Shown in pieces: positions 1-39,714 of a DNA stretch of 39,714 nucleotides. The stretch covers positions 1-39,714 of the forward strand of contig NZ_ALWB01000020.1 in NCBI RefSeq assembly GCF_000332215.1. The letters run 5' to 3'. Under the pieces are notes generated by a model, which was not told where the DNA came from, did not search any database, and saw nothing but the letters and a program-made list of their open reading frames with translations. Position numbers and translations under genes: made by a program. The stretch is from Pseudanabaena biceps PCC 7429. Lineage in GTDB: Bacteria > Cyanobacteriota > Cyanobacteriia > Pseudanabaenales > Pseudanabaenaceae. Positions within the stretch are counted from its first letter, which is position 1; each line of letters opens with the position of its first letter.

Positions 1-159
1 ATTGAGCGATTCAACTGTACGTTACGTCAACGAGTATCTAGACTAGTTAGAAAGACCTTATCCTTTTCTAAGAAGTTGGAAAATCACATTGGTGCCATTT
101 GGAATTTTATTCATCATTACAACACTTCTTTACCTCCGTGTGCGTCCTTTCCTTTTTAG
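1..159 (+). CDS. IS1-family transposase, C-terminal end (5' end outside window)
   Basis: An open frame runs from the first base to a TAG at 157-159 and has no start codon inside the window, so only the C-terminal 52 residues are visible. It begins IERFNCTLRQRVSRLVRKTL and continues with FSKKLENHIGAIWNFIHHYN. This matches the C-terminal end of IS1-type DDE transposases (the E-R-x-N-x-T-L-R-x-R and T-L-x-F-S-K blocks, then a closing H-Y-N). The glutamate of IERFN is probably the last residue of the catalytic DDE triad. Whether the element is intact upstream cannot be seen. Confidence 0.8.
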   Translation: MERFNCTLRQRVSRLVRKTLSFSKKLENHIGAIWNFIHHYNTSLPPCASFPF

Positions 160-166
160 GACTACC
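141..166 (+). mobile_element. Probable right terminal inverted repeat of the IS1-family element
   Basis: Just after the transposase stop the sequence reads CCTTTTTAGGACTACC. Its reverse complement begins GGTAGTCCTAAAAAGG, which has the GGT-start expected of an IS1-family end. The transposase stop lies inside it, as is common in compact IS elements. The left end is outside the window, so the boundary at 166 is an inference. Confidence 0.35.
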
Positions 167-300
167 TAGAGCTTTCCGAATGCAATCAGGATGTTATTGC
201 ATTTTTAGGTACATTAGGGCTTTTAAATAATTTTGTCATTCATTTCTCGGCAGAAAAACTTCAGGAAATAAATTTATTGCCATTTTGGCAGCATGAATAG
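167..300 (+). pseudogene. Start-less open remnant downstream of the IS1 end
   Basis: After the transposase stop the same reading frame stays open for 46 codons and ends at TAG 298-300. It encodes ...LELSECNQDVIAFLGTLGLL... and finally LLPFWQHE. There is no start codon or ribosome binding site. It could be the 3' end of a gene cut by the IS1 insertion. I do not recognise the peptide, and an open frame of this size can arise by chance. Confidence 0.25.
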
Positions 301-382
301 TAAAAGCAAGCATAGGATATACCACCCCTAACCTGTAGCGTACGCTACAGGTTGGGGAGTTTTCATTATGCCCAGCTACTTA
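301..382. repeat. Palindromic element family A, short variant with CTGTAGCG hairpin
   Basis: The right end ATTATGCCCAGCTACTTA matches the right end of the A copies at 14642, 27315, 31390 and 32089. The left end is diverged (TAAAAGCAAGCATAGG). The centre is the hairpin ACCTGTAGCG-TACGCTACAGGT, like the copy at 27315-27418 and unlike the GCATACCGCCC hairpin of the other copies. The terminal TTA at 380-382 is the photolyase stop codon on the minus strand. Confidence 0.65.
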
Positions 383-1849
383 ATTAATTTTGCAATCTTG
401 ATAAAGCCTTTTAAACTTTTGCTGCTGAATGTTGTGATCGACTATGGGCAAGGGGTAATTGCGTCGCTGGCATTGGTGGGGAGGGATATTGCCACTCAAT
501 AATTCTGCTGTGGTTAAACCTTGCAATTCGGGTAGCCAGCGTAAAATATATTCTCCTTCGGGATCGTATTTCCTTGCTTGGGATGCGGGATTAAAAATTC
601 TTAGAGGTTTAGGATCCATACCACTAGAGGCACTCCATTGCCAACCACCATTATTTGCCGCCAGATCGCCATCTAGTAACTTTTGCATAAAATATCGCTC
701 CCCTAATTGCCAATTAATTATCAAATCTTTAGTCAAAAAGCTAGCGACAATCATCCGACAGCGATTATGCATCCATCCTGTTTGATTGAGTTGACGCATA
801 GCCGCATCAACAATGGGATAACCCGTAAGTCCTGCACACCATGCCTCAAACTTTTCGGGATCATCATCCCAAGGAAAGCTCTGCATCTGAGGGCGATAGG
901 CTCCTGTTGCTAAGGCGGGAAAGTGAAAAAGTACATGCTGATAAAACTCTCGCCATGCTAGTTCCTGTTGCCAGATCGTGATTCCTGCTAGATCTTCGTC
1001 ACTGCGGACAAGTTGTTGAGCAGCGATCGCTTTTTCCCACACCCTTCTAATCCCCACTGTCCCGAAGCGCAAATGGGGGCTCAATGTCGATGTCCCTGCA
1101 TGGGCGGGAAAATCACGCTCGGTCTGATAACGTAAAATTCCATTGCCATCACAAAAGGCTTCTAATAGGGCTAAAGCGGCGGATTCACCTGATTCTGGTA
1201 GGGTGATGTCATTGATAAATTTGAGTTCGCGTAAGCTTGGCAAAGGAATTACAGGTAAATTCTCATAACTTGCTAAACCTGTTAATTTTTGCGGTGCATC
1301 TAAGGGTTGGGGCTTGGGTTTACTTTGCCAATTGCGCCAAAAGGGAGTGTAGACCTTATAGGGTTCTCCTGCCTGTGTTGCGATCGCATCGGGAGCTATC
1401 AAGCCAATATCCACGAAACTTTGCACCTTTACACCGATTTCTTGTAAAGCCTGAGTCGCTTCGCGATCGCGCTTAATCGCAAAGGGTTCGACATCTTGAT
1501 TGAAAAATAGATGACTAGTGTTGATTGCCTTGGCTAAACTGCATAGCGAGGTGATTGGCTCGCCATACATAAAGAGTAAGTCGCTACCTAAACGGCGATA
1601 GTTAGTTTGTAACTCCCGCAAACAGCCCAGCATGAAATCAACTTTGCTGCCCTCAGTCACCCCATCATCGAGAATATCGGGATCAAAAATAAACAGCCCT
1701 AGCACTTTTCCTTGATCACCAACCTGTGCGATCGCCTCACTCAAAGCAGGATTGTCATCAATTCGCAAATCGCGCCGATGCCAGACTAAAGCAATCTGTC
1801 CCGATAATATTTCACGATTTTTTCCAGAATTACTGGCTATTTGAGGCAT
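380..1849 (-). CDS. phr: Deoxyribodipyrimidine photolyase (class I, cryptochrome/photolyase family)
   Basis: The 489-residue product should repair UV-induced cyclobutane pyrimidine dimers using blue light and FAD. The N-terminal antenna domain opens with WHRRDLRIDDNPALSEA (residues 23-39). The FAD-binding helical domain shows GTSTLSPHLRFG (252-263), TGWMHNRCRM (357-366) and NNGGWQWSASSG (399-410), all hallmarks of the class I family. The length is normal (about 470-490). The first ATG at 1849 leaves about 18 residues before the core, with no nearer alternative Met. The C-terminus DCKIN ends on a TAA that belongs to the terminal sequence of the family A repeat at 301-382. It is transcribed alone. 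The antenna type (folate or deazaflavin) cannot be told by eye. Confidence 0.95.
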   Translation of the reverse strand: MPQIASNSGKNREILSGQIALVWHRRDLRIDDNPALSEAIAQVGDQGKVLGLFIFDPDILDDGVTEGSKVDFMLGCLRELQTNYRRLGSDLLFMYGEPITSLCSLAKAINTSHLFFNQDVEPFAIKRDREATQALQEIGVKVQSFVDIGLIAPDAIATQAGEPYKVYTPFWRNWQSKPKPQPLDAPQKLTGLASYENLPVIPLPSLRELKFINDITLPESGESAALALLEAFCDGNGILRYQTERDFPAHAGTSTLSPHLRFGTVGIRRVWEKAIAAQQLVRSDEDLAGITIWQQELAWREFYQHVLFHFPALATGAYRPQMQSFPWDDDPEKFEAWCAGLTGYPIVDAAMRQLNQTGWMHNRCRMIVASFLTKDLIINWQLGERYFMQKLLDGDLAANNGGWQWSASSGMDPKPLRIFNPASQARKYDPEGEYILRWLPELQGLTTAELLSGNIPPHQCQRRNYPLPIVDHNIQQQKFKRLYQDCKIN

Positions 1850-1927
1850 AACTATCTACAGTTCTACAGATTTAAAGCACTTCACCATTATTAATCAAAA
1901 ATTTCCTTGATATCGCACAACTAATAA

Positions 1928-1978
1928 AAACCAAGAGATGAGGGGCGGCGCGAAGCGCCGCCCCTCATCTCTTGGTTT
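1928..1978. repeat. Family C palindrome, perfect 24-bp stem, GAA loop
   Basis: The sequence is a perfect inverted repeat of 24+3+24 bases. The arm starts AAACCAAGAGATGAGG and the apex is GGCGGCGC-GAA-GCGCCGCC. It lies between the divergent photolyase and Uma2 genes, so it is not a simple terminator. The same apex recurs at 2656, 2754, 7644, 33864, 36232 and 39690. Confidence 0.85.
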
Positions 1979-2011
1979 AGAATCGATATTGATCAACTTG
2001 AGATTGTTATC

Positions 2012-2671
2012 ATGCCAGTCAAAATTGCGATCGCTCAAATACAGCTAAACCAAGGTCAACGAGTCACCCTTGAAAATATTAACTGGCAAGAATTTGAGGA
2101 CATCTTAGAAGATTTAGGAGAGCATCGTCATGCACTAATTGCCTATTACAAAGGAGTGTTGGAACTGAGAATGCCATTAGCAGGACATGAACGCGCTAAG
2201 GTTTTGATCGGAGATCTACTCAAGATTATCTTGGATGAATTAGCCTTGGAGTGGGAATCTCTTGGCTCGACAACCTTTAAGAATAAGCAAATGCAGGTAG
2301 GGATCGAGCCTGATGATTGTTTTTATATCCAGAACTATCAAGCGGTAATTGGCAAACAAAGAATTGATCTCACAACTGATCCTGTACCTGATTTAGCGAT
2401 CGAAGTAGATTTAACCTCAATTACGCAAATCAGTGCCTATGAAGCTTTAGCTATTCCTGAAATCTGGCGATGTAGAAATGGGAAATTAGAAATCAGTCTG
2501 TTTGAGGATGGGAAATATCTCAATTCTCCAGTCAGTAAAGCTTTCCCAGCGATTCCAGTTATTGAAGGTATTTCTTTGTTTCTAGAGAAAAGTAAAGATA
2601 TACCAATGAGTATTTTAAGAAAAGAGTTTCGAGAATGGCTGCAAACCTTTCCTTCAAAACCCAAGAATTGA
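2012..2671 (+). CDS. Uma2 family endonuclease-fold protein (first copy)
   Basis: This 219-residue protein belongs to the Uma2/DUF820 family, a PD-(D/E)XK nuclease fold that is greatly expanded in cyanobacteria and whose biological role is unsettled. The family core is visible as VPDLAIEVDLTS (about residues 130-141), then a short helix and the IPEIWRCRNGKLEIS strand (about 150-164). The E-x-D pair and the following acidic/basic positions fit the catalytic region, but activity is not proven. The start ATG at 2012 follows an AT-rich stretch with weak Shine-Dalgarno character. The last residues (SKPKN-stop) lie inside the left arm of the palindrome at 2656-2710, so the C-terminus was probably set or altered by that element. 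Confidence 0.85.
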   Translation: MPVKIAIAQIQLNQGQRVTLENINWQEFEDILEDLGEHRHALIAYYKGVLELRMPLAGHERAKVLIGDLLKIILDELALEWESLGSTTFKNKQMQVGIEPDDCFYIQNYQAVIGKQRIDLTTDPVPDLAIEVDLTSITQISAYEALAIPEIWRCRNGKLEISLFEDGKYLNSPVSKAFPAIPVIEGISLFLEKSKDIPMSILRKEFREWLQTFPSKPKN

Positions 2672-2710
2672 TTGGCGGCGCGGAGCGCCGCCAATCAATT
2701 CTTGGGTTTT
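2656..2710. repeat. Family C palindrome overlapping a stop codon, perfect 26-bp stem
   Basis: A perfect 26+3+26 inverted repeat has arm AAAACCCAAGAATTGATT, apex GGCGGCGC and loop GGA. The left arm encodes the last codons and stop (TGA 2669-2671) of the upstream Uma2 gene. It is followed by ATGTCCT, a flank also seen after the elements near 7572 and 7691. Confidence 0.85.
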
Positions 2711-2753
2711 ATGTCCTACTCCTTTCCCACCAAAAAAATAGACATCAAAAACC

Positions 2754-2796
2754 AATAATTAGCGTTGCGGCGCGAAGCGCCGCAACGCTAATTATT
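2754..2796. repeat. Family C palindrome, perfect 20-bp stem
   Basis: A perfect 20+3+20 inverted repeat has arm AATAATTAGCGTT and apex GCGGCGC-GAA-GCGCCGC. It lies 22 bp beyond the stop of the RND permease gene on the minus strand and downstream of Uma2 on the plus strand. A role as a convergent stop is possible, but no U-run follows on either strand. Confidence 0.8.
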
Positions 2797-2818
2797 CACT
2801 GGGAAGGGAGTAGTACAT

Positions 2819-5800
2819 TTAGCGAGATGTAATTTTTACTGGTACTAGCTTCTTCACCTTTGCCCAGTTAAACTCATGCAAAAGGACATAGGAGCAAGGA
2901 ATTAGGAATAGAGTCAGAATTGTGGCGAGGGCTAAACCAGAGAAAGTAACAATTCCTAGCGGTTGCAAGAACTCGCCCCCATCGCCCCCGCCCAGAGCCA
3001 GAGGGAAAGCACCAACTACAGTTGTAATGGTAGTCATTAGGATGGGGCGTAATCGCATCGGTGCAGCTTGGAGAATTGCTTGAATGCGGCTGCATTTCTG
3101 CTCCTCACGCAATTGGTTGGCGAACTCGACCATGACGATCGCATTGTTAACCACAATCCCCACCAGCAAGATCACACCGATCACTACCATTACATTGATC
3201 GAGCTATTGGTGACATATAGCCCGAAAATGCCGCCAGCTAAAGCAAGGGGAATTGTCAGCATAATTACCAAGGGATCGATCAGCGAGTTGTACTGAACTG
3301 CCATCACCACAAATACTAAGAAAGAAGCGAGTAAACCTAATACCCCAAAGGCTTTGGAGAGATTATCATTTGCTTGTTTGGCGGTACTAGGTAAAACCAC
3401 GACCCCATCAGGCAGATCGATCGCTGCAATCACATCTTCTGTCTGTTTGAGCGCATCGCTGAGACTTGTGCCACGTTCTAAACTACCGAGAATCAAGAAC
3501 ACTTGACGCTGGTTGATGCGTTGAATTTCTCCTGGGGCGCGACCTTCGCGGATAGTGGAAACATCAGCAAGGCGGACAGGACGATTATTGCTCACAAATA
3601 GCGGAACTTGCTGCAATTGCGAGGCGTTTTTGCGCGATTCGGGATCGAGTTGGACGCGCACATCGACTAGGCGATCGCCTCTTTGTAACTGGGTCGTTAC
3701 TGAGCCCGTAATTGCGGTTTGCAGAGTAGAGCCAATGGATTGCGTAGATAGTCCCAAAGCTTGCAAACGTTCCCAGTCAGGAAAAATTTGCACTTCGGGT
3801 TGACGCGCATCGGTGTCAGGACGGAAGTTTGCGCCTTTAACACTTTTTTCTAAGGCACTGAGAACCTCTGTACCTGCTTGGGCTAGGATTTCAGGATTAG
3901 TACCCTGTAAAATTACGTCAATATCTGTACGTGGTATGGGGGAATTATTGACGATAATGCCGCGTACCTGTCCAGGGTTGACCCTGATTCTCACGCCTGC
4001 CAGATTTAATTTACTGATTTCCCGATTAACGCGACTAATAAAGCCCGCCAGATCGACATTCGGTTTGAGGGTAATGGTGCTACCACTGCGTAAAGGGTTA
4101 TTAGTGACGTTATTACCAAAGGAACCGCCACCAATGGTTGTAAAGGCATAGGCAGTTTCAGGCTGCTTGACGAGAATATCATCCACAATTTCCATGACTT
4201 TGCGGTTAGCGGCAAGAGTAGTACCTGCGGGGAATTGAGCGTTTAAGCTCACATCACCCGTTTTCACTTGGGGAATGATTTCTTGAGGCAGTTGTCTACC
4301 CATCAAGAAGCCACCACCACCAAGGATCGCAAATACGGCAATCACTACCCACAGCCGATAATGGACGATTTTAGCGAGGAAACCTGCATAGCCCAATGTG
4401 GCGGCGGCAAATCTTTGCTGAAATCCACGCATAAACCAAGTTTCGCTCAACCGACTCGACCAAGGAATACCCAACAGGCGGGAGGCGATCATCGGGACGA
4501 CGGTAATGGCGATCGCGATCGCGGCAATATTCCCAAAACTAATGGTGAGAATCAGTTGATTGAATAGCAGTGAGAGAAATCCACCGAGTAATAAAAATGG
4601 AAAAATAACCACAAGGTTGGTGCTTGTAGAGGCAACTAGTGCTGATTCAATTTCCGAACTGCTAATTTGGGCTTGGGCGATCGTATCTTGCCCACCGTGA
4701 TTTTTGCGATTGTGCTCGAGCCCATTGATAATGTTGTCTAACATGACGATGGAGCAGTCTACGACACCGCCCACACCCAAGGCTAAACCACCTAGGCTAA
4801 ACAGGTTCATCGAAAAGCCAAAAATACCCATCGCAATAATGGAGGCAAGGGTAGCAAGGGGAATGGCAAGGGTAATTATCAGGGTTTGACGGATTGAGCC
4901 CAGAAAGAGCAATACGGCTGTTCCTGCTAAAACTGCCCCCATGATTCCCGAAGAGGCAACGTTGGCAATGGAAGCGCGAATTAACTTGGATTCGTCTAAG
5001 GTGGCGGTGATAATGGCATCACTGGGAATTGCACCACTTCCTTGCAGTGCGGCGATCTTTTCCGTTACGCGATCGACGACCTCAATCGTATTGGCATCGG
5101 GTTGTTTGGTGACTAGCAATCTAACGGCAGCCTGTCCATTGAGCGCCGTAAATACCCTTTGCTCCTCAGTCCCATCAACTATTTCGGCAAAGTCGCGCAA
5201 ATAGACCTGTCGGGGTTGGGCTGTGGCACTTCCACGTACTGTAAAAGATAAACTTTCTAGTTCCTTAGCATTGCGAAATTTGCCGATCGCACGGGTAAGC
5301 GGTTCGACAGTGCCATCTCGCAAGCGCCCGCCTGAAATATCGACATTGCGATCGCGTAAAGCCTTTAAGACATCATCAATATTCACGCCGACGGCTTGCA
5401 GACGCTTGAGATCGAGATTGACCTGTACTTCTTCCTTAACGCCGCCAACTACGTCGATTCCCGCTACCCCTGGCACGATCGCTAACTCGCGTCCTAATTC
5501 CTCATCGGCAAATAAACGTAACTCCGTTAGGGAGAGGGAAGGCGATGTGAGCGCAAACTCGTAGATCGGAAACTGAGATGGATCAAATTTGAAAATCCGC
5601 GCATCTTCGATATCGTCTGGTAATTGACTACGTCCTCGGTTAAAACTAGCAACGGTATTGTTAAGCGCCTGCTCGACATTACTACCCGCCTCAAAAAACA
5701 AATCCACCCTTACTTGTCCTTCACGGGTACGCGAAAAAAGCTGGTTCACACCTTCGGTTATGGCTAGAGCTTCTTCGAGTGGTTTGGTAACTTCCGTAAT

Positions 5801-6016
5801 TGCAACTTCTGGGCTAATCCCTGGAATATTCACCTGTACGCCAATGCGGGGATAAACGATGGATGGGAGCAAATCCACCTGCAAGCGGCTGATATAAAAT
5901 GCCCCCATTACAAAAATTGCCAAGGTCAGCATCAATGTGCCAATATGCCGACGAATGGCGATCGCACTAATACTAAATCCTGTCGGTTTGGGCATCGATG
6001 ATTTCTGCTCGCTCAT
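2819..6016 (-). CDS. RND efflux transporter permease (AcrB/HAE1-like)
   Basis: This 1065-residue inner-membrane proton-driven pump subunit has the classic plan: a TM helix at about residues 26-46, a porter domain, TMs 2-6 at about 355-560, a second TM at about 570-590, a second porter domain, and a C-terminal TM bundle. PQEIIPQVKTGDVSLN opens the second periplasmic half. In TM4 the sequence is LGVGGVVDCSIVMLDN. The first of the two proton-relay aspartates (AcrB D407) is kept as D420, and the second (D408) is C421. The substrate (drug, lipid or metal) cannot be inferred. AAGAGGT sits just before the ATG at 6016. The adaptor gene lies 76 bp upstream and the two should be cotranscribed. No outer-membrane factor gene is nearby. 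Confidence 0.95.
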   Translation of the reverse strand: MSEQKSSMPKPTGFSISAIAIRRHIGTLMLTLAIFVMGAFYISRLQVDLLPSIVYPRIGVQVNIPGISPEVAITEVTKPLEEALAITEGVNQLFSRTREGQVRVDLFFEAGSNVEQALNNTVASFNRGRSQLPDDIEDARIFKFDPSQFPIYEFALTSPSLSLTELRLFADEELGRELAIVPGVAGIDVVGGVKEEVQVNLDLKRLQAVGVNIDDVLKALRDRNVDISGGRLRDGTVEPLTRAIGKFRNAKELESLSFTVRGSATAQPRQVYLRDFAEIVDGTEEQRVFTALNGQAAVRLLVTKQPDANTIEVVDRVTEKIAALQGSGAIPSDAIITATLDESKLIRASIANVASSGIMGAVLAGTAVLLFLGSIRQTLIITLAIPLATLASIIAMGIFGFSMNLFSLGGLALGVGGVVDCSIVMLDNIINGLEHNRKNHGGQDTIAQAQISSSEIESALVASTSTNLVVIFPFLLLGGFLSLLFNQLILTISFGNIAAIAIAITVVPMIASRLLGIPWSSRLSETWFMRGFQQRFAAATLGYAGFLAKIVHYRLWVVIAVFAILGGGGFLMGRQLPQEIIPQVKTGDVSLNAQFPAGTTLAANRKVMEIVDDILVKQPETAYAFTTIGGGSFGNNVTNNPLRSGSTITLKPNVDLAGFISRVNREISKLNLAGVRIRVNPGQVRGIIVNNSPIPRTDIDVILQGTNPEILAQAGTEVLSALEKSVKGANFRPDTDARQPEVQIFPDWERLQALGLSTQSIGSTLQTAITGSVTTQLQRGDRLVDVRVQLDPESRKNASQLQQVPLFVSNNRPVRLADVSTIREGRAPGEIQRINQRQVFLILGSLERGTSLSDALKQTEDVIAAIDLPDGVVVLPSTAKQANDNLSKAFGVLGLLASFLVFVVMAVQYNSLIDPLVIMLTIPLALAGGIFGLYVTNSSINVMVVIGVILLVGIVVNNAIVMVEFANQLREEQKCSRIQAILQAAPMRLRPILMTTITTVVGAFPLALGGGDGGEFLQPLGIVTFSGLALATILTLFLIPCSYVLLHEFNWAKVKKLVPVKITSR

Positions 6017-6045
6017 AGTTACCTCTTAAAATAATTAAAAAAAAG

Positions 6046-6082
6046 GTAATGATGTAATGCCCGAAGGGCATTACATCATTAC
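6046..6082. repeat. Hairpin between adaptor and RND permease genes
   Basis: A perfect 17+3+17 inverted repeat (arm GTAATGATGTAATGCCC, loop GAA) fills the 76-bp gap between the adaptor stop (6093) and the permease start (6016). It may tune transcript stability or readthrough between the two pump genes. It resembles family C with an AT-rich arm and a short GC apex. Confidence 0.75.
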
Positions 6083-6092
6083 TTATTGGGAC

Positions 6093-7424
6093 TTATTGGG
6101 ATAACACGCTCAGCTTGACAGGATCGCCATCCTGCAACTTACCGCCGCTTCTAACGACAAGGCGATCGCCTTCTTTTAATCCAGAGAGAATCACAACTTT
6201 ACCGTCACGGCGATCGCCAAGGGTAACTTTACGCGCCAGCACTTTTGGCTCTTTGGGATCGCCCGTAATCACAAAAACTATGCCCGTTTTCGGCTTGCCT
6301 TTGTCACTAGTATTAGGACTGGACTTGGGATCGTTTTTCGACTTCCCTTGGATATTTGCATTGGCATCTTTAGGTGCTGGAGTCGGTCGTCCTGCTATCT
6401 CTAGAGCCGTTTCGGCAATTATAATTTGAGGTTCCTGTTTGCCTGCAAACTTTACTCTCGCCAACTGACCACTACTCAGTTTCCCATCCCGATTAGAAAC
6501 TACCACTTCCACGGGAATTAATCGTGCCACAGGATCGGCTACGGGTGAAATCCTTCTCACAGTTCCTGTGAATCTTTGATTGGGAAAGCTATCAAAACTT
6601 ACATCTACGGATTGATTGAGCCGAATTTTGCCAATCTCCAATTCTGAAATCAGCACAATCACCTTAACTTGACTAAAATCTCCTAGCTTGACAACTTCAT
6701 TACCTGCAAATAGGAGATTGCCAATCTCACTCACCCGCTCTAGGACAATGCCATTGATGGGAGATGTAATTGTGGTATAGGATTGGCGCTCCTGCTCTCT
6801 GAGTTTGATTGCTTCTTGGGCTAAAACTCGTTGGGAATTGGCGCTCACTGTTTGCTCTTGGAGACTAACTTGCTGTTCGGCCGATCGCAATGACTGTTCA
6901 GCGGCTTTAGCTTCAGTAACAGCATTCTCAGCAATTTGAGGAGAAACTGCTCCTTCTTTAGCCAATTGGGTGAAGCGATTAGCATTCGCCTGTGACTGTT
7001 GATACTGGACTCTTGCTCTTGCCACTTGGGCGCGGGCATTTCCCACTGCGGCGGTTGCTTGCGATACTTCCGATGACCTTGCCGCAACTTCCGCTTCTGC
7101 CTGTAGCACAGTGGCAGATAGAACGGCATCATCCAATTGGGCAATTGCCTGTCCAGATTCCACGCGATCGCCAATATCCACATTCAAATCTAGTAAACGT
7201 CCTTCTAAACGCGATCGCACTGACACCTCTCTGATAGGTGCAGTCGTTCCCGTATATTCATTTTCTTCTTCCAGTAGCTCTAAACTTGCGATCGCCACAT
7301 CTACGGCTATAGCAGGTTTCTGGCTCTGTACTTGAGCTTGGGAGGCATCTTTATTGGTTTGTGTGCAACTCGTAGTTACACCTGACAAGCTAGCGATCGT
7401 GGCTAATATCCAAAAAGCTTTCAT
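6093..7424 (-). CDS. RND efflux periplasmic adaptor subunit (membrane fusion protein, HlyD/AcrA type)
   Basis: This 443-residue adaptor should bridge the RND permease to an outer-membrane channel. A signal peptide ends at a probable lipobox, GVTTSC (Cys20), so it is likely an anchored lipoprotein. A biotinyl-lipoyl-like strand set (SRLEGRLLDLNVDIGDRVESG, about 71-90) precedes an Ala/Gln-rich coiled-coil hairpin (about 100-205). The second lipoyl half (TTITSPINGIVLERVSEIGN) and beta-barrel domain follow. A polar low-complexity insert rich in K, P, D, N and S (about 345-380) interrupts the membrane-proximal domain and is unusual in length. It is the first gene of a two-gene pump operon. No clear Shine-Dalgarno precedes the ATG. 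Confidence 0.93.
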   Translation of the reverse strand: MKAFWILATIASLSGVTTSCTQTNKDASQAQVQSQKPAIAVDVAIASLELLEEENEYTGTTAPIREVSVRSRLEGRLLDLNVDIGDRVESGQAIAQLDDAVLSATVLQAEAEVAARSSEVSQATAAVGNARAQVARARVQYQQSQANANRFTQLAKEGAVSPQIAENAVTEAKAAEQSLRSAEQQVSLQEQTVSANSQRVLAQEAIKLREQERQSYTTITSPINGIVLERVSEIGNLLFAGNEVVKLGDFSQVKVIVLISELEIGKIRLNQSVDVSFDSFPNQRFTGTVRRISPVADPVARLIPVEVVVSNRDGKLSSGQLARVKFAGKQEPQIIIAETALEIAGRPTPAPKDANANIQGKSKNDPKSSPNTSDKGKPKTGIVFVITGDPKEPKVLARKVTLGDRRDGKVVILSGLKEGDRLVVRSGGKLQDGDPVKLSVLSQ

Positions 7425-7531
7425 AGATATGAATATGACAAGTGTTTCCTAAATTTATTCTAAGGGATACCACTTGATTTTGTCCGAGTTTCCCCGATCG
7501 GTCTTTTTGGTTGCAAATGTATAGCTGCCGT

Positions 7532-7572
7532 CAAAATAGTGTTGCCGCGCGGAGCGCGGCAACACTATTTTG
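7532..7572. repeat. Family C palindrome, perfect 19-bp stem
   Basis: A perfect 19+3+19 inverted repeat has arm CAAAATAGTGTTGCCGCGC and loop GGA. GGGCTTTATGTCCT follows, sharing the ATGTCCT flank with other copies. Confidence 0.8.
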
Positions 7573-7643
7573 GGCTTTATGTCCTAACAACACTGGCAAA
7601 GGTGGCGCGAAGTGCCGCTTTTCTCTTCTACTATAGCTATAGT

Positions 7644-7691
7644 CAAACCCAATAGAGAGTTGCGGCGCTTCGCGCCGCAACTCTCGGTTTG
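7644..7691. repeat. Family C palindrome with a one-sided bulge
   Basis: CAAACC (7644-7649) pairs with GGTTTG (7686-7691). GAGAGTTGCGGCGC (7655-7668) pairs with 7672-7685 around a TTC loop. Five unpaired bases (CAATA) sit in the left arm. ATGTCCT follows. Confidence 0.75.
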
Positions 7692-7740
7692 ATGTCCTGA
7701 ATTAAGTGAATTAAAGTGAATTAAGTGAATATAGCTATAA

Positions 7741-9573
7741 TTAGATTTTACGCTTCATGACTACAAGAGTTATGTCGTCATATACTTTACTAGAACCGAT
7801 AAACTCACGGATATCAGTAATCACAGCCTCTCTAATTTGATCGACAGAATTTCGGTGGAATTTACTGATCGTATGAATCAATCTATCAATTCCATACAGT
7901 TCCTTCGTACTATTCTCCGCTTCTGTAATACCGTCAGTGTATAAAACAACTACATCGCCTAGATTTAAATTTATGGCGGTCTCAAAAATAAATTCAGAGA
8001 TTTCATCGGTTAAACCAATAGGAAATCCTAAGGCATCTGTATCAATTATCTCAATGTCTCCACTATCACGAATCACAATTACACTTTCATGTTGTCCGCT
8101 CAAATGCAGCACGCGATCGTGATAATCAATCAGAATTAGACTCAAACTCTTCTCGCAATTCATGCGCTGAAGATTTTCATAAATAGTATGATTGACCGTA
8201 GATAAAAATTTGACGGGATTCTTCTCTCCATTAATGAGCAAGGTTCGGATCGCCGTTTGCAACATGATCATGATTACTCCGCTTTCTAAACCATGCCCCG
8301 TAACATCACCGATCCCTATTTTGATATGTCCATTTTGCTGTAAAACATCGTAATAGTCACCACCCACCTCATCGGCAGGTTCCATAAATCCTACAATATC
8401 TAATTCTTTAATAGTATTTAATTCTTTTGTCCTAGGCAGGATCATCTTCTGTAATCGTCGAGTAACTGCCAATTCCGAACTCATTCGATAATTTTCTGCG
8501 GTTAATTGCTCATTTAAAAATTTGATTTCGCGATTAGCTTCTAATAATTCACTAGTTCTTGTTTCGATAATTTCTTCTAGATCCCGATTGATCAGATCTA
8601 GCTGAGTATAAGCTTTATCCTTAAGAATAACTTGCTCTTGTAATTCCTGTGAATTGCGATTATTCTCTTCCGCAAGCACTAGAACCATTAATGTGGTAAT
8701 TAAAATTACTCCCATAAATAGTTGTAGGAAGATTAAAGAATTAATCTCTGTAGAAATCTTATAAAAGCTACCAAACTTATAGGAAGTACTTATAGCAGCA
8801 ACCATGGCAGTAAACATAACTGTCAGGGTTGTAATTTTGGAGCCAAATCGAAATGCCGACCATAGTAAAGGTGGCAACAAAAAATACTCAAGGGGCTGAT
8901 TTCCGATGATCGTGAAATAGGATGTTACGACTAAGATCGACAAACATAAAAACAACTCTTTACCATTGGATCTAAAGCTCCATTTGTTATTAGTAACAGG
9001 TGTTATTGTCGATTGCCTACTCCACCATACAAATACCAAAGGTGCGAATAGTAAGACTCCCATCGCATCCCCAACCCACCATCCCCAAGCCACCTTCCAG
9101 TAAACATCCCATGTAATTAACCCCGCACTAGATACTATGAGAGTCCCCAATAATGCTTGGAGAATAGTTCCACCAAAGGTAGTTGCAAGGGCAAACCTCA
9201 CAAAGTTTTTAACGTAATTTAGGAAATTATTCGTCTTGTTGAAAAATAAAATTAATGTGGTAGATGTCAAAGCGCCGATCGTAGGTACGAATCCTGCCAG
9301 AATGGCAAAAAGAAAGGGAGCCTTAGAAACAAAAAAACTATTTAGGGCTGCCCCCAAAAATATTCCCCAACATCGCGATCGCCCTCTTGCTAACAAAGCT
9401 CCTACCGCAATGCCCGCAGGCGGCCAAACAGGTGAGCCTAATTGGGACTGTGGTAGCTGTAGCACTAAGGCACTAATCGCAAGGTAAAGAAATGCAACAA
9501 TTAAACTGTCAATTAAATTGTCAATCCACCAAGAGGTGACGATCTCTTTTTTGATTTTTACAGGTACTTTCAT
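7741..9573 (-). CDS. Membrane-anchored PP2C-type (SpoIIE/RsbU) serine phosphatase with MASE1 sensor
   Basis: This 610-residue signalling protein has an N-terminal MASE1-type integral membrane sensor (residues about 18-300, some eight hydrophobic segments, with the diagnostic SPVWPPAGIAVGALL at 47-61 and WGWWVGDAMGVLLFAP). A coiled coil follows (about 303-372), then a PP2C_SIG domain (about 378-610). Metal-binding motifs are intact: DEVGGDYYD (401-409), GDVTGHG (422-428), LYTDGITEA and a closing YDDITLVVMK. It probably dephosphorylates an anti-sigma-factor antagonist in response to an unknown membrane signal. No anti-sigma or antagonist gene is adjacent, so the partner must be elsewhere. The ATG at 9573 is preceded by GGAG about 13 nt upstream, which is rather far. 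Confidence 0.92.
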   Translation of the reverse strand: MKVPVKIKKEIVTSWWIDNLIDSLIVAFLYLAISALVLQLPQSQLGSPVWPPAGIAVGALLARGRSRCWGIFLGAALNSFFVSKAPFLFAILAGFVPTIGALTSTTLILFFNKTNNFLNYVKNFVRFALATTFGGTILQALLGTLIVSSAGLITWDVYWKVAWGWWVGDAMGVLLFAPLVFVWWSRQSTITPVTNNKWSFRSNGKELFLCLSILVVTSYFTIIGNQPLEYFLLPPLLWSAFRFGSKITTLTVMFTAMVAAISTSYKFGSFYKISTEINSLIFLQLFMGVILITTLMVLVLAEENNRNSQELQEQVILKDKAYTQLDLINRDLEEIIETRTSELLEANREIKFLNEQLTAENYRMSSELAVTRRLQKMILPRTKELNTIKELDIVGFMEPADEVGGDYYDVLQQNGHIKIGIGDVTGHGLESGVIMIMLQTAIRTLLINGEKNPVKFLSTVNHTIYENLQRMNCEKSLSLILIDYHDRVLHLSGQHESVIVIRDSGDIEIIDTDALGFPIGLTDEISEFIFETAINLNLGDVVVLYTDGITEAENSTKELYGIDRLIHTISKFHRNSVDQIREAVITDIREFIGSSKVYDDITLVVMKRKI

Positions 9574-9663
9574 CTTGAGGTGTCTCCAAGGATCTCCCAG
9601 AGCTAATGAGGCAGTTTTTTCATAAAAAAATTAGCTAATGTCAGGAAATCGTAAATATTATGC

Positions 9664-9780
9664 CCCTCAAACATAAATTATCAGTTAATAAGTGTTCAAC
9701 ATTCCAAAGTTTATGCTTGGATAGGACAGGGGCATTACCCTCCGCCTTAGGGTCAGCAGAACGGCAATAAGACAAAGTAA
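9664..9780 (+). promoter_or_regulatory. Candidate structured 5' leader of glgP
   Basis: The 225 bp before glgP contain ATGCCCCT (9660-9667) complementary to AGGGGCAT (9728-9735), and a small hairpin ACCCT-CCGCCTT-AGGGT (9737-9753). GCAGAACGGC follows. CAGGAA lies about 9 nt before the glgP ATG. I do not recognise a known riboswitch class. The structure could be chance. Confidence 0.25.
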
Positions 9781-9798
9781 CCATTCAGGAATAATTCT

Positions 9799-12333
9799 AT
9801 GCAAACAAATGTTGCTAATCAAACCAGCAATATTACGGTAGAAGACGATCGCACAGGTTTAAGTATCGAAACCCTCAAGCGGGCCTTTGCCGATAATCTG
9901 TTCTACATACAAGGCAAACTCGCTATTCTAGCCAATTTTACCGACTATTACATGGCGTTGTCTTATACAACACGCGATCGCCTGTTGCAACGTTGGCTTC
10001 AAACCCTCAAGGTCTACCACGAACAAGACATCAAGACTGTTTACTATCTCTCCGCCGAATTTCTGATGGGGCGACACCTCGGTAATAGCTTGATCAATCT
10101 TGATCTGTACGAATCCATTGAACAAGCGGTCAGAGAGTCAGGGCTGGATCTAACCGAAGTCCTAGAGCAAGAACCCGACCCCGGTTTAGGCAATGGTGGG
10201 CTTGGGCGCTTAGCTGCTTGCTTCCTCGATTCCCTTGCCACCTTAGAAATTCCTGCAATGGGCTATGGCATTCGGTACGAGTTTGGTATTTTCAACCAAT
10301 CGATTCAGCATGGCTGGCAGGTGGAGATCCCCGACAAATGGCTGCGCTGTGGCAATCCTTGGGAAGTAGTGCGCTACGAGTCCACGGTCCAAGTCAAATT
10401 TGGCGGTCATACGGAAATTTACAATGACGATCGCGGTCGTCCCCATACCCGTTGGATTCCTAGCTTCACCGTCGAAGGCATTCCCCACGATACCCCAGTG
10501 CCTGGATATCAAACCAATACCGTTAATACCCTCCGTCTTTGGAAAGCTGAAGCAGGCGAAGATTTTAACTTCCAAGCTTTTAACTCTGGCGACTATGACG
10601 GTGCGGTAGCGACCAAGATCAAATCGGAAACCATTTCCAAAGTCCTTTACCCCAACGACAATACCCCTCAGGGTCGTCAGTTACGCTTAGAGCAGCAGTT
10701 CTTCTTTGTATCCTGCTCACTCCAAGACATCATTCGTCGCCACCTTAACAGATACGGTCGTCTGGATAATCTTGCCGATCATGCGGCGGTGCAATTAAAT
10801 GACACCCACCCCGCGATCAGTATTGCGGAAATGATGCGCTTACTAGTTGACGAACATGGGCTATTCTGGGACGAAGCATGGCGGATTACCCAAAACACGT
10901 TTGCTTACACCAATCACACCTTGATGCCCGAAGCTCTAGAAAGATGGGGTGTACCGCTATTTGAGAGTCTTTTGCCTCGCCATTTAGAAATCATCTATGA
11001 AATCAACCATCGTTTCATGCAAGATGTGCAGACTTGGTTCCCCGATGATGATGAATTGCTATCACGCCTATCCATCATCGAAGAAGGCGGTGGCAAAAAA
11101 GTTCGCATGGCAAACCTCGCAACCATTGGCAGCCATGCTGTAAATGGGGTTGCGGCGTTACATACTGAGCTACTCAAGCAAGATGTATTAAAAGACTTCT
11201 ACAAGCTATGGCCAGAAAAGTTTAACAACAAGACCAATGGGGTTACTCCTCGCCGTTGGGTATTGCTAGCCAATCCTGCCTTATCGGGGCTCATTACCGA
11301 AAAAATCGGCGATACATGGCTGAAACATTTGGATGAACTCCGTAAGATTGAAGCATTTGTTGACGATCACGATTTTCGCGATCGCTGGCGACAAATCAAG
11401 CAAGCGAACAAACAAAAACTCGCCGACTACATCCGTACTCACAATGGTGTCGAAGTTGATGTGAATTCTATCTTCGATATTCAAGTAAAACGGATCCACG
11501 AGTACAAGCGCCAACATCTCGATTTGCTACATATCATTGGACTATACCTGCGCATTAAACAGAACCCCAGTATCGATATCACCCCTCGGACGTTTGTTTT
11601 TGGTGGTAAGGCTGCGCCTGGCTATTTCATGGCGAAATTAATCATTAAAGCGATTAACGCGGTAGCCGATGTCGTCAATCGTGATCCCGACGTTCATGGC
11701 AGAATTAAGGTGGTCTTTTTGGCTAACTTTAGTGCGTCACTCGGACAATTGATTTATCCTGCGGCGGATCTCTCCGAGCAAATTTCTACGGCTGGGAAGG
11801 AAGCTTCTGGAACTGGCAATATGAAATTTACGATGAATGGAGCTTTAACGATTGGAACTTTAGATGGAGCCAATATTGAGATTCGCGAAGAAGTTGGTGA
11901 CGATAACTTCTTTCTCTTCGGTCTTACTGCCTCTGAGGTTGAAGAGATGAAGTCTAAAGGATATAATCCTCGTGACTACTACGAAAGCAATGAAGAACTT
12001 CGCAATGTACTCGATCGCCTTGCTATGGGATATTTCTCTCCAGGAGAGAAAGACTTGTTCAAGCCTTTAGTCGATTCACTTTTGCATCATGATGACTATA
12101 TGTTGTTGGCTGACTATCAAGCCTACTCAGATTGTCAAGCTAAGGTTAGCGAAGCTTATCAGGATGTTGAAAAATGGACAACAATGAGCATTCTCAATGT
12201 TGCCCGTTCTGGGAAGTTCTCTTCCGATCGCACGATTAAGGAATATTGTGACGAGATCTGGAATGTGAAACCTGTTAAGGTAGAATTACAGCCCTACGAT
12301 CCCGCTAAGGCAACTATCAATGTTGGTAGTTAA
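9799..12333 (+). CDS. glgP: Glycogen (alpha-glucan) phosphorylase
   Basis: The 844-residue enzyme releases glucose-1-phosphate from glycogen and is the main catabolic enzyme for the cyanobacterial glycogen reserve. GLGNGGLGRLAACFLDS (about residues 130-146) is the conserved N-terminal block. The pyridoxal-phosphate lysine is K676 in EASGTGNMKFTMNGALTIGT. The KRIHEYKRQHLDLLHI block (about 565) is also typical. Length and motif spacing are normal for the GT35 family. A Shine-Dalgarno-like AGGAA precedes the ATG. An intrinsic terminator at 12469-12501 follows a family D repeat, so it is probably monocistronic. Confidence 0.98.
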   Translation: MQTNVANQTSNITVEDDRTGLSIETLKRAFADNLFYIQGKLAILANFTDYYMALSYTTRDRLLQRWLQTLKVYHEQDIKTVYYLSAEFLMGRHLGNSLINLDLYESIEQAVRESGLDLTEVLEQEPDPGLGNGGLGRLAACFLDSLATLEIPAMGYGIRYEFGIFNQSIQHGWQVEIPDKWLRCGNPWEVVRYESTVQVKFGGHTEIYNDDRGRPHTRWIPSFTVEGIPHDTPVPGYQTNTVNTLRLWKAEAGEDFNFQAFNSGDYDGAVATKIKSETISKVLYPNDNTPQGRQLRLEQQFFFVSCSLQDIIRRHLNRYGRLDNLADHAAVQLNDTHPAISIAEMMRLLVDEHGLFWDEAWRITQNTFAYTNHTLMPEALERWGVPLFESLLPRHLEIIYEINHRFMQDVQTWFPDDDELLSRLSIIEEGGGKKVRMANLATIGSHAVNGVAALHTELLKQDVLKDFYKLWPEKFNNKTNGVTPRRWVLLANPALSGLITEKIGDTWLKHLDELRKIEAFVDDHDFRDRWRQIKQANKQKLADYIRTHNGVEVDVNSIFDIQVKRIHEYKRQHLDLLHIIGLYLRIKQNPSIDITPRTFVFGGKAAPGYFMAKLIIKAINAVADVVNRDPDVHGRIKVVFLANFSASLGQLIYPAADLSEQISTAGKEASGTGNMKFTMNGALTIGTLDGANIEIREEVGDDNFFLFGLTASEVEEMKSKGYNPRDYYESNEELRNVLDRLAMGYFSPGEKDLFKPLVDSLLHHDDYMLLADYQAYSDCQAKVSEAYQDVEKWTTMSILNVARSGKFSSDRTIKEYCDEIWNVKPVKVELQPYDPAKATINVGS

Positions 12334-12364
12334 CCTTTAATGCTTCCTTAGAACCAATACAAAT

Positions 12365-12468
12365 AATACCAATTCACGAAAGTGTGACAACACTTTTGTG
12401 AATTAAAAACTAAACCCAGTAAGGGTTTTCAAAGCTGAAAATGGCGTAGCCATTTTCAGCTTTGGTAT
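12365..12468. repeat. Family D two-hairpin element, copy 1
   Basis: Read on the minus strand it starts TATACCAAAG and ends CGTGAATTGGTATT. One hairpin is AAAGCTGAAAATGGC-GTA plus its exact complement (12431-12463). The other is AATTCACGAAAGTGT paired with ACACTTTTGTGAATT, imperfect (12371-12404). The linker between them (CTAAACCCAGTAAGGGTTTTC) is shared with copy 2 at 19765-19918. Confidence 0.75.
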
Positions 12469-12501
12469 AAAGGCTCGCTAGGCGAGCCTTTATTTGTTTT
12501 T
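12469..12501 (+). terminator. Rho-independent terminator after glgP
   Basis: AAAGGCTCGC (12469-12478), loop TAG, and GCGAGCCTTT (12482-12491) form a perfect 10-bp stem followed by ATTTGTTTTT. This is a good intrinsic terminator for glgP, placed just before the next gene. Confidence 0.7.
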
Positions 12502-12526
12502 AGAAAAATTGTTACTCCCAATAATT

Positions 12527-13540
12527 ATGAAAGTTGCTTTTTTTAATGCCAAGTCCTACGATCGCCATTCCTTTACTTTTGCTAATGAGCGATATCAGCA
12601 TGAAATAGTTTTCTTTGAATGTCACCTCAGTCACGAGACAGTTTCTCTGGCGATCGGATTTTCGGCAATCTGCATTTTTATTAATGACTATCTTGATGCT
12701 GAAATGCTCGAAATTTTGGCTAAAGGGGGTACGAAGTTAATTGCTTTACGTTCGGCTGGGTTTAATCATGTGGATTTAGCAAGCGCATCAAAATTAGGGC
12801 TAGCGATCGTTAGAGTTCCAGCCTATTCTCCTTTTGCGGTTGCCGAACATACGGTAGCTTTGATTTTATCGCTCAATCGTAAAGTGCATCGAGCCTATAA
12901 TCGCGTTCGTGAAGGCAATTTTTCGATTGAAGGATTGCTAGGGTTTGATCTACATGGGGCGACGGTGGGAGTGGTCGGAACAGGAAGAATTGGGGCAATT
13001 TTCGCGCAAATTATGAAGGGCTTTGGCTGTACCTTGATCGGCTATGATGCCTATCACAATCCCAGTTGCCTCGATCTAGGTATGACCTATGTTTCTCTAC
13101 CCGAATTGTTGGCTCAATCTGATATCATCTCGCTCCATTGTCCGCTAACTCCTGATACCTATCATTTAATTGATGATCGTGCGATCGCTCAAATGAAAAC
13201 TGGCGTAATGTTGATTAATACAAGTCGCGGAGGTTTGATTGATACGCAAGCTGCGATCGATGGATTGAAATCTGGAACCATTGGTTATCTGGGCATAGAT
13301 GTATACGAACAGGAGTCAGACCTATTTTTTGAAGACCTATCAAATCGGGTAATTCAAGATGATACTTTTCAGCGCCTACTCACTTTCCCAAATGCGATCG
13401 TTACGGGGCATCAGGCATTTTTTACCCGTCAAGCCTTGGCGAATATTGCGGATACTACGCTCTCTAACATCACAGAATTTGAGCAAAATGGAACTTGTCT
13501 CAATGAGGTGAAGGTCGAAAAAGCGATCGCTGCTAAATAA
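12527..13540 (+). CDS. D-2-hydroxyacid dehydrogenase (D-lactate dehydrogenase type)
   Basis: The 337-residue NAD-dependent enzyme probably reduces pyruvate to D-lactate or a related 2-oxoacid. The Rossmann motif GVVGTGRIG lies at residues 148-156. The catalytic set is present: R234 in [12 protein letters not shown]263 in VYEQE (E261 is the alternative) and H295 in TGHQAF. I chose the ATG at 12527 over the upstream TTG at 12494 because [16 protein letters not shown] is the usual family start and the TTG lies in the glgP terminator. D-lactate dehydrogenase fits the length and the opening sequence, but substrate specificity cannot be read safely. Confidence 0.92.
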
Positions 13541-13609
13541 GCTCTAGAATCGCGTGTTGTTCGTATCATGCCTAAATCAACGTCAGTTCGGGTTAAGTTG
13601 GTAAATTTT

Positions 13610-13662
13610 AAAATCCTAAAGGTAAAAGCCTTGCTAAGTAAGGCTTTTACCTTTAGGATTTT
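13610..13662. repeat. Long perfect hairpin between convergent genes
   Basis: Arms of 23 bp (AAAATCCTAAAGGTAAAAGC..., 13610-13632) pair perfectly with 13640-13662 around a 7-nt loop. It lies between the dehydrogenase (+) and modA (-) ends and could serve both as a terminator. The apex lacks the family C GC core. Confidence 0.7.
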
Positions 13663-13762
13663 GCGTAGCAAACCCTTTCCCAAATCCCATTCAAGTTATT
13701 CCGAACTCACGTTACTTATGCTGAACTACTTATTGCCAGCCTACTTCCTGAATGAATAGAAA

Positions 13763-14599
13763 TCAGAGGGGACTGAATCCATGTTTCTCGAAAATAGTCC
13801 TAGCTGGTTCGCTGGATAAAAATTCTAGATAGGATTTGGCGCTTGTTTGGTTGGTGCTTTTTTGCAAAACGGCGATCGGATAGACAATTGGTTTGTGAAG
13901 TTTAGCATCAATGACTTGTACTACTTTAACTTTAGTGGAAGTTTTGGCATCTGTTGCATAGACGATTCCTGCTTGAGCATTGCCCGATTCCACAAATTGC
14001 AGCACTTGACGCACGTTATTCACTAAGACAAATTTTGATTGCACATCTTGCCATAGTTCTAATTTTGTCAAAACCTGTTCGGCATATTGACCTGCGGGAA
14101 CACTGCGAGGATCGCCGATCGCAATGCGTTCGATATTAGCATTGGTTAAATCTTTTAATTCTTTAGCATCATCTTTATCCGCAGGAACGATTAGTACTAA
14201 GCGATTGCTCAATAGATCGCGGCGCGTATCAGCAATGATTAAGTCCTTTTTTTGCAATTCATCCATTTGCTTGGCGGCGGCGGAAATAAAGACATCAACG
14301 GGAGCACCATTAATGATTTGTTGTAGTAAGTCGCCCGAACTTCCAAAGTTATTGCGAATGGCGACATTCGATTTGGCTTTGCTATACGCAAGGGTAATTT
14401 CGCCCAATGATTCCTTGAGACTTGCTGCTGCTGAAACTGTTAATTGGATATTCTCCTGTTTGACTGGAGAAACTGCTGATGTGCTGGCTATAGGTTTACT
14501 GGTTTGTTCGACTGTTGGAGAGAAGAAGCGACATCCTGCGATCGCGCATAGGGTGACAACGATTAGAGAGAGGAAAGTGACGACCTTTTTTTTGTTCAT
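13763..14599 (-). CDS. modA: ModA-like molybdate-binding lipoprotein
   Basis: The 278-residue substrate-binding protein should capture molybdate (or tungstate) for an ABC importer. With the ATG at 14599 the N-terminus is a lipoprotein signal, MNKKKVVTFLSLIVVTLCAI then AGC (Cys23). The longer start at 14656 would add 19 residues encoded by the repeat at 14642-14745, so I reject it. Family motifs are LTVSAAASLKESLGEI, VRNNFGSSGDLLQQI-like INGAPVDVFISAA, and AGIVYATDAKTS. No modB or modC gene is adjacent. A MOSC (molybdenum-cofactor-related) gene lies about 4 kb away. Phosphonate or sulfate specificity is unlikely. Confidence 0.88.
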   Translation of the reverse strand: MNKKKVVTFLSLIVVTLCAIAGCRFFSPTVEQTSKPIASTSAVSPVKQENIQLTVSAAASLKESLGEITLAYSKAKSNVAIRNNFGSSGDLLQQIINGAPVDVFISAAAKQMDELQKKDLIIADTRRDLLSNRLVLIVPADKDDAKELKDLTNANIERIAIGDPRSVPAGQYAEQVLTKLELWQDVQSKFVLVNNVRQVLQFVESGNAQAGIVYATDAKTSTKVKVVQVIDAKLHKPIVYPIAVLQKSTNQTSAKSYLEFLSSEPARTIFEKHGFSPL

Positions 14600-14641
14600 G
14601 GGAAACTCTAATAGAATTATTTTTATGCTATTACAGATTAA

Positions 14642-14745
14642 TAAGTAGTTAGGCATAATTAAAAACCAAAACCAGAGAGCATACCGTCCGCTACGCGGGC
14701 GGTATGCTCTTCTAGGTTTTAAGTTTACTTATGCCTAGCTACTTA
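14642..14745. repeat. Family A palindromic element (104 bp)
   Basis: It runs from TAAGTAGTTAGGCATAA to ATGCCTAGCTACTTA with a central AGAGCATACCGTCCGC / GCGGGCGGTATGCTCT hairpin. It sits upstream of modA. It has about 16-bp terminal inverted repeats and no coding capacity, so it is MITE-like. Confidence 0.85.
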
Positions 14746-14804
14746 ATACAAATTCAATTAAAAAGCCATGACAAAATTCTATTTAGATAGAATGGTATCA
14801 CCAA

Positions 14805-15452
14805 TCATTGGGGCTTAAACCAAAAGAACAAGTCTCTCGAACCAGTAAGCCCCTGCCCAAAGAATAGGAGGGTTGCGAAAATATTCAATATAATATGCAC
14901 ATTTCTCCAACGATTTTGGCGATCTTGATAGATATCTTGAACGATCGCAACTGAAAAAATCATCAGTAAAGCTGAAGCTATGCCGTAGTAGTAATGGGAA
15001 AAGAACCACTCGCTATCTTTGCGATAAATCTCTGGTTGTGAGCCGATAACAATCAGCCCCATACCTGCTAGGGTAGCAAAGGTTCCACGCCATAATTTCT
15101 TCGTAGCGCGATAGAGAAATACCATTGAAGCTATCGTGCCGAGAAACAATAGGGCAACTATGACAACTCGAAATGGTTCTTTAGTTAGACTATCGTGAGC
15201 GATCATCTTTGAGACCATTGGAAACCCCATACCTAAAAGTGCTACTCCTACGACCGCACCAGTTAACCAGTATCCGATGGCAAGATGTTCCGAACCAACG
15301 ATTGGAGGAATTTTGCTCTTGACTCCACTTGCCGATTGCAACCGTCGCTGACGAGCTAACCAAGAACGGTTGAGCGCAATACCAATTAATGGAAATACGA
15401 TCGCGATCGCGATCGTCGGATGTAACAAAGCAAAAAAATATTTTAGTTCCAT
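14805..15452 (-). CDS. DUF4079 family membrane protein
   Basis: The 215-residue protein has about six hydrophobic helices and no known enzymatic motif. The pattern (FALLHPTIAIAIVFPLIGIA near the N-terminus, EHLAIGYWLTGAVVGVALLG, a late SHYYYGIASALLMIF helix) fits DUF4079, a family common in cyanobacteria and plastid-bearing lineages. Several conserved His residues in helices (HP near residue 11, EHL, FSHYYYG) suggest heme or quinone contact, which is inference. The ATG at 15452 is preferred to the TTG at 15464. It is probably monocistronic. Confidence 0.75.
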   Translation of the reverse strand: MELKYFFALLHPTIAIAIVFPLIGIALNRSWLARQRRLQSASGVKSKIPPIVGSEHLAIGYWLTGAVVGVALLGMGFPMVSKMIAHDSLTKEPFRVVIVALLFLGTIASMVFLYRATKKLWRGTFATLAGMGLIVIGSQPEIYRKDSEWFFSHYYYGIASALLMIFSVAIVQDIYQDRQNRWRNVHIILNIFATLLFFGQGLTGSRDLFFWFKPQ

Positions 15453-15473
15453 GGTAGGAGTCAATAAAAGTAT

Positions 15474-15531
15474 TGTTACACTTTCGTGAATTGGTATAGG
15501 GTTTCATTTTGTCATACGCAAAATGAAACCC
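15474..15531. repeat. Family D fragment fused to a different hairpin
   Basis: ACACTTTCGTGAATTGGTAT (15479-15498) equals one end of family D copy 1. It is directly followed by a perfect 13-bp hairpin GGGTTTCATTTTG / CAAAATGAAACCC (15499-15511 and 15519-15531), which is absent from the other D copies. It lies upstream of the DUF4079 gene. Confidence 0.6.
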
Positions 15532-15616
15532 GTTATAAGTTTAAATAAAATTATTTAACTGCACTGGTAACTGCTCTGGTAACTGCACTGGGATCGCAAT
15601 TAAGGATCAAGCTTTA

Positions 15617-16462
15617 TTAATCCGCATTAAATACTGCGCGATCGCGTCCTTGTTTTTTAGCTAAATATAATCCTTTATCCGCCGATTCGATGAGAATTTT
15701 GGAAGATAATTTCTTGGTAGGCTGGATTGTCGATATACCAATGCTGACCGTAACGCGATCGCTGATAAACGAAGCTTCATGCTTGATATTTAAACTTGAG
15801 ACGGTATGACAGACTTTCTCGGCAATAAAGGTTGCCCCTTCCTTTAGGGTATTAGGTAAAATTACCGCAAATTCCTCACCGCCATATCGGGCTGCTAAGT
15901 CTGCTGGGCGACGAATACAGGATTCGATCGCCTTAGCAACGGCGCGTAAACAATCATCTCCCGCAGGATGTCCGTAGCGATCGTTATAACGCTTAAAAAA
16001 ATCGACATCACATATAAGTAACGACATCGGTAGCCCTTCTCTAGCTAAACGCTGCCATTCTATTTCTAGTTTTTGATCGAAGGTACGTCGATTAGCAATT
16101 TGGGTTAATCCATCAATAGTTACTTCGCGGGCAAGTGACAGTGCACGTTCGTAGAGCAGTGCTTCGATCGTGTCACTATGGCGGGTAGTAGTATCAAGGA
16201 TGATTTCTAGATCGTTTTTCTCACTAGAAAGTCGATCTAATAGCAATCTTAGAGCCGTCTCCGTTCTTTGGCGATCGATAATTTCTGTTTGCAGACGGTG
16301 ATTTGCCTCCGATAATTGTTCTTCTTGGATGGTTTTACTAACTAAACGATCCCTTAGAATAATGTTTTGAGCTTTTAATTCTTGGATTTCCTGCTTTAGA
16401 CTCGCAACTGTAGCCAAGAAAAGTCCTTCAGTACTGACTAAGTCACTTTTTTCTGTTTCCAT
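15617..16462 (-). CDS. Diguanylate cyclase (GGDEF domain)
   Basis: The 281-residue cytoplasmic protein makes cyclic di-GMP. Residues about 20-100 form a long coiled coil. The GGDEF domain begins near 112 with VTIDGLTQIANRR. The active-site loop is RYGGEEF (GGEEF 194-198) and the metal aspartate is in ICDVDFF (D152). The inhibitory I-site RPAD (185-188) sits the usual five residues before the motif, so product inhibition is expected. There is no receiver, PAS or GAF domain and no membrane helix; the coiled coil probably dimerises it. The ATG at 16462 is preceded by a purine-rich AAGAAAAG. Confidence 0.93.
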   Translation of the reverse strand: METEKSDLVSTEGLFLATVASLKQEIQELKAQNIILRDRLVSKTIQEEQLSEANHRLQTEIIDRQRTETALRLLLDRLSSEKNDLEIILDTTTRHSDTIEALLYERALSLAREVTIDGLTQIANRRTFDQKLEIEWQRLAREGLPMSLLICDVDFFKRYNDRYGHPAGDDCLRAVAKAIESCIRRPADLAARYGGEEFAVILPNTLKEGATFIAEKVCHTVSSLNIKHEASFISDRVTVSIGISTIQPTKKLSSKILIESADKGLYLAKKQGRDRAVFNAD

Positions 16463-16535
16463 ACTTTTCTTACGATTAGCTGTAGCAATTTTAAAACGGC
16501 TTCAAGAAATTGCCAAATTTACGACAATATTCACA

Positions 16536-17258
16536 TTAGCTACGAAATAAACGAGAGTATTGAGTTTCATGGTTAGCACAGGCGAGACTTGCCCCCCATC
16601 CACACCATTCTAATTCATTATCCAAACGCTGTAGCGATAACTGGGAGCTATTCAACATATCCCCACTAAGCTGAAATATAACTTGCTGCCCAATGGTCTG
16701 ACCGAATGGAACAGAACGAACTGCGGCGCTAACTAGATTGGATAGCCAGCTATAAATGTAGCCCAAGCTCGTATTGTCAGGATCGATATCCAGACTGGCT
16801 GCGACAATGCCAAAGGCGATCGCATAGTTACAACCTTTGCCCTGTGAATTATCTTTCGTTGTAGGGAGCAAGGTGTGGATAGATGTATGTAGGGGATTTT
16901 GGCGATCGGTAAGCTGCCACCATAATTTCATGAGGGACTGTCCCATCTGCCAACTCGCCAATCTGACTTCTTCGGCTTCTCTCGTTGCCGATAGCCAGTC
17001 ATTCCAGTAGATTAATGTGGATATGTTATGAGATTTAATGGCTTGATAGGCGCGAAGAGCGATCGCCGTCTCGTTGGGAATAAATCCAAATTGCAATTCC
17101 CTTCTCAGCCAATTGCAAAGATCGGACTCTGTTTGAATAATCTTTTGACTGCAAAGATATTCGAGTCCTTCCGAATAGCTGTAAGCCCCAACTGGCAAAG
17201 CAGGACTAGTGATTTGTAGCAACCTTAGTAATTGAAGTGATGCGGGATTAATGATCAT
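16536..17258 (-). CDS. ureF: Urease accessory protein UreF
   Basis: UreF (240 residues) forms a complex with UreD and UreG on apo-urease and gates GTP-driven nickel delivery. Diagnostic stretches are LLQITSPALPVGAYSYSEGL (about 11-30) and SAAVRSVPFGQTIGQQVI (about 192-209). All-helical composition and length fit. Its ATG lies inside the last codons of ureE (11-bp overlap, 17248-17258), so the two are translationally coupled. Confidence 0.95.
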   Translation of the reverse strand: MIINPASLQLLRLLQITSPALPVGAYSYSEGLEYLCSQKIIQTESDLCNWLRRELQFGFIPNETAIALRAYQAIKSHNISTLIYWNDWLSATREAEEVRLASWQMGQSLMKLWWQLTDRQNPLHTSIHTLLPTTKDNSQGKGCNYAIAFGIVAASLDIDPDNTSLGYIYSWLSNLVSAAVRSVPFGQTIGQQVIFQLSGDMLNSSQLSLQRLDNELEWCGWGASLACANHETQYSRLFRS

Positions 17259-17703
17259 GGTGATGATGGTAAGCGCCAGACTCAGGTTGAAAAGGCTGAT
17301 TTTCTTTGGCTATAGTTAATCCCATTTGGATCACCATATCTTCTAAAACTGGATCGGGAGATAGGCGGAGGTATGTTTCGGTAATTTCTAGAGCAATGTG
17401 GCGATTACCTAAATGATAGGCTGCTCTTAAAAAATCAAGGGGGTGATGTGCCGTAACCGTAATGACAGGTTCGGGTTTTGCCATGACGTAAGCGATCGCC
17501 CGATCATTTTCGTCGGCAAGGATATCTCCTTCTCTCAGAACTGTCCCTCTCTGAAGTTGTAAATTAATCTCTTCTCCTTCCAATGTTGTAAATCGGTGAC
17601 GGCTACGAGTTCTATCCTCAGCAATGAGCGCAAGGGTTAAAAGAGATTCGCGATTTACCAATTTCTTGGCTTCATGGGATAGACGTTTAGTAATAATATG
17701 CAT
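17248..17703 (-). CDS. ureE: Urease accessory protein UreE (nickel chaperone)
   Basis: The 151-residue metallochaperone stores and hands over nickel. The N-terminal peptide-binding domain contains LALIAEDRTRSRHRFTTLEG. The metal-binding domain has AYHLGNRHIALEI, with the conserved His of GNRH. The tail is short and His-rich (AYHHHHDH), far shorter than in Klebsiella. The 3' end overlaps ureF. It reads divergently from ureG with 387 bp between them. Confidence 0.95.
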   Translation of the reverse strand: MHIITKRLSHEAKKLVNRESLLTLALIAEDRTRSRHRFTTLEGEEINLQLQRGTVLREGDILADENDRAIAYVMAKPEPVITVTAHHPLDFLRAAYHLGNRHIALEITETYLRLSPDPVLEDMVIQMGLTIAKENQPFQPESGAYHHHHDH

Positions 17704-18090
17704 AGACTAATTGCAGGGAAGAATCAACAATATTAATAATCTCAAGCAGATAAACGTAGTTAAACTTAAAATCTAGCCGAAAAGTCTAGAAGAGCGTACC
17801 TTATGCTTTCTGGTTTTGGTCTTACAGCGCATTGCGCTCAAACCCAAACCAAGGAAATTTTTGAAAGCGTTGCGAAGCAACGCTTTCAAAAATTTCCTTG
17901 TGGTTCGTTTGATCGATAATTGCTGTAACTATGTTGAACTAATTATTTGCGCGTAATTATTTGCGAGTAACTTTTTTTGATTTTTGTGTTCCTCACGATG
18001 CTATAAGCTTACACCAAACCTGTAAAGATAAAGATAATGATAAAGATACTATAGTTATTGCTATTCATTGCTTCGTAAGGATAAATCTCT
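17704..18090. other. ureE-ureG divergent intergenic region with nested repeats
   Basis: No gene is visible. It contains a decayed family A element (17762-17820 and about 17928-17945) split by a family B element (17823-17927). A 14-nt tandem repeat, AATTATTTGCGCGT / AATTATTTGCGAGT, lies at 17941-17968. AAAGATA-type repeats occur at about 18022-18050. The ureG ribosome site AAGGAT (18077-18082) lies 8 nt before its ATG. No GTA-N8-TAC NtcA box was found by eye. Confidence 0.7.
17823..17927 (-). repeat. Family B element copy 1 (105 bp), inverted relative to copies 2 and 3
   Basis: It is bounded by TACAGC and GCTGTA. The inner hairpin has a 23-bp arm AAGGAAATTTTTGAAAGCGT... and a GAA loop, flanked by CAAACCCAAACC on one side and TGGTTCGTTTGATCGATAAT on the other. 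The length is identical to the other two copies. It interrupts a family A copy. Confidence 0.85.
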
Positions 18091-18684
18091 ATGTCTCCAT
18101 TTCGGGTTGGTGTTGCGGGACCTGTCGGCTCTGGAAAAACGGCTCTGGTTGATTCTCTCTGTAAATCAATGCGATCGCATTTCCAAATTGCAGTAGTTAC
18201 AAACGATATTTACACCCAAGAAGATGCCCAATTTCTCGTCCGCAGCCAAGCCCTAGACCGCGATCGCATCATGGGAGTAGAGACAGGTGGTTGTCCCCAT
18301 ACAGCTATTCGCGAAGATGCCTCCATGAATCTTGCCGCGATCGAGCAATTAGAACTTCGCTTTGAAGATCTCGATTTAATCTTTGTCGAGAGTGGTGGAG
18401 ACAATCTTGCCTCCACCTTTAGTCCCGAACTCGTGGATTTAACCCTTTACGTAATCGATGTAGCCGCAGGGGATAAAATCCCTCGTAAAGGAGGTCCAGG
18501 GATTACTAAATCTGATTTATTAGTAATTAACAAAATCGATCTCGCTCCTTACGTCGGAGCCGATCTCGCGATTATGGAAAGGGATGCTCTAAAAATGCGG
18601 GGGGATAAACCCTTTGTATTCAGCAATCTCAAGACTCAAGTTGGTTTAAGTATAATTACCGACTTTATTGTTAAAAAGATGTAA
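18091..18684 (+). CDS. ureG: Urease accessory GTPase UreG
   Basis: The 197-residue SIMIBI-class GTPase powers nickel insertion into urease. The P-loop GPVGSGKT spans residues 10-17. The nickel-binding CPH motif (68-70) is in [26 protein letters not shown] and the [10 protein letters not shown] guanine-specificity motif are intact. AAGG 11 nt upstream supports the ATG at 18091. It is alone on the plus strand, bracketed by two inverted family B elements. The second starts 3 nt after the stop codon. Confidence 0.97.
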
Positions 18685-18686
18685 AT

Positions 18687-18791
18687 TACAGCAATTATCG
18701 ATCAAACGAACCACAAGGAAATTTTTGAAAGCGTTGCTTCGCAACGCTTTCAAAAATTTCCTTGGTTTGGGTTTGAGCGCAAAGCGCTGTA
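18687..18791 (+). repeat. Family B element copy 2 (105 bp)
   Basis: It is bounded by TACAGC and GCTGTA, with the same inner hairpin as copy 1 (loop TTC in this orientation). It begins 3 nt after the ureG stop (18682-18684) and could act as its 3' hairpin. Confidence 0.85.
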
Positions 18792-18872
18792 AGTGAATTT
18801 AGACAGGAATAGAGAATGAAAATTTCCAGTAGGAACCCCTTTATCAAAGGTATTTGATGGATTGACAACTAG

Positions 18873-19697
18873 TTACTCCAACCAGATTGAATCACCACAA
18901 CGAATTGTTCCTGTTTGTATTACTGACATCCGAATACCTGCGATCGTTTTGTTTTGTTTGGTGGTCGTCCTCAAGATATTTAAGTCATTGGGAAGATCAC
19001 CCTGTGCTAATGTTGTTACTACACAACGAGGGCAAGCAGTATCAATACTCAAGCAAACGCGATCGCCAATTAGCAATTTACCGCCGACCCAAGCATCTTC
19101 CATAAAAGCAGGTTCAGAAGATGGGGGCTCGATCAAAATATTGGGGCGAAATCGGCAGGGATTGAATTGCCCCTCAGGGTAAAGGGTTTGCAGCTTATCT
19201 AGAGTAGCAGTCGTAATGGCATGGATTGGACAGGAATCAAAAAAAGTGCCTGAGGGCATAAACAATTGGGTAATAGTTTCCCGATTTAAGGCTCCTTCAA
19301 TATCTGGCCAATACTGATCCAAACTGGGAGATTCGGGGACAACCGAGAGTAATTGTACATCACGCCCCACTGCTTGAGAGAGAATGCTGTCAATATCACG
19401 ATTATCGCTGGTGGCAGAACTACCGTCAGGCAAAGTGATTGTGACCCTCGCCATCGCTTCTTGACTGTTTTGACCAGTCATTTCCCCTAATTCGGCATGA
19501 AAGCCTAAAAGTTTTGCCCATTTCTTCGGGTTCTTCGCACTGGCAATGCGGCTAGTCTCGCGATCCCACAAAGCAAATGAGCGATCGCCCAAAATCCCTG
19601 TAGGGATAACTTTTGCTGTCTCAAGTTGTTCGCCTAGCATTGACTTAACAGGATAACGCCAAAGAGAAGTAACTACACCAACTAACGTCCGAGCCAT
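18873..19697 (-). CDS. MOSC domain protein (YcbX-like)
   Basis: This 274-residue protein carries an N-terminal beta-barrel domain (VTSLWRYPVKSMLGEQLE, about 8-25) and a C-terminal MOSC domain. The latter shows FNPCRFRPNILIE and the conserved cysteine motif DTACPRCVVTTLAQG (about 218-232). MOSC proteins bind molybdenum cofactor; YcbX reduces N-hydroxylated compounds with an electron donor. No ferredoxin domain is fused here, so a redox partner would be needed. The substrate is not known. No operon partner is evident; it follows a family D repeat. Confidence 0.88.
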   Translation of the reverse strand: MARTLVGVVTSLWRYPVKSMLGEQLETAKVIPTGILGDRSFALWDRETSRIASAKNPKKWAKLLGFHAELGEMTGQNSQEAMARVTITLPDGSSATSDNRDIDSILSQAVGRDVQLLSVVPESPSLDQYWPDIEGALNRETITQLFMPSGTFFDSCPIHAITTATLDKLQTLYPEGQFNPCRFRPNILIEPPSSEPAFMEDAWVGGKLLIGDRVCLSIDTACPRCVVTTLAQGDLPNDLNILRTTTKQNKTIAGIRMSVIQTGTIRCGDSIWLE

Positions 19698-19764
19698 AAT
19701 TTCCCTTCCTTCTCAATTAGCCCATAGGTATTCCAAACAGTCAAATAAGTTAAAAATGCTAATT

Positions 19765-19918
19765 CATACCAAGTTAAGAAATGGCATAGCCATTTCTTAA
19801 CTTGAAAACCCTTATACCAATTCCCAAAATAACAACACCATTTTGGGAACCTCAAAACCTTACTGGGTTTGTTTTTTAATTCGCTGAAGTGAGCCAACAC
19901 TTCAGTGAATTGGTGTTA
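19765..19918 (+). repeat. Family D element copy 2, with an extra inserted hairpin half
   Basis: ATACCAAGTTAAGAAATGGC pairs with GCCATTTCTTAACTTG, then GAAAACCCTTA. There a second left half appears (TACCAATTCCCAAAAT / ATTTTGGGAACC), followed by the shared linker TACTGGGTTTGTTTTTTAAT and the second hairpin (AATTCGCTGAAGTG / CACTTCAGTGAATT). It ends TTGGTGTTA. It fills the gap between urtE and the MOSC gene. Confidence 0.7.
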
Positions 19919-19936
19919 GAAATTATCTAAGGAGAG

Positions 19937-19966
19937 AGTACCGCCCGCGTAGCGGGTGTTACTCAC
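19937..19966. repeat. Degenerate family A hairpin core downstream of urtE
   Basis: GTACCGCCCGCGTAGCGGGTGTTAC resembles the GCATACCGCCCGC hairpin of family A but lacks the TAAGTAG ends. It lies about 25-50 bp beyond the urtE stop codon and could act as a 3' hairpin for the operon. Confidence 0.5.
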
Positions 19967-19988
19967 TTTACAAAACTAAATGGCAAGA

Positions 19989-20687
19989 TTAAATAGCAAG
20001 ATACTGATGGACTAGATCATCGCTCAGATCGGCAGTTGCTCCATTGGCAACAACTGCACCTTTTTCCATAATGAAAAATTTCTGAGCGAGTTGTCTTGCA
20101 AAGTCTACTTTCTGCTCGACAACAATGAGGGTGATGCCCTTCTCGCGATTAATCCTCTTTAAAGTTTCCTCAATTTCCTGAACAATCGAAGGCTGAATTC
20201 CTTCTGTCGGCTCGTCAAGAAGCATAATCTTGGGATTGCTCATCAGACCGCGAGCGATCGCTAATTGCTGTTGTTGTCCGCCGCTCAATAAACCGCCCTG
20301 CCGAGTTAGATGTTGCTTGAGCATTGGGAAAAACTCAAAGATTTCATCGGGAATCTTACGATACTTCTTTTGTCCAGCGGACATGCCAAGTTTGAGATTA
20401 TCCAAAACCGATAGGTAGGGAATAATTTCTCTCCCTTGGGGAATGTAGGAAATACCATAGCGAGCGCGTTTAAACGTTGGCACTTTGGTAATGTTATCTG
20501 CGTCAAAAACAATATTCCCAGACATGACTTTATTCAGCCCGATGACACTACGAAGCAGTGTCGTCTTTCCCACACCATTACGACCGAGCAGACAAGCGAT
20601 ATCACCTTGCTCGATCGCCATATTCACTCCGAACAACACGGGTGTTTGTCCGTAAGAAACCGTAACATCAGTTAGTTCAAGCAGCAT
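19989..20687 (-). CDS. urtE: Urea ABC transporter ATP-binding protein UrtE
   Basis: This 232-residue LivF-like ATPase is one of the two nucleotide-binding subunits of the urea (or amide) importer. Walker A GRNGVGKTT is at 35-43, signature LSGGQQQQLAIA at 134-145, and Walker B IMLLDEPTEGI at 154-164. It ends the fmd-urt operon. Its ATG overlaps the 3' end of urtD by 11 bp, which implies coupling. Confidence 0.93.
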   Translation of the reverse strand: MLLELTDVTVSYGQTPVLFGVNMAIEQGDIACLLGRNGVGKTTLLRSVIGLNKVMSGNIVFDADNITKVPTFKRARYGISYIPQGREIIPYLSVLDNLKLGMSAGQKKYRKIPDEIFEFFPMLKQHLTRQGGLLSGGQQQQLAIARGLMSNPKIMLLDEPTEGIQPSIVQEIEETLKRINREKGITLIVVEQKVDFARQLAQKFFIMEKGAVVANGATADLSDDLVHQYLAI

Positions 20688-21480
20688 CGATTTGTTCGCG
20701 TCCTAAATATACTTCAATTACTTTGGGATTTGATTGCACTTCACTGACTGACCCTTCAGTCAATTTTTCTCCTTGATGGAGTACCACAATGCGCTGAGCA
20801 ATTTGCTTAACAAATTCCATGTCATGCTCGATAACCACAACAGAGTGATTCTGAGAAATCGTTTTAATGATTTCCCCAGTCAAATGCGTTTCATCTGGGG
20901 TCATTCCTGCAGTGGGCTCATCTAGTAGTACTACAGAAGGATCCTGCGCAATGACCATCCCAATTTCTACCCACTGTTTCTGTCCGTGGGAAAGCGAGGA
21001 TACTTTTGAATATCCCTTTTCCAAAAGTCCAACGCGATCGAGAACAGTGATGATTTTATCCCTCTTAGCTGCGGTTAATTTGGACTTGATCGAAGAGAAA
21101 ACTCCATGCGATCCTTTTAAAGCTAATAAGATATTGTCAAATACGGTTAACTCATTGTAGACATTAGGATTTTGGAATTTACGTCCGATGCCCATCCTTG
21201 CTACTTCAAAAGCACTGCGATTCGTAATATCTTTACCGTGATAAAATACATGCCCCGAAGCTACTGGAGATTTACCAACGATGGCATCGAGTAAGGTGCT
21301 TTTCCCAGCCCCATTCGGACCAATGATCGTCACAATCTCATTTTCACCGACATCTAAGTTAACTCCCTTTAAAGCTTTGAATCCAGAAAAAACCACCTTT
21401 AGGTCTTTTATCGATAAAATTGCTCCTTCAGTGTGAGTAACTGGAGCGGAATCAATTGATGCGGATGTGGTTGTGTTCAT
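20677..21480 (-). CDS. urtD: Urea ABC transporter ATP-binding protein UrtD
   Basis: This 267-residue LivG-like ATPase pairs with UrtE. Walker A GPNGAGKST is at about residues 54-62, signature SLSHGQKQWVEIG at about 162-174 (the Q-W variant typical of UrtD), and Walker B VVLLDEPTAGM at about 182-192. It starts with about 20 polar residues before the core. AAAGGG lies about 10 nt before its ATG. The gap to urtC is 120 bp. Confidence 0.94.
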   Translation of the reverse strand: MNTTTSASIDSAPVTHTEGAILSIKDLKVVFSGFKALKGVNLDVGENEIVTIIGPNGAGKSTLLDAIVGKSPVASGHVFYHGKDITNRSAFEVARMGIGRKFQNPNVYNELTVFDNILLALKGSHGVFSSIKSKLTAAKRDKIITVLDRVGLLEKGYSKVSSLSHGQKQWVEIGMVIAQDPSVVLLDEPTAGMTPDETHLTGEIIKTISQNHSVVVIEHDMEFVKQIAQRIVVLHQGEKLTEGSVSEVQSNPKVIEVYLGREQIDAA

Positions 21481-21600
21481 AATTTGAACCCTTTTTAATT
21501 ATTAAATTAATTATTAAGTGTACGCAATATTGTTGAGGTTTTCTATCTATAACCATGCAACGAGCCATAATTAAGATCGTAACTTCAAAAAACTCAAAAT

Positions 21601-22689
21601 CTAGCTCGATCTCTCTAACTGATTATTTTTCTTGCCAAGAAGTTTTTTTGGAATCAAGCTCATTAGACCATCGGGAAGAAATAAAACAACCACCATCAGA
21701 ATCACGCCTACAATCAATTGCCAATCTTGGGTAATTCGATCTACGGAGTTTTGAATTTGTCCCAATAAAATTGCCGCAATGATTGGACCAAAAAGTGTAC
21801 CTCTACCACCGACAGCTACCCAAATTACGACTTGGGTTCCAAAGGCAACATTGAGATAGACGGGGGAAATAAAGTTGTTTAAGGGGACAAACAATCCGCC
21901 AGCGATACCAGCAATTGCTGCGGAAAGTGTCCAGATAAATATCTTGAAACTAGCAACATCATAGCCGAGGAAAGAAATTCTCTTTTCGTTCTCTTTAATC
22001 GATCGCAGAATCAATCCAAAGTTAGATTGGGTTAACCACCAACCACCTGCAATTACTAAAGTGGCGAATAGGAGGATGATGAAATATAAACCGATAGGCG
22101 GGACTTCTGCCCCAAAAAGTATGAGTTTAGATACATCCGTAATGCCATTGGTTCCTCCCGTATAGGCTTGTTGACTGACAAAGAAAGTCGTCAATGCTGA
22201 GGAGATTGCTAGGGTAATTACAGTGATGTAAACACCACTCACTTTAGAACGAAAGATGAATGAGCCGATCGCATAGGCAAATCCAGCAGGAATAACTACG
22301 GTGGCAATGACAGCGATCGGGAAATACTGTAACGGTGCGATGAACCAAGGCAATTCCTTTAAGCCATTCCAGACCATGAAGTCGGGAAGCGTACCGCCAT
22401 AGTTATTAGCCGTGGCAGATAGGTTTAGCTTCAGGTAATATGCCATCGCATATCCCCCTAAAGTGAAAAATACCCCATGGGCGAAGCTGAGAATTCCTGT
22501 AAATCCCCAGATTAGGTCTAAAGAAACACCTAGAGTTCCAAACAATAACAACTTTGCCATCAAGTTAGTTTGGAAAGTACCAGCCACAAAGGGAAAAATC
22601 ACAAAAATTAGCAAGACTATGGCACTAGTAATGAGCCATCTTTTGGGAACAAAATTTGCTTGTCGTATGCGACCTACTACTTCAGCCAT
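21601..22689 (-). CDS. urtC: Urea ABC transporter permease UrtC
   Basis: This 362-residue LivM-like permease has about nine to ten membrane helices. FTGILSFAHGVFFTLGGYAMAYY (about 63-86) and ENEKRISFLGYDVASFKIFIW (about 237-257) are the typical ABC-permease coupling regions of this family. GGAGG sits 7 nt before the ATG. It forms the membrane channel with UrtB. Confidence 0.95.
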   Translation of the reverse strand: MAEVVGRIRQANFVPKRWLITSAIVLLIFVIFPFVAGTFQTNLMAKLLLFGTLGVSLDLIWGFTGILSFAHGVFFTLGGYAMAYYLKLNLSATANNYGGTLPDFMVWNGLKELPWFIAPLQYFPIAVIATVVIPAGFAYAIGSFIFRSKVSGVYITVITLAISSALTTFFVSQQAYTGGTNGITDVSKLILFGAEVPPIGLYFIILLFATLVIAGGWWLTQSNFGLILRSIKENEKRISFLGYDVASFKIFIWTLSAAIAGIAGGLFVPLNNFISPVYLNVAFGTQVVIWVAVGGRGTLFGPIIAAILLGQIQNSVDRITQDWQLIVGVILMVVVLFLPDGLMSLIPKKLLGKKNNQLERSS

Positions 22690-22821
22690 CTCTAAGCCTC
22701 CATTGAATTTTGAAAATTGACGCTATATTTACTGAAATATTTACTGAAATAAAACTCAAGCTTTTATTAGAAGTGTCGCAGATAATGATTGTAATAAGAA
22801 CCTAATAATTATTTAGACAAT

Positions 22822-23784
22822 TTAGCTACGCTTTTGCACTGTAAATAAGCCTTCGGGACGGTAGCGAATCAAGATAATTACCGCTGCTAAAACAATTACC
22901 CTTGCAGTCGGGTCGTTAATTAGATAGGCGATCGCGGCATTGGACTCACCGATTAAAACTGCCCCAGCTAAGACCCCAACTAGCTTGTCAACACCACCCG
23001 TAACTACAGTCATCCAAGCGTCAACTAGATAATCCTGTCCCATCGGTGGAGCAACGCTCTTAAGCGATGAAATAACTGTGCCTGCAATTCCTGCTAACCC
23101 GCAACCATAGGCAAAGGTGATCATATCCACAAGACTTGTATTTACACCTAGGCACTTCGCCATATCTCGGTTCTGAGTAACAGCTCTAACTTCTCGTCCC
23201 AGAGTCGTACCGTAAAGTAAGAAAGCAGTCATTCCGAGTAGGAACAAAGCCATAAAGATAATGAATAGGCGATAGTAGGAAATCTCGATCGCCTGTCCTC
23301 CGATTTGAAATGGAGTCCAGTTACCACGAATGTAGGGAGGAGCTTTAACATACTTCAATTGGGCGGTGAAGATGAGCTTGATGACCCCTTGCAGGACGAT
23401 ACTTAACCCCCAAGTCGCCAGCAATGTCTCTACAGCCCGCCCGTAAAGTCGTCGGACAATTGTTAACTCGATAATTGCACCGACAAACGCCGTAAACAAA
23501 AAAGAGAAGGGAATTGTCATCAACAAGTCCATTTTGAAATTACTTTGCAATACGAATGTTGTATAGGCTCCTAACATGATGAATTCACCATGGGCAAGGT
23601 TAATTATTCGCATTACACCAAAGGTGATGGCTAGCCCTAACCCCGTCAATAGCAAAATTCCGATAATACCGACTCCATTTAAAAGCTGATTAGTGACAGC
23701 GATCGGATCGATCGATTTTGCGGGTGGGGTTGATTGAGCTAAGTGAATCAGCGAGGATAGTACATTAAATGAAAAAACGTTCAT
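22822..23784 (-). CDS. urtB: Urea ABC transporter permease UrtB
   Basis: This 320-residue LivH-like permease has about eight helices. GLGLAITFGVMRIINLAHGEFIMLGAY (about 44-70) and a cytoplasmic loop with TTLGREVRAVTQNRDMAKCLG (about 189-209) are diagnostic. UrtB in some bacteria has an N-terminal extension, which is absent here. The 114-bp gap to urtA holds a strong hairpin, and the 132-bp gap to urtC holds a tandem TATTTACTGAAA repeat (about 22728-22755). Confidence 0.93.
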   Translation of the reverse strand: MNVFSFNVLSSLIHLAQSTPPAKSIDPIAVTNQLLNGVGIIGILLLTGLGLAITFGVMRIINLAHGEFIMLGAYTTFVLQSNFKMDLLMTIPFSFLFTAFVGAIIELTIVRRLYGRAVETLLATWGLSIVLQGVIKLIFTAQLKYVKAPPYIRGNWTPFQIGGQAIEISYYRLFIIFMALFLLGMTAFLLYGTTLGREVRAVTQNRDMAKCLGVNTSLVDMITFAYGCGLAGIAGTVISSLKSVAPPMGQDYLVDAWMTVVTGGVDKLVGVLAGAVLIGESNAAIAYLINDPTARVIVLAAVIILIRYRPEGLFTVQKRS

Positions 23785-23842
23785 GGGATTCTTAAATTAG
23801 AGCTTAGAGTAGTATCGTTCGCTATTTCAAGTTTACTTATTA

Positions 23843-23886
23843 AGTCAATAATCTCTGACCCCTTACGAAGTCAGAGATTATTGACT
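23843..23886 (-). ncRNA. urtA-urtB intercistronic hairpin (RNA processing or stability element)
   Basis: AGTCAATAATCTCTGAC (23843-23859) is perfectly complementary to 23870-23886 around a 10-nt loop. It lies 12 nt after the urtA stop. No U-run follows on the minus strand, so a stability or attenuation hairpin fits better than a full terminator. Such hairpins commonly keep a binding-protein mRNA more abundant than the permease mRNA. No separate RNA gene is claimed. Confidence 0.6.
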
Positions 23887-23898
23887 CAAGTTAGAAAT

Positions 23899-25305
23899 CT
23901 AGGCTTCTTTCAGAAATTCAGCTGGAATATCTTTCTTCGTCTCAACGTTAGGGCTGCTGCGATCGTCGGGAGTTTTATGGACACAAAGACGACCCTTGTA
24001 GAGTGCTTGGCTCCAAGGAATTGGCTTAACCGCAGCCTTGGTGGAAAATACGATTTCTGCCTGACCATCAGACTTCCACTTGCCAATTCTGGAATAGAGG
24101 TAGGTGTGATAGTTGTCGGGGTCAGATTTTACCGTGCCCTGAGGAGCCTTGAAGACTTGTCCTCTGGTAGCTTCGCGGAGGTTAGCGGTATTGAATTCCT
24201 TCCCTTCCTTCGCCATCTTTTCCATTGCTTGAGCCATGAAGAAGGTTTGGATATAGGCTGCTTCCATAACTCCATTAGTAACGCGATCCTTACCAAACTT
24301 AGCCTTGAACTGCTCTACGAATGCCTTGTTTTCAGGAGTGTCAACGGTTTGGAAGTAGTTAAAACTACTGTAATGACCTTCGGCAAATTCTGGTCCCATG
24401 GCTTGAATTTCTTCTTCTGTGGTAGGGAAAGCCATGATCGGAATGTCTTTGGAGGTGATCCCAGCATCCTTAAGCTGCTTATAGAATGCAGGGATACTGT
24501 CTCCTACCAGATTGCTCAAGATGAAGTTTGGCTTGGCTTGCTTGATCTTGTTGATGATCGTAATAAATTCGGTTGTACCAAGAGCCGCATATTCATCTCC
24601 CACAACTTCACCGCCACCATTGACTAGCTCAGCTTTAGCGATCCGATTGCTTTCTTTAGGATAAATGTAGTCAGATCCGATGAAGAAACCTTTCTTTCCA
24701 AAATTCTTGATACAGTATGGAATTGAATCGGTAATTTGTTGGTTAGGTGCTGCACCAGTGTAGAAAACATTGGAACTACATTCGTTTCCTTCATAATAGA
24801 CAGGGTAGTAAAGAATGCTGTTCTTTTCTTCAAAGACTGGCAGCACTGACTTGCGGCTCGCAGATGTATAACAGCCGAGAACGCATACCACCTTGTCCTC
24901 ATCAATCAAACGCTTGGACATTTGGTTGTACAAATCCCAGTTGGAGTCAGGGTTTACCACAACCTTTTCAATCATTTGACCGTTAATTCCTTTCTTACCA
25001 GCCCAAGGACCCGTACCCTCGTTGATTTGGTCGATCGCAAGGAAGGTTGCATCCTGTAATGATTTTTCAACAATGGCGATTGTACCTGTGGTGGAATACA
25101 TGACACCAACTTTGATGCCTTTTTTCCCATCCGCCGCAGGTGAGGCTGAAGAAGTAGCACCACTTGATGAGGTGGTAGTAGTCTTCGTGGTATCACCACC
25201 GCCTTGACCGCAAGCAACCATAATACTGCTAGCAGCGGCAAAAGATCCGTACTTAATAAAGCGGCGGCGCGTGAGCCCGCCTTCGTTTGAGCTATTCAAT
25301 TTCAT
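23899..25305 (-). CDS. urtA: Urea (or short-chain amide) ABC transporter substrate-binding protein UrtA
   Basis: The 468-residue periplasmic receptor carries a twin-arginine signal (LTRRRFIKYG, residues 11-20) that ends in a lipobox (MVAC, Cys32), so it is probably a Tat-exported lipoprotein. A low-complexity Thr/Ser/Ala linker (about 33-58) follows. The type I binding fold has IKVGVMYSTTGTIAIVEKSL (about 64-83), SASRKSVLPVFEEKNSILYYPVYYEG and FIGSDYIYPKESNR, all typical of UrtA/FmdC. AAGGAGAG lies about 8 nt before its ATG. Because fmdAB precede it, its ligand could be formamide or acetamide as well as urea. Confidence 0.94.
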   Translation of the reverse strand: MKLNSSNEGGLTRRRFIKYGSFAAASSIMVACGQGGGDTTKTTTTSSSGATSSASPAADGKKGIKVGVMYSTTGTIAIVEKSLQDATFLAIDQINEGTGPWAGKKGINGQMIEKVVVNPDSNWDLYNQMSKRLIDEDKVVCVLGCYTSASRKSVLPVFEEKNSILYYPVYYEGNECSSNVFYTGAAPNQQITDSIPYCIKNFGKKGFFIGSDYIYPKESNRIAKAELVNGGGEVVGDEYAALGTTEFITIINKIKQAKPNFILSNLVGDSIPAFYKQLKDAGITSKDIPIMAFPTTEEEIQAMGPEFAEGHYSSFNYFQTVDTPENKAFVEQFKAKFGKDRVTNGVMEAAYIQTFFMAQAMEKMAKEGKEFNTANLREATRGQVFKAPQGTVKSDPDNYHTYLYSRIGKWKSDGQAEIVFSTKAAVKPIPWSQALYKGRLCVHKTPDDRSSPNVETKKDIPAEFLKEA

Positions 25306-25364
25306 TGCCTGAAACTCTCCTTAATTGTTTTAAAACTCACACCAAACAATAGCTGACTGCTAAA

Positions 25365-25625
25365 TTAATGTCCGACCATCCAAGGACGACTGCCTGAATG
25401 ATACTGAACATTTGATGTTTTTGGCTCTCGATCAACTTTGACCATCTTTGGCTCTGAACTTACTGCTTTTGCCACCTGAGATCTTGAAAGAGTCATCGGT
25501 GGAGAAAAGACCCGCCTTCCTTGCTCATTACATTCTGGGCAGTGAGCAGGAGAACTCGATTCAGCCATTGAACGCCACACATCAAACACACCACATTCTT
25601 CGCAGCGAAATTCATAAAGAGGCAT
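25365..25625 (-). CDS. fmdB: FmdB-type zinc ribbon regulatory protein
   Basis: The 86-residue protein has a zinc ribbon with two cysteine pairs: CEECG (residues 9-13) and CPEC (34-37) in MPLYEFRCEECG...HCPEC. FmdB was named next to formamidase in Methylophilus, where a regulatory role was proposed. The C-terminal half is polar and probably unstructured. It lies 9 bp downstream of fmdA and 59 bp upstream of urtA, so it belongs to the same transcription unit. Confidence 0.88.
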   Translation of the reverse strand: MPLYEFRCEECGVFDVWRSMAESSSPAHCPECNEQGRRVFSPPMTLSRSQVAKAVSSEPKMVKVDREPKTSNVQYHSGSRPWMVGH

Positions 25626-25634
25626 ATTTCTTTT

Positions 25635-26843
25635 CTAAACTGGAAGAATATTTTTGTCAAATATGGCAGTGGGAATAGCGATCGTACAGCAGGCATTGGG
25701 AATGTCTACGATACCGCTCACCCTTCCTTCTATGGGTGCACAACTAAGCAACATGTAAGCTTGCTCACCTGTATAACCGAACTTCTTGAGATATTCGATC
25801 GCATTCAAGCAAGCCTGACGGTAGGCAATATGTACATCCATAAAGTACTGCTTACCCGTATATTCATCAACGGAAATTCCTTCAAATACGAGGAATTCTG
25901 AATAACGGGGCTCTACTGGACCGGGCTTAAAGATAGGATTAACCATTCCATACTTCTCTACACCACCCTTGATGATATCGACATGGATATCAATAAAGCC
26001 AGCCATTTCAATAGCGCCACAGAAAGATATTTCACCGTCTCCTTGAGAGAAGTGAAGATCGCCCATCGATAGCTTTGCACCTTCTATATAAACTGGGAAG
26101 TAGATCCGAGTTCCTCTAGATAGGTTTTTAATATCGCAGTTACCGCCATGTTCGCGTGGTGGAATTGTCCGTGCTGCCTCGGCTGCTACACGCTCGTACT
26201 CGGACTGAGGTAACGTTCCTAAAATGGCATTGGTGGGATTAGGGAGTGCGGCTAAAACGGATACGCCATCAATGTTTACTCCAGCTCCGTAGGTGCGGCG
26301 ATCTGGCTGTGTAGCCATGAGTTCAGTTTCGCGCTTGTTCCATTTTGCCAGAAGCTCGTGGGAGGGAGCGCAACCAATTAGCCCAGGATGGGTAATTCCT
26401 GCAAATTTTACGCCAGGAATATGTCGTGAGGTTGCATAGATCCCTTGAAAATCCCAGATTGCTTTAGAAGCTTCGGGATAATGATCGGTTAAAAATCCGC
26501 CACCATTTTTTTTGTCAAAGATACCTGTAAAGCCCCATTCATCGCCTTGGAGAGCACCGATATCGACGAGATCTACTACCAGAATATCTCCAGGTTCTGC
26601 TCCATTTACCCAAATTGGACCGCTCAGAACGTGAGGAATCGTCAAATCTACATCACGAACATCATCGGGACTATCATCATTTTTAATTTGACCATCAGTC
26701 CAATCCTTACATTCAATACGAAATACGTCACCAGGATTAACTGAAGCTATGGCTGGAATGTCTGGATGCCAACGGTTGTGTCCGGGTAACTCTTGTTGAC
26801 TCATGGGCTTAGTGAGATCAACTTTGAATAGCGTCTTAGGCAT
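25635..26843 (-). CDS. fmdA: Formamidase / acetamidase family enzyme FmdA
   Basis: The 402-residue hydrolase of the FmdA_AmdA family releases ammonia from formamide or a related short amide. Conserved blocks are PGDVFRIECKDWTDGQ (about 37-52), GFTGIFDKKNGGGF (about 102-115), PPREHGGNCDIKNLSRG (about 227-243), LHFSQGDGEISFCGAIE (about 263-279) and AYMLLSCAPIEGRVSGIVD (about 369-387). It is first in a seven-gene run with fmdB and urtABCDE, which suggests uptake and hydrolysis of an amide together with urea. The leader has a 24-bp palindrome 54 bp upstream. The Shine-Dalgarno is weak (AGAAAG). Confidence 0.93.
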   Translation of the reverse strand: MPKTLFKVDLTKPMSQQELPGHNRWHPDIPAIASVNPGDVFRIECKDWTDGQIKNDDSPDDVRDVDLTIPHVLSGPIWVNGAEPGDILVVDLVDIGALQGDEWGFTGIFDKKNGGGFLTDHYPEASKAIWDFQGIYATSRHIPGVKFAGITHPGLIGCAPSHELLAKWNKRETELMATQPDRRTYGAGVNIDGVSVLAALPNPTNAILGTLPQSEYERVAAEAARTIPPREHGGNCDIKNLSRGTRIYFPVYIEGAKLSMGDLHFSQGDGEISFCGAIEMAGFIDIHVDIIKGGVEKYGMVNPIFKPGPVEPRYSEFLVFEGISVDEYTGKQYFMDVHIAYRQACLNAIEYLKKFGYTGEQAYMLLSCAPIEGRVSGIVDIPNACCTIAIPTAIFDKNILPV

Positions 26844-26896
26844 AAAATCTTTCTAAATCTGTAAAAGAACAAGAAAAGCTGAACTCTATAGAAAGC

Positions 26897-26920
26897 TACA
26901 TACACTAATGGGTGTATGTA
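26897..26920. promoter_or_regulatory. Palindromic operator candidate upstream of fmdA
   Basis: TACATACAC (26897-26905) and GTGTATGTA (26912-26920) are perfect 9-bp inverted repeats around TAATGG, 54 bp upstream of the fmdA start. The spacing and symmetry fit a dimeric repressor or activator site. The regulator is unknown. Confidence 0.45.
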
Positions 26921-27160
26921 ATCGGAACTTAACCAAATTTCAACGTTCTTAACAAATACTGCGTTACTTTTTCTTTCCATTCTGTCATGGTTTATACCAA
27001 ACACGATACGCTTACACTAAGCTGAACAATTTATGAATGAAGTAGTGTAAATGTAAACTGCCATGCAATTAAAAATTAAAAAAATCTGAAGTCACATGGC
27101 GATCGCCCAAATAAAGCCCAAATAAAAATGGCGATCGCCACTCGCCTTAGAGCAAAATCA

Positions 27161-27213
27161 AAACCGAAGGAGAGAAGTTTGGCGCAAAGCGCCAAACTTC
27201 TCTCCTTCGGTTT
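27161..27213. repeat. Family C-like palindrome, perfect 25-bp stem
   Basis: A perfect 25+3+25 inverted repeat has arm AAACCGAAGGAGAGAAGTTT, short apex GGCGC-AAA-GCGCC and closing CGGTTT. The arm ends (AAACC...GGTTT) are shared with other copies while its middle is unique. Confidence 0.85.
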
Positions 27214-27314
27214 AAGACATGAATGCATTTGGCGATGGCTATAAAAATAAGAATGCTAGGATATTCACATTGCGAGCCGAATAAACTGTATAAATTGATG
27301 CATAGATGCATATT

Positions 27315-27418
27315 TAAGTAGCTAGGCGCAATTAAATATAAAATCCCAAAACCTGTAGCGCACACTGTGCGTGCGCTACAGGTTTTGATTCTGGGTTTTA
27401 ATTATGCCCAACTACTTA
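27315..27418. repeat. Family A element (104 bp) with the CTGTAGCGCAC hairpin
   Basis: TAAGTAGCTAGGCGCAATTA and TTATGCCCAACTACTTA ends match other A copies. The centre is CCTGTAGCGCAC / GTGCGCTACAGG instead of the GCATACCGCCC hairpin. It lies about 35 bp upstream of ureD. Confidence 0.85.
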
Positions 27419-27451
27419 GTGATTTAATTTGTTGGCTAGATAAATTGTCAA

Positions 27452-28300
27452 ATGATCAGATCAATAGATGACTGTATGTATAAACCATGGACTGGAAACT
27501 TAGAACTAAAGTTTAGTAGGAGAGATTTATCAACTCAGTTGATTTACAATTATGCTTTAGCTCCGTGGAAAATACAGCGATCGCTTTATCCAGAAGGAGA
27601 GGAAGTTTGCCATTGCGTTCTATTGCATACCGCAGGTGGTTTAGTGGGTGGCGATCGCCTATCTGCCAAAATCCATCTTCAACCCTATACCCAAGCCCTG
27701 ATCACGACTGCCGCCGCTAGTAAGGTCTATCGCAGTTCTGGTGCGGAATCTTGGCAAAATATCCATATTCACATTGATGAAGGCGCAAATTTGGAATGGT
27801 TCCCTCAAGAGACGATCGCCTTTGCCGAATCAAAGTATCGACAAACTACGAGAATTGAGTTAGCGCCAGATGCAACTATTACTATGTGGGAAATCGTTAG
27901 GTTTGGAAGGACGGCACGGGGTGAAAAATTTCTCGATGGTAATTGGCGATCGCATACTGAGGTATGGCGAGACCAAAGCCCTTTGTGGATTGATCGGCAA
28001 TATCTGCATGGAAACCCTGAAATGTTAGATAGTCCGAATGGATTAAATGCCCATGCGATCGCCGCTAGTTTCATTTTTGTAGGAACAACGGTAGAACCCG
28101 AACTGATCGATCGTATCCGCTCTACTTGGGAAGAGGGAAATTATCAAGGGAAATCAAGCGTTACGCGATCGCTTGCAGGTTTAGTTTGTCGCTATTGCGG
28201 TGACTCCTCTGGCGATGCGCGTAAATGGTTTCAGCAAATTTGGCAGCTTTTGCGTGTATCCTATAGAAATAGAAAGATATGCGTACCGAGAGTTTGGTAA
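27452..28300 (+). CDS. ureD: Urease accessory protein UreD
   Basis: UreD (282 residues) is the scaffold that binds apo-urease and recruits UreF and UreG. LHTAGGLVGGDRLS (about 58-71) and TTAAASKVYRSSG (about 85-97) are the family hallmarks. The C-terminus VPRVW is typical, so the gene is complete. The start may be the ATG at 27476 (MYKPWTGNLELKF), which would remove eight residues; no Shine-Dalgarno decides. The last codons recur 61 bp downstream as a 21-bp direct repeat flanking a hairpin, which looks like an insertion footprint. It is the first gene of ureDA-Uma2-ureBC. Confidence 0.95.
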   Translation: MIRSIDDCMYKPWTGNLELKFSRRDLSTQLIYNYALAPWKIQRSLYPEGEEVCHCVLLHTAGGLVGGDRLSAKIHLQPYTQALITTAAASKVYRSSGAESWQNIHIHIDEGANLEWFPQETIAFAESKYRQTTRIELAPDATITMWEIVRFGRTARGEKFLDGNWRSHTEVWRDQSPLWIDRQYLHGNPEMLDSPNGLNAHAIAASFIFVGTTVEPELIDRIRSTWEEGNYQGKSSVTRSLAGLVCRYCGDSSGDARKWFQQIWQLLRVSYRNRKICVPRVW

Positions 28301-28361
28301 GCTTTTAATTTTGGCTTTGCCAAAATTAAAAGCTAATTAAATGCGTACCTAGAGGTTGGTA
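28279..28361. repeat. Hairpin insert flanked by a 21-bp direct repeat at the ureD stop
   Basis: ATGCGTACC-x-AGAG-x-TTGGTA occurs at 28279-28299 and 28341-28361 with two mismatches in 21. Between them a 41-bp insert holds a perfect hairpin, AGCTTTTAATTTTGGC-TTT-GCCAAAATTAAAAGCT (28300-28334). The first copy encodes the end of UreD (CVPRVW-stop). The second would encode CVPRGW-stop, so it is a duplicate of the gene end. Confidence 0.75.
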
Positions 28362-28368
28362 GATATTC

Positions 28369-28671
28369 ATGCAACTTACGCCCCAAGAAAAAGATAAACT
28401 ATTGATTTTTACGGCTGCATTATTAGCTGAGCGTCGTAAAGCTAAAGGTTTGAAGTTAAATTATCCCGAAGCGATCGCGTTTATTACTGCGGAGATTTTG
28501 GAAGGAGCAAGGGAAGGTCGCACGGTTGCCGAGTTAATGTCCTACGGGGCGACTTTGCTCAGTCGTGATGATGTGATGGAAGGCATCTCCGAAATGATTC
28601 ATGATGTGCAAGTAGAAGCAACTTTTCCCGATGGTACAAAATTAGTTACCGTACATAATCCTATTCGCTAA
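28369..28671 (+). CDS. ureA: Urease gamma subunit UreA
   Basis: The 100-residue small subunit of urease matches the standard length. [41 protein letters not shown] and [20 protein letters not shown] are near-universal. It lies 68 bp after ureD with a hairpin in the gap. It is followed not by ureB but by a Uma2 gene. With UreB and UreC it forms the trimeric nickel enzyme that hydrolyses urea to ammonia and carbamate. Confidence 0.98.
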
Positions 28672-28691
28672 TTCAGCTATGGAGGTTTGAG

Positions 28692-29312
28692 ATGATGGCG
28701 ATCGCTAAAGTTCAAGATTCACAAACTAAATCAAAGCTGACCTATGAAAAATTCGTCAATCTGCGGCTTACCGACGGACGCTATGAATTTGTTAATGGAG
28801 AAGTCGTTAAAGTGGTAAATACTAGACAGCATGAAGATGTTGTTGCGTTCGTTTATAAAAAATTTGATCGAGAAATTGATAGATTAAATTTGGATTTTGT
28901 GGTGCGTCAAAATGTGAGCATTAGGACTATAGCTAATAGTGATAAACAGAGTAGAGTACCAGATTTGAGTGTGATTGACAGGGAATTTTGGCAATCTAAT
29001 CCATCTGATTATGCCCCATTGCAAAAAACGATTCAGTTAGCAGTAGAAGTCACCTCAACTAATTGGGATGATGACTACATTGACAAATTTTCAGAATATC
29101 AAAGTCTTGGTATTCCCGAATATTGGATTGTGGATTATTTAGCGATCGCTAGTCGTGAATGTTTAGGTAATCCCAAAATCCCCACGGTGTTTGTTAATTT
29201 ACTAAATGAAAATGGTAAATATCAAACAACTAGATTTACAGGAGATGACAAAATTATTTCGCAGACTTTTCCTGAACTAGATTTAACTGCTGCTCAAATT
29301 CTCAACATCTAG
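28692..29312 (+). CDS. Uma2 family endonuclease-fold protein inside the urease operon
   Basis: The 206-residue PD-(D/E)XK-fold protein carries the family core SRVPDLSVID (about 93-102), LAVEVTSTNWDDDYIDKFSEY and LGIPEYWIVD (about 116-150), with E-x-T, K and the closing YWIVD intact. A strong GGAGG lies 6 nt before its ATG, and it is on the same strand as ureA and ureB with gaps of 20 and 51 bp. It therefore should be cotranscribed. Urease has no need for a nuclease, so this is most likely a late insertion. Its AT content is higher than ureC. The role is not known. Confidence 0.88.
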   Translation: MMAIAKVQDSQTKSKLTYEKFVNLRLTDGRYEFVNGEVVKVVNTRQHEDVVAFVYKKFDREIDRLNLDFVVRQNVSIRTIANSDKQSRVPDLSVIDREFWQSNPSDYAPLQKTIQLAVEVTSTNWDDDYIDKFSEYQSLGIPEYWIVDYLAIASRECLGNPKIPTVFVNLLNENGKYQTTRFTGDDKIISQTFPELDLTAAQILNI

Positions 29313-29363
29313 GATGTAGTGCGAAACGCTACACCCTCATTAAGTAACAATGGAGATGAATCT

Positions 29364-29675
29364 ATGATTGTTGGTGAAATTATTACTCAAGAAGGTGATA
29401 TCGAATTGAACGCTGGGCGAGAGGTGGTTACGCTCAAGGTTGCAAATTCAGGCGATCGCCCCATCCAAGTTGGTTCGCACTATCACTTTTATGAAACCAA
29501 TCGCGCATTGATCTTTGATCGCGATCGCGCCAAAGGTACGCACCTTGATATTCCTGCGGGGACTTCCATCCGCTTTGAGCCTGGAGATGAGAAGGATGTG
29601 AATCTCGTTCCCTATGTGGGTACTCGCGAGATTTATGGATTTAATGCTTTAGTAGAAGGCAAATTGGAGAATTAA
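29364..29675 (+). CDS. ureB: Urease beta subunit UreB
   Basis: The 103-residue beta subunit begins [20 protein letters not shown] at the ATG 29364, supported by GGAG 8 nt upstream and by the universal N-terminus. A GTG 45 bp upstream is rejected because it adds residues not found in the family. [18 protein letters not shown] and [18 protein letters not shown] are conserved. ureC starts 4 bp after its stop. Confidence 0.97.
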
Positions 29676-29679
29676 ACGA

Positions 29680-31392
29680 ATGAGTTACAGAATGTCCCGC
29701 CGCGCCTATGCAGAAACCTATGGTGCAACCGTTGACGATAAGGTTCGCTTAGCCGATACCGAATTGTTTATTGAAGTGGAACGCGACTACACCACCTATG
29801 GGGATGAAGTCAAATTTGGTGGCGGGAAAGTAATCCGCGATGGTATGGGACAGTCACCGATTACCAATGCCAATGGAGCAGTGGATCTGGCGATTACCAA
29901 TGCCCTGATTCTCGATTGGTGGGGCGTGGTCAAAGCCGATGTGGGGATTAAAGATGGCAGGATTGTGGCGATCGGTAAAGCGGGAAATCCTTACATTCAA
30001 GATAACGTCAATATCATTATCGGTGCAGGTACGGAAATTATCGCAGGAGAAGGACGCATTCTTACCGCAGGGGGTATTGATACCCATATTCATTTCATCT
30101 GTCCGCAACAGATCGAAGTAGCGATCGCTTCTGGTATTACAACCATGATTGGTGGTGGTACGGGGCCTGCGGTCGGCACAAATGCCACGACTTGCACCCC
30201 TGGACCTTGGAATATGTACCGCATGTTGCAAGCCGCCGATGCCTTCCCGATGAATTTGGGCTTTCTCGGCAAAGGCAATAGCAGCAAGCCTGAAGGCTTG
30301 GTCGAACAGGTGGAAGCAGGAGCGATCGGACTCAAACTCCATGAGGATTGGGGAACGACTCCCGCTACGATCGATACTTGTTTGGGTGTTGCCGATGAAT
30401 ACGACGTACAGGTTGCTATCCACACGGATACACTGAACGAAGCAGGATTTGTAGAAGATACGATCGCCGCTTTTAAGAATCGCGTGATCCATACCTATCA
30501 CACCGAAGGCGCAGGTGGCGGTCACGCTCCCGATATCATCAAAATTTGTGGTGAAGCGAACGTTCTCCCTTCTTCCACAAATCCTACTCGTCCCTATACC
30601 TTAAATACTTTAGACGAACACCTCGATATGCTGATGGTCTGTCACCATCTCGATCCTAGTATTCCTGAAGATGTTTCTTTTGCCGAATCAAGAATCCGTC
30701 GTGAAACGATCGCTGCTGAAGATATTCTTCATGATATCGGCGCATTTAGTATGATTTCCTCTGACTCGCAAGCAATGGGAAGAGTTGGCGAAGTAATTAT
30801 CAGAACTTGGCAAACCGCTCACAAAATGAAAGTGCAGCGAGGCGTTCTCTCTAGTCCCGAAATCACCAGAGCCGACAATTTCCGTGCTCAGCGTTATGTG
30901 GCAAAATACACGATCAATCCTGCGATCGCCCATGGTATCTCCGAATATGTCGGTTCTGTTGAAGTGGGCAAAATCGCCGATCTAGTGCTGTGGCATCCTG
31001 CATTTTTTGGCGTAAAACCCGAAATGGTACTTAAGGGAGGCTTCATCGCATGGTCGCAGATGGGCGATGCGAATGCCAGTATTCCCACGCCGCAACCAGT
31101 CTATATGCGTCCGATGTTTGGCAGCTATGGCGGTGCGATCGCGCCTACATCCTTTACTTTTGTTTCTCAAGCTGCTATGGAACGAGGTATTCCTAGTCAA
31201 TTAGGTTTGAAGAAGCAGGTACTAACAGTTAAAGGAACCCGTAATATTAGCAAACGCGACTTAAAGCTCAATGATGCTTTGCCAGTGATGGAAGTAGATC
31301 CAGAGACCTATGAAGTTCGTGCTGATGGCGAATTATTGACCTGTGAGCCTGCGTCAGTATTGCCGATGGCTCAGCGATATTTCTTGTTTTAA
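29680..31392 (+). CDS. ureC: Urease alpha subunit UreC (catalytic)
   Basis: The 570-residue catalytic subunit hydrolyses urea at a dinuclear nickel centre. The ligands are all present: H136 and H138 (DTHIHF), the carbamylated lysine K219 (GLKLHEDWG), H248 ([10 protein letters not shown]), H274 ([15 protein letters not shown] region) and D362 ([12 protein letters not shown]). The mobile flap carries C321-H322 in MVCHHLD. The length is standard. The stop codon TAA (31390-31392) is the first triplet of a family A repeat. Confidence 0.99.
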
Positions 31393-31493
31393 GTAGCTAG
31401 GCATAAGTAAACTTAAAACCTAGAAGAGCATACCGCCCGCGTAGCGGGCGGTATGCTCTCTGGTTTTGGTTTTTAATTATGCCGAACTACTTA
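31390..31493. repeat. Family A element (104 bp) beginning at the ureC stop codon
   Basis: TAAGTAGCTAGGCATAAG to GCCGAACTACTTA, with the AGAGCATACCGCCCGC / GCGGGCGGTATGCTCT hairpin. Its first three bases are the ureC stop. Confidence 0.88.
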
Positions 31494-31510
31494 GAACTTC
31501 TAACCCTATA

Positions 31511-31571
31511 AAAAAGGAACCGATTTTTTGTGGCGCAGCTAAGCCACGCTACAAAAAATCGGTTCCTTTTT
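31511..31571. terminator. Long hairpin between convergent ureC and bcp, possible bidirectional terminator
   Basis: AAAAAGGAACCGATTTTTTG (from 31511) pairs with its complement ending CGGTTCCTTTTT (31571). The inner GTGGC/GCCAC stem has a 3-nt bulge. U-runs exist on both strands (CTTTTT right, and the complement of AAAAAG left). Confidence 0.55.
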
Positions 31572-31585
31572 AAATTGCAGAACCC

Positions 31586-32023
31586 TTACAATCCTAATGC
31601 AGCTAAAATGTCACTGGCATGGGTGGATGTGTTGATTGCAGTATCGACAAGAATTATTTTCCCTTCGGGGCTAATCACATAGGTGACACGCTTGGCATAA
31701 CCACCACCATCAACATCATAAGCTTGGATCAACGCTTTGTTGGTATCCGCCAATAATGGGAAATTGAGGTCGTATTTAGCGGTGAAGGCTTGATGGGCAG
31801 CTTCATCATCAGCACTGACTCCTAAAACCACCACATCTTTACCTTCGTATTGAGATTTGGCATCGCGGAAGCTACAGGCTTCTTTTGTACAACCGGGGGT
31901 ATCGTCTTTAGGATAGAAGTACAATACTACGGTTTTTCCAGCAAAATCAGATAAAGATACTGTATTGCCGTTGGTATCTTGGGCGGTAAACTTTGGGGCA
32001 TCTGTACCTACTGCTAGAGGCAT
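31586..32023 (-). CDS. bcp: Thioredoxin-dependent peroxiredoxin (Bcp/PrxQ type)
   Basis: The 145-residue enzyme reduces hydrogen and organic peroxides. The peroxidatic Cys45 and resolving Cys50 are in DTPGCTKEACSFRD, the hallmark of the atypical two-cysteine PrxQ/Bcp group. There is no signal peptide, so it is cytosolic. It is single-gene; the leader has AAAATTTTAG and lies near repeats. Confidence 0.95.
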   Translation of the reverse strand: MPLAVGTDAPKFTAQDTNGNTVSLSDFAGKTVVLYFYPKDDTPGCTKEACSFRDAKSQYEGKDVVVLGVSADDEAAHQAFTAKYDLNFPLLADTNKALIQAYDVDGGGYAKRVTYVISPEGKIILVDTAINTSTHASDILAALGL

Positions 32024-32088
32024 AATTAACCTTTTGATATTTGTGGATAATGTTGGGATTTTAGCACAGCTAAAATTTTAGACAGTGT

Positions 32089-32194
32089 TAAGTAGTTCGG
32101 CATAATTAAAAACCAAAACCCAGAAGAGCATACCGCCCGCTGCGCGGGCGGTATGCTCTTCTAGGGTTTAAGTTTACTTATGTCTAGCTACTTA
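32089..32194. repeat. Family A element (106 bp) abutting a family B element
   Basis: TAAGTAGTTCGGCATAATTA to TATGTCTAGCTACTTA, with the AGAGCATACCGCCCGC hairpin. Its right-end TTA overlaps the first bases of the B element TACAGC. Confidence 0.85.
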
Positions 32195-32297
32195 CAGCAA
32201 TTATCGATCAAACGAACCACAAGGAAATTTTTGAAAGCGTTACAAAGCAACGCTTTTAAAAATTTCCTTGGTTTGGGTTTGAGCGCAAAGCGCTGTA
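32193..32297 (+). repeat. Family B element copy 3 (105 bp), slightly decayed
   Basis: TACAGC to GCTGTA, of the same length as copies 1 and 2. The inner hairpin carries a few mismatches (GCGTTACAAAGCAACGCTTTTA), so it is older or less constrained. Confidence 0.85.
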
Positions 32298-32305
32298 GGT
32301 GATGT

Positions 32306-32351
32306 TTACGCAATTAATTACGCAATTAATTACGCATAATTACGCAATTAA
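32306..32351. repeat. 12-bp tandem repeat TTACGCAATTAA reaching into argH
   Basis: Copies start at 32306, 32318, 32330 (partial) and 32340. The last copy encodes the final residues L-I-A and the stop of ArgH on the minus strand. Confidence 0.8.
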
Positions 32352-33731
32352 CTGTTTCGCTGCTTCGACTTGAATTCTGACTTGGTCAAAACCAGTCCCA
32401 CCATAACTATTCCGAACCTTGACCACCTGTGCGGGCGCGATCGCATCGACAATATCTGCCTCAAATTGGGGATGGAAAGTTTTCCAACGCTCAACGGATA
32501 GATCCTTTAGCAAAATTCCTTCACTCGTGCAGGTTTTGACCAACTTCCCAACCAATTGATAGGCTTCGCGGAAAGGTACTCCCTTAGAAGCCAGATAATC
32601 GGCAACATCGGTAGCATTAGAGAAGTCCTCCGCAACAGCTTCGGCAAGGCGTTTGGGCTGAAATTCAATACCTTCTTCCACGAGAATCGTCATGGCTTCC
32701 AAACAAGCCCGAACGGTTACGACGGCATCAAAAATTCCTTCCTTATCCTCCTGCATATCTTTGTTATAGGCTAGAGGCAAGCCCTTGATAATTGTCAGTA
32801 AGCCTTGGAGATGTCCGAATACGCGCCCAGTTTTGCCGCGAACTAGTTCGGGCACGTCGGGATTTTTCTTTTGGGGCATAATGCTGGAACCCGTACTAAC
32901 GCGATCGCTAAGCTTCACGAAACTAAATTCCTGCGATGACCAAAGAATGACTTCTTCAGAAAGGCGACTCAAATGCACCATAATCAGGCTGGCAGCGCAA
33001 AGAAACTCTACCGCAAAATCGCGATCGGATACGCCATCAAGACTATTACGAGCAACGGAACCAAAATCCAATAGCTCGGCAGTGTAGTGGCGATCGATGG
33101 GGTGGGGCGTACCCGCTAAAGCCCCTGAACCGAGGGGACAAACATTGACCCTTTGATAAATCTCATCTAGTCTCGTCCAGTCACGCTGAGCCATCTCGAA
33201 ATATGCTAAAAGATGATGGGCGAGGCTAATCGGCTGGGCGCGTTGCAAATGGGTATAACCAGGAATAAAAGTCTCGACATTTTGCTCGGCTTTATTGACG
33301 AGGGTTTGCTGCCAAGTTCTCAGGTCAGTCTGAATTTTGCGGATCTGGTCGCGCAAATATAACCTTACATCAGTGGCAACTTGGTCGTTGCGCGATCGCG
33401 CTGTATGTACCTTTTTACCCACATCTCCGATCAGATCAGTGAGGCGGCGTTCTACGGCAAAATGAACATCCTCGGCATCAATACCGGGATTAAAATCCCC
33501 TGCTCGATATTCTTGGCGGATCTGTTCTAGCCCGTTAACAAGCATCTCTCCTTCTTCAGCACTGATAATCCCTACTTTCGCCAACATGCGCGAATGCGCC
33601 TGCGATCCCGTAATGTCATATTCAATTAAATTAATATCAAAACTGATACTGGCATTAAATCTAGCGATCGCTGGATGCAGCGCGGTCTCGAATCGCTGAC
33701 TCCAAGGTTGGGTGGCTGTTGGCTGGCTCAT
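32340..33731 (-). CDS. argH: Argininosuccinate lyase
   Basis: The 463-residue enzyme splits argininosuccinate to arginine and fumarate, the last step of arginine synthesis. The fumarase-superfamily signature [12 protein letters not shown] is at 281-292; [12 protein letters not shown] (110-121) and YTHLQRAQP with H161 are active-site loops. The ATG at 33731 gives the standard length. The upstream start at 33776 would add 15 residues not found in the family. The last three residues lie in a tandem repeat, suggesting the tail is tolerant. Confidence 0.97.
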
Positions 33732-33863
33732 ACAAAAAAACTGTAGTACTTGAAAGTTTAGTTTACTTTTTGACAAGAGGTTTTGCGCCTTTTTGTCATA
33801 AGTTCATTATTTAACCGCTTTCCCATCGCCATTTTCGTACAGCACGGACAATGCTAAGTAGCT

Positions 33864-33904
33864 AAGAAGAGAATGGTGGCGCGAAGCGCCACCATTCTCT
33901 TCTT
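33864..33904. repeat. Family C palindrome next to a family A terminal fragment
   Basis: A perfect 19+3+19 inverted repeat (AAGAAGAGAATGGTGGCGC, loop GAA). It is preceded by TAAGTAGCTA (33855-33864), a bare family A terminus, so it looks like a fusion of the two families. Confidence 0.75.
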
Positions 33905-34000
33905 GGGCAACAAATAGCTATGAAAGTAATCTTTACAAAATTTTTCTACATCTAGTGTCTGCTATGATGCTAAGTGGTAATTTAAACGCTAGATTTGTTT

Positions 34001-34603
34001 ATGGTGGCTCAAATTAAAACGACTCAGATCGAGACGCAGCAAACAAAAAATAATCATGATCGCCCCAATCAGACCAAGACTAACTCCGCAGATTCTAACT
34101 CGCTCAAGGGCTCATCGATTGTGACTCCACTTAAAGGCAATGTCCAAGTCTTCATCGCGCCCCACCGCAATCTTTATGCTGACATCATCGCTCAAGCTTT
34201 GAGGGTAGCAGGTCAGGGTACTCAAGTATTACTCGTGCAACTTTTTCAAACGGGGATTAATCAAGGTTTGAATAATCCTCGTCGGCTAGTTGAAAACTTT
34301 GAGTGGATGCGTTGTGATGCTCAGCGCGATTTGTCTCGGCATGAGATCGTATTGACGGATGCCGAAAAAATTGCAGTGCTAGACCTATGGGACTATGCCA
34401 AAGTAGCCATTAAGTCCTCACCTATGGGGTTGGTCGTAATCGATGAAGTGGATTTGCTAGTTGAGCGATCGCTGATTTCTGAAGAGGAACTGTTGCATGT
34501 ACTGGAAACGCGATCGCCGAAGGTCAATATTATCTTGACAGGGAGCTCGATGCCATCAAGTATTTCTGACTACGCCGATCAAGTTACCCATCGCCGCAAT
34601 TAG
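34001..34603 (+). CDS. CobA/BtuR-like P-loop-fold protein with degenerate Walker A
   Basis: The 200-residue protein resembles the corrinoid adenosyltransferase CobA/BtuR in order of elements: LKGNVQVFIAP, a helix, GTQVLLVQLFQTG, then GLVVIDEVDLLVE (Walker B-like IDEVD at 147-151), a helix and VNIILTGSSMPSSISDYADQVT. At the Walker A position the sequence is APHRNLYAD (about 53-61) where the family has GNGKGKT. The phosphate-binding GK(S/T) is therefore absent, and adenosyltransferase activity is doubtful. The N-terminal 40 residues are polar and disordered. The ATG at 34001 is preferred over the TTG at 33995. The role is unknown. Confidence 0.7.
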   Translation: MVAQIKTTQIETQQTKNNHDRPNQTKTNSADSNSLKGSSIVTPLKGNVQVFIAPHRNLYADIIAQALRVAGQGTQVLLVQLFQTGINQGLNNPRRLVENFEWMRCDAQRDLSRHEIVLTDAEKIAVLDLWDYAKVAIKSSPMGLVVIDEVDLLVERSLISEEELLHVLETRSPKVNIILTGSSMPSSISDYADQVTHRRN

Positions 34604-34622
34604 GGTGGGGCAAGCCATATCC

Positions 34623-34976
34623 TCAAGATCCGAGCTTAAAGGCTTCTAGGAATAGTCCGTAGGTGATGCCGAGCTTGAGTGAGTTCAGCATTTCCGAAGT
34701 TAGGGGTCTGGGCGTTATGGTGCCATCGCTGCGAGTTAATCGCTTTTGACTGTAGACAAAACGGTTGGTCAATTCTACAAAAAAAACCGTAATTGCCGCC
34801 GCCAGAATATCTAACTCAGATTTTGCCCCCGTGGAAGTAGAGATTACTGAGGCTAAAAAAAATCCTAGTAATAAACTTATCGCTATCAACGATGTTCTTC
34901 GCCAAGGATTGCTCGACCACTGAGATAATCGTCTAATGTTGATATTCACAATCTGACTAAGACGAGTATTTTGCAT
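34623..34976 (-). CDS. ycf20: Ycf20 / DUF565 family membrane protein
   Basis: The 117-residue protein starts MQNTRLSQIVNINIRRLSQW and has NPWRRTSLIAISLLLGFFLA (about 23-42), ELDILAAAITVFFVELTNRF and MLNSLKLGITYGLFLEAFKLGS. This matches the Ycf20 family of cyanobacteria and plastids, with two to three membrane helices. In plastid lineages it has been linked to non-photochemical quenching, but the molecular role is unclear. It converges on the CobA-like gene. Confidence 0.88.
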   Translation of the reverse strand: MQNTRLSQIVNINIRRLSQWSSNPWRRTSLIAISLLLGFFLASVISTSTGAKSELDILAAAITVFFVELTNRFVYSQKRLTRSDGTITPRPLTSEMLNSLKLGITYGLFLEAFKLGS

Positions 34977-35049
34977 GGGCTTTCTTAATCGTTGTAATTA
35001 AAGCAATAATTAAAATATAGCAATCCTAAATCATTTAACCTAAATCATT

Positions 35050-35225
35050 TAAGTAGTTCAGCATAATCAAGAAACAAAACCAAAGAGCGTACCGCCCGCT
35101 ACGCGGGCGGTACGCTCTTCTGGGTCTAACTACTTACAAGAAAAATGGGGCTTCGACTTCGCTCAACCATCGGTGCTTAACCATCGGTACACTTTGGCGG
35201 CGCGGAGTCGGAGCCTCTCTCGGCT
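35050..35225. repeat. Mosaic of a short family A element and other repeats
   Basis: A family A copy of 87 bp (35050-35136) lacks part of its right arm. After it come CTTCGACTTCGCTCAAC (35151-35167), a motif often seen in cyanobacterial repeats, a tandem AACCATCGGT (35165 and 35179), and a broken family C core GGCGGCGCGGAGTCGGAG. No gene is visible. Confidence 0.65.
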
Positions 35226-35279
35226 CATTTAGGATCGCTATAGCTCTATGAGTAATTTTCAATCAGCAATTTGAATTTA

Positions 35280-36224
35280 ATGTCAAAAAAAGTTTTTATT
35301 ACGGGTGCGAGTGGTTGTGTCGGTCATTATCTGATCGAGATGCTTCTAGAAAAAACTGATTACGACCTATATCTGTTAGTCCGCGATCGCCGCAAATTGC
35401 AAATTGACGTAAGCGATCGCCCAAATGTGCATGTTATCGAAGACTCGATGCAGAATATCGGTAATTACCAAGCCCTGCTGCGCACGATGGAGTTTGTAGT
35501 GAGTACTGCCGCAGGTTGGGGCGGAGAAGAAGCCTTTGTGGTCAACCGCGATAAAACAATTGAGCTATTTTCGTCACTCGATCCACAGGTATGCGAACGG
35601 GCAATTTATTTTTCTACTGCCAGTATCCTTGATTCTCACAATCAGATCATTCCTGAAGCTGGCGAACTTGGGACAAATTATATTGCATCTAAACATGCCT
35701 GCTTGGAAACCTTAGAAAATTCTGTTATTCGCGATCGCCTCATTACCGTATTTCCCACGCTCGTTTTTGGCGGCGCAGAAAATAAGCCCTATTCCCATCT
35801 TTCCAAGGGGCTAAAGGATATTCTGAAATATGTGCCCTATGCCAGATTCTTAAAAACCGATGGCAGTTTCCATTTTGTCCATGCGATCGACATTGCTCAA
35901 ATTGTCACTTACTTACTTACTGCGCCATCCGGGCCCGTAGCTCCTGCCCGACCTGCCCGATTAGTATTAGGAATGCAACGTCTCACGGCTCAGGATTTAA
36001 TTGTTCAGTTCTGCGAATATTTAAACTTAAAAGTTGGTTGGCAATTTGAACTAACACCGTTTCTCGTGGATGCAGTTATCAAACTATTCCGTATCGAAGT
36101 TGCCGAATGGGATCGTTTTTGTATTGCTCAACGCCACTTTACCTACGATGTGGTTTCTCCTGAAACCTTTGGAATGGTTTCTCAATATCCTCGTCTCGCC
36201 AATTTATTGGCAGAGGTCAAATAA
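35280..36224 (+). CDS. NAD-dependent epimerase/dehydratase family protein (extended SDR)
   Basis: The 314-residue extended short-chain dehydrogenase starts MSKKVFITGASGCVGHYLIE with the GxxGxxG NAD motif at residues 9-15. STASI (about 121-125) and the catalytic Y-x-x-x-K in NYIASKHACLE (about 140) are present. The substrate is not identified; sugar-nucleotide or isoprenoid-linked sugar is typical. The start ATG at 35280 is chosen over the TTG at 35271. The stop is followed by a family C palindrome at 36232. Confidence 0.9.
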   Translation: MSKKVFITGASGCVGHYLIEMLLEKTDYDLYLLVRDRRKLQIDVSDRPNVHVIEDSMQNIGNYQALLRTMEFVVSTAAGWGGEEAFVVNRDKTIELFSSLDPQVCERAIYFSTASILDSHNQIIPEAGELGTNYIASKHACLETLENSVIRDRLITVFPTLVFGGAENKPYSHLSKGLKDILKYVPYARFLKTDGSFHFVHAIDIAQIVTYLLTAPSGPVAPARPARLVLGMQRLTAQDLIVQFCEYLNLKVGWQFELTPFLVDAVIKLFRIEVAEWDRFCIAQRHFTYDVVSPETFGMVSQYPRLANLLAEVK

Positions 36225-36231
36225 AACAAAA

Positions 36232-36262
36232 ATGAGCGGCGGCGCTTTGCGCCGCCACTCAT
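36232..36262. repeat. Family C palindrome (14-bp stem, one mismatch)
   Basis: ATGAGCGGCGGCGC-TTT-GCGCCGCCACTCAT. The same arm ATGAGTGGCGGCGC recurs at 39690 just after ftsI. Confidence 0.8.
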
Positions 36263-36372
36263 CTAGGTATCTTTTGAGTTGCTATAGCAGTCCCAAACCA
36301 TTCTAGTAAGCCTCATGTTCCTGTATCCTTAATTATTAACTTTTTAACAAACTTGTAAACCAAGCGATCGCT

Positions 36373-37764
36373 ATGCCTCAAGCGTATGTACTAGGACTGG
36401 GACAGTCGGGAATTTCTGCTGCAAAACTACTCAAAGCTGATGGTTGGCAGGTGACAGTTAGTGATAGTAATAACAGTCCTAGCCTAGAACAAAGGAAACA
36501 AGCTTTAGAATCAGAAGGAATTGCTGTTGAGCTTGGTGCTTTCCCAAACTTTGCTCGATTAATTGAAGCGGGGCAAAATATCGATCTTGTGACAGTCAGT
36601 CCAGGAGTACCTTGGGATCGTCCAGAAATTGAACAAGCAAGATCCCTAGGGCTTGATACCATTGGCGAAATCGAACTAGCATGGCGCTATCTCAAGCATA
36701 TTCCTTGGGTGGGTATTACAGGAACCAATGGCAAAACTACGGTCACATCATTAACAGCCGCAATTTTTCAGGCTGCGGGACTAAAGGCGATCGCCTGTGG
36801 GAATATTGGCTTTCCTGCTTGCGAAATTGCATTGCAAGTATTGCAAAATCAACTTAAGCCCGATTGGATTATTGCGGAATTAAGTAGTTATCAGATTGAG
36901 TCTACCCAAACCGTCTTGCCAGAAATTGGTATCTGGACTACCTTCACGCCCGATCACCTGAACCGTCACTATACTCTTGAAGCCTATCGGAATATCAAGG
37001 CAAGTTTGATCGATCGCTCAGCCCATATTGTTCTCAATGGCAACGATCCTAATCTATGTAAATTTGGGGCAGCTATGTGGCCAAAAGCCCTATGGACTGG
37101 GGTTGACAATCAAGTTGTGGAAGCCCATACGGATGGTATTTGTATCAATGATGGGTGGGTCAAGTTTCGCGGAGAAGCCATTTTCCCGATTTCCCATTGG
37201 CAACTTTTGGGCAAGCATAATCGCCAAAACCTATTAATGTCAGTGGCGGCAGCAAAGTTAGCGGGAATCAGTTCCGAGCATATTGATTTTGCGATATCCC
37301 AATTTAAAGGTGTCCCCCATCGGCTGGAGCATATCCGTTTGTACGAGGGAATTGCCTTTATTAATGACAGTAAAGCGACCAATTACGATGCTGCCGAAGT
37401 GGGCTTAAAAGCGGTAAAACCACCTGTGGTTTTGATTGCTGGCGGTCAACCCAAACAGGGTGATGCAGATGCATGGCTAGAGCAAATTCGTCAAAGGGCG
37501 ATCGCGGTTTTATTAATTGGAGAGGCTGCTCCACTATTTGCCGAAATGCTCAACGATGCAGGATTCAAAAACTATGAGATCGTGGAAACCCTAGAACGCG
37601 CAGTCAAACAGGCCGCCAAAATTGCCCATAGCCGCGCCCATAATCACCCTAGCCAGCCCCTGCCAACTGTGCTATTCTCGCCTGCATGTGCGAGCTTCGA
37701 TCAGTTTGCTAACTTCGAGCAACGTGGCGATCGCTTCCGCCAACTCTGTCTAGATCTCGACTAA
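36373..37764 (+). CDS. murD: UDP-N-acetylmuramoyl-L-alanine:D-glutamate ligase
   Basis: The 463-residue cytosolic enzyme adds D-glutamate to the peptidoglycan precursor. The P-loop GTNGKTT is at 117-123. INDSKATNYDAAEVGLK (around residue 331) is the Mur-ligase C-domain motif. GLGQSGISAAKLL (8-20) is the nucleotide-binding N-domain. The length is standard. ftsI follows after 8 bp, so the two wall genes form an operon. Confidence 0.98.
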   Translation: MPQAYVLGLGQSGISAAKLLKADGWQVTVSDSNNSPSLEQRKQALESEGIAVELGAFPNFARLIEAGQNIDLVTVSPGVPWDRPEIEQARSLGLDTIGEIELAWRYLKHIPWVGITGTNGKTTVTSLTAAIFQAAGLKAIACGNIGFPACEIALQVLQNQLKPDWIIAELSSYQIESTQTVLPEIGIWTTFTPDHLNRHYTLEAYRNIKASLIDRSAHIVLNGNDPNLCKFGAAMWPKALWTGVDNQVVEAHTDGICINDGWVKFRGEAIFPISHWQLLGKHNRQNLLMSVAAAKLAGISSEHIDFAISQFKGVPHRLEHIRLYEGIAFINDSKATNYDAAEVGLKAVKPPVVLIAGGQPKQGDADAWLEQIRQRAIAVLLIGEAAPLFAEMLNDAGFKNYEIVETLERAVKQAAKIAHSRAHNHPSQPLPTVLFSPACASFDQFANFEQRGDRFRQLCLDLD

Positions 37765-37772
37765 AAACGCCC

Positions 37773-39674
37773 ATGACCCCATCTTTCCTCCCTAGAGATC
37801 TCGCAACTATCAATCTCTTCAAACGTCGCACCGTGCTGATCTGGATAATTTTAGCGGTGGCGATGCTGGGACTAGTGGTGCGTCTAGTATATTTACAGGT
37901 CGTTACTTCGTCGGACTTGTTGGAAAAGGCAAGAAGGCAGCAAATGTTTACTTTGCGCCCATTTATCCCGCGACGGACAATCACCGATCGCAAAGGTGCA
38001 GTTTTAGCCTTAGATCGTCCTGTCTATACCCTTTTTGCCTATCCTCATTTATACAAAGAAAAGCCCGAAGAGATCGCTGCCAAACTTGCCCCGATTCTCA
38101 AGCGCCCAGCCGATAAACTGCTGAGCGTTCTCACCCGCGATACTACTTCCATTCAAGTGGAGTATTGGCTCTCGGAAGAAAGTTCCGATCGCATCTATAA
38201 CCTGCGACTGGATGGTTTAGAACTCATTCAGCAACGCCATCGTCTCTATCCACAACAGGATCTTGCCTCGGAAATCCTCGGCTATGTAAATGTTGATCAC
38301 CGAGGACAAGCGGGCATCGAACTCAGCCAAGAAAAACTATTAGAACGTACGGATCAAGCGCCATCGGTCGCGCAGCAGGATGGCAATGGCAAATTTATTC
38401 CCAATCGCATTCCTGCGGGCATGATCAATAGCGATCGCACCAGCTTGCAAATGACGATCGATTCGCGGATCCAGCGCACGGCAAGACAGATCCTCAAACA
38501 ACAGATGGTCAAGTTTAGTGCCAAGCGTGGATCGGTAATCGTTATGGATGTGAGGGATGGTGGTCTACTTACCTTGGTAACCGAGCCCACCTACGACCCT
38601 AATCGCTATTATGAGGCGGATGTTAAACTCTTCAAAAATTGGGCGGTTTCCGATCTTTACGAACCTGGTTCGACCTTTAAGCCGCTTAATGTTGCGATCG
38701 CCATCGAAGCGGGAGCGATTCAGCCCGATACAGTATTTAATGACGAGGGGGCGCTTACCATAGGTGGTTGGCCAGTGGCAAACTTTGACTATGAACAAGT
38801 GGGTGCTGTTGGTCCTTTAAGTATCAGTCAAATCCTCCAGCGATCGAGTAATGTGGGCATGGTGCATATCATCCAACGGATGAAACCATCGGTCTATTAT
38901 GGTTGGTTAGAGCGCATTGGTTTAGGCGATATTTCAGGCATTGACTTGCCTTCCGAAACCCCCAGCACGCTCAAACCGCAAGAACAATTCATCGAATATG
39001 TAATTGAGCCAGCGACAGCAGCCTTTGGGCAAGGTTTTTCCCTAACTCCAATTCAAATGGTGCAACTGCATGGGATTTTAGCTAGTGGCGGTAAGTTGCT
39101 TACGCCCCATGTGGTAAAGGGGTTAATTAACGAAGAAGGTGAAGAATACTATCAGCCTAAGTTACCGACTCCTCGCCAAGTTATTTCCCCAGCAACTACA
39201 CAACGGGTTTTGGAAATGATGACGGATGTCGTAGAAAAGGGGACGGGGTTACCCGCGCGCATTCCTGGTTACCGTCTGGCTGGTAAAACGGGAACTGCTC
39301 AAAAAGCATCTTCTACGGGTGGCGGCTATGCCAATGCCAAGATTACTAGCTTTGTCGGTATTTTCCCATCGAAAGAACCACGCTACGTCGTCATAGCCGT
39401 AATTGACGAACCTGTGGGTTCTGATGCCTTTGGTTCGACGGTAGCGGCTCCAATTGTCAAAACGGTGATCGAAGATATTATCGTTAGCGAAGGAATTCCC
39501 CCTAGCCATCCAGAGGAAGTTATTTCTAAAATTCCTACTATTCCCGATCCTCAGCCTTCTGCATCGCCATCGCCTTCGGCATCGCCCACACAAGATGCGA
39601 TACCTATCCCTAACACCACCCCCAACGGAACACCAAGTCCTGAGCCTAAACCATCCCGCGATCGCCAGCAATAG
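37773..39674 (+). CDS. ftsI: Penicillin-binding protein 3-like peptidoglycan transpeptidase
   Basis: The 633-residue class B penicillin-binding protein crosslinks septal peptidoglycan. One membrane helix (about 20-42, RTVLIWIILAVAMLGLVVRL) follows a short cytoplasmic tail. The pedestal domain contains RRTITDRKGAVLALD. Catalytic motifs: S300-T-F-K303 (EPGSTFKP), S358-S-N360 (RSSNVG) and K505-T-G (AGKTGTAQ). The C-terminus (about 590-633) is a Pro/Ser-rich tail (PQPSASPSPSASPTQ) not expected in E. coli FtsI. There are no PASTA domains. It is cotranscribed with murD. Confidence 0.95.
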   Translation: MTPSFLPRDLATINLFKRRTVLIWIILAVAMLGLVVRLVYLQVVTSSDLLEKARRQQMFTLRPFIPRRTITDRKGAVLALDRPVYTLFAYPHLYKEKPEEIAAKLAPILKRPADKLLSVLTRDTTSIQVEYWLSEESSDRIYNLRLDGLELIQQRHRLYPQQDLASEILGYVNVDHRGQAGIELSQEKLLERTDQAPSVAQQDGNGKFIPNRIPAGMINSDRTSLQMTIDSRIQRTARQILKQQMVKFSAKRGSVIVMDVRDGGLLTLVTEPTYDPNRYYEADVKLFKNWAVSDLYEPGSTFKPLNVAIAIEAGAIQPDTVFNDEGALTIGGWPVANFDYEQVGAVGPLSISQILQRSSNVGMVHIIQRMKPSVYYGWLERIGLGDISGIDLPSETPSTLKPQEQFIEYVIEPATAAFGQGFSLTPIQMVQLHGILASGGKLLTPHVVKGLINEEGEEYYQPKLPTPRQVISPATTQRVLEMMTDVVEKGTGLPARIPGYRLAGKTGTAQKASSTGGGYANAKITSFVGIFPSKEPRYVVIAVIDEPVGSDAFGSTVAAPIVKTVIEDIIVSEGIPPSHPEEVISKIPTIPDPQPSASPSPSASPTQDAIPIPNTTPNGTPSPEPKPSRDRQQ

Positions 39675-39689
39675 CAACCCCAAAAAAGG

Positions 39690-39714
39690 ATGAGTGGCGG
39701 CGCAAAGCGCCGCC
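39690..39714. repeat. Family C palindrome, cut by the window end
   Basis: GATGAGTGGCGGCGC-AAA-GCGCCGCC runs into the last base. It starts 16 nt after the ftsI stop and matches the element at 36232. Confidence 0.75.

Follow-up and report, generated by a model that had tools for sequence, protein, structure and literature searches.

Proteins of the Uma2/DUF820 family adopt a restriction-endonuclease fold, for which solved structures are available (Foldseek, structure entries), and genes of this family have been reported within or next to metabolic operons of cyanobacteria. As far as the accessible portion of the paper goes, the DUF820 gene sll1222 of Synechocystis separates hoxEF from hoxUY within the hoxEFUYH operon and is treated together with a neighbouring toxin–antitoxin module (PMC4963859), so a DUF820/Uma2 gene inside a metabolic operon is a situation with published precedent. 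Excerpts of two further papers place ORF17, a DUF820 reading frame, next to hoxW in Lyngbya (PMC2674450) and describe an expansion of Uma2 genes in Thermosynechococcus (PMC9403480), and the accessible part of PMC6737895 contains no mention of an inserted nuclease. In the literature searched, which lay mostly outside subscription journals, we found no account of Uma2 in urease clusters or of an exchange of its N-terminal block, no description of a block-wise conflict in the N-terminal half of Uma2, no tested function for any Uma2 protein and no paper naming the PADLOC model PDC-S03.

The window—the whole stretch of 39,714 nucleotides analysed here, from the 5.47 Mb genome of Pseudanabaena biceps PCC 7429—places a Uma2 gene in a urease cluster. 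On the + strand, the gene order is ureD, ureA, Uma2, ureB, ureC, with gaps of 68, 20, 51 and 4 bp (ureB start set at ATG 29364 for gap measurement). The features are:

27452..28300, + strand: ureD, UreD accessory protein (PF01774, E 3.2e-61)
28369..28671, + strand: ureA, urease gamma subunit (PF00547, E 4.7e-47)
28681..28685, + strand: GGAGG ribosome-binding site of Uma2, 6 nt 5′ of the ATG (sequence)
28692..29312, + strand: Uma2 family PD-(D/E)XK nuclease gene, 206 aa (PF05685, E 5.1e-31; PADLOC PDC-S03, E 1.3e-66; Foldseek)
28734..29030, + strand: N-terminal type-bearing block, residues ~15-113, type A in the window copy (pN/pS, fixed differences)
28962..28964, + strand: codon of the presumed catalytic D91 (PD motif), invariant in 22/22 copies
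29031..29309, + strand: constant C-terminal block, residues 114-206 (pN/pS, fixed differences)
29046..29048, + strand: codon of the presumed catalytic E119, invariant in 22/22 copies
29085..29087, + strand: codon of the presumed catalytic K132, invariant in 22/22 copies
29311..29337, + strand: possible RNA hairpin in the Uma2–ureB spacer, beginning at the Uma2 stop (a like hairpin in 12/21 genomes)
29364..29675, + strand: ureB, urease beta subunit (PF00699, E 1.6e-45)
29680..31392, + strand: ureC, urease alpha subunit (PF00449 and PF01979)

Coordinates and Pfam matches agree with the preliminary description, which had a co-directional Uma2 gene with a GGAGG site between ureA and ureB, at gaps of 20 and 51 bp, and the placement is not a chance one, as the same junction is occupied in 21 of the 24 genus genomes with ureA and ureB. 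GGAGG precedes 21 of the 22 full-length urease-site copies, and GGAGA the second copy of genome G027. A crude scan of the + strand from 28301 to 29679 returned no terminator-like or promoter-like pattern (promoter-like sites were fewer than in shuffles), which fits, if weakly, co-transcription of Uma2 with the urease genes. Most likely, Uma2 is carried on the urease transcript, with a GGAGG site of its own serving its translation.

The Uma2–ureB spacer possibly holds an RNA element. A hairpin like that at 29311-29337 folds in 12 of 21 genomes, the window included; in the remaining genomes, the spacer is virtually absent (three cases) or has different hairpins or none. Across nine of the 12 genomes, three pairs changed on both sides, a count reached by 31 of 500 shuffles, and the covariation score was reached by 93 of 500. 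Covariation is thus not clearly above shuffles, in a window rich in perfect palindromes, and the hairpin is at most a possible conserved RNA. The window contains 20 distinct perfect palindromic hairpins (stem of at least 11, loop of 3 to 7), including those at 1928-1978, 2656-2710, 2754-2796, 27161-27213, 28300-28334, 31425-31459 and 32122-32162; several share sequence, for example those at 31425 and 32122. In addition, a 107-bp direct repeat (70% identical, 27313-27419 and 31388-31494) flanks the ureD–ureC cluster on both sides. The Rfam family RF02514 (5′ ureB sRNA) gives a 119-bit antisense match within ureC (29835-30121, - strand), which may reflect merely coding conservation. Upstream of the cluster, a UrtD-like ABC ATPase above the curated cut-off is encoded at 20698-21420 on the - strand, and a search of the same genome for UrtE at 1e-95 gave no match.

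Across Pseudanabaena, UreA and UreB were each matched in 24 of 26 genomes (G015 and G031 are without both). A full-length Uma2 gene fills the ureA–ureB gap in 21 of these 24, with two copies in G027 bringing the total to 22. The three others retain ureD, ureA, ureB and ureC: in G010, an in-frame deletion has left a 59-codon reading frame with the start and end of Uma2; in G011, a scar retains the ribosome site, start and 3′ flank; and G030, whose ureB is the most divergent in the genus (87%), shows no trace. Uma2 was thus present early in the genus, and at least two losses followed, with different deletion ends in G010 and G011. Identity to the window protein is 58-100% among urease-site copies; genus copies elsewhere, among the matches listed, reach at most 56%, bar a 77-residue fragment at 60% in G029. 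Two control junctions were compared in these related genomes, so that the trials are not independent, and one of them comes from the single other operon considered, that of the urea transporter: urtD–urtE gaps measure 38-208 bp in all 13 genomes, of 26 searched, in which both genes were found at 1e-95, and ureD–ureA gaps measure 6-133 bp, with no cargo, in 24 of 24. Two near-identical genomes have ureD matches with an in-frame TAA (G012:C153:46803-47639 and G013:C1:769844-770680).

Beyond the genus, Uma2 does not appear to be conserved at this site: judged from their reading frames, 21 long ureA–ureB gaps of other genera include no Uma2, and among 80 related loci from named genomes (flanks of up to 3 kb), the four at urease all correspond to genus genomes (G008, G024, G025, G019). 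Adjacency of ureA and ureB, taken as the normal state in the preliminary description, holds for cyanobacteria in part. Among 51 pairs from outside the genus (within 3 kb on one contig, paired by eye), 29 have a gap of at most 111 bp and 22 a gap of 163-2735 bp, which are not unbiased rates, since the pairs were drawn from the best ~150 listed matches for each protein (335 and 329 of 388 genomes had a match); among the matches listed, ureA and ureB are widely separated or on separate contigs in at least 15 further genomes.

The window protein scores 107.9 bits against PF05685 (curated cut-off 27), and a search with NCBIfam profiles gave no match. Its structure model (pLDDT 79.7, pTM 0.78) supports a restriction-endonuclease-like fold: nine Foldseek matches at 0.001 or better cover 9y1l (putative restriction endonuclease domain, E 1.3e-10), 3ot2 (DUF820, E 1.2e-9), 1wdj (TT1808, E 7.7e-8), 6okh (uncharacterised, within the same range of 1.3e-10 to 7.7e-8) and 3ijm (restriction endonuclease-like). 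D91, E119 and K132, to which we assign a presumed catalytic role from the family motif, are invariant in the 22 urease-site copies and present in at least 90% of 51 Uma2 proteins; H47, E32 and G36 are likewise invariant in 22 of 22. The protein is a presumptive nuclease.

The urease-site copies are kept intact, in line with the preliminary description. All 22 are open at 206-219 aa, and no interrupted full-length Uma2 occurs in the ureA–ureB gaps of the 24 genomes; under neutral simulation, 5.6% of copies remain open at 0.1 and 0.4% at 0.2 substitutions per site. Within types (see below), pN/pS of the N block is 0.14 (A) and 0.15 (B), as against ~0.04 for ureA and ~0.08 for ureB (Nei–Gojobori proportions, medians of pairs, here and below), so Uma2 is under purifying selection, less constrained than the urease genes yet clearly constrained. 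A close relative lacking the gene, with Uma2 in decay, had been named beforehand as the sign of a neutral passenger; this state is confined to G010 and G011, so Uma2 is dispensable but not neutral. Away from urease, G029 has a broken Uma2 of the same subfamily (G029:C1:3324546-3325138, one TAG and a frame break): some paralogs decay while the urease-site copies do not.

The gene itself falls into two parts with different histories. Residues ~15-113 form three types, named here by motif as A (8 copies), A′ (3) and B (11), and from residue 114 onwards all copies are similar. In the model, the variable block comprises a long helix (45-64), a strand (69-72) and D91, and the constant block E119, K132 and the remaining core. 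In comparisons of A with B, median pN and pS are 0.386 and 0.761 (the latter near saturation) for the N block, and 0.071 and 0.471 for the C block. As ureB and ureA of the same strains show a pS of 0.465 and 0.549, the C block diverges about like the urease genes. All 25 fixed A/B differences lie within residues 18-111 and none in the C block. The pair G018 (A) and G020 (B) illustrates the pattern, with nucleotide identities of 91% in ureA, 59% in the N block, 94% in the C block and 97% in ureB.

Trees built for 16 of the 21 genomes conflict accordingly. In AU tests, the N-block data reject the C tree (p 4.8e-5) and the urease tree (2.8e-5), the C-block data reject the N tree (4.4e-54) and the urease tree (1.8e-7), and the urease data reject the N tree (2.2e-4) and the C tree (8.1e-10). 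Type changes number at least six on the urease tree, five on the C tree and two on the N tree; with shuffled labels, the urease tree takes a mean of 6.7 changes, and 38% of 2000 shuffles need six or fewer, so the types switch on this tree about as often as shuffled labels, no fewer times than expected. G016 groups with G032 and G029 in the N tree (support 94), whereas the C tree and the urease tree place it beside G008 (84 and 100), a conflict that points to transfer. The C block is not strictly vertical in descent either: its tree conflicts with that of urease, and it shows a lower pS within type A (0.305) than ureB (0.464) and ureA (0.552) do, so that portions of it seem to have travelled as well. 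Fast evolution of the N half in place of exchange was rejected, as pN within types is alike in the N block (0.071 for A, 0.085 for B) and the C block (0.051 and 0.070). In other cyanobacteria, too, the C half of Uma2 is better conserved than the N half; this general tendency does not explain the types, since the two blocks are conserved to much the same degree among copies of one type.

We favour, with a probability of roughly one half, a retained candidate defence nuclease of restriction-like kind in the urease operon, whose N block has been exchanged by recombination. Uma2 would have entered the ureA–ureB junction early in the genus and then been kept as a working gene, possibly active against phages. 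A constant C block holding E119 and K132, two of the residues presumed to be catalytic, would be joined to alternative, old N types, and recombination between strains would replace the N block, perhaps altering what is recognised. Counted against this reading, besides the breadth of the candidate label PDC-S03 (see below) and the conflict of the C block with the urease tree, are the deletion of the gene in two genus genomes and its traceless absence from a third. Paralogs elsewhere may have donated N blocks. A recent donor in the window's own genome was sought and rejected: among 48 of its 60 Uma2 copies, the best match to the C block of the window copy is 52%, and its N-block matches span 84-89 residues at 23-31% or 35 residues at 40%. 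A second locus of the same subfamily is shared in the genus (L103-L104, L106-L114): in 11 of 12 copies retrieved, Uma2 is accompanied by one or both of the same pair of neighbours, L105 of G017 being situated at a different place. The helix of this second Uma2 alternates as well, reading FDREIDRLNL or FDREVERLSL versus KDEVKRLQL.

An ancestral tandem pair is the strongest competitor, albeit an unlikely one. Here, A and B would have lain side by side, with crossing-over removing one N block per lineage and no transfer between strains. G027 does have A′ and B in tandem between ureA and ureB today, and crossing-over would retain the flanks and the C block, as in G018 and G020, so that such a pair could mimic part of the apparent exchange. 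Yet the arrangement persists in one of 21 genomes, though at least six changes would each require its survival until then, and the placement of G016 in the N tree versus the C and urease trees suggests transfer.

That Uma2 has been domesticated for urease, regulating or assisting the enzyme or nickel metabolism, we consider improbable. Its residence has been kept in the genus, and the hox parallels would fit: the Synechocystis operon encodes a NiFe-hydrogenase, another nickel enzyme (accessible portion of PMC4963859), and the Lyngbya ORF17 adjoins hoxW (excerpt of PMC2674450). However, the window's own genome has 60 Uma2 matches, 58 of them above the family cut-off, and replacement of the N block would be odd for a urease partner, as would the absence of Uma2 from G010, G011 and G030, which keep all four urease genes.

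Slightly less plausible still is a self-mobile element, homing- or transposon-like, copying itself into operon junctions. The high copy number just mentioned and the expansion in Thermosynechococcus (PMC9403480, as excerpted) could be taken that way, but among the 48 best-scoring of the 60 copies, no shared flanks or ends were seen by eye, no close sister copy was present (best C-block match 52%) and only four were tightly sandwiched between co-directional reading frames as called by a rough ORF caller; a transposon or homing element was rejected on the missing shared ends. The window itself has a second Uma2 gene of a different subfamily (2012-2671, + strand; PF05685 match at 2084-2542, 42.8 bits). 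Least probable of all is the neutral passenger raised in the preliminary description, an inert gene that landed between ureA and ureB, recently or with its loss yet to come: the remnant in G010, the scar in G011 and the empty junction of G030 speak for it, but 21 of 24 genomes carry the gene, and all 22 copies are open, constrained and invariant in the motif despite a median pS of 0.56 in ureA and 0.49 in ureB, which leaves this reading disfavoured.

Uma2 is not the only cargo of urease clusters. In the genus, ureB and ureC are separated by 6-10 bp between match ends in 19 of 24 genomes. In G021, G011 and G009, a protein of 207-212 aa is encoded between them, the G021 protein matching Pfam HSDR_N (7.9e-5, just below the cut-off) and PADLOC PD_DExK (2.5e-8). 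In G026, an AAA_21 ATPase (PADLOC HEC-01A, 2.1e-41) and a 239-aa partner (HEC-01B, 6e-4) are packed tightly before ureC; this cluster (L115) thus reads ureD–ureA–Uma2–ureB–AAA ATPase–239 aa–ureC, so that defence-like genes alternate with the urease subunits; its final three genes lie no more than a couple of bases from one another. In G019, ureC is on a separate contig, and a co-directional 742-aa reading frame (HTH, NACHT, NCH2) follows 514 bp past ureB.

Outside the genus, the 21 long ureA–ureB gaps read (one more, in G337, was left out) contain an S41 peptidase in seven cases (by Pfam for the G277 copy, by resemblance for the others). Four gaps, all from one other family, contain an AAA ATPase, for which the G256 copy matches HEC-01A at E 8.8e-59; a DUF4276-type gene accompanies it in two of the four, a fragment in one and neither in one. 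Models of AAA ATPases are permissive, with 125 and 127 families matched. Single gaps hold a 66-aa gene paired with a ParE-like one, a DUF1963 gene, a 609-aa reading frame and a reverse-strand cupin gene; two hold unknown reading frames of 224 and 212 aa, and four have none of 100 aa or more. No PADLOC match was obtained for the S41, DUF1963, two unknown and both ParE-like pair proteins. Such variety suggests that the site takes many kinds of genes, several of them defence-like, a pattern rather than a measured enrichment, the sets being small, related and drawn from the best-listed matches.

A broader and more doubtful view, which we offer tentatively, would make the urease cluster a landing place for candidate immune genes at ureA–ureB and ureB–ureC, with Uma2 as a switchable immune allele. 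Genes would settle there co-directionally, leave urease unbroken and be transcribed along with a nitrogen operon, and exchange of the N block would change the target recognition of Uma2. As a case, the cluster has candidate defence genes inside a core metabolic operon, not in islands. A Uma2 gene that 21 of 24 genomes keep at a single site, and that comes in old alternative N types, constitutes a natural experiment for block function.

How, then, does this locus compare with known systems? With the Uma2/DUF820 proteins of solved structure (3ot2, 1wdj, 6okh, 9y1l), the urease-site proteins share the profile, fold, PD...E...K motif and length; what sets the urease-site clade apart is that its N-terminal half, at a fixed locus, shows histories that conflict from block to block. 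PDC-S03, a label that we take to denote a candidate single-gene phage defence, matches 22 of 22 urease-site proteins, but the label is that of a candidate only and covers Uma2 broadly, since, in an alignment of 51 Uma2 proteins to which these 22 belong, at least 31 match one of its models at 1e-20. The candidate defence pair HEC-01 (AAA ATPase and DUF4276) shares the landing place and is unrelated in protein: an ATPase of the HEC-01 kind occupies ureA–ureB in four genomes from a single other family, with the second gene intact in two, and a comparable pair is found between ureB and ureC in G026. Sll1222, as far as the accessible portion of its description goes, is likewise a DUF820 gene embedded in an operon of metabolism; the operon is another one, and the urease-site Uma2 usually stands alone, is found through most of a genus and has its allele types mapped. 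A parallel in organisation comes from type I restriction systems, in which the target-recognition domains of HsdS are exchanged: there, too, a restriction-like protein combines a constant frame with an exchangeable block, although the sequence of Uma2 is unrelated and a role of its N block in specificity is putative.
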